NCBI RefSeq assembly: GCF_002752675.1 | Contig: NZ_CP024608.1 | Location: forward strand, 4,774,001 to 4,838,000 | DNA length: 64,000 bases | Source of the DNA: Massilia violaceinigra | GTDB lineage: Bacteria > Pseudomonadota > Gammaproteobacteria > Burkholderiales > Burkholderiaceae_D | Reading direction: 5' to 3' | Shown: positions 1-64,000 of the stretch, piece by piece | How positions within the stretch are numbered: the first letter of the stretch is position 1 | How the letters are laid out: every line of letters starts with the position of its first letter | Notes under the pieces: generated by a model | The model's input: only the letters and a program-made list of their open reading frames with translations | Told to the model about the DNA's origin: nothing | Database searches by the model: none | Translations under genes and position numbers: made by a program

Positions 1-1
1 C

Positions 2-3000
2 GCGGCCGACGGCAACGACAACATCATCGCCGGTGGTGGCGGCAACGTGATCGGCAGTGCCGGCGGCAGCAACAGCATCCTCGCGGGTGGCTTGCTGAAC
101 GTGGTCTACACCGGTGGCGGCAGCAGCAAGATCGGCGCGCTGGGCAATACCAACGCACTGGCAAGCAATGGCGGGTCGAACCTGATGGCGGCGGTCGGCA
201 ATACCAACGTGGTGCTGACTAACGGCGGCAATAACACCGTGCTGGCCGCTGGCATGGGCAACCTGGTGGCCAGCACCGTGGGCGGCAACACGATCGCGGC
301 GGTCGGTGGCGCCAACGTCATCCTGACCGAAGTGGGCGGCATGCTCGATGCCGCCAGCGGCGGCCTGGGCAAGGTGCTGGCCGGCGCGGTGCCGGACAAG
401 ACCATCTCCACGGCGATCAACAGCGCCACCGGCAAGCTGACCGGCGCCATCCAGAGCGGCAGCGGCAAGGATGTGGTGATCGCGGTCGGCGGCACCAACG
501 TGATCTACACCGGTGCCCAGAACGATGTGGTTGCGGCTATCGGCGGCAATAACGTGGTGCTGGCCAACGGCGGCAATAATGTCACCACGGCCATCGGCGC
601 GAACAACCTGGTGATCAATACGGCTGGCAACAACGTGGTCACCACGCTGGGCAACGCGAACGTGGTACTGACCGGCGTGGGCGAAGGCATCACGGATCTG
701 GCCAAAAAGCTGGACAAGGCAACTGCCGGCAGCGCCACCAGCGCGATCTCCAAATTCCTCGGCAATACCCTGGCCAAGGGCGACGGCAACGATATCGTCA
801 CCGCGATCGGCTCGGCCAACGTGGTCTACACCGGCACCGGCAACGACGTGATCACGACCTTGGGTTCGACCAACGTGGTGTGGGCAGGTGCGGGCAACGA
901 CGTGATCACCACGGCTGGCTCGAACAACATCGTGTGGACGGACGGCGGCATCGATGTCGTCACCGCGGCCGGCAACAATAACCTGATCGTGACCGGCAAT
1001 TACGCCGAAGTGGCGGCCACCGCCGTCGGCCTGGTCGATTCGATCGCCGCCGGCGTGGCGGCTATCGATCTGGTCGGCAAGGCTGGCCTGGCCGCTGCGG
1101 CCACCAGCCAGGGCGGCACCGAAGTGGTGACCGTGATGGGCAAGAGCAATGTGGTGGTCGGCGGCAGCAGCGCGACCGTCATTACCGCACTGGGCAGCAA
1201 TAATTTGCTGGCGACCGGCGCCGGTAACGACGTCATCAGCGCGGCGGGCAGCAAGACCGGCATCGTGTCCGGTGCCGGCAACGATGTGGTGACCGCGCTC
1301 GGTTCGTACAACGTGGTCGTGGCGGGCGAGGGCAACAACGTCGTCACCACCGTCGGCAAGGGTAACCTGATCAGCGGCGGCAGCGGCAACGATGTGCTCA
1401 CCGCAATTGCGGTCGGCTCGGCCGGCAGCACCAAATTGAACCTGAACGTGGTGCTCGGCGGCGACGGCAACAATGTCATGACGGTGGTCGGCAAGGACAA
1501 TATCGCGATCAGCGGTGGCGGCAAGGATGTGCTGGTCATGGCAACGTACGGCTCGCAAAAGAAAACGACCGAAAGCGGCGAAGAGGGCTCCGATACCACG
1601 ACCACCAGCACCACCAAGTTCGACACCCAGGCGAACGTGGCGTGGACCGGCGGCGGCGACGATACCGCCCTGGTGTACGGCACCCACAATGTGCTCGTCA
1701 CCGACAGCGGCAACGATACCGTGATCGTGGTCAATGCCGGCAGCAAGCTCGATTACAAGAGCGAAACGACCAACGGCGCCGGCGAAGTCGTGTCGTCGAC
1801 CAAGGTCAACGTCGATACGGGCTTCAATTTCGTGCACACTGGCAGCGGTAACGACAGCTTGATCCTCGCCGGCACCACCACCGTCGGCATGGGCGGCGAA
1901 GGCAATGACCTGATCGTCACCGCTGCGCAAAACAATATCGCCATCGGCGGTGTTGGCAACGACGTCATCATCGGCCTGGCTGAAGCGACGGTGTTCAATG
2001 CCGTTGAAAGCCTGGTCGAGAACGACTACGAAAACGCCGGCGACTGGATCGGCGCCGCCATGAACCACAATTTCGTCTCTTCCCAGATCAAGGCATTGAC
2101 GAGCGGCAATTTGAGCAGTCTCAACCTCGTCGGCAACGTGTTGCTGGGCGGCGAAGGCAACGATACCGTGTTCGCCACCAACGCCGGCACCTACATCAGC
2201 GGCGGCAATGGCGACGACGTGATGATGGGCATGGGTTGGGGCGTCATTACCCAGTTGCTGGGCAAGGATGGCAGCAATCTGAACGGTGCCTGGACAGCGA
2301 TGAGCGGCGGCTTTGCCGACGTCAGCAAGTATGTGGGCGATACCATGCTCAAGGACTTGTCGACCGGCTGGGACCAGATGGGCGCGGGCATCAAGGCCAA
2401 GCTGGCGGCGGCAACGACCAGCGCCGGCAGCCTGGGCACGAGCCTCGACGGCGTGAGCGGCAAGGCGCTCGACGCGGTGTCGAACGTGAGCGGGCTGGAA
2501 CTGAGCGACTTCAGCGTCGCCGGCGGCCTGAAAACCGCGGTCAATGGCGTCTCGAGCGGCGTGAACAGCGCAGTGGCGGGCATCGGTAAGGGCTTCAGCT
2601 ACGTGGCCGACGCCGATGTGTCGGGCGCGCTTGCGGACAGCGCCAGCTTCCTCGGCAGCAAGGTTGCCGCAGGCAGCGAGGCAACCTTCGACGGGCTGGA
2701 GTGGCTGACCGACAAGCTGGGCCTCGACATGAACTTCGGCAATTTCGACGGCGCCGAAGGCCTGGTCAGCGGCTTCCTCGCTTACATGATCGGCTACAAG
2801 TATGCTGGCGACAACGATCTGACTGGCGGCGCAGGCAACGACACCTTGTACAGCGGCATGGGCAACGACGACTTGCGCGGTGGCAGCGGCACCGACACCT
2901 ACGTCATGTCGATGGGCGATGGCGAGGACACGATCTACGAAAGCGCGGGCGGCAACGACATCATCAAGTTCGCGGCCAACAGCATTTTCTCCGGCGTGAC

Positions 3001-3292
3001 GATGGATGCGGCCGGCGTGAAGGCCAATGTCAGCGGCAAGGACCTGGTCATCAATTACGTCAACGACAAGGTCTCGTTCGCGAAAGTGACGATCGCCGAC
3101 TATGCCAGCGTCAACATGAAGGAAGTGCAGTTGATCGACCAGTACGGCAAATTGGTGTCTACTATCAGTATGAATAGCCTGATCGCCGGCGCTGGCGACA
3201 GCGACCCGTACGAGATGACCTCGGTGTGGACCGCCAACCACCTCGATGCCTTCGCCGAGCTGATTCTCGTCGGCACGCAGCAGATGGCATAA
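2..3292 (+). CDS. RTX-like secreted repeat protein (5' end outside window)
   Basis: The reading frame is open from base 2 and the repeat pattern is already running there, so the gene begins upstream and only its last ~1096 residues are seen. Most of the protein is made of ~19-20-residue units of the type GSNNVVxTGxGNDVITTxG, a degenerate form of the calcium-binding RTX nonapeptide. Canonical GGxGxDxx repeats occur only near the C-terminus (2818-2975, for example GGAGNDTLYSGMGNDDLRGG). Non-repeat, Ala/Ser/Lys-rich segments that look helical interrupt the array (around 680-780, 1985-2110 and 2240-2790). RTX proteins usually leave the cell by type I secretion using a C-terminal signal; the last ~70 residues are non-repetitive and could serve that role. 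Substrate, adhesin or surface function is unknown. A terminator follows at 3312. Confidence 0.8.
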   Translation, partial: AADGNDNIIAGGGGNVIGSAGGSNSILAGGLLNVVYTGGGSSKIGALGNTNALASNGGSNLMAAVGNTNVVLTNGGNNTVLAAGMGNLVASTVGGNTIAAVGGANVILTEVGGMLDAASGGLGKVLAGAVPDKTISTAINSATGKLTGAIQSGSGKDVVIAVGGTNVIYTGAQNDVVAAIGGNNVVLANGGNNVTTAIGANNLVINTAGNNVVTTLGNANVVLTGVGEGITDLAKKLDKATAGSATSAISKFLGNTLAKGDGNDIVTAIGSANVVYTGTGNDVITTLGSTNVVWAGAGNDVITTAGSNNIVWTDGGIDVVTAAGNNNLIVTGNYAEVAATAVGLVDSIAAGVAAIDLVGKAGLAAAATSQGGTEVVTVMGKSNVVVGGSSATVITALGSNNLLATGAGNDVISAAGSKTGIVSGAGNDVVTALGSYNVVVAGEGNNVVTTVGKGNLISGGSGNDVLTAIAVGSAGSTKLNLNVVLGGDGNNVMTVVGKDNIAISGGGKDVLVMATYGSQKKTTESGEEGSDTTTTSTTKFDTQANVAWTGGGDDTALVYGTHNVLVTDSGNDTVIVVNAGSKLDYKSETTNGAGEVVSSTKVNVDTGFNFVHTGSGNDSLILAGTTTVGMGGEGNDLIVTAAQNNIAIGGVGNDVIIGLAEATVFNAVESLVENDYENAGDWIGAAMNHNFVSSQIKALTSGNLSSLNLVGNVLLGGEGNDTVFATNAGTYISGGNGDDVMMGMGWGVITQLLGKDGSNLNGAWTAMSGGFADVSKYVGDTMLKDLSTGWDQMGAGIKAKLAAATTSAGSLGTSLDGVSGKALDAVSNVSGLELSDFSVAGGLKTAVNGVSSGVNSAVAGIGKGFSYVADADVSGALADSASFLGSKVAAGSEATFDGLEWLTDKLGLDMNFGNFDGAEGLVSGFLAYMIGYKYAGDNDLTGGAGNDTLYSGMGNDDLRGGSGTDTYVMSMGDGEDTIYESAGGNDIIKFAANSIFSGVTMDAAGVKANVSGKDLVINYVNDKVSFAKVTIADYASVNMKEVQLIDQYGKLVSTISMNSLIAGAGDSDPYEMTSVWTANHLDAFAELILVGTQQMA

Positions 3293-3311
3293 ACCGGTCT
3301 GCTCAGCACAG

Positions 3312-3346
3312 AAAACGCAGCGCGCGCAAGCGGCTGCGTTTTTTTG
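3312..3346 (+). terminator. Rho-independent terminator of the RTX-like gene
   Basis: An 8-bp stem AACGCAGC/GCTGCGTT (3314-3321 with 3333-3340) runs into a T tract at 3339-3345, 20 bases after the stop codon of the repeat protein. Confidence 0.85.
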
Positions 3347-3463
3347 TTGTTGGGCCCGTTGCTGCATGTAGGCAAGACGGAAATATTTCGATCGCCATGG
3401 TAAAATTTCAAGATTGCCAGGGCGATTGGCGCCATCGGCTTCTCCTTTTTTCGGACGCACAAC

Positions 3464-4384
3464 ATGGCGATTTCTGAGAGCACAGTTACCTTTTTCAACA
3501 AGACGGTCACCGAGTACGATGCCGAAGAGCCGGTCGTGTTGTCCGACGATACCGTCTATCGTTTGGCAATCGATTACGACGAAGAGGGCACGATGACGGA
3601 GCTGATCGAAGAGTTCCTCGGCCGCGTCGACAAATCCAAGCTCGACGCGCTGATCATCGGCAAGTGGAGCGATGACTGCGATGAGAGTTCGGAGTCCATC
3701 GTCAGCACCCTGGTTGCCCACGCCGCCGAATTGCCTGCGCTGCGCGCCCTGTTCATTGGCGACATGACGTACGAAGAGTGCGAAATTTCCTGGATCATGC
3801 AGAGCGACGTGACCCCGCTGCTCAACGCGTTTCCGCTGCTGGAAGAATTCCGCGTGCGCGGCGCCAACCAGCTCGAGCTCCAGCCGTTTATCCATGCCAA
3901 CCTGCGCACGTTCGCCATCGAAAGCGGCGGCCTGCCGGCCGAATTGGTCGAAGCCTTGATTGCATCGACCATGCCGGCGCTGACCCATCTGGAGCTGTGG
4001 CTGGGTACCGACGACTATGGTTTCTCGGGCGACGTGGCGCTGTACGAGCGTCTGGTGGCCAAGCTGCGCACCCCGACCCTGGAATACCTGGGTTTGCGCG
4101 ACTCCTACCTCGCCGACGAGCTTGCTGTGTGGCTGGCCGGAGAGGAATTCGTCGCTTGCCTGGAAACGCTCGACCTGTCGCTCGGCACCATCGGCGATGT
4201 CGGGGCCGAAGCCTTGTTCAACAGCCCGTACGTGGCCAAACTGCAAACCCTGGACCTGGAGCACCACTACATTTCCGAAGAATGGCAGGAAAAGCTCAAG
4301 ACCCTGCCGATTACGGTTGACCTGTCCGATCCGCAAGAGATCGAGGACGAGGAAGACGGACGCTACGTCGCTGTCTCCGAGTAA
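3464..4384 (+). CDS. STM4015-family protein (leucine-rich-repeat-like)
   Basis: A 306-residue acidic soluble protein with no signal peptide. From about residue 60 it shows repeated LxxLxL-type segments (ALRALFIGD, LEEFRVRG, LTHLELWLG, LEYLGLRD, LETLDLSLG, LQTLDLEHH), which suggests an irregular leucine-rich-repeat solenoid used for protein binding. It is the first gene of a run of five whose sizes, order and motifs match the STM4015-STM4011 set of Salmonella. I assign the family from this context plus the LRR-like pattern. The role is unknown; a scaffold or substrate-recognition role for the neighbouring enzymes is an inference. Translation starts at the ATG at 3464; the Shine-Dalgarno sequence is weak. 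Confidence 0.75.
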   Translation: MAISESTVTFFNKTVTEYDAEEPVVLSDDTVYRLAIDYDEEGTMTELIEEFLGRVDKSKLDALIIGKWSDDCDESSESIVSTLVAHAAELPALRALFIGDMTYEECEISWIMQSDVTPLLNAFPLLEEFRVRGANQLELQPFIHANLRTFAIESGGLPAELVEALIASTMPALTHLELWLGTDDYGFSGDVALYERLVAKLRTPTLEYLGLRDSYLADELAVWLAGEEFVACLETLDLSLGTIGDVGAEALFNSPYVAKLQTLDLEHHYISEEWQEKLKTLPITVDLSDPQEIEDEEDGRYVAVSE

Positions 4385-4417
4385 GATGCCGCGAGTGAGC
4401 AAAGCCGGTTGCCGCGC

Positions 4418-5593
4418 ATGCTAGACGGTGCCGGCGGCGAGCGCATGCCGGACGGCCAGCCGAACGGCAAGCCGAACGGCGAGCCGAACAGCGAGCCTTT
4501 GGTCTTGTTGGGGGTGCGTCGCGGCAAGCGGGAAAAACTGATGCAGGCAGCACGCCAGGCGCTCGGCCTGCCTGCGGCGGTGGTCGTCGACTGGGCCGAG
4601 TGGCTGGATCAGCCGGCGCTGCTGACAGCCAGCCTGGCCGAGCGGCCTTGCGTATTCAAGATCGACTCGCCGGGTGACGACGCACGCCTTCACGGCATGC
4701 TGATCCGCCAGGGCTGCGAGGCGCTCGGCATCGGCATGTCGCGCTTGCCGGATCGCGGGGAAATTTCCGTCTCCGGCGAATGGTTCGCCGGTTTCACACT
4801 AGCCCTGCAGCGCGTGGCGGCGGAACTGTCGGCGCTGTCCCATGTCAAAGTAATGAACGCGCCGCATGAATTGCTGCTGATGATGGACAAGCTGGCTTGC
4901 CAGCAGCACTTTACTGCGCGCGGCATTCCGATTCCCCGTTTGCTCGGTCCCATCGAAGGTTACGCGCACTTGCGCGCCGTTCTCGATGAGCATCATCTCA
5001 ACCAGGTTTTCCTGAAAACGCGCTACGGATCGAGCGCGTCCGGCGTGGTGGCTTACCGCCGCAACAGCCGTGGGGCCGAGCAGGCCACCAGTTCCGCCGA
5101 CCTCGTGCAAGGGGAGGGCGGGCCGCGTCTCTACAACGTCAAGCGCTTGCGCAGCTACAATGCGCAGCCCGATATTGTGCATTTGATCGACTTGCTGGCG
5201 GGGCAGCAAACCTATGCCGAAGCGTGGATTCCCAAGCCGCGCCACGGCAATGGCCATTACGACGTGCGCGTGGTGACCCTTGGCGGCCAGCCGGCGCACC
5301 GGGTGGCGCGGGTCGGCACGCGCATGATGACCAATCTGCACCTCGACAACCAGCGCGCCGATGTGGCGAGCTTGCTGGGCGAAAAGGATCATGCAGCGTT
5401 GGAACAGACCGCGCGCGCGGCGGCTGCCACTTTTCCGCAAAGTCACGTCATCGGCCTCGATATGGTCGTGCGCAAGGGGCACGCGCATGTGCTCGAAGCG
5501 AACGCCTTCGGCGACCTGCTGCCCAAGCTGCTGTGGCAGGGACACGATACCTATGCCGCCCAGTTGCGAACCTTTTCATCCCATGAAGCCTGA
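4418..5593 (+). CDS. STM4014-family protein, ATP-grasp-like
   Basis: About 391 residues. The core resembles ATP-grasp ligases of the RimK type: a nucleotide-clamp-like stretch VFLKTRYGSSASGVV near residue 205 and a late acidic/Asn metal-site-like segment GLDMVVRK...VLEANAFGDLLP. ATP-grasp enzymes activate a carboxylate with ATP and join it to an amine or thiol; the substrate here is unknown. The first ~28 residues hold a tetrapeptide-like repeat (GQPNGKPNGEPNSEP, 4450-4494), which looks like an appended tail, so the functional start could be lower. The ATG at 4418 is chosen; a TTG at 4409 and an ATG at 4445 are in frame. The 3' end overlaps the next gene by 11 bases, indicating translational coupling. 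Confidence 0.75.
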   Translation: MLDGAGGERMPDGQPNGKPNGEPNSEPLVLLGVRRGKREKLMQAARQALGLPAAVVVDWAEWLDQPALLTASLAERPCVFKIDSPGDDARLHGMLIRQGCEALGIGMSRLPDRGEISVSGEWFAGFTLALQRVAAELSALSHVKVMNAPHELLLMMDKLACQQHFTARGIPIPRLLGPIEGYAHLRAVLDEHHLNQVFLKTRYGSSASGVVAYRRNSRGAEQATSSADLVQGEGGPRLYNVKRLRSYNAQPDIVHLIDLLAGQQTYAEAWIPKPRHGNGHYDVRVVTLGGQPAHRVARVGTRMMTNLHLDNQRADVASLLGEKDHAALEQTARAAAATFPQSHVIGLDMVVRKGHAHVLEANAFGDLLPKLLWQGHDTYAAQLRTFSSHEA

Positions 5594-6416
5594 TCCACGC
5601 TCGATTCCCGACATGAATCAGGTGGTCGGCAGTCACGACATTGTATTCATCACGCTCGATACCCTGCGCTACGACGTGGCCCAGCGCCTGTACGAGGCGG
5701 GCGGGCTGCCGGTCCTCGGGCCTCGCCTGCCGCCCGGCGGCTGGGAGTGCCGGCACAGCCCGGCCAGCTTTACCTACGCGGCCCATCACGCGTTTTTTGC
5801 CGGATTTTTGCCCACGCCCGACCGCCCGGGACGCCATCCGCGCCTGTTCGCGACGGCCTTTCGCGGTAGCGAGACGACCTCGGCCCACACCCACGAGTTT
5901 GCGCAGGAAAGCGTGCCAGCCGGTCTGGCTGGCGCTGGCTACCGCACCATTTGTATCGGCGGAGTAGGCTTTTTCAACAAGGAAACGGCGCTCGGTTGCG
6001 TGTTGCCGGGCATGTTCCAGGAGAGCCACTGGAAGCGCTCGCTCGGCGTGGACAGCCGCAACTCGACCGAGCGCCAGGTGGCGCTGGCGATTGCGCGTTT
6101 GAACGAGCTGGGCCAGCAGCGAGTATTCTTGTTCATCAACGTCGCGGCCATTCATTCGCCGAACCGTGGCTATCTGCCGGGCAGCACCAGCGACACGATC
6201 GAGAGTCACGCCGCGGCGCTGCGCTATGTGGACGGGGCGCTGGCGCCCCTGTTTACCGTCTGTGCTGCGCGCGCGCCCACGTTTGCCATCGTCTGCTCGG
6301 ACCACGGCAGCGCCTACGGCGAAGATGGCTTTCGCGGCCATCGTATCGCCCACGAAACCGTATGGAACGTTCCATACGCCCATTTCTTTATCGATTTTAA
6401 CGGAACGACGCCATGA
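5583..6416 (+). CDS. STM4013-family hydrolase (sulfatase / alkaline-phosphatase fold)
   Basis: A 277-residue protein with hallmarks of the alkaline phosphatase/sulfatase superfamily: an N-terminal metal-binding segment ITLDTLRYD (Asp26), a nucleophile-region segment ASFTYAAHHAFFAGF (Thr64 the candidate nucleophile instead of the Cys/Ser of sulfatases), and a C-terminal metal site CSDHGSAYGEDG followed by a His (GHRIAHETVWNVPY). It has no signal peptide, so it should act in the cytoplasm. The start at 5583 overlaps the STM4014-like gene; an in-frame ATG lies at 5613. It ends in an ATGA overlap with the first radical SAM gene. Hydrolysis of a phosphate or sulfate ester or a related bond is inferred from the fold only. 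Confidence 0.78.
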   Translation: MKPDPRSIPDMNQVVGSHDIVFITLDTLRYDVAQRLYEAGGLPVLGPRLPPGGWECRHSPASFTYAAHHAFFAGFLPTPDRPGRHPRLFATAFRGSETTSAHTHEFAQESVPAGLAGAGYRTICIGGVGFFNKETALGCVLPGMFQESHWKRSLGVDSRNSTERQVALAIARLNELGQQRVFLFINVAAIHSPNRGYLPGSTSDTIESHAAALRYVDGALAPLFTVCAARAPTFAIVCSDHGSAYGEDGFRGHRIAHETVWNVPYAHFFIDFNGTTP

Positions 6417-7792
6417 ACCATCCCGCCACTCCCGGCACGCTCGCCCAGCGCATGCGTCACACGCCGTATCAGGCGTATTCCTATTCCTATCCGCACAAGG
6501 CGGCCTACCGGGCGCTGGCGGTGCCGGCATCGCTGAAGGACCTGTGGGCCGGGCAGGACCGTTCGGCCCTGTTCGCCTACATCCACATCCCGTTCTGCGA
6601 AATGCGCTGCGGTTTCTGTAATTTGTTTGCGATGGCGCGTCCGCAACCGGATATGGTGGAACGTTATGTGGCGCAGGTGGTCCAACAGATGCGCGTGCTC
6701 GACAAGGTGTTGGGTGAGCGCCGGTTTGCGCGTTTTGCGCTCGGTGGCGGCACGCCGACATTTTTGTCGGCGGCGCAGTTGCAAACGCTGCTCGATGGCG
6801 CGCGCGATATTCTGGGCATTGATTTGCAGACCACGCCGGCCGGCATTGAAGCCTCGCCCGAAACCGTGACGCCGGAGCGCATGGCGGTGTGCCGCAGCAT
6901 GGGCATCGACCGTGTCAGCCTCGGCATTCAGAGCTTTGCGGCGGGCGAGATGCGTTCGCTGGCGCGGCCGCAGCAAAACGAGGTGGTGACGCGGGCGATC
7001 GGATATATCCGCGATGCGGGTTTCCCCACGCTCAACCTCGACCTGATTTACGGCATCGGTGGGCAGACGGTGGAGAGCTTGCTGGCGTCCATCGACAGTG
7101 CCCTGGCCTTCAGGCCGGAGGAGTTGTATTTGTATCCCTTGTACGTGCGCCAGCATACGGGGCTGGGCAAGATTGCGAACAGAAAGGGGGCCGCGTCATT
7201 CGATCCGATTGTGCTCAACCAGGAAGGCGACAGCCGCATGCAGCTGTACGAGGCGGCGCGCGATCATTTACGCGCGCGCGGCTACGTGCAGGTGTCGATG
7301 CGCATGTTCCGCGCGCCCCATGCGCCTGACGACACGGGGCCGTCCTACTGCTGCCAGAACGATGGCATGGTGGGCCTCGGTACCGGCGCGCGCTCGTACA
7401 CGCGGGACCTGCATTATTCGACCGATTATGCGGTTGGGCGGGCGGACACGATCGGCATCATCGACAGTTACCTGGCGCTGGACGCCGACAGTTTTACCCA
7501 CGCGCACCACGGCTTTGCGCTGGGGCAAGATGAGCAGCGGCGGCGCTACGTAATCCAGTCACTGCTGACCGATCCGGGGCTCGACCCGGCGGCCTACACG
7601 CAGCGTTTCGGGGGCGATTGCATGCATGACTTGCCGCAGCTGCATGAACTGGGCGAACTGGGCTTGCTGGAAGAGGGCAGTGCCATCTTGCGCCTGAACG
7701 ACCGTGGCTATGGTTATGCCGACACCATCGGCCCGTGGCTGGCGTCGGAAGACGTGCGCCTGCTGATGGCCGACGGCGGCACGACATGCTGA
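6413..7792 (+). CDS. STM4012-family radical SAM protein (HemN-like)
   Basis: A 459-residue radical SAM enzyme. Cys62, Cys66 and Cys69 form the CxxxCxxC iron-sulfur motif (FCEMRCGFC), and the following GGGTPTFL and RVSLGIQSF segments are typical of the HemN/coproporphyrinogen-dehydrogenase-like subgroup. The C-terminal part (from about residue 370) resembles the HemN C-terminal domain. It is not expected to be HemN itself, because it sits in the STM4011-4015 operon. Its ATG overlaps the stop of the hydrolase gene (ATGA), and its 3' end overlaps the next radical SAM gene by 7 bases. Reaction and substrate are unknown. Confidence 0.85.
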   Translation: MNHPATPGTLAQRMRHTPYQAYSYSYPHKAAYRALAVPASLKDLWAGQDRSALFAYIHIPFCEMRCGFCNLFAMARPQPDMVERYVAQVVQQMRVLDKVLGERRFARFALGGGTPTFLSAAQLQTLLDGARDILGIDLQTTPAGIEASPETVTPERMAVCRSMGIDRVSLGIQSFAAGEMRSLARPQQNEVVTRAIGYIRDAGFPTLNLDLIYGIGGQTVESLLASIDSALAFRPEELYLYPLYVRQHTGLGKIANRKGAASFDPIVLNQEGDSRMQLYEAARDHLRARGYVQVSMRMFRAPHAPDDTGPSYCCQNDGMVGLGTGARSYTRDLHYSTDYAVGRADTIGIIDSYLALDADSFTHAHHGFALGQDEQRRRYVIQSLLTDPGLDPAAYTQRFGGDCMHDLPQLHELGELGLLEEGSAILRLNDRGYGYADTIGPWLASEDVRLLMADGGTTC

Positions 7793-8742
7793 CCATGCTG
7801 CCGGCTGCTGCGCTCGATCAGGCGCAGCAGTCCGGACAAACGGCGCGGCAGTCCGGGCAAACGGCGGAGCAGGCGGTACTGTCGCTGCTATACCGCGGCA
7901 CCCTGTCGGGATGCAATTACGATTGCGCGTACTGTCCCTTCGCCAAGCGTCGCGACAGCCGGGCCAAGCTGGCGCGGGACGCCGCCGAGGTGGCGCGCTT
8001 CGTCGCCTGGGTTGGTGCGCAGGAGCGGCCCATCAGCGTGCTGTTCACGCCCTGGGGCGAGGGCATGATCCGGCGCCATTATCGCGATGCGATGACGGCC
8101 CTGTCGGGCATGGCCCATGTGCGCCAGGTGGCGATCCAGACCAATCTGTCCGGACCGCTGGCTTGGCTGGAGCAGGCCGACAAGCGCAAGGTGGGGCTGT
8201 GGTGCACTTACCATCCGAGCCAGGTGCGGATGGATCGCTTTATTGACCGTTGCGAACGTCTGGAGCGGATGGGCGTCCATTTTTCGGTGGGCATCGTGGC
8301 GATGCGCGAGCATTTCGACGATATCCGCGCCTTGCGCGCCGCGCTGCCGCGGCAGCATTATCTCTGGCTCAACGCCTATGACCGGCGCGGGCCGGGTTAC
8401 TATCGGCCGGAGGACCTGGCGTGGCTCGACGCTATGGACCCGTGGTTCAGCTACAGCCGCAATCCCGAGATGTCGCGCGGGAAGGCCTGCCGGGCCGGGT
8501 CGGAAGCGCTGTCGATTGACGGTGATGGGGAAGTGCAGCGATGCCATTTTGTGACCGAGCGGCTGGGCAATCTGTACGAGGATGCGCTGGATAACATGCT
8601 CGTTGAAAAACCGTGCAGCCGCCTGAGGAAATGCGATTGTTATATTGGTTATGCGCACCGGCAGGAGCTGCCGTTTTATGATGACTTCGGCGCTGGCGTG
8701 CTGGCGCGCATTCCAGTGCGGCTGGCGCCCGTGCAGGGGTAA
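7786..8742 (+). CDS. STM4011-family radical SAM protein
   Basis: A 318-residue radical SAM protein. Cys43, Cys47 and Cys50 make the CxxxCxxC motif (CNYDCAYC). A second set of cysteines lies in the C-terminal third (GKACRAGSEALSIDGDG, VQRCHFV, PCSRLRKCDCYIGY), recalling the auxiliary-cluster regions of peptide-modifying radical SAM enzymes with SPASM-like domains. The N-terminus carries a short duplicated peptide (QSGQTARQSGQTAEQ) ahead of the core. The ATG at 7786 overlaps the upstream gene by 7 bases; another ATG lies at 7795. It is the last gene of the operon. With two radical SAM enzymes, an ATP-grasp-like protein and a hydrolase together, modification of a peptide or small molecule is plausible but unproven. 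Confidence 0.83.
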   Translation: MLTMLPAAALDQAQQSGQTARQSGQTAEQAVLSLLYRGTLSGCNYDCAYCPFAKRRDSRAKLARDAAEVARFVAWVGAQERPISVLFTPWGEGMIRRHYRDAMTALSGMAHVRQVAIQTNLSGPLAWLEQADKRKVGLWCTYHPSQVRMDRFIDRCERLERMGVHFSVGIVAMREHFDDIRALRAALPRQHYLWLNAYDRRGPGYYRPEDLAWLDAMDPWFSYSRNPEMSRGKACRAGSEALSIDGDGEVQRCHFVTERLGNLYEDALDNMLVEKPCSRLRKCDCYIGYAHRQELPFYDDFGAGVLARIPVRLAPVQG

Positions 8743-8858
8743 CCGCGACCTTGGAGCGCTGGGGGCTGATGAAGCGATCGTCACGTTTTCCAGAGGCACC
8801 GGCAAAGACCATGCTCGTGGGATGGCCGCCGCGCGGGTGTTACCCAACGATCGGTCTT

Positions 8859-9896
8859 CTATGGAAGAGGATCGGTGCTGGCCATGTTGGAGTGCAGCAT
8901 CGCTTTGATCCGCCGAATATGGATGTTCGATTGCTCCACCCGCTCGACATAGGATGGGCTGGCAGTGCCGTCCGCGCCCATTCGGACGAGCAGATTCTTG
9001 TTCTCTTCGAACATGCGCAGGGCGACCCAAAGGGTTTCCTCCATCTTCGCCGTCTGTTCCGCGAGCAGCGTTGCCGCCGTATAGGCGTGACCGGTATGGC
9101 AACGGAAGCGCAGATGGTTTCCAATCTTCATTTGCCACAACACGCCGCCGCAGCCCGGACAGTTGAACGGCACCTGCGTACCAAGGAACTCGACCGATTC
9201 CAGGTCGCTCAACACGCGCTGGGCGATCTTGGCCTCGACGGCGACATCGTCAGGGACACGGATGCTTGCTCCCCGGTCGTGAAGCGCGAGCCGTGTGAGC
9301 AGGCTACCCATCTCCGCCAGCGGTACGCAGTGATCGACCTTGACATGATTGAGCACGTTTTGCGGCATATCCGGATACGCGGCGTCGGCCGGATCCTGGA
9401 CGACGCAGATTCCGCCGCAGCGCCGGATCACCTCCATGCCCGACGTGCCATCGTCGAGATAGCCGGTGAGGACGACTCCAATGACCCGATTCCCGAATTC
9501 AATGGCGGCGGAACGGAACAGGGGATCGATCGCGGGCCGCGCCCGATTTTCGCGCGCGCCCTTGGTCACCAAGGTTTTGGCTTCCGAGATCATCAGATGA
9601 TGATCCGGCTGCGCCAGATAAATACAGCCGCTCTTGATAACGCCATGCTGCACAGCTTGTTTGCAGGGTAAATTCCCTTTGTCGGCAAGCACGCGCAACA
9701 TGGCATCGTTTGAACCGGTCGCCGCCATGTGATGAACGACGAGAATCGCGGCGGGAAAATCGGCCGGCAGTTGCGCAACGAGAGCGCCCAGCGCACTTTG
9801 TCCGCCGGCGGAGGTGCCGATCACGATGATCGGGAAGTCGCTTCGTTTCGCCGCAGAATCCGCGTTCGCCGCCTTTTTCGTGGATGCCGCCGTCAT
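8859..9896 (-). CDS. CheB-type protein-glutamate methylesterase without receiver domain
   Basis: A 345-residue protein with the CheB methylesterase fold: catalytic Ser in GTSAGGQSAL, His in VVHHMAA, Asp in LTGYLDDGTSGM. The N-terminal response-regulator domain of classical CheB is missing, so phosphorylation would not control it directly. After the esterase (from about residue 220) comes a zinc-ribbon-like segment CPGCGGVLW...RFRCHTGHAY and a helical tail, an arrangement seen in stand-alone CheB homologues. Classical CheB removes methyl groups from chemoreceptors. No cheR or cheA is adjacent. The start at 9896 is preferred because AGGAA lies 4 bases upstream; an in-frame ATG at 9917 would add seven residues. 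It is convergent with the STM4011-like gene. Confidence 0.85.
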   Translation of the reverse strand: MTAASTKKAANADSAAKRSDFPIIVIGTSAGGQSALGALVAQLPADFPAAILVVHHMAATGSNDAMLRVLADKGNLPCKQAVQHGVIKSGCIYLAQPDHHLMISEAKTLVTKGARENRARPAIDPLFRSAAIEFGNRVIGVVLTGYLDDGTSGMEVIRRCGGICVVQDPADAAYPDMPQNVLNHVKVDHCVPLAEMGSLLTRLALHDRGASIRVPDDVAVEAKIAQRVLSDLESVEFLGTQVPFNCPGCGGVLWQMKIGNHLRFRCHTGHAYTAATLLAEQTAKMEETLWVALRMFEENKNLLVRMGADGTASPSYVERVEQSNIHIRRIKAMLHSNMASTDPLP

Positions 9897-10097
9897 AAAA
9901 TTCCTATGAATTGCCAATGGGTGCCGTCAGGAATAATGCCATACAAGACGCGCCGGCAGCGCGCAAGAGCGCGGTGATGAGGATTTCGATAGGGCGGTGG
10001 GCGGACCGCCGCCACCACGGGCGTATGGCCCGATTCGTGCCTCGGGTGTCCCGGTGGCGCCCCGCTGACTATCTGGCGGAGCGCCACCGGACGCTAT

Positions 10098-11345
10098 TTA
10101 CTCCATCACAGGCGTGCTGCCCTGGCGCACCGGCTGCCGCACGGGCTCAGGAACGGCACGTACGGCAACCAGCCGAGCACGCCGTTTGCGCACCCAGATG
10201 ATGACCCCGGTGACGCTCAGCATTGCCACCACCACACCCAGGAACGACAGGACGATGCGGCCGGCCAAGCCGGCAATCCGGCCGGAGTGCAGGGGGAACT
10301 GGAGTTGCAGGAAAATATCGCCTGCGCTGCCGGTGCCGGGCACGCGCTCGGAGACCAGTTTGCCATCGTTGCCGTCGAAATACAGCCAGGAGTTGCCCAG
10401 GCCGACGTCGCCGTGGTCGTTGCCCGGCTCAAAGAAGCCGACGCCGTACAGCCCGAACGCGGATGCGTAAAAAACGCCGCCGACCGGCGCCGTCCAGCCG
10501 CGTTTGGTTCCTTCGGCACGGGCCAGCGCCATCACTTCGTCGCGGCTGATAAGCGCCGGAATCGGTTTCTCCGGCGGATTCATGGTGCGGCTGGCGAAGG
10601 CGTCCGGGCTGAGAGTGGAGACGGTGGACAACAGCGGCCGCACCACGCGGTCGTTCAGGTTCATCGAGACCGAGGTGATCGCCAGCACCAGCAGCAACAG
10701 CCAGACCCACACGCCGCCAGAGCGGTGCAGGTCGAAGTTGAGCTTGGGCCCGCCAGCTTTCCAGCGGAAGGCGAACGACTTGCGCCAGCTGCGCCAGTTG
10801 GGAAACGACAAATACAGCGCGATGAAGCAATCGAGCACCCACACGATGGCGATGATGCCCATGAACCAGATGCCCAGTTCGATCCCTTTGACTTCCGGAA
10901 TATGCATCGAGTAGTGCAGCTTGTACAGGAACGGCAGCAGGTTTTCGCGCGAGAGCGAAATGTCGCCCCACTGACGTTTGGCCTGCACCTTGCCGGTCAC
11001 CGGATCGACGCCGATCTGGTTAAAGCCCAGCTCGTACGGCTTGCCGGTGGCCGGGTCGATCTTGCCCTCGACCGACATCATCGAGGTGTGTCCCGGCTCG
11101 ACCTCGGTCAGGACGTAACCGATGCGCAGGCGCGGATCGGCCGCTTCGATGGCGCGCGCCAGTTCGGTGCCGGGAATCTGGCGCTGGGCCGTCTCGCCGC
11201 TGTGGGCGTGAAACAGGTCCGGATTGAGGGCGGCGTCCAGTTCGTGGTCGAAGGAAATCAGGGCGCCCGTTGCACCGGAGATGAACAGGAAGATCGCCAC
11301 GCCCAGGCCGAACCAGCGGTGGAGCAAAACCAGTGCAGGGCGCAT
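10098..11345 (-). CDS. PepSY-associated TM helix protein
   Basis: A 415-residue inner-membrane protein. The N-terminal helix (LLHRWFGLGVAIFLFISGATG), a large periplasmic PepSY-like region, two central helices near residues 145 and 205, and a C-terminal helix before WVRKRRARL match the PepSY_TM family, which often accompanies siderophore receptors. Members are proposed to reduce ferric iron or process siderophores in the periplasm, but evidence is limited. The ATG lies one base after the stop of the TonB receptor gene, so the two are co-transcribed and should share Fur control. The C-terminus is cytoplasmic and basic. Confidence 0.88.
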   Translation of the reverse strand: MRPALVLLHRWFGLGVAIFLFISGATGALISFDHELDAALNPDLFHAHSGETAQRQIPGTELARAIEAADPRLRIGYVLTEVEPGHTSMMSVEGKIDPATGKPYELGFNQIGVDPVTGKVQAKRQWGDISLSRENLLPFLYKLHYSMHIPEVKGIELGIWFMGIIAIVWVLDCFIALYLSFPNWRSWRKSFAFRWKAGGPKLNFDLHRSGGVWVWLLLLVLAITSVSMNLNDRVVRPLLSTVSTLSPDAFASRTMNPPEKPIPALISRDEVMALARAEGTKRGWTAPVGGVFYASAFGLYGVGFFEPGNDHGDVGLGNSWLYFDGNDGKLVSERVPGTGSAGDIFLQLQFPLHSGRIAGLAGRIVLSFLGVVVAMLSVTGVIIWVRKRRARLVAVRAVPEPVRQPVRQGSTPVME

Positions 11346-11346
11346 A

Positions 11347-13488
11347 TCAGTATTTCCAGTTGAGGGTGGCGCTGGCGTTGCGCGGCGCCGCGTAATAGGC
11401 CTGGCTCCAGTACAGCGAGGTCAGGTACTTTTTATCCGTGACGTTGTTCAGGTTCACGGCCAGCGTCATGTTGCGGTTGATCTCGTAGCGCGCCATCAAG
11501 CCCAGCACGGCGTAGCTGTCCTGGCGCGTGACGATGCCCTGTTCCTGTTCCTGCTCGCGCTCGATATCGCTCTGCCAGTTCAGGTTGGCGCCGACCTTGA
11601 GCTGCGGCACGGCAGGCAGACGATAGGTGGTGGACATGCGCAGCAGGCGGCGCGGCACGTAGGTCTTGGCTGCCTTGCCCTGGCTGTCTTCCACCTTCAG
11701 GCGGGTGAAGCCGGCACTGGCCAGCCAGCCTTTGGTCAGCTCGCCCGTCACTTCCAGTTCGGCGCCGGTCGACTCGGCATTGATGCCGCGGTAGTACGCC
11801 TTGCCGCCGTTCATGTCGACCTGCTCAGCCGTATTGTTCTGGCGCGCGCGGAAGATGGCGCCGGAGAAGCTGGCCTTGCCACCCAAGAGATCGCTCTTGA
11901 AACCAGCCTCGGCGCTGCTGCCCATGATCGGATCGAGCGCGACGCCGTTGATATCCTGCTCGCTTTGCGGGCTGAAAATTTCAGTGTAGCTGGTGTACAG
12001 GCTGACCTGCGGCGCCACGTCGTAGACCAGGCCCACGTAGGGCGAGGTCTTGCTGGCCGATTTTTGCTTGCTGCTGCCGTAGGACAGGCCGGTGGAATCG
12101 GCCTTGGTCGAGTTAAAGCCGGTCAGCAGCTTGACTTTGTCGGCCAGCGCAAAGCGTGCGGCCGCGTAGACGGTCTTGCGCACCTCTTCGTAGCTGCTGC
12201 CATCGAAGCGGTCGTCGAATTCCGGCTGCGGATAGCCGCCGGTAAAGTCGGTCGCTGCGGTGAGCGGGGTGCCGATGCCGCGGCCGTAGCCGGACAGATC
12301 GTCCAGGCGCGAGCGCGACCAGCTGGCGCCGAAGGCCAGGTCGTGCTGGCGGCCGGCCAGGTTGAACTGTCCGCTTGCGCCGATGTCGAACAAGGTCTGG
12401 CTGTGGTCGGAGCGGTAGGCGGACGGGTAGGAAAACAAGCCTTCGCCTGTCGCTTTGTCCGGCGTGCCGTACACGTAGAACAATTTCGAGCGGGACGCTT
12501 CCTTGTTATGGCTCAGGGTCGACTTGAGCGCCCAGCCCTGGCCCAGTTGGTGATTCAGTTCGGCAAAGCTGCCGTTGGTCTTGTTATCCCAGTGCGACCA
12601 GTCGGCCGAGGTGTTGGTGCCGGCCGGGTAGTTGGTCGGGCTGCCGTCGGTGTAGTACAGGGGCAGGGCGCCCCACATGCCGCCGCTGGACTTGTTGTCT
12701 TGCCAGGCGTGCCCGATGCTGAGCAGGGTGTCGCTGCCCAGTTTGGCTTCGACGATGCCGTAGACAACGTTTTTCTTGGTCGCGTAGCGGTCCAGGTAGG
12801 AATCGCCCTGCTGGCTGACCACCACCACGCGGCCCTTGACGCTGCCGCTCGCGTTGAGCGGGCTCGACACGTCGGCATCGAGACGGCGCGTATCCCACGA
12901 GCCGAGGGTGAGGCCGGCGCTGGCGGCCAGGGTAGGACCTGGACGCTTGCGGATGAAGTTGACCGTGGCGGACGGGTTGCCGGTGGAGGCGGTCAGGCCG
13001 TTGGCACCACGCACGATATCGACCCTGTCGAACAGCGCGGTGTCGAGGTTGCCCATCATGTTGCCGAACACCAGCGGCATGCCGACACCGTCGACCTGGA
13101 AATTGATGATATCGAAGCCGCGCGCGACGTAATAGGTGCGGTCGGTTTCGACTTTTTCGACGGTGACGCCGGTAGTGTTGGCGAGCACATCGTTGACGTT
13201 GTCGAGACGGAAATCGTCCATGCGCGCGCGCGTGACGACCGAGACCGACTGCGGCGTTTCGCGCAGGGTCAGGCTCAGCTTGCTGGCACTGTCGCTGTCG
13301 CGCGCCTGATAGCCGTTGTGGTCATTCGTGCCGGTGATCGTAATGACTGGCAGGACGGCCGCTTCGGGCGCCTCGTCGGCGGCGCTGGCGGCACCGGCAT
13401 GGCCGAGCGCGAGCGACAGAGCGAGCACCAGCGGACGCAGACGGGGATGGGAAGACGACGGGACGGACGTGTTGATACGGCGGGGCAT
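11347..13488 (-). CDS. TonB-dependent siderophore receptor
   Basis: A 713-residue outer-membrane receptor. It has a signal peptide (cleavage probably after GAASAADE), a TonB-box-like segment (VLPVITITGT), a plug domain with typical TPQSVSVVTR and VDIVRGANGL motifs, and a 22-strand barrel ending in an aromatic residue (ATLNWKY). The plug and the barrel segment YTEIFSPQSEQD resemble the FhuE/FpvA/FoxA group that imports ferric hydroxamate or mixed siderophores by proton-motive force through TonB-ExbB-ExbD. The siderophore cannot be named from sequence. A Fur box lies 92 bases upstream, predicting induction under iron limitation. It is followed directly by the PepSY gene. Confidence 0.93.
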   Translation of the reverse strand: MPRRINTSVPSSSHPRLRPLVLALSLALGHAGAASAADEAPEAAVLPVITITGTNDHNGYQARDSDSASKLSLTLRETPQSVSVVTRARMDDFRLDNVNDVLANTTGVTVEKVETDRTYYVARGFDIINFQVDGVGMPLVFGNMMGNLDTALFDRVDIVRGANGLTASTGNPSATVNFIRKRPGPTLAASAGLTLGSWDTRRLDADVSSPLNASGSVKGRVVVVSQQGDSYLDRYATKKNVVYGIVEAKLGSDTLLSIGHAWQDNKSSGGMWGALPLYYTDGSPTNYPAGTNTSADWSHWDNKTNGSFAELNHQLGQGWALKSTLSHNKEASRSKLFYVYGTPDKATGEGLFSYPSAYRSDHSQTLFDIGASGQFNLAGRQHDLAFGASWSRSRLDDLSGYGRGIGTPLTAATDFTGGYPQPEFDDRFDGSSYEEVRKTVYAAARFALADKVKLLTGFNSTKADSTGLSYGSSKQKSASKTSPYVGLVYDVAPQVSLYTSYTEIFSPQSEQDINGVALDPIMGSSAEAGFKSDLLGGKASFSGAIFRARQNNTAEQVDMNGGKAYYRGINAESTGAELEVTGELTKGWLASAGFTRLKVEDSQGKAAKTYVPRRLLRMSTTYRLPAVPQLKVGANLNWQSDIEREQEQEQGIVTRQDSYAVLGLMARYEINRNMTLAVNLNNVTDKKYLTSLYWSQAYYAAPRNASATLNWKY

Positions 13489-13579
13489 GCAAAAACTCCT
13501 GGTGTGAGAAAGATCGTCACTGGCTTGGAGATTGCAACCTGGCTTGTCAACGATGGGGTGCCCTGTCGTAAAGACAGAT

Positions 13580-13598
13580 GCGAATGATTCTCATTATA
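13580..13598 (-). promoter_or_regulatory. Fur box upstream of the siderophore receptor
   Basis: On the minus strand this reads TATAATGAGAATCATTCGC, matching the 19-bp Fur consensus GATAATGATAATCATTATC at 15 positions. It lies about 82 bases before the receptor start codon. The rest of the 316-base gap between the receptor and the next + strand gene (13489-13804) shows no gene. Confidence 0.85.
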
Positions 13599-13804
13599 CC
13601 AAAAATGGAAAGGTTTCGCAACCGACCCCGGCAAGACCATCGCGAGAATGAGCTGTTGCAATGCATGGATTTCTGCAAAGTTGTGTTGGGCGGAAGGGCG
13701 GTGGAAGGTTATGCTCATCGGATACGCACTTGGTGAGCTGGTGCGCCTGGGAGGGTACTGCCGTGAAAGTGGAAACAAAGTAAAACAGCATTGAAGGGCA
13801 CCGT

Positions 13805-14254
13805 ATGCGTTTTTTTGGATTGATTATTCCTGCCTTGCTGGCATGTCCGGCTACGGTAGCGGCATGCGACATTCCGTCCCAAACGATTGCCGACTACCTC
13901 AATGGTCAAGCTAACGGCCGCGTCGTGTTCGTTGGGAATGTGGTGGCGTCGACAGCGCGAAAAACCGACGGGTTGGTGATCGAAGACCTGACAGTGAGCG
14001 TGAGCAAGTCATTTGGAGTGGCTACACTTCCTCGAACCTTACCGGTGCTAAGCCGAATCACCGGCGGCAGTAATCCATGCGGCCATGCTGATTTTTCTGC
14101 CAGGGCGGGAGAGCAATGGTTGATCTTCGGACAACGTGATGCAGAGCGCGTCTGGCCGGATCTTTATCTGAGCCGCAAACTCGTCAATGGGCGCATCGAC
14201 GCGGCACTCTTTCGACAGCTCAGCCCAGCAGCGTCATTGAAGATGCGGGAATGA
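13805..14254 (+). CDS. Small secreted protein, possibly NTR-like
   Basis: A 149-residue protein with a clear signal peptide (MRFFGLIIPALLACPATVAA, cleavage before CDIPS). The mature part starts with a Cys, has a segment GRVVFVGNVVAS and a later Cys-Gly pair followed by FSARAGEQWLIFGQRD. This Cys / VFVGxV / CGxxF / GexWLIF order resembles bacterial netrin/TIMP-like (NTR) domains. I do not recognise a specific family; the NTR similarity is an inference from spacing. It is divergent from the siderophore receptor and has no obvious operon partner. Function unknown. Confidence 0.6.
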   Translation: MRFFGLIIPALLACPATVAACDIPSQTIADYLNGQANGRVVFVGNVVASTARKTDGLVIEDLTVSVSKSFGVATLPRTLPVLSRITGGSNPCGHADFSARAGEQWLIFGQRDAERVWPDLYLSRKLVNGRIDAALFRQLSPAASLKMRE

Positions 14255-14362
14255 CGGAGCTAAGTTTCAGGGCAGCAATGGCATTCCCGCCTGACACCGG
14301 CAAGCGCCGGCGAACGTGCAAGGCTGGTCAGCTTGGCTGGCGGTCGCAATACTAAAAACCGT

Positions 14363-14932
14363 TCAATAGTCGCAGCGGTAAAAATGCCCCATGATCGGCA
14401 CCACGCGTCCGGCGCATTCGGAGAAAGGGAACAGCTCGCTGCTAGACCACGCCACGTGGCCCTTGGGCTCGGCAATGCGGCCGCTGGCATCGTAGATAAC
14501 GTAGGTCGTATCGGTCCCGACGGTGCTCCAGTCATAGGCCAGCACGGGGCGGTTGCCTGGCGGGTGGGTCTGCATTTTTTTATCGAAGCTCTGGCCTTCC
14601 GACATCACGTGCACCACGTTGGAAGCGCGGCCTACAGTGGCCTGCAATAGTTCCGGCACTGAAAACAGCGCCCCCAGCACGACGATATACGTTGCCATCG
14701 AGGCTGCGCGGCGCCAGTGGTGGTGGTGCAGGGCGCGCACCAGTCCGAACACCGAACACAGGCCGCCAAGCAGCGCGACGGGGAGGATCAGCATCCCCGC
14801 GACGCCCGAAAACGGGACCACCAGCACGAACGTGAGCAAGGATGCGCTCAGGAGCCAGATGGGCCAGCTGAAGTAGGCATCGCCACGCTGTGCGTGGGAT
14901 GCGTGTTTGCTGCCGTGGGCGATTGTTGCCAT
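14363..14932 (-). CDS. Hypothetical membrane protein
   Basis: A 189-residue protein with two or three membrane segments in its first half (about residues 25-75 and 90-110) and a C-terminal soluble region containing TYVIYDASGRI and two Cys residues (SECAG, YRCDY). No family is recognised. A His-rich cytoplasmic loop (HHHHW) lies between the second and third hydrophobic stretches. The ATG at 14932 is chosen; an upstream in-frame TTG at 14950 is possible. Neighbours are unrelated in function. Confidence 0.55.
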   Translation of the reverse strand: MATIAHGSKHASHAQRGDAYFSWPIWLLSASLLTFVLVVPFSGVAGMLILPVALLGGLCSVFGLVRALHHHHWRRAASMATYIVVLGALFSVPELLQATVGRASNVVHVMSEGQSFDKKMQTHPPGNRPVLAYDWSTVGTDTTYVIYDASGRIAEPKGHVAWSSSELFPFSECAGRVVPIMGHFYRCDY

Positions 14933-15055
14933 GATCGTAAGCTTTCGCAAGTTGACTGGCGGCTTTATTTTGTCCTACTCGGCCAGTGGCGTGGCCTATA
15001 TTGTCACTACCTTGCCGTTAGCGCAATTTGTTTTTACTGTCGTGCGGCGCTCCCT

Positions 15056-15991
15056 CTATGCGGAGTGCTTGCGAAAGTGATAAGGCAAGGCATTATGAAT
15101 GCGGGTTGCCGCCACCGCAGCTTGCCCTGCGGCTACACTAATCTGGTTCAATCCCTGGGCCACGTCGCCGATGGCGTACAGGCCTTCCACGGTCGTCGAC
15201 TGATGGTCGTCGACCTTCAGTTCCATGCAGGCCGAGGTTTGCGCGCCGAGCGAGACCGCCAGGTCGGAGCGCGCCGTTTCGCCCAGCATGGGGTAGAGTA
15301 CATCGCTCTCGTAGGACTCGCCATCTTCCGTATGCATGACCGGTGTCATGCGCCCGCTCATGGTCACGCCCCGCAGCGGCGAGGTAACGTAGCGGATGCC
15401 GGCATCGTGCAGGCGCTGGCGGTCGGCCGGGTCGACCAAGGCCTCCCTGGTGCGCTCGAACAGCGTGACGTCGGTGGAAAAGGTGCGCATGAACAGTGCA
15501 TGGCCGACCGGGTTGGTGTCGGATGTGACGACCGCGATTTTCTGGTCGAGGACGTCGTAGCCATCGCATACCGGACACAGCCGGACCGCGCCGCACGCCA
15601 CGGCCTCAAGAAAATTCTCGATCGGCATGCCGGTGTCGGCGATGCCGGTTGCCAGCAGCACGGTGCGGGCACGAATTTCGCCGCCTTCGTGCGCGGCCAC
15701 GAAGCAGCCGTCTTCGCGCACCAGCCGGGTCACTTCGCCCTGGATCACCTCGCCGCCGTAGCGTTGGAGCTGGTGGCGCAATTTGTCGAGCAATTCCTTG
15801 CCGTGGATGCCATCTGGAAAGCCCGGATAGTTATGCGTGACCGGGATCCAGCCGAGCCGGCTGCTGCCTTTGTCGACCAGGATGATATCGCGCCGGAAAC
15901 GGCGCAGGTAAATCGCCGCCGTCAGCCCGCCGGGGCCGCCGCCGATGATCAGGGTGTCGTGGATGGTGGGGGAGGGGGTGTACGGAATCAT
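15056..15991 (-). CDS. Thioredoxin-reductase-like FAD/NAD(P) oxidoreductase
   Basis: A 311-residue flavoprotein. An N-terminal FAD-binding [13 protein letters not shown] motif, a CPVCDGY redox-active CxxC near residue 140 in the NADPH domain (CATCDG in classical TrxB), and the C-terminal FAD signature [15 protein letters not shown] are in the order expected for thioredoxin reductase. Divergence from TrxB in the first ~60 residues ([18 protein letters not shown]) places it in the TrxB-like branch whose electron acceptor is often unknown. It would act in the cytoplasm. No thioredoxin gene is adjacent. Length fits the family (310-330 residues). Confidence 0.85.
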
Positions 15992-16082
15992 GATGCATTA
16001 TCGGTAATGCGCGTTGGGCGGGGCATCGGTGCGCCCGCCGCTGCCGGGTAAGACAGGGCTTACAGCATCGTTCGGCGCCGCA

Positions 16083-16997
16083 CTAGTCGTGCGGCTCGGG
16101 CTGCAGGGTCACATGGTCGATGCCGTGGCGGGTCAACAGCATGTCCTTGACCGTGGCCAGCACCTGCGGCCAGTCGCGCAGGTTGCCGATGCGCAGGTGG
16201 CCGATCAGGGCCGGTTGTCCCGGCGACATATCCCACACATGCAGGTCGTGCACCGACAGCACGCCCGGTATGGCGGCCAGGTCGGCGCCGACCTGCAGAT
16301 AATCGATCTGGTGCGGCACGCCTTCCATCAGCGCGTGGTAGGAGTCGCGCAGGATGCCGACGGTCGAGCGCAGGATCAGCACGGAGACGAAGAGCGACAG
16401 CAGCGGGTCGATCGGCATCCAGCCGGTGAAGTAAATCACGGCGCCGGCGGCGATCGCCGCGATCGAGCCGAGGATGTCGCCCATCACGTGCACCAGCGCG
16501 GCGCGGGTGTTGATGCTTTCCTGGTCGCGCGAGAGCAGCCAGGCCACCAGCAGATTGATCGCCAGGCCGATGAGGGCAACCACGAACACGGTGCCGCCCT
16601 GCACCTGCTGCGGCGCGCTGAAGCGGTGCACGGCTTCAAAGACGATCCAGCCGACCACGGCCAGCATGGCCAGTGCGTTGACAAAGGCGGCCAGCGCTTC
16701 TGCGCGGCCGAAGCCGAACGAGTGGCGCGCCGAGGGCGGGCGCTTGGCGATCAGTTGCGCCAGCAGCGCCAGGCCCAGCGCGGCGGCGTCGGTGACCATG
16801 TGGCCGGCGTCGGAAATGAGGGCCAGCGAATTGGAGAGGAAGCCGGTCAGCACTTCGATCACGGCAAATACCAGGGTCAGGCTCAGGGCAAAGGCCAGCG
16901 CGCCCTGGCTGCGGCCGACGGTGACGTGGGTGTGTTTGGCGTCGCCCTTGTGGTGGGCGTGCAGGTGGGCGGAGGAGGGGGTCGGTTTGGCGTGCAT
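16083..16997 (-). CDS. Cation diffusion facilitator (Zn/Co/Cd efflux)
   Basis: A 304-residue protein with a His-rich N-terminus (SAHLHAHHKGDAKHTH), six predicted helices, and the CDF metal-site motifs: SNSLALISDAGHMVTDAAAL in helix 2 (HxxxD) and NTRAALVHVMGDILGS in helix 5 (HxxxD). This matches the CzcD/ZitB branch that exports Zn2+ and related ions in exchange for protons. The C-terminal cytoplasmic domain follows (DLHVWDMSPGQPAL). The start at 16997 gives the usual CDF length; the open frame extends to 17069 (MFRRQEV). No metal-responsive operator was found. Confidence 0.88.
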   Translation of the reverse strand: MHAKPTPSSAHLHAHHKGDAKHTHVTVGRSQGALAFALSLTLVFAVIEVLTGFLSNSLALISDAGHMVTDAAALGLALLAQLIAKRPPSARHSFGFGRAEALAAFVNALAMLAVVGWIVFEAVHRFSAPQQVQGGTVFVVALIGLAINLLVAWLLSRDQESINTRAALVHVMGDILGSIAAIAAGAVIYFTGWMPIDPLLSLFVSVLILRSTVGILRDSYHALMEGVPHQIDYLQVGADLAAIPGVLSVHDLHVWDMSPGQPALIGHLRIGNLRDWPQVLATVKDMLLTRHGIDHVTLQPEPHD

Positions 16998-17124
16998 GGG
17001 CAAAGTGTAATGGAAAAAGGCGCTTGATCTCCCTGCCGCCAGCCAGGGTACTTCCTGGCGCCTGAACATCGTGTTTAAAAAGCGCTTGTCATCCCGGGGA
17101 TGCCTCTCTATAATGCTGGTCTTC

Positions 17125-17201
17125 GGGCGGTTAGTTCAGCTGGTTAGAATACTTGGTCGACATCCAAGGGGTCGGGGATTCGAATTCCTCACCGCCCACC
17201 A
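17125..17201 (+). tRNA. tRNA-Val (GAC), copy 1
   Basis: A 77-base gene with a full cloverleaf: acceptor GGGCGGT/ACCGCCC, D stem GTTC/GAAT, anticodon stem CTTGG/CCAAG, T arm GGGGA-TTCGAAT-TCCTC, discriminator A73 and encoded CCA. The anticodon loop is TCGACAT, giving GAC (Val). Position 33 is C instead of the near-universal T. Confidence 0.88.
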
Positions 17202-17269
17202 GTTTTAGCAGTAAAAAGCAGTAAAGTGCAGTAAGGCAGAGTTGTTCCAGCAACGCTCATGCTATATCA

Positions 17270-17346
17270 GGGCGGTTAGTTCAGCTGGTTAGAATACTTG
17301 GTCGACATCCAAGGGGTCGGGGATTCGAATTCCTCACCGCCCACCA
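17270..17346 (+). tRNA. tRNA-Val (GAC), copy 2
   Basis: Identical over all 77 bases to the copy at 17125-17201, 68 bases downstream, including the C at position 33. The spacer has short repeats of GCAGTAAA. Both copies probably share one transcript that ends at the terminator at 17462. Confidence 0.88.
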
Positions 17347-17461
17347 GAACATGCAGTACCCAGTAAGAGAGAGAAAGGCACCATGGTTATGACGCCGCGA
17401 ACTACGACGGAGTTGTTCCAGCGACGCTAGTCGAGGTGCTTCCTTTTGCTTACTCAAAATG

Positions 17462-17489
17462 AAAAACGCGGCTAGTCCGCGTTTTTTTT
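17462..17489 (+). terminator. Terminator after the tRNA-Val pair
   Basis: Stem AACGCGG/CCGCGTT (17465-17471 with 17477-17483) with a 5-base loop, followed by a run of eight T. It separates the tRNA transcript from thrS. Confidence 0.88.
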
Positions 17490-17564
17490 CGTCCGCATTT
17501 TTGTTTGCACTTTTGTTTGTACTTTTGTTTGTACTTAAATATCAGTTTTGTTCAGGAGAACAGC

Positions 17565-19472
17565 ATGGTTTCAGTCCGCCTTCCCGATGGTTCCGAGCGC
17601 CAGTTTGATGGCCCAGTCACCGTAGCCCAGGTCGCAGCCAGCATCGGTACAGGCCTGGCCAAAGCGGCGCTGGCCGGCAAAGTCGACGGCAAAGTCGTCG
17701 ATACCTCCTTCCTGATCGAGCAAAATGCCGATCTGGCCATCATCACCGATAAAGATCCGGAAGGCCTGGACGTGATTCGTCACTCCACCGCCCACTTGCT
17801 GGCCTACGCCGTCAAGGAGCTGTATCCGGAAGCGCAGGTCACCATCGGTCCGGTGATCGAGAATGGCTTCTTCTACGATTTCTCGTACAAGCGCCCGTTT
17901 ACGCCGGAAGATCTGGCGGCGATCGAAAAGAAAATGACCGAACTGGTCAAGAAAGACGAGAAAGTCACGCGCACCGTGCTGCCGCGCGACGAAGCGGTGG
18001 CGTACTTCAAGTCCATCGGCGAAGACTACAAGGCGGAAATCATTTCCTCGATTCCTGCCGGTGAAGACGTGTCGCTGTACGCCGAGGGCGGTTTTACCGA
18101 CCTGTGCCGCGGCCCGCACGTGCCCAACACCGGCAAGCTGAAAGTGTTCAAGCTGATGAAAGTGGCGGGCGCCTACTGGCGCGGCGACTCCAAGAACGAG
18201 ATGCTGCAGCGTATCTACGGCACCGCCTGGCTCAAGAAGGAAGATCAGGAACTCTACCTGCACAATCTGGAAGAGGCGGAAAAGCGCGACCACCGCAAGC
18301 TGGGCAAGGCGCTCGACTTCTTCCACTTCCAGGATGAAGCGCCGGGCTTGATCTTCTGGCATCCGAAGGGCTGGTCGATCTGGCAACAGGTTGAGCAATA
18401 CATGCGCAATGTGTACCAGGTCAATGGCTACCAGGAAGTGAAAGCGCCGCAAATCCTGGACCGCGGCCTGTGGGAAAAGACCGGTCACTGGGATAACTAT
18501 CGCGACAATATGTTCGTCACCGAGTCGGAAAACCGCTCGTATGCGCTGAAGCCGATGAATTGCCCTGGCCACATCCAGATTTTCAATTCCGGCATGAAGA
18601 GCTACCGCGACTTGCCGCTGCGCTACGGCGAGTTCGGCCAGTGCCACCGCAACGAGCCGTCCGGCGCGCTGCACGGCATGATGCGCGTACGCGGCTTTAC
18701 CCAGGATGACGGTCACATTTTCTGTACCGATGAGCAGATTCCGGGCGAAGTGGCGGCCTTCCACGCGCAGGCGATGGAAGTCTACACCGCGTTCGGCTTT
18801 GACAATATCGATGTCAAGCTGGCCCTGCGTCCGGACAGCCGCATCGGCAGCGAGGAAAGCTGGGATATCGCCGAAGAGTCGCTGCGCAGCGCGCTGCGTG
18901 CCTGCGGCGTCTCCTGGACCGAGTTGCCGGGCGAGGGCGCGTTCTACGGTCCGAAGATCGAATACCACCTGAAAGACAGCCTGGGCCGCGCATGGCAGGT
19001 CGGCACGGTGCAGATCGACCCGTCGATGCCGGGCCGCCTGGGCGCCGAGTACACGGCTCCCGACAACACCAAGAAGGTGCCGGTCATGCTGCACCGCGCG
19101 ATCGTCGGTTCGCTGGAGCGTTTCATCGGCATCCTGATCGAAAACTACGCCGGCGCGATGCCGCTGTGGCTGGCGCCGGTGCAGGTGGCGGTGCTCAATA
19201 TTTCGGACGCGCAGGCCGACTACACCCAGGAAATCGCAACGAAGTTGCGCAAGCTGGGGTACCGCGTTCACGCTGATTTGCGCAACGAGAAAATTACGTT
19301 TAAAATACGTGAACATTCCGTCCAAAAACTGCCGTACATCCTCGTGATTGGCGACAAGGAACGGGATGCCAACACTGTGGCCGTGCGAGCTCGTGGCAAT
19401 GTCGATTTGGGCGTAATGTCCATCGATGCCCTGGTGGAGCGCCTCAAACACGAGGTCGATTCCAAAGCTTGA
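17565..19472 (+). CDS. thrS: Threonine--tRNA ligase
   Basis: A 635-residue class II synthetase that charges tRNA-Thr. Domains in order: TGS domain (residues 1-61, [14 protein letters not shown]), editing domain with [11 protein letters not shown] and a CRGPHVP-type motif, catalytic core with [10 protein letters not shown] and class II motifs including FRNEPSG-like [11 protein letters not shown], and a C-terminal anticodon-binding domain. The Zn ligands (Cys in MNCPGH, later His residues) are present. The start at 17565 has AGGAGA 6 bases upstream; the open frame to 17505 lacks a good site. First gene of the conserved thrS-infC-rpmI-rplT-pheST-ihfA block. Confidence 0.98.
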
Positions 19473-19522
19473 CGAGTTAATTCTCGACGCGGCTAATTCA
19501 TCAGATTTTAAAAGGAAACAAC

Positions 19523-20044
19523 ATAGCTACTGACAAGTCGCATCGCATCAATGGCGAAATCACCGCCCCCGAAATGCGTTTATCCGGGGTGGAAAACGAG
19601 CCGCTTGGCATTGTGAGCCTGGCTGAGGCTTTTCGTCTGGCCGAAGAAGCGAACGTAGATCTGGTGGAAATTGCGCCAACCGCGCAACCACCGGTATGCC
19701 GTCTGATGGACTACGGCAAGTTCAAATATTCGGAACAGAAGAAGGCGCACGAAGCCAAATTGAAGCAAAAGATCATTCTCGTGAAGGAAGTTAAATTCCG
19801 TCCGGGTACTGATGATGGCGATTACAATATCAAGCTGAAAAACCTGATGAAGTTCCTCGATGAGGGTGACAAAACCAAGATCACGCTGCGTTTCCGCGGC
19901 CGTGAGATGGCGCACCAGGACATCGGCTTCCGCATGCTGGAACGTTTGAAGGCCGATCTCGAGCCGTATGGCCAGGTCGAGCAGTTCCCGAAGATGGAAG
20001 GTCGTCAGATGATCATGATCCTCTCGCCGAAGAAGAAGAAATAA
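19523..20044 (+). CDS. infC: Translation initiation factor IF-3 (ATA start)
   Basis: A 173-residue IF-3 that binds the 30S subunit and checks start-codon pairing. The conserved N-terminus ([19 protein letters not shown]) begins immediately after an ATA codon at 19523, with AAGGAA 6 bases upstream; no ATG, GTG or TTG fits. Rare AUN start codons on infC are a known autoregulation device, since IF-3 itself discriminates against them. The first in-frame ATG (19574) would delete 17 conserved residues. Two IF-3 domains are joined by the Lys-rich linker region ([13 protein letters not shown]). Confidence 0.95.
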
Positions 20045-20089
20045 GCAAAGAACGGGTTGCCCAGGCAGCTTGTGCAAAGAAGCGCCCCG

Positions 20090-20117
20090 CCACGCAAGTG
20101 CCAGGGGCGCTTTGTTT
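20090..20117 (+). terminator. Terminator after infC
   Basis: Perfect 9-bp stem AAGCGCCCC/GGGGCGCTT (20090-20098 with 20104-20112) followed by TTTGTTTT-type T-rich sequence. It implies that rpmI-rplT depend partly on read-through or on their own promoter. Confidence 0.8.
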
Positions 20118-20163
20118 TGTGGGTGTTCGCAGTTGACTCCGGATGCAACCGCCACCCTTAAAG

Positions 20164-20254
20164 CCGTCATCCCCGCGCAGGCGGGGATCCAAGCCTGTTC
20201 CGTAGCCGATGGCTATGCCGCGAACTTGGATCCCCGCCTGCGCGGGGATGACGG
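20164..20254. repeat. REP-like inverted repeat pair
   Basis: Two 30-base arms (20164-20193 and 20225-20254) are perfect reverse complements, separated by 31 bases. Each arm has its own internal palindrome CCCCGC-GCAG-GCGGGG and the form GTCATCCCCGCGCAGGCGGGG, like the small palindromic intergenic repeats common in proteobacteria. A diverged copy was interrupted by the insertion sequence at 57471-58930. The rest of the 429-base gap 20045-20473 holds the infC terminator and the rpmI leader, and no gene. Confidence 0.85.
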
Positions 20255-20450
20255 TTCTGCGGGAATGGGGGGGGCAGAGACAGCCGGTACGCGAATTTAT
20301 ACCCCAAAGAAACTTTGCCCCCTACAAGCTTGCATTTGCAGGCAGTTTCTGTGTTATGATCTCCGGCTTCCTCCTTCACTGGCGGAAGACAATGTGAAAG
20401 CAGGCATCTAAGTGCAGCACAGCGTTGCCACCTGCAATCCTATAATGGAG

Positions 20451-20466
20451 CTGTCCGGAAGGACAG
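20451..20466 (+). promoter_or_regulatory. Hairpin over the rpmI ribosome-binding site
   Basis: CTGTCC-GGAA-GGACAG forms a 6-bp stem with a GNRA-type tetraloop. The rpmI Shine-Dalgarno sequence (AAGGA, 20459-20463) lies in the loop and 3' strand. A sequence TATAAT at 20441-20446 is just upstream but has no clear -35 partner. Confidence 0.45.
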
Positions 20467-20473
20467 AACTGCT

Positions 20474-20671
20474 ATGCCTAAAATGAAGACCAAAAGCTCC
20501 GCGAAGAAGCGTTTTCGCGTGCGTCCAGGTGGAACCGTTAAATCGGGTCACGCTTTCAAACGTCACATCCTGACCAAGAAAACCACCAAGAGCAAGCGCC
20601 AACTGCGCGGAATCACGAACGTCGATGCAGCGGATGTCAAGTCCGTCATGCGTATGATGCCGTCGGCTTAA
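20474..20671 (+). CDS. rpmI: 50S ribosomal protein L35
   Basis: A 65-residue basic protein beginning [20 protein letters not shown], the conserved L35 start. It is a late-assembling large-subunit protein and full family length. It follows infC and precedes rplT by 27 bases. The ribosome-binding site is inside a small hairpin (20451-20466), which may matter for autoregulation of this operon. Confidence 0.98.
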
Positions 20672-20698
20672 TCTCACCACTCAATTTAAGGAGTTACT

Positions 20699-21058
20699 AT
20701 GCCTAGAGTAAAACGTGGGGTTACAGCTCGTGCCCGTCATAAGAAAATTCTTGTACAAGCTAAAGGCTACCGTGGTCGCCGCAGCCGTGTATACCGTGTT
20801 GCCAAGCAAGCAGTCATGCGCGCTGGCCAATACGCTTACCGCGATCGCCGCAACAAGAAACGCGTATTCCGCCGCCTGTGGATCGCCCGTATCAACGCCG
20901 CTTCCCGTGAGCATGGCGTGACGTACAGCGTATTCATGAACGGCCTGAAAAAAGCATCTATCGAACTGGACCGTAAAGTCCTGGCCGATATGGCTGTGAT
21001 GGACAAGCCGGCGTTCGCCGCGATTGTCGCAGCAGTGAAAGCCAAGATCGCTGCGTAA
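20699..21058 (+). CDS. rplT: 50S ribosomal protein L20
   Basis: A 119-residue, strongly basic L20 ([20 protein letters not shown]), which binds 23S rRNA early in large-subunit assembly. In enterics L20 also represses translation of rpmI-rplT. AAGGAG lies 9 bases before the ATG. Full length; followed by a terminator-like hairpin at 21103. Confidence 0.98.
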
Positions 21059-21102
21059 GCAATGATCGATGCAAGCGTCGCCCCCGGGTGGCGCGAAAAG
21101 AG

Positions 21103-21135
21103 CGGGGCAGAGGTTCAAACCTGTGCCCCGTTTTT
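21103..21135 (+). terminator. Terminator/attenuator-like hairpin between rplT and pheS
   Basis: CGGGGCA(G)AGG pairs with CCT(G)TGCCCCG, followed by TTTTT at 21131-21135. It sits 48 bases before pheS, so it may end the ribosomal-protein transcript or partly limit read-through into pheST. No Phe-rich leader peptide was seen. Confidence 0.75.
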
Positions 21136-21182
21136 GATTGTGGCGCGTGCGCCAGTCCCGCTCAACAGGAAAAAAACATCGC

Positions 21183-22199
21183 ATGAACTCCCTGGAAGAA
21201 CTCGTCGTCTCGGCACAGGCTGACTTTATCGCCGCCGAAGATGCTGCCGCACTGGAAAACGCCAAAGCCAAGTACCTTGGCAAGACTGGCCAGATCACCG
21301 AGCAAATGAAGGGCCTGGGCAAGCTCGACCCGGAACAGAAAAAGGCCCAGGGCGCGCTGATCAACGCCGCCAAGGTCCAGATCGAAAACGCCCTGACCGC
21401 ACGGCGCGATGCGCTGGCCAATGCCCAGCTCGAAGAGCGTCTGAACGCCGAAGCGATCGACATCACCCTGCCGGGCCGCGGCCGCTCGGGCGGCGGTATC
21501 CACCCGGTGATGCGTACCTGGGAACGAGTTGAGGAAATCTTCCGCTCGATCGGTTTCGATGTGGCCGACGGCCCCGAAATCGAGACCGACTGGACCAATT
21601 TCACGGCGCTCAACAGCCCGGAAAACCACCCGGCCCGCTCGATGCAGGACACCTTCTACATCGAAGGCAACGACAGCACCGGCAAACCGCTGCTGCTGCG
21701 CACCCACACCAGCCCGATGCAGGTGCGCTACGCGCGCACCCATACGCCGCCGATCAAGGTGATCGCGCCCGGCCGCACCTACCGCGTCGACAGCGATGCG
21801 ACCCACTCGCCGATGTTCCACCAGGTCGAAGGCCTGTGGATCGCCGAAGACATTTCGTTCGCCGACCTGAAGGGCGTGTACCTGAACTTCGTCAAGGCCT
21901 TCTTCGAGACCGACGACCTGCAGGTGCGCTTCCGTCCGTCGTACTTCCCGTTTACCGAACCGTCGGCCGAGATCGACATTGCCTTCGGCAGCGGTCCGCT
22001 CAAGGGCCGCTGGCTGGAAGTATCGGGCGCCGGCCAGGTGCACCCGACCGTGGTGCGCAACTTCGGGCTCGACCCTGAAAAATTCATCGGCTTCGCGTTC
22101 GGCTCCGGCCTCGAGCGCCTGACGATGCTGCGTTACGGGATCAACGACCTGCGCCTGTTCTACGAAGGCGACCTGCGCTTCCTGAAGCAATTTAACTAA
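21183..22199 (+). CDS. pheS: Phenylalanine--tRNA ligase alpha subunit
   Basis: A 338-residue catalytic subunit of the alpha2-beta2 PheRS. An N-terminal coiled-coil arm (residues 1-90) contacts tRNA; the class II core follows, with [40 protein letters not shown] and the C-terminal [11 protein letters not shown] motif 3. The start at 21183 (MNSLEELV) follows an A-rich stretch; the open frame to 21138 has no family similarity. The pheT start is 17 bases downstream. Confidence 0.98.
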
Positions 22200-22216
22200 T
22201 TCAAGGTTCACTGATT

Positions 22217-24643
22217 ATGCAATTTTCCGAAAATTGGCTCCGTACCATGGTCGATCCGAAGATGACTTCGGATGAACTGGCTCACCTGCTGACCATGTCC
22301 GGCCTGGAAGTGGAAGAAGTCGAAGCGGTCGCGCCGCCATTCTCGAACGTGGTCGTGGCCGAAGTGCTGGAAGTGGCCAAGCACCCGAACGCGGACCGCC
22401 TGAACGTGTGCAAGGTCAACGTCGGCACCGGCACCTTGCTCAACATCGTGTGCGGCGCGCCCAACGTGCGCGCCGGCATGAAGGCCATCTGCGCCATGGC
22501 CGGCGCGATCCTGCCGCCGGGCGCGGACGGCAAGCCGTTCGCGATCAAGGTCGGCGAGCTGCGCGGCGTGGAATCGCAGGGCATGATGTGCTCGGCCAAG
22601 GAATTGAAACTGTCCGAGGAAAGCAGCGGCCTGATGGAGCTGCCGGAAGATGCGCCGGTCGGCCAGAACATCCGCGACTACCTCGCCCTGAACGACCTCA
22701 AGTTCACCATCAAGCTCACCCCGAACAAGGCGGACTGCCTGTCGGTGCTGGGCGTGGCGCGCGAAGTGTCGGCCCTGACCGGCACCCCATTGACCTTGCC
22801 GCAGACCCGCTCGGTGCCGGTCAACGGCAGCGAAATCCTGCCGGTGAAGATCAGCGCGCCGGACCTGTGCGGCCGCTTTTCGGGCCGCGTCATCCGCGGC
22901 CTGAACGCCAGGGCAGCCACGCCGGACTGGATCAAGCAGCGCCTCGAGCGCAGCGGCCAGCGTCCGCTGTCGGCCCTGGTCGATATTTCCAATTACGTCA
23001 TGCTGGAACTGGGCCGTCCCTCGCACGTGTTCGACATGGACAAGATCCATGGGGCGCTGGATGTGCGCTGGGGTAAGAAGGGCGAGTCCCTCAAGCTCCT
23101 CAACGGCAATACCGTGGACGTGGACGACTGGGTCGGCGTGATCGCCGACGACAAGGAACTCGAATCGCTGGCCGGCATCATGGGCGGCGATTCTACCTCG
23201 GTCACCTTAGAGACCACCAATATCTACCTGGAAGCGGCGTTCTGGTGGCCGAACGCCATCCAGGGCCGCGCGCGCCGGTTCAATTTTTCGACCGATGCGG
23301 CGCACCGCTTCGAGCGCGGCGTCGATTTCGCCACGACCGTCGAGCACATCGAGCGCATCACCGCGCTGATCGTCGAAATCTGCGGCACTGTGGACACCGT
23401 GGTCAGCCCGATCGACGACCAGATCGTCAACGTGCCGTTGCCGAAAGCGGTCACCCTGCGCACCGCGCGCGCGCAACAGGTGATCGGCGTGCCGATCACC
23501 GACGCCATGGTGGCCGACATTTTCACGCGCCTGGGCCTGCCGTTCACGCAGGAACCCGGCCTGTTCGCCGTGACCGCGCCGACCTACCGTTTCGACATCG
23601 AAATCGAGGAAGACCTGATCGAGGAAGTGGCGCGCGTGTACGGCTTCGAGAACATCCCGGCCTTGCCGCCGGTGGCCGCCAGCCAGATGATCATCGCGCC
23701 GGAAAACACCCGGTCCCTGTTCGCCGTGCGCCACCAGCTGGCCGACCTCGGTTACCAGGAAGTGGTGAACATGAGTTTCGTCGATTCCGCATGGGAAACC
23801 GACTTCTCGGACAATACCGACCAGATCAAGCTGGTCAATCCGATCGCCAGCCAGATGAACGTGATGCGTTCCTCGCTGATCGGCTCGCTGGTGGCCAATG
23901 TGCGCTATAACCTGAACCGCAAGGCGGGCAGGGTGCGCGCATTTGAAGTGGGCGCGATCTTCCGCCGCAATGCGCAAGCGCTTGATGGTCCGCTGTCGGT
24001 GGCCGGTTTCGACCAGCCCAAGCGCGTGGCCGGCATCGCCTACGGTCCGGCGCTGGACGAACAATGGTCGCTCAAGTCGGCACCAGTCGATTATTTCGAT
24101 GTCAAAGCCGATGTGGAAGCCCTGTTCGCGCCGCGCACCCTGCGTTTCGTGAAGACGGCCCATCCGGCCCTGCATCCGGGACGCTCGGCTGTCATCGAGC
24201 TCGACGGCAAGGAAATCGGCTTTATCGGCGAACTGCACCCGCGCTGGCTGCAAAAGTACGATTTGCCGCAGGCGCCGGTCTTGTTCGAGCTGGATGCGAT
24301 TGCGTTGCAGCAACGATCCGTGCCAAAATATGAAGAGATCTCGAAATTCCCGGGCGCCACGCGCGACCTGGCTTTCGTGGTCAAAAACACGGTGGCGGCG
24401 CAGGACCTGCTCGATGCTTTTGCCGCGAAGCTGCAGGTAAATCCAGCTGGAAAGATTGTGCAAGCCATTGTTTTGTTTGATGAATATCGCGGAAAAGGGA
24501 TCGAGCCCGACGAAAAAAGCCTTGCTTTCCGCTTTGGCTTGCAAGATACTCAAACCACCCTGCAGGACGATGTGGTCGAAGGCGTCATGAAGGCGCTGGC
24601 GGCGTCGGCCCAGCAGAAACATGACGCGAAGCTGCGTTCATAA
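22217..24643 (+). CDS. pheT: Phenylalanine--tRNA ligase beta subunit
   Basis: An 808-residue PheRS beta subunit. Domains in order: N-terminal B1 and the EMAP-like tRNA-binding region (about residues 40-150, with [12 protein letters not shown]), the B3/B4 editing region (about 210-390), B5 (about 405-475), the inactive class II-like core, and a C-terminal ferredoxin-fold anticodon-binding domain (from about 715, [18 protein letters not shown]). Length is usual for bacteria (~800). It forms the heterotetramer with PheS, edits mischarged Tyr-tRNA-Phe, and is co-transcribed with pheS. Confidence 0.98.
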
Positions 24644-24750
24644 CCGATCCCACGAGCAGTAACGATACGAGGCAGGGCTGTAAAATTAATAACAACGACG
24701 TTGATTCCGCCGTACTCCAGTCGGCGCTGGCAGCCGACCTGCACCGTGCG

Positions 24751-25098
24751 ATGCAGGTCGCCAGGGTTCGCCAGGACGCTGAGAAGAATCTCCCGACCCT
24801 GACCAAGGCCGAGCTGGCCGAACTGCTGTTCGAGCAGGTCGGCCTGAACAAGCGCGAAGCCAAGGACATGGTCGAGACCTTCTTCGACGAGATCAGGAAT
24901 GCCCTCGAGCGTGGCGAAGCGGTGAAGTTGTCCGGCTTCGGCAACTTCCAGCTGCGCGACAAGCCGCAGCGGCCCGGCCGCAATCCCAAGACCGGTGAAG
25001 AAATCCCGATCACGGCGCGCCGCGTCGTGACCTTCCACGCCAGCCAGAAGCTCAAGGGCATGGTCGAAGAAACCAGCCCGATGGCGCGCGCCGCCTAA
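24751..25098 (+). CDS. ihfA: Integration host factor alpha subunit
   Basis: A 115-residue IHF-alpha, the DNA-bending nucleoid protein that pairs with IHF-beta. The core [20 protein letters not shown] through the DNA-binding arm [14 protein letters not shown] is fully conserved. The ATG at 24751 gives 15 residues ahead of the core. The frame stays open upstream with a sensible coding pattern ([21 protein letters not shown]) back to an ATT at 24685, so the true N-terminus may be longer, as in other Burkholderiales. It follows pheT, the usual order. Confidence 0.95.
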
Positions 25099-25107
25099 AG
25101 TGAACCG

Positions 25108-25527
25108 ATGAACGATCGTGCGAGCAAGGCTGATCTGATCGTGCTGCCGGCCATCCCGGCCAAGCGCTATTTCACGATCGGGGAAGTGAGCGAGTTGTGC
25201 GGCGTCAAACCGCACGTACTTCGTTACTGGGAGCAGGAATTTACCCAGCTTAAACCGGTCAAACGACGTGGAAACCGCCGCTATTACCAGCACCACGAGG
25301 TGTTGTTGATCCGTCGTATCCGCGAACTGTTGTACGAACAAGGCTTTACGATCAGTGGTGCGCGCAATAAACTCGATAGCCGCATTGGCGGACTGCTTGC
25401 GCCACCGTGTGACGACGACGCCGACGCGGCGGCGCTTGACGCCGTGGCGGCGCCGCCCGAGCTCGACCGGGCCGTGATCCGCAGCGAACTGGTCGCCATT
25501 CTAGCCCTGCTCAAAGGCCCGGGCTAG
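25108..25527 (+). CDS. MerR-family transcriptional regulator
   Basis: A 139-residue regulator with an N-terminal MerR winged helix-turn-helix (KRYFTIGEVSELCGVKPHVL then RYWEQEF, and a wing KRRGNRRYY). No metal-binding Cys pattern is seen in the C-terminal part, which is short and acidic. It is the conserved partner gene directly downstream of ihfA in proteobacteria; its target is not established. The ATG lies 9 bases after the ihfA stop. The 205-base gap that follows shows no tRNA or gene. Confidence 0.92.
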   Translation: MNDRASKADLIVLPAIPAKRYFTIGEVSELCGVKPHVLRYWEQEFTQLKPVKRRGNRRYYQHHEVLLIRRIRELLYEQGFTISGARNKLDSRIGGLLAPPCDDDADAAALDAVAAPPELDRAVIRSELVAILALLKGPG

Positions 25528-25629
25528 AACGGCGGCCGTGTCCCGTCGCCGATCGCGGGGGCCTTGTGCCCCTTTGCTGTTTTTGAAGGCCGGTGTGAGC
25601 ACGCGGCGCCAGTGCGCTGTCATACGTGT

Positions 25630-25657
25630 TTGTACTGAACAGCCAGAGTGCTAGAAT
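25630..25657 (+). promoter_or_regulatory. Possible sigma-70 promoter of the LuxR-type regulator
   Basis: TTGTAC (25630-25635), 16-base spacer, TAGAAT (25652-25657), about 76 bases before the start at 25733. It is a sequence match only. Confidence 0.4.
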
Positions 25658-25732
25658 ACTAACGCATGCGCAGTGCCGGGCGCGTGGTTTGCCTCGGCTC
25701 TTTCCTATGCAAGGATAATTTAAGGGAAGACA

Positions 25733-26365
25733 ATGATACGCGTTGCCATATGTGACGATCACCAGATAGTACGTGCAGGTTTTAAACAGATTTTTTCTTC
25801 GTCACCCGACTTCGATGTCGTGGCCGAAGGGGCAACCGGGCGCGAAGCGCTGGACATTGCACGCCGTGAAATTTGCGACGTGCTGCTGCTCGATATCGCC
25901 ATGCCGGACCAGAGCGGCATCGACATTCTGCGCACCATCCGCCAGGGGCAGCCGAACCTGCCGGTGCTGATTCTGTCCGGCTATCCGGCCCAGCAATATG
26001 CGCTGAACCTGTTCAAGATGGGCGCCAACGGCTACCTGAACAAGGAATGCGAGGCCGACGAGCTCAAGACGGCGGTGCGTACCGTGTTCCAGGGCCGCCG
26101 CTACGTCAGCTCGACCGTCGGCGAATTGCTGGCCCAGAGCTTCGACCGCGATCCCAACACGGCGCTGCACACCGAGCTGTCGGACCGCGAGTTCCAGGTG
26201 TTCCTGCGCCTGGCCAAGGGCGCGACCGTGTCCGACATCGGTGTTGCCCTCTCGCTCAGCATCAAGACCGTGTCGACCTACCGCACGCGGATCATGGAAA
26301 AAATGGGCTTGCAGTCGAACAGCGACCTGACCTATTACGCCATGAAAAACAACCTGCTCGACTGA
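25733..26365 (+). CDS. NarL/FixJ-type response regulator
   Basis: A 210-residue response regulator. Receiver domain: residues 1-120, with the acidic pair in ICDDH, phospho-acceptor Asp54 (LLLDIAMPD) and Lys in NKECEADE. A LuxR-type helix-turn-helix occupies about residues 148-205 (LSDREFQVFLRLAKGATVSD, then LSLSIKTVSTYRTRIMEKMG). The gene precedes a HisKA_3 histidine kinase by ~210 bases in the same direction, so the two probably form a two-component pair. Targets are unknown. Confidence 0.93.
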   Translation: MIRVAICDDHQIVRAGFKQIFSSSPDFDVVAEGATGREALDIARREICDVLLLDIAMPDQSGIDILRTIRQGQPNLPVLILSGYPAQQYALNLFKMGANGYLNKECEADELKTAVRTVFQGRRYVSSTVGELLAQSFDRDPNTALHTELSDREFQVFLRLAKGATVSDIGVALSLSIKTVSTYRTRIMEKMGLQSNSDLTYYAMKNNLLD

Positions 26366-26577
26366 TCCTCCGGCGCGCTTGCCGCGGCCCCGCCCGGCTC
26401 CGCCGCCCGGTCCGGCCATGCTGCCCTGCCACCCGGCGGGGCGCCGCCATCTCCGCCGCGCAGTGCGCGCGCACCTGACCGTCACCGCCCCCTACGGTCC
26501 AGCTCGGCTGCGCCCCGGCAATTCCCGGACTATAATTGCCCCAAGCCGGCTCTGCAGTGCGCAAAAGGATTTTCAGG

Positions 26578-28110
26578 ATGTATTTTTCCACCGACCCACC
26601 CGTGACAACCGGGTTGCCCTTCTACAAGACGGTGGTGTGCCTGACGTGCGTGCTGATCCTGATTATTAACGGCGTCAGCCTGTTCCACAACCTCGGTTCG
26701 CTCAAGGGCGCCAACGAGATCCAGGGCCAGACCGCCAAGGTGATCGACAAGGTCCAGTATGTGAACGTGCTGATCATGGATGCGGAAAGCAGCCTGCGCG
26801 GCTATTTCCTGTCCGGTTCCGAAGTCTACCTGGGACCGCTGCGCACGGCCTCGTCCGAGATCGATGCCCAGTTCGCCGAACTGGAACGCTTGCTGGCCGA
26901 CAGTCCTTCCCAGCGCCGCAACCTGGCCCAGCTGCATACCCTGGTCTACCGCAGGCTCGACACCATGAACCAGGTGCTCGATGTCTACCGTCAGGGCGGG
27001 CTGGACGACATTCTCAAGATTGCCGGTTCGTCCGACAGCAAGGCCGAGATGGATGAAATCCGCCTGCAGGTGGTCATCCTGGTGCAGGAACAGAACGAAT
27101 TGCTGTCCGCGCGCAGCGCCACCTTTTACCGCCAGTACCGGCACGCCGTGTTTTTGGGCATCACCATCAATGCCATGGCGATCCTGGTGCTGGCCTTGTT
27201 CTACCGCCTGATCCGGCGCAGCTATTTCGCCCGCGACATGACCCAGCGCGCCCTGGAAAACGCCAACGATAACCTCGAGTCGATGGTGGCGCTGCGCACC
27301 GAACAGTTATCGGTGCTCTCGCGCCACCTGATCAGCGTGAGCGAAGAGGAAAAGGCGCGCCTGGCGCGCGAACTGCACGACGAACTCGGCGCCAACCTCA
27401 CCTCCATCAATATCGACATGAATGCCGTGGCGGACGCCCTGCGCGCGGAGCGGCCCGAACTGGCCCTGATGCTCGACCGTGCGCGCGCGACCCTGGTCGA
27501 CACGGTGGAACTGAAGCGCCGCATCGTCGAAGACCTGCGCCCCAGCCTGCTCGACCACCTGGGCTTGTCCGCCGCCGTGCAAAGCTATTGCGAGGAGTTC
27601 GGCCGGGTCGCCGGGCTCGATTGCGAAGCCCTGATCGATGGCGACGTCGATGTTGCCGGCCCCATGCATGCGATTGCCGTGTTTCGCATCGTGCAGGAGT
27701 CGCTCAACAACATCGCCAAGTATGCCCGCGCGCGCCACGTGATCGTGCACCTGGGCCGTGAAGCGGGTGGCTTGTCGCTGGAAGTGAGCGACGATGGCGT
27801 CGGCATCGACAGCGACGCCGTGGCCAAGCCCAAGTCGCACGGTTTGCTGGGGATGCGCGAACGCGCCTTGCTGCTGGGGGGAAGTTTGCGGGTGAAGCGG
27901 GGAGTCAATGAGGTGGGAACCTGCGTCGAAGCATTCATTCCCCTGTCGCGCGCCGCCGACGGCGCGGACAGCGGCGAGGCGGCGCCGGAACAACCGGCGA
28001 GCCTGCCGTTTAGCGGGCTACATCCATCAGAAGGCGATCGTATTCCGTCTTCGCGACCTTATAGCATTCGCCGGCGTACTCCTCCAGGCCCTGGCGGTCG
28101 ATCACCGTGA
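26578..28110 (+). CDS. CHASE3-like sensor histidine kinase (HisKA_3)
   Basis: A 510-residue membrane kinase. TM1 at about residues 17-38, a periplasmic all-helical CHASE3-like sensor (about 40-180, with MDAESSLRGYFLSGSE), TM2 at about 185-205, then a HisKA_3 dimerisation domain with His267 (ARELHDELGANLTSI) and a HATPase domain (IVQESLNNIAKYA, SDDGVGID, GLLGMRERALLLGG). It should phosphorylate the NarL-type regulator upstream. The start at 26578 follows AAAAGGAT. Its last ~33 codons (28010-28110) overlap the 3' end of the convergent Crp/Fnr gene; this Arg/Pro/Ser-rich tail has no kinase similarity. Confidence 0.92.
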   Translation: MYFSTDPPVTTGLPFYKTVVCLTCVLILIINGVSLFHNLGSLKGANEIQGQTAKVIDKVQYVNVLIMDAESSLRGYFLSGSEVYLGPLRTASSEIDAQFAELERLLADSPSQRRNLAQLHTLVYRRLDTMNQVLDVYRQGGLDDILKIAGSSDSKAEMDEIRLQVVILVQEQNELLSARSATFYRQYRHAVFLGITINAMAILVLALFYRLIRRSYFARDMTQRALENANDNLESMVALRTEQLSVLSRHLISVSEEEKARLARELHDELGANLTSINIDMNAVADALRAERPELALMLDRARATLVDTVELKRRIVEDLRPSLLDHLGLSAAVQSYCEEFGRVAGLDCEALIDGDVDVAGPMHAIAVFRIVQESLNNIAKYARARHVIVHLGREAGGLSLEVSDDGVGIDSDAVAKPKSHGLLGMRERALLLGGSLRVKRGVNEVGTCVEAFIPLSRAADGADSGEAAPEQPASLPFSGLHPSEGDRIPSSRPYSIRRRTPPGPGGRSP

Positions 28111-28819
28111 TATTGCCGCGGCGGTATTGAATCAGGCCGTCATCCTGCAGCTTGCCGGCGGCGGCCGTGATGCTTTCGCGGCGCACGCCCAGCATGATGG
28201 AAATGAGTTCCTGGGTCACTTTCAATTCGTTCGATGCCGAACGGTCGAGGCGGTCGAGCAGCCAGCGGCACAGCTTCTGTTCGATCGAGCTGTGGCGCCC
28301 GCCGACAGCGTTCTGGGCCATCTGGGCGAACAGGGCATTGGTGTAGCGCATCAAGAGCTGGGGCAGGGCGCCGCCCTGGTTGAAGGCGTCGCGCAGGTAC
28401 TGGGTCTTGAGGCGGTAGCCGTAGCCGGCGCTCTGGACCACGGCGCTGCACATGGCGCGTTCGCCCATGAACAGCGACATGCCGACCACGCCCTCATGCC
28501 CGACCACGGCGATCTCGGTGGTGGCGCCATCTTCCATCACGTACAGCAGCGACACGATGGCCGTGGTCGGGAAGTAGACGTTTTCCAGCTTGCTGCCGTA
28601 TTCAAACAGTTCTTTGCCAAAAGGCAGGGTCACGAGTTCCAGGTGTTCGAACAGGGTCTCGAGATCGTGACGGGGAAGGGCGGCCAGCAATTCATTCTGC
28701 TGGGTACCGCTAAAGCTGACAACGGGGCGGGAAGCAACTTTTAACTCTTGCGCACTGGCAGGAATCTGGGCGACCGGCGATGTATTCTGGGCGGTACCAC
28801 CAAGTTGAGTGTTGTTCAT
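28010..28819 (-). CDS. Crp/Fnr-family transcriptional regulator
   Basis: A 269-residue regulator with an N-terminal cyclic-nucleotide-binding-like fold (about residues 45-170, ENVYFPTTAIVSLLYVMEDG) and a C-terminal winged helix (about 190-250, VTQELISIMLGVRRESIT). There is no Cys cluster of the FNR [4Fe-4S] type and the cAMP phosphate-binding motif is not conserved, so the ligand is unknown. The ATG follows GAGGAATAAAA. The 3' end overlaps the kinase tail by 101 bases. The upstream intergenic stretch to 29139 is non-coding. Confidence 0.9.
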   Translation of the reverse strand: MNNTQLGGTAQNTSPVAQIPASAQELKVASRPVVSFSGTQQNELLAALPRHDLETLFEHLELVTLPFGKELFEYGSKLENVYFPTTAIVSLLYVMEDGATTEIAVVGHEGVVGMSLFMGERAMCSAVVQSAGYGYRLKTQYLRDAFNQGGALPQLLMRYTNALFAQMAQNAVGGRHSSIEQKLCRWLLDRLDRSASNELKVTQELISIMLGVRRESITAAAGKLQDDGLIQYRRGNITVIDRQGLEEYAGECYKVAKTEYDRLLMDVAR

Positions 28820-29139
28820 TTTTATTCCTCACTATCTGAGACTATCTTCAAGGGCGCTTCACCTGGACTTGCAGCGAATCGCGATGTACGAACAGTAAGG
28901 CTTCCGTCTGTTGGCGAACATAAGACTGGTAGTCGCCCCCATGTAGGTTCAATGCATAAATCCTTGTGGGCCCAGTCCTACTGGGGGAAATCGCAATAAA
29001 TTGTCTTTTTACTCACACTTTAAGGTGGGTGAACGCACAGAACCTGCACAAAACCACGATTTTGGCCTACGGCAAGGCTTGGGAATGCCCCTGCCATGCC
29101 TCATAATGTGAATATCGCAACTTAATGAGAGCCGCGCGC
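28820..29139. other. Divergent intergenic region, 320 bases
   Basis: This gap lies between the divergent Crp/Fnr gene and the OmpR-type regulator. It must hold both promoters, but I see no convincing -35/-10 pair, FNR-type palindrome, RNA gene or small gene. Confidence 0.5.
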
Positions 29140-29805
29140 ATGCACGTATTACTGGTCGAAGACGATGCCGTGCTGGCCGATGGCCTGACCCGCCTGCTGC
29201 AGGGCCACGGGATGGTGGTCGACGTGGTCGGCAGCGGCACCCAGGCCGACCAGGTGCTGCAGCGCGCCGAGGTGGCGGTGGTGGTGCTCGATATCGGCCT
29301 GCCCGGCATCGATGGCTTCGAGGTGGTGCGGCGCCTGCGCGCACGTGGCAGCAACGTGCCGGTCCTGCTGCTGACCGCGCGCGACGCCATCGAAGACCGG
29401 GTGCGCGGGCTCGAGCTGGGCGCCGACGATTACCTGGTCAAGCCCTTCGCCACGCCGGAGCTGGTGGCGCGCATCAAGGCCCTGGCGCGGCGCAATACGC
29501 CCAAGCCGGTCAGCCTGTCGCTGGGACGCCTCACGCTCGACACCTACACCAAGCGCGCCCGCATCGACGAGCGCGTGATCGACCTGTCGGTGCGCGAGTG
29601 GGCCGTGCTCGAATACCTGCTGCAGCACGGCGCGCGCGTGGTGTCCAAGCAGCAGATCATCGACGCCATCCTGCCCTGGGGCGAAGACCTGACCCTGAAC
29701 GCGGTCGAAGTCTACATTTCGCGCCTGCGCCTGAAGATCGCCGACGCCGGCATCAGCATCCGTACCATCCGCGGCTTTGGCTACATGCTCGAACAGCATC
29801 CATGA
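29140..29805 (+). CDS. OmpR-type response regulator
   Basis: A 221-residue regulator: receiver domain with phospho-acceptor Asp51 (VVVLDIGLPG) and Lys in YLVKPF, then an OmpR/PhoB winged helix (about residues 125-218, LSVREWAVLEYLLQHGARVV, AVEVYISRLRLKI, IRTIRGFGYML). It overlaps the downstream kinase gene by ATGA and resembles the QseB/PmrA/TctD branch. The start at 29140 gives the canonical MHVLLVEDD; an ATG at 29125 is in frame. Confidence 0.94.
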   Translation: MHVLLVEDDAVLADGLTRLLQGHGMVVDVVGSGTQADQVLQRAEVAVVVLDIGLPGIDGFEVVRRLRARGSNVPVLLLTARDAIEDRVRGLELGADDYLVKPFATPELVARIKALARRNTPKPVSLSLGRLTLDTYTKRARIDERVIDLSVREWAVLEYLLQHGARVVSKQQIIDAILPWGEDLTLNAVEVYISRLRLKIADAGISIRTIRGFGYMLEQHP

Positions 29806-31145
29806 TCAGTATCCGGCTGCGCCTGCTCAAATGGCTGATCGTGCCGATTTTGCTGATCAACCTGGCGGGCGCCGCGCTGACCTACATGCTGGCCTGGATT
29901 CCGGCCCAGCTGGCGTTCGACCAGAGCCTGGCCGACGCCGCCGGTGCGCTGGCGGCGCGCCTGCGTCCCGGCAATGGCCGCGCCGAGATCGATCTGCCGC
30001 GCCAGGCCGAGCAAGTGCTGCGCGCCGACGATGCCGATGTCCTGTACTTCATCGTGCGCGGCGCCGATGGCAATGCGCTGGCCGGCGACAGCGACTTTCC
30101 GGCACTGGCCGCGCCCAGCAGCCAGGCCTACGACGACACCATCCGCGGCGAGCCGGTGCGGGTAACGAGCCGCATGGTGCTCGCCGGTGGCGAGAAAATC
30201 CGCATCGGCGTGGCCAAGACCTTGCGCAAGCGCAAGCAGATCCGCTCGGCCACGGTGCGCGCGCTGATGCTGGTCGAGTCGCTGTTTACCGTGGCGCTGG
30301 TTGGGCTGATCTGGTTTTCGGTCACCAACGGCCTGCAACCGCTGGCGCGCATGCGCGCTAACCTGCTTGCGCGCGAGGGCAACGAGCTCGCGCCCATCGA
30401 CGGCGCCGCCATTCCCGATGAGCTCAGTCCGGTCGTCAATGCCTTCAACGAGCTGCTCGACAAGGTGCAGACCGGGGCCCGCGCCCAGCACGATTTCCTG
30501 GCCGACGTCGCGCACCAGCTGCGCACCCCGCTGGCCGGGCTCAAGCTCCAGCTCGAATGGCTGGGCGCGCGCCACCAGGCCGACCCCGACACCGCGCAGT
30601 CGGTGCGCCTGATGCTGCTCTCGAACGAGCGCATGATTCGCCAGACCAACCAGTTGCTGGCCCTGGCGCGCGCCGAGCCGGCGCGCTTCGAAAAAACCCG
30701 CCTCGAACGGCTCGACCTGTCGGTCCTGATCGAGCAGGTGATCCAGTATTTCGTCGATGAAGCGGGCAAGAAGCGCATCGATATCGGCTTCGAGCTGCTG
30801 CCGACCCGGGTCAGCGGCGACAGCTTCCTGCTGCGCGACCTGATCGATAACCTGATCGACAATGCCGTGCGCTACACCCCGGATGCGGGAACGGTGACGG
30901 TGCGCTGTTATCGGGAAGGCAAGTGCGGGGTCTTGATCGTGGAAGACTCCGGCCCCGGCATCCCGCCCCATCAGCGGGCGACGGTATTCCAGCGCTTCGT
31001 GCGGCTGGACGACAAGATTCCCGGCAGCGGCCTGGGCCTGGCGATCGTGCGCGATATCGCCCAGGCGCACGGCGCCACGGTCGAGATCGGCAACGGCCCC
31101 GGCGGCGCCGGCGTGCAATTTACAGTCAGGTTCCCCGCCTGCTGA
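29802..31145 (+). CDS. Sensor histidine kinase, QseC/TctE-like
   Basis: A 447-residue kinase. TM1 at residues 10-32, a periplasmic domain of ~130 residues of the 2CSK_N type (FDQSLADAAGALAARLR, ADDADVLYFIVRG), TM2 at about 165-185, a short HAMP-like linker, HisKA with His238 (DVAHQLRTPLAGL), and a HATPase domain (DNLIDNAVRYTP, VEDSGPGIP, GSGLGLAIVRDIA). It phosphorylates the partner OmpR-type regulator. QseC/TctE relatives sense tricarboxylates, hormones or metals; the signal here is unknown. The pilus operon begins 151 bases downstream in the same direction. Confidence 0.94.
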   Translation: MISIRLRLLKWLIVPILLINLAGAALTYMLAWIPAQLAFDQSLADAAGALAARLRPGNGRAEIDLPRQAEQVLRADDADVLYFIVRGADGNALAGDSDFPALAAPSSQAYDDTIRGEPVRVTSRMVLAGGEKIRIGVAKTLRKRKQIRSATVRALMLVESLFTVALVGLIWFSVTNGLQPLARMRANLLAREGNELAPIDGAAIPDELSPVVNAFNELLDKVQTGARAQHDFLADVAHQLRTPLAGLKLQLEWLGARHQADPDTAQSVRLMLLSNERMIRQTNQLLALARAEPARFEKTRLERLDLSVLIEQVIQYFVDEAGKKRIDIGFELLPTRVSGDSFLLRDLIDNLIDNAVRYTPDAGTVTVRCYREGKCGVLIVEDSGPGIPPHQRATVFQRFVRLDDKIPGSGLGLAIVRDIAQAHGATVEIGNGPGGAGVQFTVRFPAC

Positions 31146-31191
31146 GCACTATTGTCGTATTTACCTCGCCAAAAGGCGGTTTACTTCGCCT

Positions 31192-31247
31192 TGTCAGCAT
31201 TCTGTCAGCCTTTCCTCAGTGTAATGCAAGCTTCGGTCTTTATAATT
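31192..31247 (+). promoter_or_regulatory. Candidate regulatory region of the minor-pilin operon
   Basis: Two TGTCAG hexamers 12 bases apart (31192-31197, 31204-31209) plus a third, weaker CCTCAG (31215-31220), followed by a TATAAT -10 element at 31242-31247. Direct repeats near one helical turn apart are typical of OmpR-family binding sites; there is no good -35 box, as expected for an activator-dependent promoter. This is inferred from sequence. Confidence 0.4.
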
Positions 31248-31296
31248 AGCAACAACAGGGACACTCCGTCCCGGCTATTTACTTCAAAGGTGCAGG

Positions 31297-31884
31297 ATGA
31301 TGTTATCTGCAAAACAAGACAGGGCACGCGGCTTTTCGCTCACCGAGCTCTTGATCACGCTGTCCATCGTTGGCGTGGCCAGCGCCATCGGGTTTCCGAT
31401 GCTGACCCAGTTCGCCGAGGACGGGGCAGTGTCGACCCAATCGGATCTGGTGCTCAACGCCCTCAATTACACGCGCTCCGAAGCGACCAAGCGCGGCAAG
31501 CGTGTGACCATGTGCCGCAGCGACAATGGCACCAGCTGTCAAACCCTGGCACCGGGCGACTGGCGCATCGGCTGGATCGTGTTTGTCGACGACAATATTG
31601 GCGGTGCCATCGGCACGGTCGATACCGGTGAAACCGTGCTCGTGGCGCAGTCGGCGTTTTCGGGGCGGGGCCAGGCCAAGGCGACCGGCAATGTCATCCA
31701 TTACGTGTCATATACCAGCACCGGCCAGCCCAGGTTCCAGGAGGCGGTATCGCACGTCGGCGAATTCTACCTTTGCGGAAAGACGGTAACGACCAAGCGC
31801 AGGAAAATCGCACTGACTGCAGGCACCGGCTATGTCGGGGCGGCCATCGTCGCCCCTTCATCAAATTGCGTAGATCCAAGCTAA
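31297..31884 (+). CDS. Minor pseudopilin FimT/FimU (GspH-like)
   Basis: A 195-residue minor pilin. A short positively charged leader ends in Gly (RARG), followed by the type III pilin signal FSLTELLITLSIVGVASAIG with Glu5, so it is processed by PilD and inserted in the membrane. The C-terminal domain matches GspH/FimT. It belongs to the minor-pilin complex that primes pilus assembly. AAAGG lies 6 bases before the ATG; it is the first gene of the fimT-pilV-pilW-pilX-pilY1-pilE operon. Confidence 0.9.
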   Translation: MMLSAKQDRARGFSLTELLITLSIVGVASAIGFPMLTQFAEDGAVSTQSDLVLNALNYTRSEATKRGKRVTMCRSDNGTSCQTLAPGDWRIGWIVFVDDNIGGAIGTVDTGETVLVAQSAFSGRGQAKATGNVIHYVSYTSTGQPRFQEAVSHVGEFYLCGKTVTTKRRKIALTAGTGYVGAAIVAPSSNCVDPS

Positions 31885-31900
31885 AAGAGGAGAAGTAGAA

Positions 31901-32344
31901 ATGCGACGTCAACGAGGATTTTCGATGCTGGAAGTACTGATCACCATGCTTGTGATCAGTTTCGGCTTGCTCGGCATTGCCGGGCTCATCATCACGAATT
32001 TTAAAAACAGCCACAGCGCTTACTCGCGCGGTCAGGCGACTATTTTCGCCAATGACATCATCGACCGCATGCGCGCCAACCGCACCGTCGCCCAAGCGGG
32101 CGCGCCCTACGTCATCGACGTTGATGCAACTACGCCCACGGCGGACGCGACCGTGGGCGAGCGTGACATCAGGCAATGGCGCCTTGCCCTTGCCAGTGCG
32201 GTCAAGGACGGCAAGGGTGGTATCGCTTTCAACGCAGCCGGCAACGTCATCGTCACCATCCAGTGGGACGATTCCCGCTCCTCGGGCGACAATTCGACTT
32301 TCGGCCTGGCCAAGCAACGCTTTGTTCTGGAGACCCGGTTATGA
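31901..32344 (+). CDS. pilV: Type IV pilus modification protein PilV
   Basis: A 147-residue minor pilin with a prepilin leader MRRQRG and the N-terminal helix FSMLEVLITMLVISFGLLGI (Glu5 conserved). It continues with PilV-type residues (NDIIDRMRANR). GAGGAG precedes the ATG. PilV, PilW and PilX form the priming complex with PilY1. Its stop overlaps the PilW start (ATGA). Confidence 0.9.
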   Translation: MRRQRGFSMLEVLITMLVISFGLLGIAGLIITNFKNSHSAYSRGQATIFANDIIDRMRANRTVAQAGAPYVIDVDATTPTADATVGERDIRQWRLALASAVKDGKGGIAFNAAGNVIVTIQWDDSRSSGDNSTFGLAKQRFVLETRL

Positions 32345-33168
32345 CAGTTCGTCCGACAGCATCGCGCTATCTCGGCGCGAGCAAACAACAGGGCCTGAGC
32401 CTGATCGAGGTGCTGGTGGCCATGACCGTCGGCCTGGTCTTGCTGGGAGGGGTGGGTTATATGTTCATTGGCTCGAAGCAAATGAACACCGCCCAGACCG
32501 ATATTGTTCGCCTTCAGGAAAGCACCCGCAATGCGCTTGACGTGGTCGGCATGGCAGTGCGCCAGGCTGGCTACCGCCTCAACATGGATGACCTGGCGAT
32601 GGAAGGCGATCCGATCACGGCGCAAGTCGGTGCCGATTCCGATACCCTGATCGTGCGCCACGATCCGAACTGGATCGTCGATGTGGCCGTGCCGCCGGCG
32701 TTGCCGAATAAAATGGCGGGTAGCGAGCGCAACTGCGAAGGAAATCTGGTCGTCGCGAACAATGCCCCGAATGCGACGACCGGCGCGAAGACGCCCAACC
32801 TCAATCTGATCGTGTATCAGTTCAAGGTCGTCAACGGCAAGCTGATGTGCTATGCCAACGATAATCTGGCCGCCCCCGGCGCCGGCGTGGTCGTTGCCGA
32901 CAATGTCGAACGGATGAAGGTCAGCTACGGCATTGGCAGCGGCAACGAAACGGTCACCGATTATGTTGCCAATCCGAGTGCGACGGAGTTGCCGAACGTG
33001 ACTGCTGTCCGCGTCAGTCTGTTGCTGCGCGGACCGTCCAAAGGCGTGGCCGTCGGTACCCAAAAAGTTTTGTTCAACGATGCGGAGGTCAGCACCAGCG
33101 ATGGCCACCTGCGCCGGGTCGTCACTTCCACTTTCAACGTACGCAACCGGGCGAGGTTCAATCCATAA
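32341..33168 (+). CDS. pilW: Type IV pilus minor pilin PilW
   Basis: A 275-residue protein with a prepilin leader ending KQQG, then LSLIEVLVAMTVGLVLLGGV, and a long globular C-terminal domain, as in PilW. It overlaps pilV and pilX by 4 and 1 bases. It takes part in pilus priming at the inner membrane. The start at 32341 is set by the ATGA overlap; the frame is open further upstream but not conserved. Confidence 0.9.
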   Translation: MTVRPTASRYLGASKQQGLSLIEVLVAMTVGLVLLGGVGYMFIGSKQMNTAQTDIVRLQESTRNALDVVGMAVRQAGYRLNMDDLAMEGDPITAQVGADSDTLIVRHDPNWIVDVAVPPALPNKMAGSERNCEGNLVVANNAPNATTGAKTPNLNLIVYQFKVVNGKLMCYANDNLAAPGAGVVVADNVERMKVSYGIGSGNETVTDYVANPSATELPNVTAVRVSLLLRGPSKGVAVGTQKVLFNDAEVSTSDGHLRRVVTSTFNVRNRARFNP

Positions 33169-33722
33169 TGTCTCACTCTACTTTTTTCCGTCCACGGGAC
33201 ACGCAGTCGGGCGCCGTGCTGGTAACCGGCCTGGTCTTTTTGCTGGTGCTGACGATGTTCGTCCTCGCCCTGGTGCGTAGCGGCACGCTCGAAGAACGCA
33301 TGGCCCGCAATGCGCGCGATCAGCAAACGGCGCGTGAAGCGGCCGAAGCGATCCTGCGTGATGCCGAGGCCTTTTCATTCAACAAGGCTCCGTTCGATCC
33401 TTACGAGAGTTCGGCGTTTTCGCCCAAGTGCACCAACGGCTTGTGCCACAAGCCGGTCGCCTCGGCGACCTGGCAAACCCTGGACTGGGCAAACGCCGCG
33501 CTGACGCGTCAGTTTTCCGCGCCCGCGCTCCACATTGCCGGCACCGCCACGCAGCCTCGTTACGTTATCGAAATTATCAAAGCACCTATCAAGACAGGCA
33601 GTTCCGCGCAATGTGACCCGGGCGTTGCCCGAATCACCGCGCGCGGCGTCGGTAACGCCGGCGCTACTGCCTTTGTACAGACCACCGTGCGCTTCCGGGC
33701 GTTCACCGAAATTTGCGACTAG
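33168..33722 (+). CDS. pilX: Type IV pilus assembly protein PilX
   Basis: A 184-residue protein with the PilX N-terminal pattern: SGAVLVTGLVFLLVLTMFVL, then LEERMARNARDQQTAREAAE. Unlike true pilins it lacks the Glu5 position, as is usual in PilX. It works with PilV, PilW and PilY1 in pilus biogenesis. Two Cys pairs (KCTNGLC, late C) may form disulfides. Start overlaps the pilW stop by one base. Confidence 0.88.
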   Translation: MSHSTFFRPRDTQSGAVLVTGLVFLLVLTMFVLALVRSGTLEERMARNARDQQTAREAAEAILRDAEAFSFNKAPFDPYESSAFSPKCTNGLCHKPVASATWQTLDWANAALTRQFSAPALHIAGTATQPRYVIEIIKAPIKTGSSAQCDPGVARITARGVGNAGATAFVQTTVRFRAFTEICD

Positions 33723-33754
33723 TACTGCAACCATCACCCTGCGGGAGAAGACTC

Positions 33755-36700
33755 ATGCAACTGAAAACAAAAATTGCTGCCGGGGCGGGCCTGATCGGCC
33801 TCGCCACGGCAGCCCTGGTCACCGCCATGACTGCGGCCTCGTTCGACCCGGATCAACAGCCTATCGGCTACATCGGGCAACCTGTCGCATCCAGTACCAA
33901 TGTTGCCGACGGCACGGCACGCATGTTCGCCATCGATTACAACGCGGCCACCTTGGGCGGCGATTTGCATTCGTTTCCGATCAGCAGCAACGGCGCGATC
34001 GGTACCGTGGATAACTGGGTCGGCGGTGCCGACGCCAAGATCGCCGCCCAGGTAACAGCCGGGACGCGCAACATCGTCACCTTGAGCGACGCAGCCATTC
34101 CCGCAGGTATTCCATTTACCTGGGCCAAATTGTCGCCTGCCCAGCGCCTGCTGATCGATCCCACGACCGCGGCCAACGCGAGCAGTGTCGCCTCGCCGAT
34201 CGTGGACTATCTGCGTGGCGTGAAAGCCGGCGAGGGCACCACCTACCGCAAGCGTGTCAGTTCGCTCGGCACCATCATCCACTCGACACCGGTCTACTCG
34301 AAAGACGCGAGCGGTAATGAAACCGTATATGTCGGCGCCAACGACGGCATGATGCATGCCATCGATGCGGTCACCGGCAACGAACGGTTTGCCTACGTTC
34401 CCCGGGCCGTTATACCGGCGCTGGGGGATGCGCTCAAAAAGACTGGCGGCGTACCGAAATACACGGTGGACGGACGGCTCGATATCCGCAAGTTCGGCAC
34501 CAAGACCATTCTCGTCGGCACCCTCGGCGGCGGCGGCAAAGCCGTATTCGGCCTGGACGTGAGCAACGGCGCCACCGGCACCGAGGCCACGGCCGCTACC
34601 AAAGTCCTGTGGGAAATCACCGAAAACTCGAACGGTTATGCCAATCTGGGCTATACCTACGGCGCCCCGGTATTGACCAGGCTGTTGAAGAAGAAGTCTG
34701 CGGCAACCGATCCGGACACGTTTTACGATGCCCTGGTGATGGGTAATGGCTACAAAAATAGTGGTAACGGCGGTGCCTCCCTGTATGTCATCGATGCACA
34801 GACCGGGGCGCTGATCAAGGAGTACGCCACTCCGGGCGGCTCCGCGGCCACGCCGAACGGCCTGTCCTCGCCCTCGCTGTGGGATGCGGATGAAGATGGC
34901 GTGAAGGACACCGCTTACGCCGGCGACATCGACGGCAATATGTGGAAATTCAATCTGAACGATCTGGGCTCTTCGCCGGTCCAGGTGTTCAAGCGTGAAG
35001 ACACCAACGAGCAGCGCGCCATTACCTCGGCCCCTGGTCTGGCCAGCCACCCGAACGGCGGCGTGCTGGTTGCTTTCGTAACCGGTCGTATGCTCATTCC
35101 GGACGACATGAAGGACAAAACTACGCACTATGCGTACGGCATCCGCGATATCTCTCCCACCACCCAGGGCCTGATCACGCAAACGCTCACCCCGCATGAC
35201 TTCACCTCGCCAGCCGGTTTGATCAAGGTTCGCAGTGCGAGCAACGAACCAATGAACTGGGTGACACATCGCGGCTGGAAGGTCGCTCTGGCGGAGGGTG
35301 AACGTGTGGTCGGCGATGGTATTTTCATCACCGGCGACGTGTTTCAGTTCTTCACCACCAATCCGACGGTCAACACGACTGCCAAGCCACCTGGCGAAAA
35401 CTGGTGGATGCAACTGAACTGGCTCAATGGCGCCAGTACGGGCGAAGTCATTTTCGATCTGAACATGGATGCGAAATTCAACACCGATGACATGGTCAAG
35501 GATACCGCCGGAAAAACGTACGTGCCGGTAGGCCGCAATATGGGTGGCGGCGTGCGTTCCCAGCTCGTTGGCCTGTCGGCCGGCGGCGTGGATGTGTTCC
35601 AGTCCAATTTCGACCAGAACGATGCGGTTAAACCGGATGTCACGACTGTGAGCACGGCCACGGTTGGCGGTGAACGCGGCGTTGCCGGCGGTCACTTCGA
35701 CACCGATATCTTCTGCTACAACAAATGCGGTGGAGCAACGCAAGTGGGCTATTTTGGCGGCCCGGCCTCTAACAGCGGTACGTATGCGTTCGGGCGCGAA
35801 GCGACGTCGGGTGATGTTGCTAATCAAAACTATATTCACGTCCACGAATATGACGATATTTATGACGTGCTGGGCTTGAACATGCTGCATCCGAGCCAGG
35901 ATGAGCAGCGCCTTGCGCCGACCGTATCGAGCACCGCGGAAGCCTACGTGCCGAACCTGCCGACGTTCATCAATACCAACACCGGTCCGGCCAGCGCCGT
36001 CGTGAGCTCGACCAGTGCCTGGGTCTACAAGAACTCCAAGGGACAGCCATCCGCGTACAGTAATTTTAGTGAGGGGCCGCGCATGCCAGTTGCCGGTTAC
36101 CCGAAGACGACGGTTGCGGCCGACGGTTCTGTCACCTATGAGGCGCAGGTCACCTACAAGACGACGCGTTCATCGTACGAGCTCGATAAGGTGAAGCTGA
36201 TTAACAGCAGCAAGAACACGTGGGAATATTACGAGCGCAACGTTGTCAGTACGTGGACCACGACCCAGACGAGCACGGACATCATTCCGAACACGCGTTT
36301 CAAGGTACTGGTTGCCAACCAGGCGTATTCGCCCGCCATCAAGCTGGCGATCGACGGCTCGGACGGTACCGGCACGGGTGGCACGTTCGACGGCAGTGTC
36401 GTGGGTTATCAGACCCAGAGCGGCTTGCAGGTTTCCACTTTGCCTGCGTACAAAATGAATAACATCAAGGACTTGAAGGTGTACATGCCGCTTGATGCGT
36501 TCGTTGCCCGCGACTGGGCTAACAACGGTCAGGTGCGTAACGGTGTGCATCCGATCAAACCGCAATGCGCTGGCGTTGTCAGTGGTTATTCTCAACTCGG
36601 ACCAAAAGGCGAGTGGCGCAACGGCTCGCTGACCGTTCAGGTGGTACGCGACGATATCGTCCAGAGCGACATCCAGCTCAATGTGCCGAACCGGCCGGAC

Positions 36701-37267
36701 CTGGGCTACCGCCTGGTGACGTCGAAACTGAAGGATAAGCTGATTGCCGAGTATCTGATTTACTGGCACCATCCGACCAACTTGTGCATGGGCGACGCTG
36801 CCTGGACGATGGCCGCTGCGCCGGATAACAAGGCCTCGACTGCCAAGCAAGGTGTGCCCGCAGTTGGCGCCCAAGATCCGCAGGGTAAATTCATCCCTGG
36901 TGCTGGCGACCCGGCGCTGCCGACCAAACCGGCGACCAATCCGCCGCCAGTGACGGTCACCAATCCGGATGGCAGCACGACCACGACGACCATCAAATAC
37001 ACCGACCTCGCAAGTGGCGGGTATGTGATCGAGACCACGGTCAAGATCAGCTGGCCGGCCTCGTCGGGCAGCACGACGACTGGTATCGTTACCGGTGGCG
37101 CCGTCAATGGCCCTGGTTCGAGCGTGCCGCCGCCTCCTGTTTGTACCGGGCCTACTTGCGAGCCTTGTGTCGGGGATGCCTGCAAAAAATGCGCGGGGAC
37201 CTTCACCGACGGCACGTGTAAAGAGTCGGCAGTACTAGGCCGTATTAACTGGCGGGAGCTGCGATGA
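33755..37267 (+). CDS. pilY1: PilY1/PilC-type pilus tip protein
   Basis: A 1170-residue secreted protein with a signal peptide (MQLKTKIAAGAGLIGLATAA). The PilY1 beta-propeller domain lies at about residues 160-580 (VYVGANDGMMHAIDAVTGNE, GYTYGAPVLTRLLKK, and the Ca2+ site DADEDGVKD at residues 377-385). The well-studied Pseudomonas PilY1 has its propeller at the C-terminus behind a vWA-like domain; here the propeller is near the N-terminus and is followed by ~600 residues of unrecognised sequence ending in a Cys-rich segment (CTGPTCEPCVGDACKKC). PilY1 sits at the pilus tip and mediates adhesion and calcium-dependent extension. The stop overlaps pilE (ATGA). Confidence 0.9.
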   Translation: MQLKTKIAAGAGLIGLATAALVTAMTAASFDPDQQPIGYIGQPVASSTNVADGTARMFAIDYNAATLGGDLHSFPISSNGAIGTVDNWVGGADAKIAAQVTAGTRNIVTLSDAAIPAGIPFTWAKLSPAQRLLIDPTTAANASSVASPIVDYLRGVKAGEGTTYRKRVSSLGTIIHSTPVYSKDASGNETVYVGANDGMMHAIDAVTGNERFAYVPRAVIPALGDALKKTGGVPKYTVDGRLDIRKFGTKTILVGTLGGGGKAVFGLDVSNGATGTEATAATKVLWEITENSNGYANLGYTYGAPVLTRLLKKKSAATDPDTFYDALVMGNGYKNSGNGGASLYVIDAQTGALIKEYATPGGSAATPNGLSSPSLWDADEDGVKDTAYAGDIDGNMWKFNLNDLGSSPVQVFKREDTNEQRAITSAPGLASHPNGGVLVAFVTGRMLIPDDMKDKTTHYAYGIRDISPTTQGLITQTLTPHDFTSPAGLIKVRSASNEPMNWVTHRGWKVALAEGERVVGDGIFITGDVFQFFTTNPTVNTTAKPPGENWWMQLNWLNGASTGEVIFDLNMDAKFNTDDMVKDTAGKTYVPVGRNMGGGVRSQLVGLSAGGVDVFQSNFDQNDAVKPDVTTVSTATVGGERGVAGGHFDTDIFCYNKCGGATQVGYFGGPASNSGTYAFGREATSGDVANQNYIHVHEYDDIYDVLGLNMLHPSQDEQRLAPTVSSTAEAYVPNLPTFINTNTGPASAVVSSTSAWVYKNSKGQPSAYSNFSEGPRMPVAGYPKTTVAADGSVTYEAQVTYKTTRSSYELDKVKLINSSKNTWEYYERNVVSTWTTTQTSTDIIPNTRFKVLVANQAYSPAIKLAIDGSDGTGTGGTFDGSVVGYQTQSGLQVSTLPAYKMNNIKDLKVYMPLDAFVARDWANNGQVRNGVHPIKPQCAGVVSGYSQLGPKGEWRNGSLTVQVVRDDIVQSDIQLNVPNRPDLGYRLVTSKLKDKLIAEYLIYWHHPTNLCMGDAAWTMAAAPDNKASTAKQGVPAVGAQDPQGKFIPGAGDPALPTKPATNPPPVTVTNPDGSTTTTTIKYTDLASGGYVIETTVKISWPASSGSTTTGIVTGGAVNGPGSSVPPPPVCTGPTCEPCVGDACKKCAGTFTDGTCKESAVLGRINWRELR

Positions 37268-37680
37268 ATCGAGTTAATTTGAATCGGCCAGCCGGCGGCT
37301 TCACCCTGGTGGAATTGCTGGTCACCGTTGCCATCATCGGGGTTCTGTCCGCGGTCGCTCTTCCGATGTACAAGCAGAGCGTCCAGAAGGGCCAGCGTTC
37401 GGTCGCGAAGGGCGTGTTGCTCGAGAATGCGCAGTTTCTCGAGAAATACGCTACCGACAAGTTCTCCTACACGGGCGGCGGGCTGTCTTCAGCGACTTCG
37501 CCCAAGCATGTGGGTGCGGGAGCGGTCCGGTATAACATCACCAAGGAAATTTCTGGCGATGGAACGACCTTCTTGCTGAAGGCCACCCCGATCGCGGCCC
37601 AGGCGGATGATGAATGTGGCGTTTTGTCCCTGAGCAACACCGGGGCGCAGACCGCGGCCAAGCCGACCGACTGCTGGTAA
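37264..37680 (+). CDS. pilE: Type IV pilin PilE-like minor pilin
   Basis: A 138-residue pilin with leader NRPAGG and mature helix FTLVELLVTVAIIGVLSAVA (Glu5 conserved), then a short globular domain with a C-terminal disulfide loop (CGVL...TDCW). In this operon position it is the PilE minor pilin rather than the main PilA. It overlaps pilY1 and ends the operon; a strong hairpin lies at 37696-37720. Confidence 0.9.
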   Translation: MNRVNLNRPAGGFTLVELLVTVAIIGVLSAVALPMYKQSVQKGQRSVAKGVLLENAQFLEKYATDKFSYTGGGLSSATSPKHVGAGAVRYNITKEISGDGTTFLLKATPIAAQADDECGVLSLSNTGAQTAAKPTDCW

Positions 37681-37695
37681 GCAAGTAGCATTACC

Positions 37696-37720
37696 CGGGC
37701 GCGGCTCCCCGCCGCGCCCG
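37696..37720 (+). other. Strong hairpin after the pilus operon
   Basis: Perfect 10-bp stem CGGGCGCGGC/GCCGCGCCCG with a TCCCC loop. There is no T tract after it, so it may stabilise the mRNA 3' end or pause polymerase rather than be a classical terminator. Confidence 0.6.
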
Positions 37721-37782
37721 AATCAGTTCACACGAGCAGGGCAAGTATCGGTAAAATCGACGGTTTTGTGCGAGGCCATGTT

Positions 37783-39456
37783 ATGGCTGAGAATATGGCC
37801 AACGATACCGATACTTCCCTTCCCGATTCAGATATTCCCGCGTCCAGCGCGACGGTCGCCCCCGCGGCGATTGCCCGCGAAGTTGCACGCCGCCGTACCT
37901 TCGGCATCATTTCCCACCCCGACGCAGGCAAGACCACGCTGACCGAAAAGCTGTTGCTGTTTTCGGGCGCGATCCAGATGGCCGGCACGGTCAAGGCCCG
38001 CAAGAGCGGCCGCCACGCCACCTCCGACTGGATGGAAATCGAAAAGCAGCGCGGCATTTCCGTGGCCAGCTCGGTGATGCAGTTCGAGCACCGCGACCAC
38101 GTCATCAACCTGCTCGACACCCCCGGCCACCAGGACTTCTCGGAAGACACCTACCGCGTGCTCACCGCCGTCGACTCGGCCCTGATGGTGATCGACGCGG
38201 CCAAGGGCGTGGAGGCGCAGACCATCAAGCTGCTGGCCGTGTGCCGCATGCGCAGTACCCCGATCGTCACCTTCATGAACAAGATGGATCGCGAAACGCG
38301 CGATCCGCTCGACCTGCTCGACGAACTCGAATCGGTCCTGAAAATCCAGTGCGCCCCGGTGACCTGGCCGATCGGCATGGGCAAGAACTTCCGCGGCGTG
38401 TACCACCTGCTGCGCGATGAAATCATGCTGTTCAAGGCCGGCGAGGAAAAGGCCGACGGCGCCTTCGAGATCGTCAAGGGCATCGACAATCCCAAGCTGG
38501 CCGCCATGTTCCCGCTCGAAATCGAACAGCTCAAGATGGAAGTGGAACTGGTGCACGGCGCCTCGCATCCGTTCGACCTGGAGCAATTCCTGGCCGGCGT
38601 GCAGACCCCCGTGTTTTTCGGTTCGGCGATCAACAACTTCGGCGTGCGCGAAATCCTCTCGGCGCTGGTCGACTGGGCCCCGGCCCCGCGCGAACGCGAA
38701 GCCACGGTGCGCGTGGTGGCACCCTTTGAACAGCCATTCTCCGGTTTCGTCTTCAAGATCCAGGCCAATATGGACCCGGCCCACCGCGACCGCATCGCGT
38801 TCTTGCGCGTCTGCTCGGGGCGCTTCGAGCGCGGCATGAAGGTCAAGCACCTGCGCCTGGGACGCGAGATCAAGGTCTCGTCGGTGGTCACCTTCATGGC
38901 GTCCTCGCGCGAACAGGTCGAGGAAGCCTACGCCGGCGACATCATCGGCTTGCCCAATCACGGCAACATGCAGATCGGCGACAGCTTTTCGGAAGGCGAG
39001 ATGCTGCAATTTACCGGCATCCCGTACTTCGCGCCGGATTTCTTCCGCTCGGTGCGCATCCGCAATCCGCTCAAGATCAAGCAGCTCCACAAGGGCTTGC
39101 AGCAGCTGGGCGAAGAGGGCGCGGTGCAGGTCTTCAAGCCGGTCCAGGGCGGCGAGCTGGTACTGGGCGCGGTCGGGGTGCTGCAGTTCGAGGTCGTGGC
39201 CAGCCGCCTGCTCAACGAGTATGGGGTCGACGCCGTGTTCGAAGGCACCAGCATCAGCAGCGCGCGCTGGGTCAGCGGCGAAGACAAGCGCATCCTGGCC
39301 GACTTCGAGTCGGCGCTGGGCCACAACGTGGCCTATGATGCGGCCGGCAACATGGCTTACCTGGCGACCTCGAACGTCAACCTGCGCCTGACCGAAGAGC
39401 GCTGGCCCAAGCTGACCTTCCACGCCACCCGCGAGCACGCGGTCAAGCTGGCCTAA
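37783..39456 (+). CDS. prfC: Peptide chain release factor 3
   Basis: A 557-residue translational GTPase that recycles RF1/RF2. G-domain motifs: [14 protein letters not shown] (P-loop), [16 protein letters not shown]. Then the EF-Tu-like domain II and the RF3 C-terminal domain. About 30 low-complexity residues precede the usual start of RF3 ([10 protein letters not shown]), so the protein is longer than E. coli RF3 (529). The ATG at 37783 has GAGG 7 bases upstream; a GTG at 37768 and an ATG at 37810 are in frame. It is convergent with the GGDEF/EAL gene, only 7 bases away. Confidence 0.96.
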
Positions 39457-39463
39457 GCCGCGT

Positions 39464-41389
39464 CTAGGTCCGCTCGCCCCAGCTGCTGCGCTTCTCGCGC
39501 AGCAGCGCGGTCACCTGCGCGGCCGGCATGGGTCTCGCAAAATAATATCCCTGCATGATGTCGCAGCCCGCCTGGCGCAGGAAGTCGAGCTGCGCCAGCG
39601 TTTCCACCCCTTCGGCCACCACGCTTAACTGCAGGCTGTGCGCCATGGCGATGATGGCCGTGGCGATCGCCTCGCCGTCGCCCGGCACGTCGTGCACAAA
39701 GCTGCGGTCGATTTTCAATTGGTCGATCGGGAAGCGCTTCAGGTACGACATCGACGAGTAGCCGGTGCCGAAATCGTCGATCGACAGATGGATGCCGGCC
39801 GCCTGCAAGCCATGCAGCAGGTGCAGGTTGGCGTTCACGTTTTCCATCAGGACCCCCTCGGTGATTTCCAGTTCCAGCAGGCTGGCCGGCAGGCCGGTTT
39901 CGTCGAGGATGGCGCGGATCTCGTCCATCAGGGCGCCGTCGCGGGTCTGGCGCGCCGACAGGTTCACCGCCACGTGCACCAGCGTGTCGAGCAGGCCCTG
40001 GTCGCGCCACGCCGCCGCCTGGCGGCAAGCCGTTTGCAGCACCCAGCCGCCGAGCGCCACGATGATCCCGGTCTCCTCGGCCACCGGAATGAACTCGGCC
40101 GGGCTGACGTGGCCCAGTTCGCGGCAGTGCCAGCGCGCCAGCGCTTCCACGCCCACCACGCGCCCGCTGCGCACGTCGATCTGCGGCTGGTAGTGCAGTT
40201 CCAGTTCGCCCTTGTCGAGCGCGCGGCGCAGGTTCGCTTCGAGCTTGAGGCGCTTCTGGGCGCGCTGCTCCATGGCCGGCTGGAACGCTTCGAAGCCATT
40301 CTTGCCCCTGGCCTTGGCGTGGTACATGGCCGTGTCGGCGCTGCGCATCAGCGTGCGCGCGTCGCCCGCGTCGCGCGGATACATGCTCACGCCGATACTG
40401 GCGCTCACGTACAGCTGGTGTCCTTCCACCTCGAACGGCGCGGCCAGGGCGGCCAGGATCTTGCGCGCCACTTCGTCGACTTCGTCCGGCTGGCCGGGGT
40501 CATGCTCGCGCGGCTCGACGATGATCACGAATTCGTCGCCGCCGATGCGGCAGATGATGTCATTCTCGCGCAAGGTCTGCACCAGGCGCGCGGCTACCAG
40601 TTTGAGCAGATGGTCGCCGCAATCGTGGCCGAGCGTGTCGTTGACCACCTTGAAGTTATCCAGGTCGAGCAGGAGCAGGCCGACCCCGTCGCCCGCGCCC
40701 TCGGCCCGGTCGGCGCGCTCGAGCGCGAACGCCAGGCGCTCGTTGTACTCGTGGCGGTTGGGCAGGTTGGTGACCGAATCGACATGCGCCAGGCGGTGCA
40801 GGTGGTCCTCGGCGCGGCGCACCGCGCGCCGCATCGACGACACCATCGCATACGCCAGCGCGAGCGAGCCCAGGGCCACCGCCAGGGTCAGGCCGGCGTA
40901 CGTGAGCAGGCGCGCGAACAGCTGGTCCAGGGTGGCGCGGATCAGCACCATGCCGACCCGCTGCTGGTTCACGCGCACCACGTGCGCCACTTCCACCACG
41001 TCGATGCCGTAGCGGTAGCCGGCAGCGAGCAGGGCGGCATCGGGCGCGCCCGGCTGGGGTCCGGTACCGCGCTGGTAGTGCGCCAGCAGCACGCCGCGCG
41101 CGTCGAAAATGCTGGCGCTGCCCACGCTGGGCGAGACCGCGAGACCGGCCAGCGTTTCCTCGCCGGCCTTGACATCGTTGAACAGCAGCGCCGCGCTGCT
41201 GTTGTTGCCCACGATCTGGGCCTGCACCCGCAGGTCGTCGGCCAGGACGCCGCGCATCGACAGGAACTGGAACACGATCAGCGCCAGGCTGGCCACGAAC
41301 AGCGCCGCGGCGGCCGTCAGGATGGTGGTCAGCGCCAGCTTCCTGCCGAGCAGGCGCGGGGCGCCGATGAACACCGGGCGCGCGCTCAT
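39464..41389 (-). CDS. GGDEF/EAL c-di-GMP enzyme with CHASE8-like sensor
   Basis: A 641-residue membrane protein. TM1 at about 20-45, a periplasmic CHASE8-like sensor (VGNNSSAALLFNDVKAGEETL), TM2 at about 150-175, then GGDEF (RIGGDEFVII, intact active site) and EAL (VGVEALARW, DDFGTGYSSMSYLKRFPIDQ, intact). Both cyclase and phosphodiesterase activities are therefore possible; which dominates is unknown. It is the last gene of a three-gene operon with YfiR and a TonB-like receptor. In Pseudomonas, periplasmic YfiR inhibits a CHASE8-type cyclase (YfiN/TpbB); the same control is the natural model here. Confidence 0.93.
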   Translation of the reverse strand: MSARPVFIGAPRLLGRKLALTTILTAAAALFVASLALIVFQFLSMRGVLADDLRVQAQIVGNNSSAALLFNDVKAGEETLAGLAVSPSVGSASIFDARGVLLAHYQRGTGPQPGAPDAALLAAGYRYGIDVVEVAHVVRVNQQRVGMVLIRATLDQLFARLLTYAGLTLAVALGSLALAYAMVSSMRRAVRRAEDHLHRLAHVDSVTNLPNRHEYNERLAFALERADRAEGAGDGVGLLLLDLDNFKVVNDTLGHDCGDHLLKLVAARLVQTLRENDIICRIGGDEFVIIVEPREHDPGQPDEVDEVARKILAALAAPFEVEGHQLYVSASIGVSMYPRDAGDARTLMRSADTAMYHAKARGKNGFEAFQPAMEQRAQKRLKLEANLRRALDKGELELHYQPQIDVRSGRVVGVEALARWHCRELGHVSPAEFIPVAEETGIIVALGGWVLQTACRQAAAWRDQGLLDTLVHVAVNLSARQTRDGALMDEIRAILDETGLPASLLELEITEGVLMENVNANLHLLHGLQAAGIHLSIDDFGTGYSSMSYLKRFPIDQLKIDRSFVHDVPGDGEAIATAIIAMAHSLQLSVVAEGVETLAQLDFLRQAGCDIMQGYYFARPMPAAQVTALLREKRSSWGERT

Positions 41390-41931
41390 TGCACGCTCCT
41401 GGCCAGACGCAGCAATTTGGAGCTCAGGTTCAGCCGGGCCGCGCGCGCCAGCGCCATGTCGACATCGAACACAATGCGTTCATCCATCAGCGCCATGGCG
41501 ATGACCACGCCATCCGGGCCGACCACGCGGTCGTCCGACACCGTCAGCACCGGCGAGCCGGCCAGCTCGCGCCGCAGCTCGCGCCAGCGTTCGCGGTCGA
41601 TCCGTTCGACCACCAGCACATGGCAGCTGCGCAGCGGCGCGCCGGCATGGCGCACCGCGATGCGGTGGCCGTTGACGACCTTGTCGTGCAGCTTGCTCAG
41701 CGACGCGAACAGCGCGCCGCCGGCGTTGGCGCACACGCTGATCGGCGCGCCGCCCGCCAGCGCTTCCGGCGGCCACTCGGCAAACACGGTGAAATTGAAG
41801 ATAAAGGCGGCCTTCATCGCCGCTTCCGGCACCGGATCGGCGCGCGCCGCCGCAGCGGCAGCGGCAGCCAGGCCGGCCAGCAGCAGCCAGCACAGGCGCC
41901 GCGCGCGTGGGAGGCGGCGCTCAGAATGCAT
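41386..41931 (-). CDS. YfiR-family periplasmic regulator
   Basis: A 181-residue exported protein (signal peptide RLCWLLLAGLAAAAAAAARA) with the YfiR pattern: KAAFIFNFTVFAEWPPEA, ISVCANAG, SCHVLVVER and VLTVSD. Two Cys (VCANAG and RSCHV) can form the redox disulfide known in YfiR. YfiR binds the sensor of a diguanylate cyclase and keeps it off until envelope stress or reduction releases it. It overlaps both neighbours (11 and 4 bases), showing tight coupling to the receptor and to the GGDEF/EAL enzyme. Confidence 0.88.
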   Translation of the reverse strand: MHSERRLPRARRLCWLLLAGLAAAAAAAARADPVPEAAMKAAFIFNFTVFAEWPPEALAGGAPISVCANAGGALFASLSKLHDKVVNGHRIAVRHAGAPLRSCHVLVVERIDRERWRELRRELAGSPVLTVSDDRVVGPDGVVIAMALMDERIVFDVDMALARAARLNLSSKLLRLARSVQ

Positions 41932-43939
41932 ACGCCAGCCTTGCGCGCAGGCGCCGCCCGTCCTGCGCGATCACGCGCTGGCGGTGTTCGATGGAGGCGG
42001 GATCGGCATAGGCGCGGTCGAACAGATTGGTCACGCCGAGCGAAAGTTCGAGGTTGGGCAGCAGGCGCGCGCGCATCAGGTTGGCGTTGACCACGACATG
42101 GCGCCTGGCCGTGCCCGAGACGCCGTGGCGCGCGCCCACATACTGGCCTTCGAGCGCGCCGCGCCAGCCGCCGGCGCCGAGCGGCGCGGACAGATTGAGC
42201 TTGGCCAGGCCGGCCGGCGCGTTGACCGGTTGCCCGAGCGCGTCGCTGACCCGGATCGCGCTGTAGCTGGTGCGCAGCGTCAGGCCGCCCGGGGTGCCGC
42301 GTTCGTATTCGATTTCCACGCCGCGCGCGCCCAGGCGGCCGATATTGTCGAAACGCACGCTGGCCAGCTCCTGCTGTGCGACCGGCGCGATCAGGTTCGA
42401 CAGCGCGGTGCGAAACGCCGACACGCTCACGCGCGCGTTTTCGCCGAACTCCTGCACCAGCGCCAGTTCGGCCGAGCGCACCCGTTCCTCGCGCAGGCCC
42501 GGGTTGCCGGTCTGGCCGCCTTCGCCGGGGAAGGCATAGAATTTTTCGAAGCTGTTGGGCGAGCGGAAGGCGCTGCCGTAGATCGCCTTGACCGTGGTGG
42601 CCTCCAGCGGATTCCAGATCAGCGCGGCGCGCGGACTCCATACCCCCTCGCTGCCGCTGTTACGGTCGTAGCGCAGGCCCAGGTTCAGCAGCACGGTCTC
42701 GCCCAGCGCCACCTGGTCCTGCAGATACAGGCCGGCGCGCCGGGCGCTGCGCCGGTCGTCCAGGTAGCTGTGGAACGGGGCGATGTCGAAACTGTACTGG
42801 TGCAGGCGGTAGTCGCGCTGCAGGTCGATCCCGGCCAGCACGGTGTGCCCGGCCAGGCGCGTGCTCACCACGCTCGCGTCGATGCCCCACCAGCGCGCGC
42901 TGCTGCCGTCGTGGCTGAGCGTGCGTGCTTGGTCGGAGGCCACGTAATCGCCGAAGGAATCGTACTGGCCCCAGAACAGGCGCGCCTTGAGCTGCTCGAC
43001 GGCGCCCGCCTCGCTGCGCCATGCCGCATTGACATAGGTCTGGCGGTCGGTGGTGGCGGTGCGCGGGTCGTTGAAGCTCTGGCTGTAGGACGCGGTCGGG
43101 ATGCCCTTGACCCGGTTCGCGTGGATCAGGCTCAAGGTGGCCGCGCCGTGCGTGGCGCGCGCGAAAAAGCGCTGCCCGCGTTCGTCATCGAGGCCGCTCG
43201 CCACGCCGTGGTTCTGGGCGGGCGTGTCGAATTCGGGGAAGTACAGGTCGCGGCCATCGCTGCGGTGGGCGCTGGCGGCGATCAGGTACTCGCTGCCCTG
43301 GGGCGAGCGCCAGCCGACGCTGGCGGCGGCCTGGCGCGCGCCGTCCTGGCCGACTTCGAGCGATGCGCGCGTGCCCGCCACCGCGCCCGGGGTTTTGGTG
43401 ATCACATTGATCACGCCGATGAAGGCGTTCGAGCCGTAGATCGACGAACCGGGGCCCGGCACGAACTCGATGCGCTCGATCAGGTCCAGGTCGAGCGGGA
43501 ATTCGGCGCCCACCGGGGCCTGGTCGTAGACCGCGTCGTTCATGCGGTTGCCGTCGACCTGCAGCAGGAAGCGGGTATTGAAGTCGCCCGGGCGCAGGAT
43601 GCCGCGCTGCCCGAGGTAGCTGTAGTTGCGGTCGTAGCTGACCACCATCCCGCGCACGCTGCGCGCCACGTCGGCCAGGGTGCGCCAGCCGAAATGGCGG
43701 ATGTCGGCCTTGGTGATGACCGTCACCGACGAGGGCGCGCGGCTCGACTTCTGCATGAATTTGGAGGCGCTGTAGACCTCCATCGACATCAGCTGTTCGA
43801 GGGGCAGGGTGGTCAGGTCGGGCGGCTCGCCCGCGCGCGCGCCCGCGCAGGCGAGTATCGACAGCGCCAGTGCCCGTGCAAATGCCCGGGCATGGCGCCG
43901 CAGGCGGAACGGGATCGGACGGGTGGGCGCTGGCATCAT
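41921..43939 (-). CDS. TonB-dependent receptor coupled to YfiR/c-di-GMP operon
   Basis: A 672-residue outer-membrane receptor. After a signal peptide (ARALALSILACAGARA) it has a plug domain beginning with TLPLEQLMSMEVYSASK and SSRAPSSVTVITKADI, then a barrel ending in LRARLAYAF with a terminal Phe. The MEVYSASK start is typical of receptors that sit next to yfiR and diguanylate cyclase genes. Its ligand is unknown. The ATG at 43939 (MMPAP) is preferred to the longer frame from 44035, which has no signal-peptide logic. No Fur box is visible upstream, so regulation by iron is not supported. Confidence 0.9.
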   Translation of the reverse strand: MMPAPTRPIPFRLRRHARAFARALALSILACAGARAGEPPDLTTLPLEQLMSMEVYSASKFMQKSSRAPSSVTVITKADIRHFGWRTLADVARSVRGMVVSYDRNYSYLGQRGILRPGDFNTRFLLQVDGNRMNDAVYDQAPVGAEFPLDLDLIERIEFVPGPGSSIYGSNAFIGVINVITKTPGAVAGTRASLEVGQDGARQAAASVGWRSPQGSEYLIAASAHRSDGRDLYFPEFDTPAQNHGVASGLDDERGQRFFARATHGAATLSLIHANRVKGIPTASYSQSFNDPRTATTDRQTYVNAAWRSEAGAVEQLKARLFWGQYDSFGDYVASDQARTLSHDGSSARWWGIDASVVSTRLAGHTVLAGIDLQRDYRLHQYSFDIAPFHSYLDDRRSARRAGLYLQDQVALGETVLLNLGLRYDRNSGSEGVWSPRAALIWNPLEATTVKAIYGSAFRSPNSFEKFYAFPGEGGQTGNPGLREERVRSAELALVQEFGENARVSVSAFRTALSNLIAPVAQQELASVRFDNIGRLGARGVEIEYERGTPGGLTLRTSYSAIRVSDALGQPVNAPAGLAKLNLSAPLGAGGWRGALEGQYVGARHGVSGTARRHVVVNANLMRARLLPNLELSLGVTNLFDRAYADPASIEHRQRVIAQDGRRLRARLAYAF

Positions 43940-44055
43940 AGTGGGTACGTCTTGAAAATTGACGTACATCAACATTTTGGCAGCTTGTGGCCTGCTTGTA
44001 CAGAAATGCCCCTGCGTCTGTCGGCCCAGCGCCACAATCGTGGCCGCGGCGCCCC

Positions 44056-44448
44056 TTATTTGGCCGGGGTGGCCAGCGGCTTGCCCTGTTCGACCATGTA
44101 CACCCCGACCAGGCGCATGGTGGCGGTGCCGGGGTTGTGCGCATCATGCACGATGCCGGCCGGGATCACGAAGGCTTCGCCGGCGCGCACGGTGCGCGGC
44201 GCGGCGCCGTCGATCAGCAGCTGGCCCTCGCCTTCGAGCACGTAGCCGATTTCGTCGCCCGGGTGGCTGTGGCGCCCGGCGCGCGCGCCGGCGGCCAGTT
44301 CGACCCGCATCACTACCGCCTCGGTGTTGGGAAACGAGGCCGCGGCCCTGAGCACCGGCGTGCGCACGATGCCGCTGGCCTGGGGCGCGGCGCAGCCGGC
44401 CAGCGCCAGCGCCACTAAGCCGGCGCCGATCGAGGCGGGCCGGCTCAT
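44056..44448 (-). CDS. Cupin-domain lipoprotein
   Basis: A 130-residue protein with a lipobox (LALAGC, Cys19) and a single cupin domain: GRHSHPGDEIGYVLEGEGQL and PAGIVHDAHNPG hold the metal ligands (two His, Glu, and a later His). Small cupins bind a metal and may act as isomerase, dioxygenase or sensor; here none can be chosen. Its start overlaps the stop of the upstream membrane-protein gene by 4 bases. Confidence 0.85.
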   Translation of the reverse strand: MSRPASIGAGLVALALAGCAAPQASGIVRTPVLRAAASFPNTEAVVMRVELAAGARAGRHSHPGDEIGYVLEGEGQLLIDGAAPRTVRAGEAFVIPAGIVHDAHNPGTATMRLVGVYMVEQGKPLATPAK

Positions 44449-44816
44449 GGCGCGCCTTCCTCTTTGCGTGGCAGCGCGCCCCGTTCCAGCGCGCGCGCCA
44501 GCAGCCAGGCGTCGACCAGGCTGGCCACCCAGCACGCCAGCATCACCGCGGCGGCGATATTCATCAGCGGCGTGGCCGTATCGCCCTGCTGGTGCAGGCG
44601 CTCGGCGATCAGCACCGGGTCGGCCGGCAGGGCGCCGCTCAGCACTTCATCGGCCATGCGCGAGGCGGTGGCGACCACCTGCTTGAAAAAATAGATGGCC
44701 GCGACGAGGGTCGGCACGATAAACAGGCAGGCGCGCGCGCGCCTGCCCAGGTAATACTGCCCGGCGCCGGGAAACACCAGGCCTGACAATAGCAGGGCAA
44801 CCACTGAACGATTCAT
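44445..44816 (-). CDS. Small membrane protein of unknown function
   Basis: A 123-residue protein with three hydrophobic segments (VVALLLSGLVFPGAGQYYLG, LFIVPTLVAAIYFF, and AAAVMLACWVASLVDAWLLA). The FPGAGQYYLGR segment is like those of small TM2-type membrane proteins. The start at 44816 has AAGGAAGAGAG directly upstream, so the longer frame to 44849 is rejected. It forms a two-gene unit with the cupin lipoprotein. Function unknown. Confidence 0.75.
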   Translation of the reverse strand: MNRSVVALLLSGLVFPGAGQYYLGRRARACLFIVPTLVAAIYFFKQVVATASRMADEVLSGALPADPVLIAERLHQQGDTATPLMNIAAAVMLACWVASLVDAWLLARALERGALPRKEEGAP

Positions 44817-45007
44817 CTCTCTTCCTTGACTGATAGGTGCGATCCGCACGATTGATCCCGCGCAAACCGCCGCCCCGCGCGAACGCGTAAATTAACCTAT
44901 GCGCTCAGGAAACATTGCGCCAACTCATCTTGCGCAGGCCGACTGGCAGCAAATCATACCTGTCCCGGCACCTGAATGCGCGTTCACCGACGTTGAAGGA
45001 CAACATT

Positions 45008-45469
45008 GTGAAGATACTCATCAAGGCTGGCATGCTGCTGGCCTGTTTGTGGAGCGGCGCCGGCTGGAGCGCCCCGGCCGCTGCCGAGCCGGGCGAAAAA
45101 GACGCGGTGGCACTGGTGGAGAAGGGCGCGCGCTTCATGAAGCTGCGCGGCAAGGAGGAAATGATCCGTTTGATCAATACCCGCGACCCGGAGTACAACC
45201 GTGGCACCCTGTACGTGGCCATGCGCGACCTGACCGGCATCACGGTCGCGCACCCGACCACGGCGCTGATCGGCAAGGATTTGCGCGACGTGCCCGACGC
45301 CGACGGCAAGCTGTTCCGCCACGAAATGATTGCCATCGCCAACGGACCCGGCCGCGGCTGGGTCGACTACAAGTTCAAGAACCCGGTCAACGGCAAGGTC
45401 GAGGCCAAAACCACGTATGTGTTGCGTATTGGCGACGTGGCCCTGGAAGCCGGCGTCTACAAGCACTGA
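45008..45469 (+). CDS. Secreted single-Cache-domain protein
   Basis: A 153-residue exported protein. The GTG at 45008 has GAAGGA 7 bases upstream and gives a signal peptide (KILIKAGMLLACLWSGAGWS). The mature part is a small Cache-type ligand-binding domain (EMIRLINTRDPEYNRGTLYV, GITVAHPT, WVDYKFKNPV), like the sensor domain of chemoreceptors. It lies one base before a chemoreceptor gene whose own periplasmic domain is a four-helix type, so it may be a soluble ligand-binding partner. That is inference from order. Confidence 0.78.
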   Translation: MKILIKAGMLLACLWSGAGWSAPAAAEPGEKDAVALVEKGARFMKLRGKEEMIRLINTRDPEYNRGTLYVAMRDLTGITVAHPTTALIGKDLRDVPDADGKLFRHEMIAIANGPGRGWVDYKFKNPVNGKVEAKTTYVLRIGDVALEAGVYKH

Positions 45470-45470
45470 C

Positions 45471-47093
45471 ATGCTGGAGCGCCTGCGCATCGGTCCCAAG
45501 CTGCTGCTCGCACCCGGCCTGGTGCTGCTGTTGCTGATCCTCTCGTCAAGCAGCGCATGGTATGCGATGGTGCGCCAGAACCAGGCGGTCGACACCATCG
45601 TCAACGAGCGTGCCGCCCGCATCCGCGATGCCAACGAACTGGTGGCCGATGCGCAGCACGCGCATGCGCGCATGTACCAGTTGCTGACCTGGATCAGCGC
45701 CAGCTTTTCGGCGCCGCGCATCGAGCACCTGGGCCAGGATATCTATCAGCGCCACGCCGCCATCGAGCGCAAGTTCGCGGCCCTGGCCGGGCGCACCGCC
45801 CGCGCCAGTGCCGAGCAGCGCTTCATCACTCAGGCCGGGTCCGCGCATGCGGTCTACATGCGCGCCATTCTCGACGTGATCGAGCTGTCCCAGGTCGACC
45901 ACTCGATGAGCGCGAACGCCATGTCCAAGGCCGAACAGGCTTTCGGCGTGGTGGCCATGCGCCTGTCGGAACTGGCGCGCTTCGAGCAGGATCTGAGCGA
46001 ACGCGCGTCGACCCGCGCCGCCGCCGACTTTGCCGCCCTGTCGGTGCTGATGCCGCTGCTGGTGGCCCTGTCGGTCGCCGGCACGCTCGGCATCACCATG
46101 CTGGTGCGGCGCGCGCTGCTGCGCGACGTGCGCGGTCTGAGCGAGACCGCCGGCGAACTGGCCAGCGGCAACCTGACGGTGAGAAAGCGCAGCTACGGGC
46201 GCGACGAAATCGCCGACACCGCGCGCACGCTCGACGCCAGCATCGGCACTCTGAACGCGACCCTGAAAAACATCCTGGCATCGGCGCGCTCGATCGACAG
46301 CGCTTCGCGCGACATCGCCCTCGGCAGCGCCGGCCTGGCCAGCCGCAACGCGGCCCAGGCCAGCGTACTGAAACAGGCCGCCAGCACGGTCGAAGGACTC
46401 GGCGCCACGGCCGGCGTTGCGGCCCACAGCGCGCGCAGCGCCAACCTGCTGGCCGACCAGGCCTCGGCGCAGGCCATGTGCGGCGGCGGTATGCTCGACC
46501 GGCTGGTGCTGACCATGGCCGCGGTGCGCGGCAGTTCGCAGCGCGTTGCGCAGATTGTCGGCGTGATCGACAACCTGGCGTGCCAGACCAATGCGCTGGC
46601 CCTCAACGCGGCGGTCGAAGCGGCGCGGGTCGGGGAGCAGGGCCACGGCTTTGCCACGGTGGCGGGCGAAGTGCGCCTGCTGGCGCAGCGCTCGGCCAGC
46701 GCCGCGCGCGAAATCAAGGAGCTCATTGCGCAGTCGCTCGCCGAGATCGACGGCGGCAGCGCGGGCGCGTCGGAAGCGGGACTGCGCATGGCCGGCATCG
46801 CGCAATCGGTGCAGCAGGTGGGGGACATGGTCAGCCAGATCGGGCAAGCCAGCGCAGGGCAGGCCGGCGGCATCGGCGCGGTGAGCGACGCGATCGTGCA
46901 GATGGACCAGATGACACGGCAAAATTCCGTGCTGGTGGAAGAAGCGGCATCGGCGGCGCAAAGGCTGCAGTGCCAGGCGCTGACCCTGTCGAAAGCGGTC
47001 AGCGGATTTCGCATCGACGACAGCGTGCTTGACCCGGCAGGGCCGCCGAAGAAGACCATACCGCATCTGCGGCTGGCCTCGCGGCGGCCCTGA
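45471..47093 (+). CDS. Methyl-accepting chemotaxis protein
   Basis: A 540-residue receptor. TM1 at about 10-30, an all-helical periplasmic domain (about 31-185), TM2 at about 190-210, HAMP (RDVRGLSETAGELASGNLTV), and a cytoplasmic signalling hairpin with the tip NLACQTNALALNAAVEAAR. The tip is slightly unusual (LACQTNALA instead of IAFQTNILA) and the C-terminus has no CheR-binding pentapeptide. It transmits ligand signals to CheA/CheW. The ATG lies one base after the Cache-protein stop, so the two are co-expressed. It is convergent with gcvP. Confidence 0.92.
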   Translation: MLERLRIGPKLLLAPGLVLLLLILSSSSAWYAMVRQNQAVDTIVNERAARIRDANELVADAQHAHARMYQLLTWISASFSAPRIEHLGQDIYQRHAAIERKFAALAGRTARASAEQRFITQAGSAHAVYMRAILDVIELSQVDHSMSANAMSKAEQAFGVVAMRLSELARFEQDLSERASTRAAADFAALSVLMPLLVALSVAGTLGITMLVRRALLRDVRGLSETAGELASGNLTVRKRSYGRDEIADTARTLDASIGTLNATLKNILASARSIDSASRDIALGSAGLASRNAAQASVLKQAASTVEGLGATAGVAAHSARSANLLADQASAQAMCGGGMLDRLVLTMAAVRGSSQRVAQIVGVIDNLACQTNALALNAAVEAARVGEQGHGFATVAGEVRLLAQRSASAAREIKELIAQSLAEIDGGSAGASEAGLRMAGIAQSVQQVGDMVSQIGQASAGQAGGIGAVSDAIVQMDQMTRQNSVLVEEAASAAQRLQCQALTLSKAVSGFRIDDSVLDPAGPPKKTIPHLRLASRRP

Positions 47094-47106
47094 CGATACT
47101 ACCGGC

Positions 47107-50004
<2,898 letters not shown>

Positions 50005-50105
50005 GGTAGTCGGGGCCGAAAAAGGACTGCCGCCGGCGCTGTCGGATACCCAGCACGGCGGCGAACTGAAAGGAAAAGGCCGCCGGCGGGCGGCGGCCGG
50101 GAATT

Positions 50106-50486
50106 TTATTCCGCGGTGGCTTTGCCGTAGGCGGCGGCGTCGAGCAGGCCGTTGATGGCGCCGGCGTCGCTTGGTTTGAGCTTGAACAGCCAGGCCGCGA
50201 AGGCGTCGGTGTTGATCGAGTCCGGCGCGTCGGCGACGGCATCGTTGACGGCGATGCACTCGCCCGACACCGGCGCATAGATGTCGCTGGCGGCCTTGAC
50301 CGATTCGACCACGGCGGCGTCGTCGCCGGCGGTGAAGACCTTGCCCACTTTCGGCAGTTCGACGAAGACGATGTCGCCCAGCGCGTCCTGCGCATATTCG
50401 GTGATGCCGACGGTGAGGGTGCCGTCAGCTTCGGCACGCACCCATTCGTGGGACTCGGTGTATTTCAGGTCGGCTGGGATGTTCAT
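50106..50486 (-). CDS. gcvH: Glycine cleavage system H protein
   Basis: A 126-residue lipoyl carrier. Lys64 in [12 protein letters not shown] is the lipoylation site. The start [15 protein letters not shown] is conserved. It shuttles the aminomethyl group between GcvP, GcvT and the L-protein. Situated between gcvT (62 bases upstream) and gcvP (101 bases downstream). Confidence 0.98.
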
Positions 50487-50548
50487 AATGTTTGCTCCAA
50501 GAGGTCGCGGTCGATGTAAATACTACTAATTGGTGTGTGTTGCCCCGA

Positions 50549-51667
50549 TCAGGCAGCGAGGATTTTACCGTTTCGCACGAACGGCAGCTTGACGACGCTG
50601 GCGGCCAGCTTTTTGTCGCGGATTTCGACGTGCACGGTGTCGCCCACGGCCACGCCCATCGGCACGCGCGCCAGGGCGATCGCTTCCTGCATGGTCGGGC
50701 TGAAGGTACCGCTGGTGATTTCGCCGGTGCTGCCGTCAGCGGCCACCACTTTCTGGTGCGCGCGCAGGATGCCGCCTTTTTCGCGCAGGATCAGGCCCAC
50801 GAACTGAAAATTCTGGCCCATCGCTTTGAGCGCGGTCTTGCCGATGAAGTCGCGCTCGGCGAGCAGGTCGACGGTCCAGGCCAGGCCGGCGTCGAGCGGG
50901 TTGACCGTGTCGTCCATGTCCTGGCCGTACAGGTTCATGCCCGCTTCCAGGCGCAGCGTGTCGCGCGCGCCCAGGCCGGCCGGCTTGACGCCGGCGGCCA
51001 CCAGCGCGTTCCACAGCGCATCGGCCTGGGAAGCGGGGAAGGCCAGCTCGAAGCCGTCTTCGCCGGTGTAGCCGGTGCGCGCCACCATCACTTCGCCGAA
51101 GGCGGTGTCCTTGACGATGACGGCGTTGAACGGTTTCAGGGGCTCGGAAGCGGCCTGGGTGGCCGGCAGCACCTGCCACACCCTGGCGCGCGCGTTCGGG
51201 CCCTGGACGGCGATCAGCGCCATCGGATCAATGCCGTCGCGGCGCTGGGTGATGGTCACGCCGCTCCTGGTGGCGTCGTTCTGGGCGCCGATCCAGGCCA
51301 CGTCTTTTTCGGCGGTGCCGGCGTTGACGACCAGGCGGAACCAGGTCTCGCTGAAGAAGTAGACGATCAGGTCGTCGATGACGAAGCCTTGCGGATTGAG
51401 CATGCACGAATACAGGGCCTTGCCGGCCACCTGCAGCTTGTCGACGTTATTGGCCAGCAGGGAGCGCAGGAAAGGGCGGGCGTTCTCGCCTTCGATATCG
51501 ACCACGCACATGTGCGACACATCGAACATGCCGACGTCGCCGCGCACGGCCTGGTGTTCTTCGATTTGCGAGCCGTAGTTGACGGGCATGTCCCAGCCGC
51601 CGAAATCGACCATCTTGGCGCCGGCGGCGCGGTGTGCGGAATTGAGCGGGGTCGCTTTAAGCGTCAT
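50549..51667 (-). CDS. gcvT: Aminomethyltransferase, glycine cleavage T protein
   Basis: A 372-residue tetrahydrofolate-dependent enzyme that releases ammonia from aminomethyl-lipoyl-GcvH and forms 5,10-methylene-THF. The conserved start is [24 protein letters not shown] domain with [21 protein letters not shown] and [16 protein letters not shown] (folate site). The C-terminal barrel domain follows. It is the first gene after the riboswitch; the leader is ~70 bases from riboswitch end to ATG. Confidence 0.98.
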
Positions 51668-51737
51668 GGAATCCTCAAGGCAGAGTGAATGGGGGTACGA
51701 CGAGCAGACGTGGAGCGGCTCTTGCCGTCCCTGAATG

Positions 51738-51942
51738 CTTCGCGCCCCTCTGTCCTTGGTACCTGAGAGATAGCGGATGATGCTCCGCCTGCCCCTTCGG
51801 TGGGCCGCCGGCATGGTGCCGCGGCCGCTCTCCAGAGTTCAGCCGGGGGCGCTGTGCGCCGCCGACCCCTGACCGGTCCTTTTGCCTGAGAGTTTTTGGG
51901 TGATGCCCCTTCGGCGGCAGCGTGCGCTGCCCTCTCCCGATC
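51738..51942 (-). promoter_or_regulatory. Tandem glycine riboswitch
   Basis: Minus-strand leader of gcvTHP with two glycine aptamers. Aptamer 1 (about 51941-51866): GGGAGAGG...CCGAAGGGGCA...CTCTCAGGCAAAAGGAC. Aptamer 2 (about 51835-51738): CTGGAGAGC...CACCGAAGGGGCAGG...CTCTCAGGTACCAAGGACAGAGG. Both have the conserved glycine-binding cores. Glycine binding normally turns the operon on. The rest of the 419-base gap (51668-52086) shows no gene. Confidence 0.95.
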
Positions 51943-52086
51943 AAGACTGTGGAGGATATGCCAGCAGGGCGCAACTGTCAACCTTGCAGGGATGTCCTTT
52001 AGGGGGCGCACGAATGAGCTACCCATGGAAAACCATGGTCCGCCCGATTTGTTAAAATAATTCATCTACTTTGCGAGCATACAGCC

Positions 52087-52647
52087 ATGAGCGAAGAAAA
52101 AACGATCCAACAGACCGATGCCTGGTTCACCTTGTCGGGCGATGTGAACAGCGATATGGTGCACCGCGTGTTCGAGGCGGTGTCCGGCATGAGCGAGAAC
52201 GGCGTCGAAACGGCGCACGTGCTGATCCAGTCGAATGGCGGCTACGTCAGCGACGGGCTTTGCCTGTACAACTTCCTGTCGAACTCGCCTGTCAAGTTCG
52301 TCATGTACAACGCCGGGGCGGTGGCGTCGATCGCCGTCATCCTGTTTCTGTCGGGCGCGCGGCGCTACGCCAGCGAGACGGCGCGCTTCATGGTGCACAA
52401 GTCGCATGCGACGGCATCGCCCGGCGCGCGTCCGGATGCGCTCAATATCATCGTCGAAGGCTTGCGGGCCGACGATGCGCGCACCGAATCGATTTTGCGC
52501 AAGCACATCGAGCTGCTGCCGGAGCAGTGGGCGATCCACCAGTATTCCGACCTGCACCTGACCGCGCGCGATGCCAAGATCGCCCGCATGATCAATGACG
52601 TGGCCGACTTTGCGCCGCCGAAGGGTGTTCATATTCGCAATATCTGA
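52087..52647 (+). CDS. ClpP-like serine protease homologue
   Basis: A 186-residue soluble protein of the ClpP/crotonase superfamily. A Ser-His-Asp triad can be aligned with ClpP: Ser81 (NAGAVASIAVILFLSG), His104 (FMVHKSHA), Asp155 (YSDLHLTARDAK). The usual GQAAS motif is replaced by AGAVAS, and the N-terminal loops that bind Clp ATPases are not recognisable. No clpX or other unfoldase is nearby. It may be a stand-alone ClpP-like peptidase; the partner is unknown. Confidence 0.8.
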   Translation: MSEEKTIQQTDAWFTLSGDVNSDMVHRVFEAVSGMSENGVETAHVLIQSNGGYVSDGLCLYNFLSNSPVKFVMYNAGAVASIAVILFLSGARRYASETARFMVHKSHATASPGARPDALNIIVEGLRADDARTESILRKHIELLPEQWAIHQYSDLHLTARDAKIARMINDVADFAPPKGVHIRNI

Positions 52648-52654
52648 ACCAGTG

Positions 52655-52697
52655 AACCAGCCGTCGTGACTGCTCGTGCCGGTCACGATGGCTGGTT
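52655..52697 (+). other. 16-bp hairpin after the ClpP-like gene
   Basis: AACCAGCCGTCGTGAC (52655-52670) pairs with GTCACGATGGCTGGTT (52682-52697), one G-U pair, 11-base loop. It is close to the stop codon; no T tract directly follows. Confidence 0.7.
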
Positions 52698-52710
52698 GCG
52701 GCGCGCAGTC

Positions 52711-52753
52711 AAAAAAAGAGCCTGTCAACGGCGGGGCCGGTGCAGACTCTTTC
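52711..52753 (-). terminator. Terminator of the Ser/Gly-rich gene
   Basis: On the minus strand AAAGAGTCTG pairs with CAGGCTCTTT and is followed by a T tract (seven A on the + strand, 52711-52717). It lies ~70 bases after the stop of the 52823-53101 gene. Confidence 0.75.
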
Positions 52754-52822
52754 TATTGCTTCCTGTTTAAATAGCGCATGGCGCCGCCCGGAAACCCGGC
52801 GACGCCTGCGTCATGCTAGCGA

Positions 52823-53101
52823 TCAGCGTTTGTCGCCGCCGCTTTTGCTGCCGCTGCTGCTGCCGGAATTCGATCCGGACTGCTTGCTGCCCGAACCCGA
52901 ACCGGACTGTTTCGACCCGCTGTCCTTGTCGTCATTCTTATGGCTTTGACGGCCGGCTTCCACGTGCTGCTCATGGGTTCCGCCCTGGGTGCCGCCGCCG
53001 GAGCGCGAACCGCTGCCGGAACCTTGCGAGCCCGATTGCTTGTTCGAGCTGGAACTATCGCTTTGCTTGTTGCCCTGACCGCTTTTCTGATTCGAGTTCA
53101 T
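52823..53101 (-). CDS. Ser/Gly-rich low-complexity protein, KGG-like
   Basis: A 92-residue, highly hydrophilic protein made of Ser, Gly, Gln and Lys (SSSSNKQSGSQGSGSGSRSG). One segment, GGTHEQHVEAGRQSHKND, resembles the KGG/stress-induced repeat (acidic-x-x-AGRxGG) of small desiccation- or stress-induced proteins. It would be disordered. AAGG lies 7 bases before the ATG at 53101; an ATG at 53107 is too close to that site. Followed by its own terminator. Confidence 0.7.
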   Translation of the reverse strand: MNSNQKSGQGNKQSDSSSSNKQSGSQGSGSGSRSGGGTQGGTHEQHVEAGRQSHKNDDKDSGSKQSGSGSGSKQSGSNSGSSSGSKSGGDKR

Positions 53102-53308
53102 GTTCATTCCTTTTGAAAGTTTGAAAATGTCGTGCTCGCCGGTGATGCTGAAGAGGCGCTCTCTTCAGCGTTGCCGGTAACATCATCATGCGAGCCGCAC
53201 CGTTGAAGAGGTATCGGAATTCACCTTGCACTCGTGTAGGAGTAGTTCCTATAGGATTGCAACTAATGCACGGAAGAAATCGCTTCGTGGCGCGCGCTTA
53301 GCGCGCGC

Positions 53309-53920
53309 TCAGTGGCGCGGCGGCGTCTGTCCGGCGCGTGCCGCCTCGACCGCGGCGTTGACGGCGAGGATGGTGGTCTGGAAGGCCACGGCGTCGATAA
53401 TCCGGCTCAGCCGGGCCAGCCGTGCCGCCGCATCGCCCGCGCCCGCACCTGCGGTCCGTGGCGCGGGCAAGGCGCGCGCCGCGTTGCGCTCGCCGTGCAT
53501 GGCGAGCCCGGCGCCGGACTGCGCGCTGCGCTCGATGGCACGCACGATCAGCCCGTTGCCCGCCACGGTCGACGCCGCCGCCCCAGGCTTGCGCCGCACC
53601 GGCGCGGGAGTCGCTAGCATCGCTGCCTTGAGCCACAACCCGAGCAGCACGGCCCCGGCCGCGTTGGCGCCTATGCAAAACCAGACCCACAGGCGAGCCC
53701 CGGCGTACTCGGCCTCGGCGCGCGCGGCGCTGTCGTCGGCCATGATGCCGGTCAAGGGACCCAAACGATCGCCTAAACTTTGGAACGCAGGTGCCGTTAC
53801 CGCTTTCATCTGTTCAAGCTGACTCAGCAGTACAATGGACAGCCAGACGCCCAGCCCGACCAGGACGGCAAAGCCCAGACACAGGGTGAGCTTGAGATCG
53901 CGGCGGCGGATCGTTATCAT
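53309..53920 (-). pseudogene. Truncated chemoreceptor-like protein
   Basis: A 203-residue frame with two hydrophobic segments (LTLCLGFAVLVGLGVWLSIV and FCIGANAAGAVLLGLWLKAA) and a short cytoplasmic part that ends in the MCP tip sequence (IIDAVAFQTTILAVNAAVEAARAG) followed at once by QTPPRH and a stop. The second half of the signalling hairpin is missing and no remnant is seen downstream. It therefore cannot form a normal chemoreceptor and is either decayed or a truncated form. A perfect 9-bp GC palindrome (53290-53308) touches the stop codon. Confidence 0.65.
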
Positions 53921-54178
53921 GGCTAGTCCTCAAGAGGCAGGTTGCTGCGTGGAATTGTAATTATGTTAGAGAAACTTTTTATTTCGGGTTTGTTTTTCAT
54001 CAACAGTCCAAATGACGACAATCGGCTTTTGCTTTAGGGAAAAGCAAGAATGGTTATGAAAATAAGGCGATTGAACAAAAAATAACGCTTTGTTTCAAAT
54101 TTTCCCGTTGCCAGTCGGCAATAATGTGAGAGAATGTTTGTTATGGCAAAAGATCTCTAACCCCCCAACGAGCAGACA
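53921..54178. other. AT-rich divergent intergenic region
   Basis: 258 bases between the truncated chemoreceptor gene and the DUF1631 gene, clearly more AT-rich than the surroundings (for example 54030-54110). It must carry promoters for both, but no motif stands out. Confidence 0.4.
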
Positions 54179-56605
54179 ATGGCTCCACCTTCACCATCCG
54201 CCGCAGCAAGGAAGACTGGTCCGTCGCGCCACGAGCTGTTGGAGGCGCTGGTCGTGACCGTGACCAAGCATGCCAACGACCACTTGATGGCCGTGGCGAC
54301 GCGTCTGGTTGCGGCGTTGCTGGATGTGACGGACCCAGCGCTCGATGCGCGCACTGTGTTTCAGCGGGTCAAGTCGGGGAATCTGCTAAAAAACAACACC
54401 TACGCCTTCTTTCATGTTGCTGCCGCCGGCATCGGGCGCGCCATGCGTGCCGAGGTCGACGTGCTGTTGCCGCCGCTGAAAAAATCCGCGATGGCTTTGC
54501 CCGCCGCGCTGGAACTGGTGCCCTACGAGGAAATGGACAGCCGCGTCGCCTTCGACGCCATCAGCCGTCCCTTCGAAATGCAGTATGCGACCCAGATCGC
54601 CACCCTCAATGTGCGCCTGGGCTTCCTGCTCGAACGCGATGTGCTGCGCATCAGCCAGAATCCCTTCCGTCCCGAAATGTTCCTGTCGGCCTTGCACCAG
54701 GCTTGGCGCGAGTTCGAGCCGGACGAGGAGGCCCACGGGCTGATCCTGCCGATGCTGCGCCCGTCGCTGCTGTTCGACTTCGCGCCGATGTACGACGCGC
54801 TGTGCGATCTGCTGATGAACAAGGGTGTCCAGCCCGGCTCGGTGGACGCCTTCAAGATCAAGAAAACCGAAAGCGCGGCCGCGGCCAAGAAAGCGCGCGC
54901 CAGCGGCCAGGCCGAACTGGCCAAGCAGCTGCGCCAGTTCCTGCGCGACGACGACGACGCGCCGGCGGCCGCGTCCGCCTTCGACATTCCGATGATTCCC
55001 GACCTGCCGGCCATGGCGCCATCGGCCGGCGGCTGGCGTCCGAGCGGCGCCGCCGCCTTCCAGGGCGCGCCGGGCGGCGACGCGGGCGAGGCCAGCGTGC
55101 CGGCCGCGCCATGGCATGGCGGCCCGGCGCACCAGGGCGGCGCGCCGGGGCAGGGCAGCCACGCCGCAGGCGGCTTCGCGCCGGCCCAGTTTGCGGGCGG
55201 CGGTATTGCCGCGGGCAGCTTCGGCCAGGTCATGGACGGCGGCCAGGTGATGGTTCCCGCTTCCCTGCTCGACGTGCTCAAGGGCTTGCAGGGCCGCATG
55301 CCGGAACAGTTCAGCAACGTGGCGCCGACCCCGGCCGAGGCGCAGGCGGGCAATGTATTTTATTTGCCGCGCTTGAAGGAAAGCATTCCAAAAGGATCAC
55401 TGTCGCGCGGCGACGAAAGCACCATCGACCTGCTGTCGAAGATTTTCGAGACGGTCTTGCTCGATCCGAATATTCCGAAAGATTCGCGCGACCTGATCCA
55501 GTCGCTGCAGATTCCGGTGCTCAAGGCGGCGCTGGCCGACAAGAATTTCTTCTTCGAGGAAACGCACCCGGCGCGCCGCATGATCGACCTGATGTCGACC
55601 ATGGGCCTGGAGCAGCGCTCCGGCCCGGACGATCCGCTGTTCCAGGTCATGCAGCGCGGCGTGGAGCGGGTCGGGCGCGACCAGGATGACGGCGGCGCGC
55701 CGGCCGATGTGTTTTCGGAAGTGGTGGCCGAGCTCGAAGAAACCATCAAGGCCGAGGAAACGGCGGCGGCGACCGCCATCGCGGCCCCGATCGCCGCCGC
55801 CCTGCGCCAGGAAAAAGTCACCGCCGCAACCCGTTCGGCCAGGAGCGCGGTCGCCGCCCGGGTCGGCAGCGGGCAAGTAGTGGCCATGCTGGAAACCTTT
55901 CTAGAAAACAAGTGGACCTCCGTCATGACGGTCGCCTACAGCGTCGAGGACGACAAGCCGGGCGCGGTCGGCAATGCCACCAAGACGATGGATGAGCTGA
56001 TCTGGAGCGTCAAGCCGAAGATCACGCACGAACAGCGGCGCGACCTGATCGGCAAGCTGCCGAGTCTGCTGGCGACCCTGAACAAATGGTTGGACGTCAT
56101 CAAGTGGCAAGATGCCGACCGTATCCAGTTCTTCGCCGACCTGGCGGAGTGCCACGCGTCAATAGTGCGCGCGCCGCTCGACATCACGCCGGAACGCCAG
56201 CTCGAAATCGCCGTTGAAGTTGCCCAGCAAGATGCGATGCGCCGGCTGGAAAAGGAAAACGAAGCCCTGGCCGCGGCCGAAGAAGCGGCCCACGTCGAAC
56301 TGGACGACGCCGAACTGGGCGTCGATGCCCTCGAACGCAATATGTGGATCGAATTCACCGACCCGGACGGCAGCATCCGCAAGGTCAAGCTGGCCTGGAT
56401 CAGCCCGCTGCGCACCCTGTACATTTTCTCGACCGGGGCGCGCCAGGAAGCGTTTTCCCTCTCGTCCGACAAGCTCATCGAAGCCTACCGCGCCCAGCGC
56501 GTGCGCGTGATGAAGGTCGAGGGCGTGGTCGGCCGCGCACTGTCGCAGGCGATGGACGAGGCGCTCGGCGACACGGAAAAATCGGCGCAGTCGGTCGCTG
56601 CCTGA
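54179..56605 (+). CDS. DUF1631-family protein
   Basis: An 808-residue soluble protein with the size and pattern of DUF1631 proteins of gamma- and betaproteobacteria. The N-terminal half is helical (LLEALVVTVTKHANDHL, VPYEEMDSRVAFDAI, HQAWREFEPDEEAHGL). A Gly/Ala/His-rich, probably disordered linker lies at residues ~285-360. The C-terminal region (WIEFTDPDGSIRKVKLAWIS, LYIFSTGARQEAFSL) looks like a small beta-barrel of PilZ type, which would suggest c-di-GMP binding, but that is only resemblance. Function unknown. It stands alone on the + strand. Confidence 0.85.
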   Translation: MAPPSPSAAARKTGPSRHELLEALVVTVTKHANDHLMAVATRLVAALLDVTDPALDARTVFQRVKSGNLLKNNTYAFFHVAAAGIGRAMRAEVDVLLPPLKKSAMALPAALELVPYEEMDSRVAFDAISRPFEMQYATQIATLNVRLGFLLERDVLRISQNPFRPEMFLSALHQAWREFEPDEEAHGLILPMLRPSLLFDFAPMYDALCDLLMNKGVQPGSVDAFKIKKTESAAAAKKARASGQAELAKQLRQFLRDDDDAPAAASAFDIPMIPDLPAMAPSAGGWRPSGAAAFQGAPGGDAGEASVPAAPWHGGPAHQGGAPGQGSHAAGGFAPAQFAGGGIAAGSFGQVMDGGQVMVPASLLDVLKGLQGRMPEQFSNVAPTPAEAQAGNVFYLPRLKESIPKGSLSRGDESTIDLLSKIFETVLLDPNIPKDSRDLIQSLQIPVLKAALADKNFFFEETHPARRMIDLMSTMGLEQRSGPDDPLFQVMQRGVERVGRDQDDGGAPADVFSEVVAELEETIKAEETAAATAIAAPIAAALRQEKVTAATRSARSAVAARVGSGQVVAMLETFLENKWTSVMTVAYSVEDDKPGAVGNATKTMDELIWSVKPKITHEQRRDLIGKLPSLLATLNKWLDVIKWQDADRIQFFADLAECHASIVRAPLDITPERQLEIAVEVAQQDAMRRLEKENEALAAAEEAAHVELDDAELGVDALERNMWIEFTDPDGSIRKVKLAWISPLRTLYIFSTGARQEAFSLSSDKLIEAYRAQRVRVMKVEGVVGRALSQAMDEALGDTEKSAQSVAA

Positions 56606-56735
56606 GGCAGGCGTGTTCCGTTAGTATTCGCACATTGTTTACATTCGCGTATCATTCGGGCCGGGCCTGAGCGGGCATTGGACAGTTTCTGCACTGCCGC
56701 CCATGCCCGGCTTTTTTCACTTCCGGCTTTTGTCT

Positions 56736-57404
56736 ATGAATTGGTATCACCTCACCGCGCTGGGCGGCATCGCCGTCACCGCACCCCTGGGTATCGCCAT
56801 TGCCGTCTGGCTCGCCGCCGCCCACTGCCGCCGCCGCGCCCTGTACTGGTGCCTGCTGTTCGGCGCCACCCTGTTGATCGTCATCGGCAGCAAGATCGCC
56901 TTTCTCGGCTGGGGCATCGGCATCGAAGCGCTGCATTTCGCGGGCTTCAGCGGTCACGCCGCGCGTGCCGCGGCCGTGTTTCCGGTGGCGGCCTACCTGG
57001 CGCTGTGCGGACGCAGCAAGATGTGGCGCTACGTCGCGGTCGGCCTCGGCGTGGCGCTGGCGCTGGGCGTGACGCTCTCGCGCGTGATGGTCGAAACCCA
57101 CAGCAGCTCGGAAGCGATTCTGGGCTGCCTGCTCGGACTGGCCTGCGCGGCCGGTTTCATCGCGCTGGTGCGCTCAAACCGCCAGTTTCAGCCCAGCTTG
57201 ACTTTGATCGCGCTGACCCTGGCCGTGCTGTGCATTCCGTACAGGGGCGAATCGCACAATTCCCAGCAGTGGATGACGGGCCTGGCGCTCGGCCTGTCCG
57301 GGGTCGACCGTGTCTACACGACGGCCACCTGGGGGCCGACGCGCAATCCTTACTCCCCGCCGTGCCCCAAGGCCGAGCGCTACTTCAACTACGTCTGTTT
57401 CTAG
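56736..57404 (+). CDS. PAP2-like membrane phosphatase homologue
   Basis: A 222-residue protein with about five membrane segments. Signature pieces of the PAP2 superfamily appear in order: a Lys (GSKIAFLG), FSGHAARAA (PSGH-like), and SRVMVETHSSSE (SRx5HxxxD-like, but with Glu instead of Asp). The classical KxxxxxxRP motif is incomplete. PAP2 enzymes dephosphorylate lipids such as undecaprenyl pyrophosphate. The start at 56736 (MNWYHL) is favoured; an ATG at 56703 is in frame. The C-terminal 50 residues are soluble and end in CF. No operon partner. Confidence 0.7.
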   Translation: MNWYHLTALGGIAVTAPLGIAIAVWLAAAHCRRRALYWCLLFGATLLIVIGSKIAFLGWGIGIEALHFAGFSGHAARAAAVFPVAAYLALCGRSKMWRYVAVGLGVALALGVTLSRVMVETHSSSEAILGCLLGLACAAGFIALVRSNRQFQPSLTLIALTLAVLCIPYRGESHNSQQWMTGLALGLSGVDRVYTTATWGPTRNPYSPPCPKAERYFNYVCF

Positions 57405-57521
57405 GGTGAAATGTTGAGCGTCCTCAGTCGTTTTGTTGCCACAACCCGTAAAACCGTCCTTCCCGCGCCGTGAACTGACCCAAAAAAGTTGGACACCGTT
57501 TCTACTTTTTGGGGGAAGTCG

Positions 57522-58058
57522 ATGACGAAGCATACGACGGCATTCAAGCTAAAAATCGCTAAGCAATATGTACGTGGCTTGATGGGCTATAAGGAAGTAG
57601 GCCGCATCAACAACGTTAGCTACGGCCAAGTACGCCGTTGGGTACTGTTCCACCGCTATCACGGCAAAGCTGGCCTTGAACCGAGGAAGTCTGTTCAGTA
57701 CAGCGCCGATGAGAAGCTTGAGGTTTTGCGGTACATGTGGGCGAACAAATTATCGTATGTGGAAACGGCGGCCAGGTTCAATATTCGCGCGCAGGGCTAC
57801 GTCGGGGTTTGGGAGCGCGATTTTCGTGATGGCGGTATAGTGCCACTGATCCGCAAACCCAGAGGAAGACCCAAGCGCATGGCTGATTTACCCAAGCAAG
57901 TTGCACCTGCCAGCGTGCATAGTGATGCCACACGTAGCCGTGAAGAGTTGCTGGTGGAACTGAACCAGTTACGGATGGAGGTCGCCGTTCTAAAAAAGCG
58001 GAGAGCCTTAGCTCAAGCGGCCGAACAGGCTGCGGCAATGCGCAAAAAGCGCACATAG
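57522..58058 (+). CDS. IS3-family transposase OrfA
   Basis: A 178-residue DNA-binding subunit with two helix-turn-helix regions (LKIAKQYVRGLMGYKEVGR and LEVLRYMWANKLSYVETAAR) and a C-terminal leucine-zipper-like helix (EELLVELNQLRMEVAVLKKR). The ATG at 57522 follows GGGGGAAG. Within the zipper, A_AAA_AAG (57992-57998) lets ribosomes shift into the orfB frame and make the OrfAB transposase; unshifted translation ends at 58058. Confidence 0.92.
   Translation: MTKHTTAFKLKIAKQYVRGLMGYKEVGRINNVSYGQVRRWVLFHRYHGKAGLEPRKSVQYSADEKLEVLRYMWANKLSYVETAARFNIRAQGYVGVWERDFRDGGIVPLIRKPRGRPKRMADLPKQVAPASVHSDATRSREELLVELNQLRMEVAVLKKRRALAQAAEQAAAMRKKRT
57992..57998 (+). other. -1 frameshift slippery site of the IS
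   Basis: A_AAA_AAG in the OrfA frame (codons CTA AAA AAG). After a -1 shift, the frame from 57998 is open through 58891 with no stop, joining OrfA to OrfB. Confidence 0.85.
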
Positions 58059-58093
58059 TCCACGAGTTAAGGCTGCAATTTCCCATTGCGCAG

Positions 58094-58891
58094 TTGCTTG
58101 CGCTTACCGGTCTGAAACGTAGTACGTTTTACTATCAAAAGAAGGTTGCGCAAGACGGCGACAAGCATGCGCACTTGAAGCAGGGTATCGAGACGACCTA
58201 TCAGGCACACAAGGGGCGTATGGGCTATCGGCGTATCGCTGACGTGCTGCGCAAGGCAGGCCATCGCGCATGCGCCAATACCGTCCAGCGCTGCATGCAG
58301 GCAATGAAGCTGACATCGCTGGTACGCATCAAGAAATACAAGTCGTACAAGGGGGAAGTGGGCAAGACTGCGCCGAACATCTTGCTGCGCGATTTCAACG
58401 CAGAGGGGGTGAATCAGAAGTGGGCAACCGACGTCACCGAGATGAAAGTCGCTGGTCAGAAAGTGTATCTATCACCCGTGATGGACCTGTTCAACGGGGA
58501 AATTGTAGCGTATGAAATGGACACGCGTCCGGTACTCGGACTGGTGACAGGCATGCTCAAAAAAGCCTTCCGGAAGTTGCGTGCCGACGATAAACCGATC
58601 GTCCATTCAGATCAGGGATGGCAGTATCGCATGCCGGCCTACCAGCACATGCTGGCGCAGAAAGGCATCGTGCAGAGCATGTCTCGCAAAGGCAACTGCC
58701 TCGACAACGCAGCCATGGAGAGCTTCTTCGCAGTGCTGAAGACGGAGTATTACCACCTGAACAAATTTAGTAGCGTCGACGAGTTGAAAAAAGGTCTGGC
58801 CGAGTACATTGACTACTATAATCACTGCCGTATCAAGATGAAGCTGAACGGACTGAGCCCGGTGCAATACCGAACCCAGCATTCGCTTTGA
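58094..58891 (+). CDS. IS3-family transposase OrfB (integrase core)
   Basis: A 265-residue catalytic subunit with the RVE integrase core. DDE residues: Asp in KWATDVTEM, Asp in IVHSDQGWQY, Glu in CLDNAAMESFFAVLK. The N-terminal HTH_21-like region contains KGRMGYRRIADVLRKAG. Here the start at the TTG at 58094 is only nominal; the natural product is the OrfAB fusion made by -1 frameshifting at 57992-57998. The core is intact. Confidence 0.92.
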   Translation: MLALTGLKRSTFYYQKKVAQDGDKHAHLKQGIETTYQAHKGRMGYRRIADVLRKAGHRACANTVQRCMQAMKLTSLVRIKKYKSYKGEVGKTAPNILLRDFNAEGVNQKWATDVTEMKVAGQKVYLSPVMDLFNGEIVAYEMDTRPVLGLVTGMLKKAFRKLRADDKPIVHSDQGWQYRMPAYQHMLAQKGIVQSMSRKGNCLDNAAMESFFAVLKTEYYHLNKFSSVDELKKGLAEYIDYYNHCRIKMKLNGLSPVQYRTQHSL

Positions 58892-59058
58892 TTTAATCAA
58901 AACACCGTCCAACTTTCTTGGGTCACTTCACCGGCGGGAATCCAAGGCCCCTCCGCTCAGCAAAGAACTCCGCCCCGGCCCGACGCCTCATCCCCCCGAA
59001 AACATGACAACAAATGGTATGATGGACACCTTTAGGATTCCCGAGCTAGCTATACAAC

Positions 59059-62000
59059 GTGCGCCTGTCTTCCATTAAATTGTCGGGATTTAAGTCATTC
59101 GTCGATCCCACCAATTTCCAGGTGCCGGGGCAGCTGGTTGGCGTGGTCGGTCCCAATGGTTGCGGCAAGTCGAACATCATCGACGCGGTGCGCTGGGTGC
59201 TGGGCGAATCGAAGGCATCCGAGCTGCGCGGCGAGTCCATGCAGGACGTCATTTTCAACGGCTCCACCCACCGCAAGCCGGCCGGGCGCGCCTCGGTCGA
59301 ACTGGTGTTCGACAATAACGACGGCAAGGCTTCCGGCCAGTGGGGCCAGTACGCCGAAATCGCCGTCAAGCGCACCCTCACGCGCGACGGCACCTCGACC
59401 TACTACATCAACAGCCAGCCGGTGCGCCGGCGCGACATCCAGGATATTTTCCTCGGCACGGGCCTCGGTCCGCGCGCCTACGCCATCATCGGCCAGGGCA
59501 TGATCTCGCGCATCATCGAGTCGCGCCCGGAAGAACTGCGCGTGTTCCTCGAAGAAGCGGCCGGCGTGTCGAAGTACAAGGAACGCCGGCGCGAAACCGA
59601 AAACCGCCTCAACGACACGCGCGAAAACCTGCTGCGGGTGGAAGACATCCTGCGCGAACTGAACGCCAACCTCGAAAAGCTCGAAGCGCAGGCGGTCGTC
59701 GCCAACAAATTCCATTCGCTGCAGGCGGACCAGGAAGAAAAGCAAAAACTCCTCTGGCTGCTGCGCAAGAACGAAGCGCAGACCGAGCAGAATCGCTACT
59801 TCCGCGAGATGGAGCAGGCCCAGACCGATCTGGAGGAGCAGACGGCCAAGCTGCGCCACGTCGAACTCGATCTCGAACACATGCGCCAGGCGCACTTTTC
59901 GGTGGGCGACCGCCTGCACACGGCGCAGGGCCACCTGTACCAGACCAACTCGGAAATCGGCAGCCTGGAAGCGCAGATCAAGTTCGTCATCGAATCGCGC
60001 AGCCGCCTGCAGAACCAGCTGCTGGCGCTGAACGCCCAGCGCAACCAGTGGCAGACGCAGGGCCAGGATTACCAGCAGCAGATCGAGGAAGCCGAGTACC
60101 TGCTCGAAGAACTGGGCGGGCGGGTCGAACAGTCGCAGATGAACGCCGAAGCCCAGGGCGAGCGCCTGCCGGACCTCGATGCCGCTTGGCGCGCGGCCCA
60201 GCACAAGACCACCGAATCGCGTGCCCGCATCATGCAGGCGCAGCAGCAGATCGAACTCGAATCGGCGCACCAGCGCAATGCTTCGAACATCCTCAATGGC
60301 CTGCAAACGCGGCGCGAGCGCCTGCAGCAGGAAAAGAACGGGCTCAATCTGCCCGACAGCAGCCACCTGGCCAACCTGCGCATGCAGCTCGAAGAAAAGC
60401 AGCAGGCGCTGGAAGAGCAGACCATGCTGCTCGAAGACGCGACCGAACAGCAGCAGCGCACCGAAGAAGAACGGGCCGCGGCGCAGGCGCAGGTCAATGC
60501 CGAGTCGGCGGCCAATGCGCAGCTCGAAGCGCGCCTGTCGGCCTTGAAGCAGTTGCAGGAACGCGTGCAAACGCAGGGCAAGGTCCAGCCCTGGCTGCAA
60601 AAGCACGAACTCGATGGGCTGCCGCGCCTGTGGCAAAAGCTCGGCATCGAACAGGGTTGGGAAACGGCGCTCGAATCGGTGCTGCGCGAGCGCACCGGCG
60701 CGCTCGAAATGTCGAATATCGAATGGGCCAAGGCCTTTTTCAGCGATGCGCCGCCGGCCAAGCTCGCCCTGTACGCGCCATCGCTCGCCGGCGCCGCGGC
60801 GCCAAGCGAAGTACCGGGCCTCACGTCGTTCGTCAGCCTGCTCAAGCTCAATGAGCCGGGGCTGCGCGGATTGCTGGGCGATTGGCTGCACAATGTCTTC
60901 GCCGCCGAAGACACCGCCAGCGCCTTTGCCGAGCGCACGCGCCTGCCGCAGGGCGGCTCGTTCATCACGCGCCAGGGCCACGTGGTGACCCAGTCCAGCG
61001 TGCGTTTCTACGCGGCCGACAGCGAGCAGGATGGCATGCTGGGGCGGCAGCAGGAGATCGACAACATCGGCAAGCAGCTGCGCGTGCAGACCATGCTGGC
61101 CGACGAAGCGCGCGCCCGCGCGGTGCGCGCCGACGCCGCCATGTCGGACCTCACGCGGCGCCTGCAGGATGCGCGCCAGCGCGTGGCCACGCTCACGCAA
61201 GGCGTGCACGCGCTGCAGATCGAGGTGGTCAAGCAGTCCGAGGTCGAGGCGCGCTTCAACCAGCGCAGCACCCAGATCCAGGCCGATCTGGCCGAGATCG
61301 CGGCGCAGGAAGCCGAACAGCAGCAGATCCGCATGGAGTCCGAAGAAAAGTTCGAGCAGCTCGACATGGAACTGGCCGAGCTGCAGGGCGCGCACGAAGA
61401 TGGCCAGACCGATTTCCTGAGCCGCGAACAGGCGCTGACGGACGCGCGCGAAAAGCTGCGCGAGTTGGAGCGCGCGGCCCAGGAAGCGCAGTTCGCCGAA
61501 AAAACCCAGCGCAGCAAGATCGAGGAACTGCGCCGCAATATCGCCACCGCCACGCAGCAGGCGGCCCAGGTAAGCGAGAGCATCGCGGTCGGTCAGATGG
61601 AGCTCGAAGCGCTGGAAAGCGGCGCCGCCAGCGACGGCCTGCAAGACTTGCTGGACCGGCGCACCAGCCAGGAGCGCGCGCTGTCCGATGCGCGCCATGA
61701 GCTCGACCAGATCACCCAGCAGCTGCGCGCCGCCGAAGACACGCGCACCCAGTCCGAACGCAGCCTGCAGCCGCAGCGCGACAAGATCATGGAAATGCAG
61801 CTCAAGGAACAGGCCGCGCGCCTGAACCAGGAGCAGTTCGCCGAGGCGTTAAAGACGGTCGACGCCGACGAAGCGGCGCTCTCCGAAAAGCTCCATCCCG
61901 ACATGAAGCCGTCCTACCTGCAGGGCGAGGTGACGCGTTTGACGAACGCCATCGCGCTGCTCGGCGCGGTCAACCTGGCCGCGCTCGACGAGCTGGCGCA

Positions 62001-62582
62001 GGCGTCCGAGCGCAAGAACTTCCTCGACGCGCAGAACAATGACCTGAACGAGGCGATCATGACCCTGGAAGACGCGATCGCCCGCATCGACAAGGAAACG
62101 CGCGAACTGCTGCAGGATACCTTCGACAAGGTGAATCACCATTTTTCGGAACTGTTCCCGATCCTCTTCGGCGGCGGCAACGCCAAGCTGGTGATGACGG
62201 GCGACGAAATTCTCGACTCCGGCGTGCAGGTCATGGCGCAGCCGCCGGGCAAAAAGAACGCCACCATCCACTTGCTGTCGGGCGGCGAAAAAGCGCTGAC
62301 CGCGACCGCGCTGGTGTTTTCCATGTTCCGCCTCAATCCGGCGCCATTCTGCCTGCTCGACGAAGTCGACGCGCCGCTGGACGACGCGAACACCGAGCGA
62401 TTCTGCCGCATGGTAAAACGGATGTCGGACCATACTCAATTCCTTTTCATCTCGCACAATAAAATTGCGATGGAAATGGCCAATCAACTGATCGGTGTGA
62501 CGATGCAGGAGCAGGGCGTATCGCGCATTGTGGCGGTGGACATGGAGTCCGCCGCAAATTTTGCTACCGAGGCACAAGCAGC

Positions 62583-62586
<4 letters not shown>
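59059..62586 (+). CDS. smc: Chromosome segregation ATPase SMC
   Basis: A 1175-residue SMC. N-terminal Walker A (VGPNGCGKSNIIDAV), two long coiled coils (about 165-505 and 660-1010) around a hinge (about 510-650), and a C-terminal half with the ABC signature LSGGEKALTATALVF and Walker B FCLLDEVDAPLDDAN. It condenses and segregates the chromosome with ScpAB. The start is GTG at 59059, with no strong ribosome-binding site. Its stop overlaps zipA (ATGA), as in many betaproteobacteria. Confidence 0.97.

Positions 62587-64000
<1,414 letters not shown>

Follow-up and report, generated by a model that had tools for sequence, protein, structure and literature searches.

A candidate carrier protein with an LRR fold and a conserved C-terminal glutamate in the STM4011-STM4015 cassette

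What might an LRR protein, an ATP-grasp ligase, a phosphatase-like hydrolase and two radical SAM enzymes accomplish together? The question is raised by a locus of Massilia violaceinigra, in which five genes follow one another on one strand in the order STM4015-4014-4013-4012-4011 (Table 1) within the 64-kb stretch of DNA that was analysed, here called the window. STM4015 is separated from STM4014 by 33 bases, and the subsequent genes overlap by 11 (STM4014/4013), 4 (STM4013/4012) and 7 bases (STM4012/4011). When the longest open frames were scanned with NCBIfam models and the bit scores set against the curated cut-offs, each protein exceeded that of its family: STM4015 with 333.5 bits against 275 (NF038076), STM4014 with 334.9 against 175 (NF038074), STM4013 with 393.4 against 250 (NF038075), STM4012 with 561.8 against 380 (NF006067) and STM4011 with 373.2 against 200 (NF038073). 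Five such matches, adjacent and on one strand, are far beyond chance, their order is that of a Salmonella record, and all five identities and positions given in a preliminary description of the locus hold. The NCBIfam entries name these families without a function; in the literature searched, with its limited coverage of subscription journals, we found no paper on the function of the set, which appears by name only, as a single STM tag in tables of each of two papers. The reading as a carrier pathway offered here is an addition of the present analysis.

Table 1. The cassette and its notable segments (positions in the window)
Feature	Start	End	Strand	Description
STM4015	3464	4384	+	306 aa; LRR protein family; proposed carrier/scaffold
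Acidic linker	4319	4360	+	STM4015 residues 286-299; variable length
Tail RYVAVSE	4361	4381	+	STM4015 residues 300-306; Glu306 is the proposed attachment residue
STM4014	4418	5593	+	391 aa; alternative start ATG 4445; ATP-grasp ligase family; proposed loader
STM4013	5583	6416	+	277 aa; alkaline-phosphatase-superfamily hydrolase, Thr at the nucleophile position
STM4012	6413	7792	+	459 aa; HemN-like radical SAM enzyme family
CxxxCxxC of STM4012	6596	6619	+	Cys62, 66, 69; invariant in 6 sequences
STM4011	7786	8742	+	318 aa; radical SAM protein, SPASM-like C-terminal cysteines
CxxxCxxC of STM4011	7912	7935	+	Cys43, 47, 50; invariant in 7 sequences

The expectation that these genes keep company elsewhere is borne out. 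Among 96 loci (L039-L134) fetched through STM4015 or STM4013 matches, a sample that is redundant because 71 of them come from Paenibacillus and close kin, all five genes occur in the order of the window in 82; four more show the full order with a tandem STM4015, and in one, from Embleya, STM4014 and STM4013 are fused in a single frame. The remaining nine comprise two loci cut by a contig end, one with an internal deletion, three with STM4015 alone in the stretch examined and three with a lone STM4013 relative, one of which scores below the 150-bit threshold used. The cassette is patchy in its distribution, present in at least five phyla and horizontally transferred, which agrees with its earlier characterization as mobile or ancient. 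In several lineages it has recruited a HAD phosphatase as a recurrent sixth partner, encoded between STM4014 and STM4013, at the head of a rearranged cluster, downstream of STM4011 or fused to it. In seven loci (three from Deinococcus, two from Streptomyces and one each from Methylobacterium and Nonomuraea) a DUF6745 protein and a protein of about 100 aa flank the cassette; this pair is seen in none of 80 genome-contig loci and is not in the window, and is therefore a lineage partner rather than part of the core. Models of the HAD phosphatase, DUF6745 and the ~100-aa partner had no match in the 64-kb window. A sixth conserved small gene had been envisaged. In some lineages there is indeed a recurrent additional partner, yet this is the phosphatase or the DUF6745 pair rather than a small precursor.

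Two other contexts were considered and rejected. As for an anti-phage defence system, PADLOC gave one weak partial match, of STM4012 to PDC-M51A (25.2 bits over ~100 residues). As for a viral origin, one IMG/VR contig (L129) is found among 40 motif matches; its STM4015 begins very much as the Bacteroides copy L043 does and its STM4011 has about the same length, and it therefore looks like a Bacteroidales fragment. A viral fold search with STM4015 returned LRR proteins and uncharacterised proteins of large viruses.

If the cassette acts on a peptide, where is it encoded? The intergenic and flanking stretches 3280-3470, 4360-4460 and 8700-8960 contain nothing suggestive of a separate small precursor gene; apart from frames inside the genes, the only ones there that reach 25 aa measure 31 and 25 aa. 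No precursor beside the genes had been seen earlier either. Our leading candidate for the site of attachment is the C-terminal Glu tail of the LRR protein, newly described here, and the precursor is probably the LRR protein itself. The last residue is Glu in 110 of 112 STM4015 proteins and in all 120 best-scoring homologues; when clustered at 60% identity, all 20 clusters stop in one alignment column, 19 of them with Glu. Across these clusters the terminal Glu alone is near-invariant, the remaining tail positions varying (RYVAVGE, RYPSLTE and kin). Because both Glu codons (GAA in 61 tails, GAG in 49) and all three stop codons (TAA 71, TGA 21, TAG 20) are used, the residue is kept at the protein level. 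In the 20 cluster representatives, Asp and Glu make up 45% of positions -20 to -8 as against 17% of the whole protein. The 80 genome-contig loci were found through an internal motif ~190 residues before the tail, with ranking by whole-protein score. The tail count leaves out two additional reads of the STM4015 gene in the window (L009, L142) and three LRR proteins matched weakly at ~30 bits (L152, L153, L156; 647-aa frames from two genomes); these omitted rows likewise end in Glu.

At the same loci the last residue of the four partner proteins varies: Glu ends 7 of 104 STM4014, 2 of 90 STM4013, 1 of 88 STM4012 and 0 of 89 STM4011 proteins, and the commonest end column is shared by 5 of 34, 1 of 7, 8 of 11 and 2 of 12 clusters, respectively, STM4012 being the only partner with a fairly fixed end. 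The tail is kept in all four extra STM4015 copies outside the cassette (three in Embleya, one in S. cadmiisoli), and Glu is kept in a genome (G876) with STM4015, STM4014 and STM4013 on three separate contigs. The sole intact orphan STM4015 belongs to a draft genome (G643) with no detectable STM4014 or STM4013 match, and its tail, RYPAVTV, has lost the terminal Glu.

LRR folds usually bind proteins, and STM4015 is predicted to have an LRR fold with a partly ordered tail. These points would suit an adaptor that brings the enzymes together, its tail serving as a docking peptide, while they act on a free metabolite with no bond to STM4015. We regard such an arrangement as improbable: a docking peptide should have little need of a free terminal Glu or of an end fixed to the residue in all 20 clusters, and the likeness of the ligase to enzymes of protein C-termini would be left unexplained. 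Even less probable in our estimate is that the tail, RYVAVxE, is the core peptide of a RiPP, which the radical SAM enzymes would modify before it is cut off from a giant LRR leader. The available part of a graspetide survey (PMC8939145) describes SPASM radical SAM enzymes as often accompanying ATP-grasp ligases in RiPP clusters, and the Foldseek matches include the ATP-grasp PsnB; however, a tail in which the terminal Glu alone is near-invariant does not look like a core whose crosslink residues are fixed, and none of the five cassette proteins is a peptidase.

The structure model of STM4014 (pLDDT 90.1) has the fold of the LysX/ArgX/RimK ligases. Its eight best structural neighbours are ArgX, LysX and RimK entries, the rows that follow being nearly tied, and three of the eight (3vpb, 5k2m, 5zk6) are in complex with a carrier or target protein. 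The STM4014 family profile and LysX have D-x-R-V...R-x-S-x3-ITN in common, and with the TIGR00768 RimK-family model STM4014 reaches 22.3 bits of the 143.4 set as cut-off. Against solved structures a seven-member profile ranks RimK (2e-5), biotin carboxylase (2.3e-5) and LysX (1.8e-4), and a 21-member profile D-Ala ligase (1e-4) and RimK (0.006); these rankings differ, and sequence alone therefore leaves the relatives of STM4014 undecided, whereas the structural comparison modestly favours kinship with ArgX/LysX/RimK.

In the accessible portion of PMC10433800, LysX attaches a substrate to LysW through the gamma-carboxyl of the carrier's C-terminal Glu, and LysW-type proteins are characterised by EDWGE and by Cys residues that bind zinc; enzymes make contact with acidic residues of carriers of this kind (PMC9303977, in excerpt). 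STM4015 and STM4014 resemble LysW and LysX/ArgX of the lysine, arginine and vazabitide pathways in the terminal Glu after an acidic stretch and in an ATP-grasp enzyme of matching fold. However, STM4015 has neither EDWGE nor the zinc-binding Cys residues, LysW being a 54-residue zinc protein and STM4015 an LRR platform on which attachment is predicted, and the cassette adds radical SAM enzymes and a phosphohydrolase. Pearlins such as TglA and TmoA, described in the same excerpt of PMC9303977, pair a PEARL with a carrier peptide made by the ribosome; the chemistry is done at the C-terminal end of the carrier, and TmoD contributes a radical SAM step. The cassette would be comparable in this, but its loader would be an ATP-grasp enzyme instead of a tRNA-using PEARL, a domain found in none of its five proteins, and its carrier a folded LRR protein. 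On balance, we lean towards a carrier-protein pathway in which STM4015 would be a LysW-like carrier loaded at its C-terminal Glu by STM4014, with the cargo remodelled by the partners.

The proposed remodelling would fall to these partners. In an alignment of STM4013 with NPP-type phosphodiesterases its Thr falls on theirs, which we take to be the NPP nucleophile. Formylglycine sulfatases carry C/S-x-P-x-R at the nucleophile position; STM4013 has Thr there, invariant in 7 sequences, instead of Cys/Ser, and the sulfatase reading is out. STM4011 has, besides its CxxxCxxC motif, five further invariant Cys towards the C-terminus (7 sequences), a SPASM match (PF13186, 22.8 bits against a cut-off of 21.5) and SkfB as its only solved relative with E < 0.001. 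The solved sequences nearest to STM4012 are HemN (1olt, E 5.6e-53) and the radical SAM methyltransferase NocN (9p2u), and it also matches HemN_C, as would suit a heme-related pathway of a HemN/HemW/HutW-like enzyme with accessory proteins. This we consider very improbable: NocN is the other strong relative, there is no second heme gene in the cassette, and the scores with HemW (143.1 against 205.4), HemN (140.9 against 325) and HutW (136.6 against 400 bits) all lie below the cut-offs, so that a heme enzyme identity of STM4012 was rejected. The concern that a radical SAM protein of the set might be closer to HemN is thereby inapplicable, the 561.8 bits with its own model standing against 143.1 with HemW.

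In the proposed pathway, the LRR platform of STM4015 would be followed by its acidic linker and by the conserved tail, whose terminal Glu would be activated by STM4014 at its gamma or alpha carboxylate and coupled to an amine on the building block. The tethered block would then be remodelled by STM4012 and STM4011, and STM4013, in several lineages together with the HAD phosphatase, would take off or transfer a phosphate or a similar ester. In support of the pathway we count, with the tail and the ligase fold, the STM4014-STM4013 fusion, the recruited HAD phosphatase, the tail retained by STM4015 copies outside the cassette and the orphan that has lost its Glu. The nature of the bond, the order of the steps and the cargo are parts of this model that we infer. 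In its fullest form, with an amide link to the terminal Glu, rebuilding by the radical SAM enzymes and phosphohydrolase, an amino-acid-like product and spread to at least five phyla by gene transfer, we put it forward tentatively, at somewhat short of an even chance.

Alternatively, the modified LRR protein could itself be the end product, a sensor or adaptor whose Glu is extended or capped by STM4014 in the manner of RimK and which the radical SAM enzymes decorate, with nothing released. RimK adds glutamates to the C-terminus of ribosomal protein S6 (RpsF), as described in an excerpt of PMC7343187, and shares with STM4014 an ATP-grasp fold and, as proposed here, the end of a protein chain as its target. 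RimK entries are five of the eight best structural matches of STM4014, there is no release enzyme in the five-protein cassette, and the tail is predicted to be fairly ordered. The system differs from RimK/RpsF in that its proposed target is an LRR protein encoded by the adjacent gene, in its extra radical SAM enzymes and in a ligase below the RimK-family cut-off. Against the end-product reading, two radical SAM enzymes with one or two phosphohydrolases exceed the needs of simple tagging, while paralogous STM4015 copies with one cassette fit a carrier at least equally well. We thus consider this outcome unlikely. The preliminary interpretation holds in part: that the cassette makes or alters a peptide or a small metabolite, and that the LRR protein holds this substrate, is the likeliest reading, and the points on the precursor and the sixth gene are refined.

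To our knowledge STM4015 would be the first LRR protein to serve as a covalent carrier in biosynthesis. For this transferable cassette and its two radical SAM enzymes the hypothesis names a residue, Glu306, and poses a single question, that of the loading of STM4015 by STM4014. It also supplies a functional hypothesis for 2RA8 (Q64V53_BACFR), a longer chain of 362 residues from Bacteroides fragilis released by structural genomics in 2007 under a title that gives no function. If the hypothesis is true, a folded LRR protein would join the short list of ribosomal carriers used in metabolite building.

In STM4015, the LRR protein of the cassette, the last residue is invariant in an alignment of proteins from distant phyla. 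In a larger set, 110 of 112 STM4015 proteins end in Glu, and three weak LRR matches from two genomes, which were left out of this count, do so too. The same holds for all 120 of the best-scoring 120 among 3286 homologues, and for 12/12 proteins collected later (two from L176, one each from L177, L178, L180 and L194-L200), which may partly overlap with genomes already counted. When the proteins are reduced to representatives of clusters at 60% identity, all 20 stop in one alignment column, 19 of them with the terminal Glu; Arg at position -7 and Tyr at -6 are each seen in 17 clusters and Val at -3 in 15. The stretch preceding this tail is 45% acidic. None of the four co-encoded partners has a conserved last residue: the ends of STM4014, STM4013 and STM4011 are ragged, those of STM4012 coincide in one column for 8 of 11 clusters, and terminal Glu is found in 7/104 STM4014, 2/90 STM4013, 1/88 STM4012 and 0/89 STM4011 proteins. 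Both the Glu codon and the stop codon vary across STM4015 genes, and selection therefore appears, from these sequence comparisons, to be aimed at the protein end.

The two exceptions among the 112 come from L117 and L120. The first is trivial, because truncation of the gene into STM4014 remains has removed the tail; its genome is without STM4013 and retains STM4014 as sub-cut-off pieces only. The second is an intact gene whose product ends in RYPAVTV, in a draft genome (G643) that gave no STM4013 or STM4014 match; since this genome is a metagenome bin, missing genes or a single-base error are possible. Glu is kept in G876, a genome with dispersed cassette genes, and in 4/4 STM4015 paralogues that lie outside the cassette in cassette-bearing records. 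It is also kept in Calothrix (L045), which is represented by a plasmid record only and hence has no bearing on the question of Glu loss.

The families of the cassette are already named in NCBIfam, and a structure of the STM4015 type (2RA8) was released in 2007; the literature searched, with subscription journals mostly outside its reach, yielded no functional study of the gene set. The window proteins each pass the NCBIfam cut-offs of the STM4015, STM4014, STM4013, STM4012 and STM4011 families, and three of the four gene junctions overlap, by 11, 4 and 7 bases. The window STM4015 is 96% identical to a protein of Massilia sp. CCM 9210, which makes Massilia or a close relative the probable source of the window. 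Downstream, on the opposite strand, the flanking gene encodes a protein that is presumably CheB-like.

Features by record and position
Record	Position	Feature
Window	47-3292	RTX-repeat protein (HemolysinCabind), 1081 aa; upstream flank, ends 171 bases before cassette
Window	3464-8742	Cassette, five same-strand genes
L040	11030-12327	DUF6745 protein and ~100-aa protein
L046	3183-4647	DUF6745 protein and ~100-aa protein
L047	4501-5826	DUF6745 protein and ~100-aa protein
L130, L132, L133, L134		DUF6745 protein and ~100-aa protein
L042 (S. albidoflavus plasmid)	7768-9339	Cassette-free STM4013 relative
L048 (Kitasatospora plasmid)	5855-9274	Cassette-free STM4013 relative
L044 (pTi-SAKURA)	8118-9454	STM4013-like hydrolase
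L043 (Bacteroides finegoldii plasmid)	9832-10195	Internal deletion

A profile of 12 STM4015 proteins (alignment A1), scanned against genome contigs, gave 80 kept loci, 70 of them from Paenibacillus and close kin; with 15 plasmid-record loci and one IMG/VR contig these form a set of 96 (L039-L134). The five genes stand in the window order in 82 loci; four carry a tandem second STM4015 in an otherwise five-gene set, one (Embleya) fuses STM4014 and STM4013 in a single frame, and the remaining nine belong to none of these groups. One genome from the phylum draw of G442 has the order HAD-4013-4012-4011-4015-4014 (L180), and in G876, from the phylum draw of G643, STM4015, STM4014 and STM4013 lie on three separate contigs. 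The set thus holds together in these cases, a broken order notwithstanding. The STM4015 gene at L195 in G876, away from the cassette genes and with STM4014 and STM4013 on other contigs, encodes an N-terminal WGR domain. The deletion in L043 has removed most of STM4013 and STM4012, leaving STM4015, STM4014 and an STM4011-HAD fusion.

Both radical SAM partners have an invariant CxxxCxxC motif, which STM4011 supplements with five more invariant cysteines. STM4012 has matches to HemN (E 5.6e-53) and to NocN, a radical SAM methyltransferase (E 4.4e-32); the only solved relative of STM4011 below E 0.001 is SkfB, the maturation protein of the sporulation killing factor. STM4013 is a member of the alkaline-phosphatase superfamily and carries an invariant Thr that aligns with the one in NPP phosphodiesterases. 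In six loci (three from Undibacterium and one each from Chitinophagaceae, Niastella and Rhodocyclaceae) a HAD phosphatase gene separates STM4014 from STM4013. Elsewhere such a gene follows STM4011 in Salmonella, lies near STM4011 in one Deinococcus and stands first in the rearranged cluster of L180; it is fused to STM4011 in L043 and L194 according to Pfam, and in L129 as judged from length. This repeated recruitment suggests that the pathway handles a phosphate. No HAD of these kinds lies beside the cassette in the window copy or the Paenibacillus loci.

Relatives of STM4013 also occur in other settings. A hydrolase with 25% identity is found on Ti plasmids, in pTi-SAKURA and nine more Agrobacterium records; in pTi-SAKURA its gene adjoins a GTP-cyclohydrolase-II-like gene, a context unlike the cassette. 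In L042 and L048 the relative is followed by a NUDIX-like gene, and in L048 a CxxxCxxC-bearing frame lies upstream; these are possibly a different pathway with the same hydrolase. A DUF6745 protein and a ~100-aa protein are recurrent cassette neighbors in Deinococcus, Actinomycetota and Methylobacterium. The latter has conserved GE(V/L)TGH(S/A)H and HxEH motifs (HEEH in 5/6 aligned) and a C-terminal Asp in 6/6.

The cassette is patchily distributed and has been transferred between phyla. STM4013 was over cut-off in one of 299 genomes drawn from the window's own phylum, namely the window's own genome; STM4015 was over cut-off in 15/145 genomes drawn from the window's own family, 8/398 in the G643 phylum draw and 1/198 in that of G442, where one further match fell slightly under. 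In a tree built on four proteins, concatenated for 21 loci, Massilia joins Actinomycetota, Methylobacterium and Deinococcus with a support of 0.97, and Undibacterium stands apart from it, though both are Oxalobacteraceae. The window STM4013 is 59% identical to a Streptomyces protein, as against 37% to that of Salmonella. Copies are found on plasmid-labelled records of Paenibacillus, Deinococcus, Methylobacterium, Streptomyces and Salmonella and, in decayed form, of Bacteroides; the Salmonella record bears typA, glnA and other genes of chromosome type as well.

We propose that STM4014 would load the terminal Glu of STM4015, after which radical and phosphate chemistry would act on the tethered group. 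Such a carrier mechanism would account for the precise end of the protein, its acidic linker and the fold of the ligase, as well as for the several carriers per cassette and the loss of Glu in the orphan. It leaves the tail of the STM4015 model, where a loose end is expected, unaccounted for, as the predicted pLDDT there is 85. Should nothing be released, the modified LRR protein would itself be the product, an alternative that we consider less likely. LysW-type carriers possess an EDWGE motif and a zinc site; as both are absent from STM4015, its membership in that class is ruled out, and it is in its manner of working that STM4015 may resemble a LysW-type carrier.
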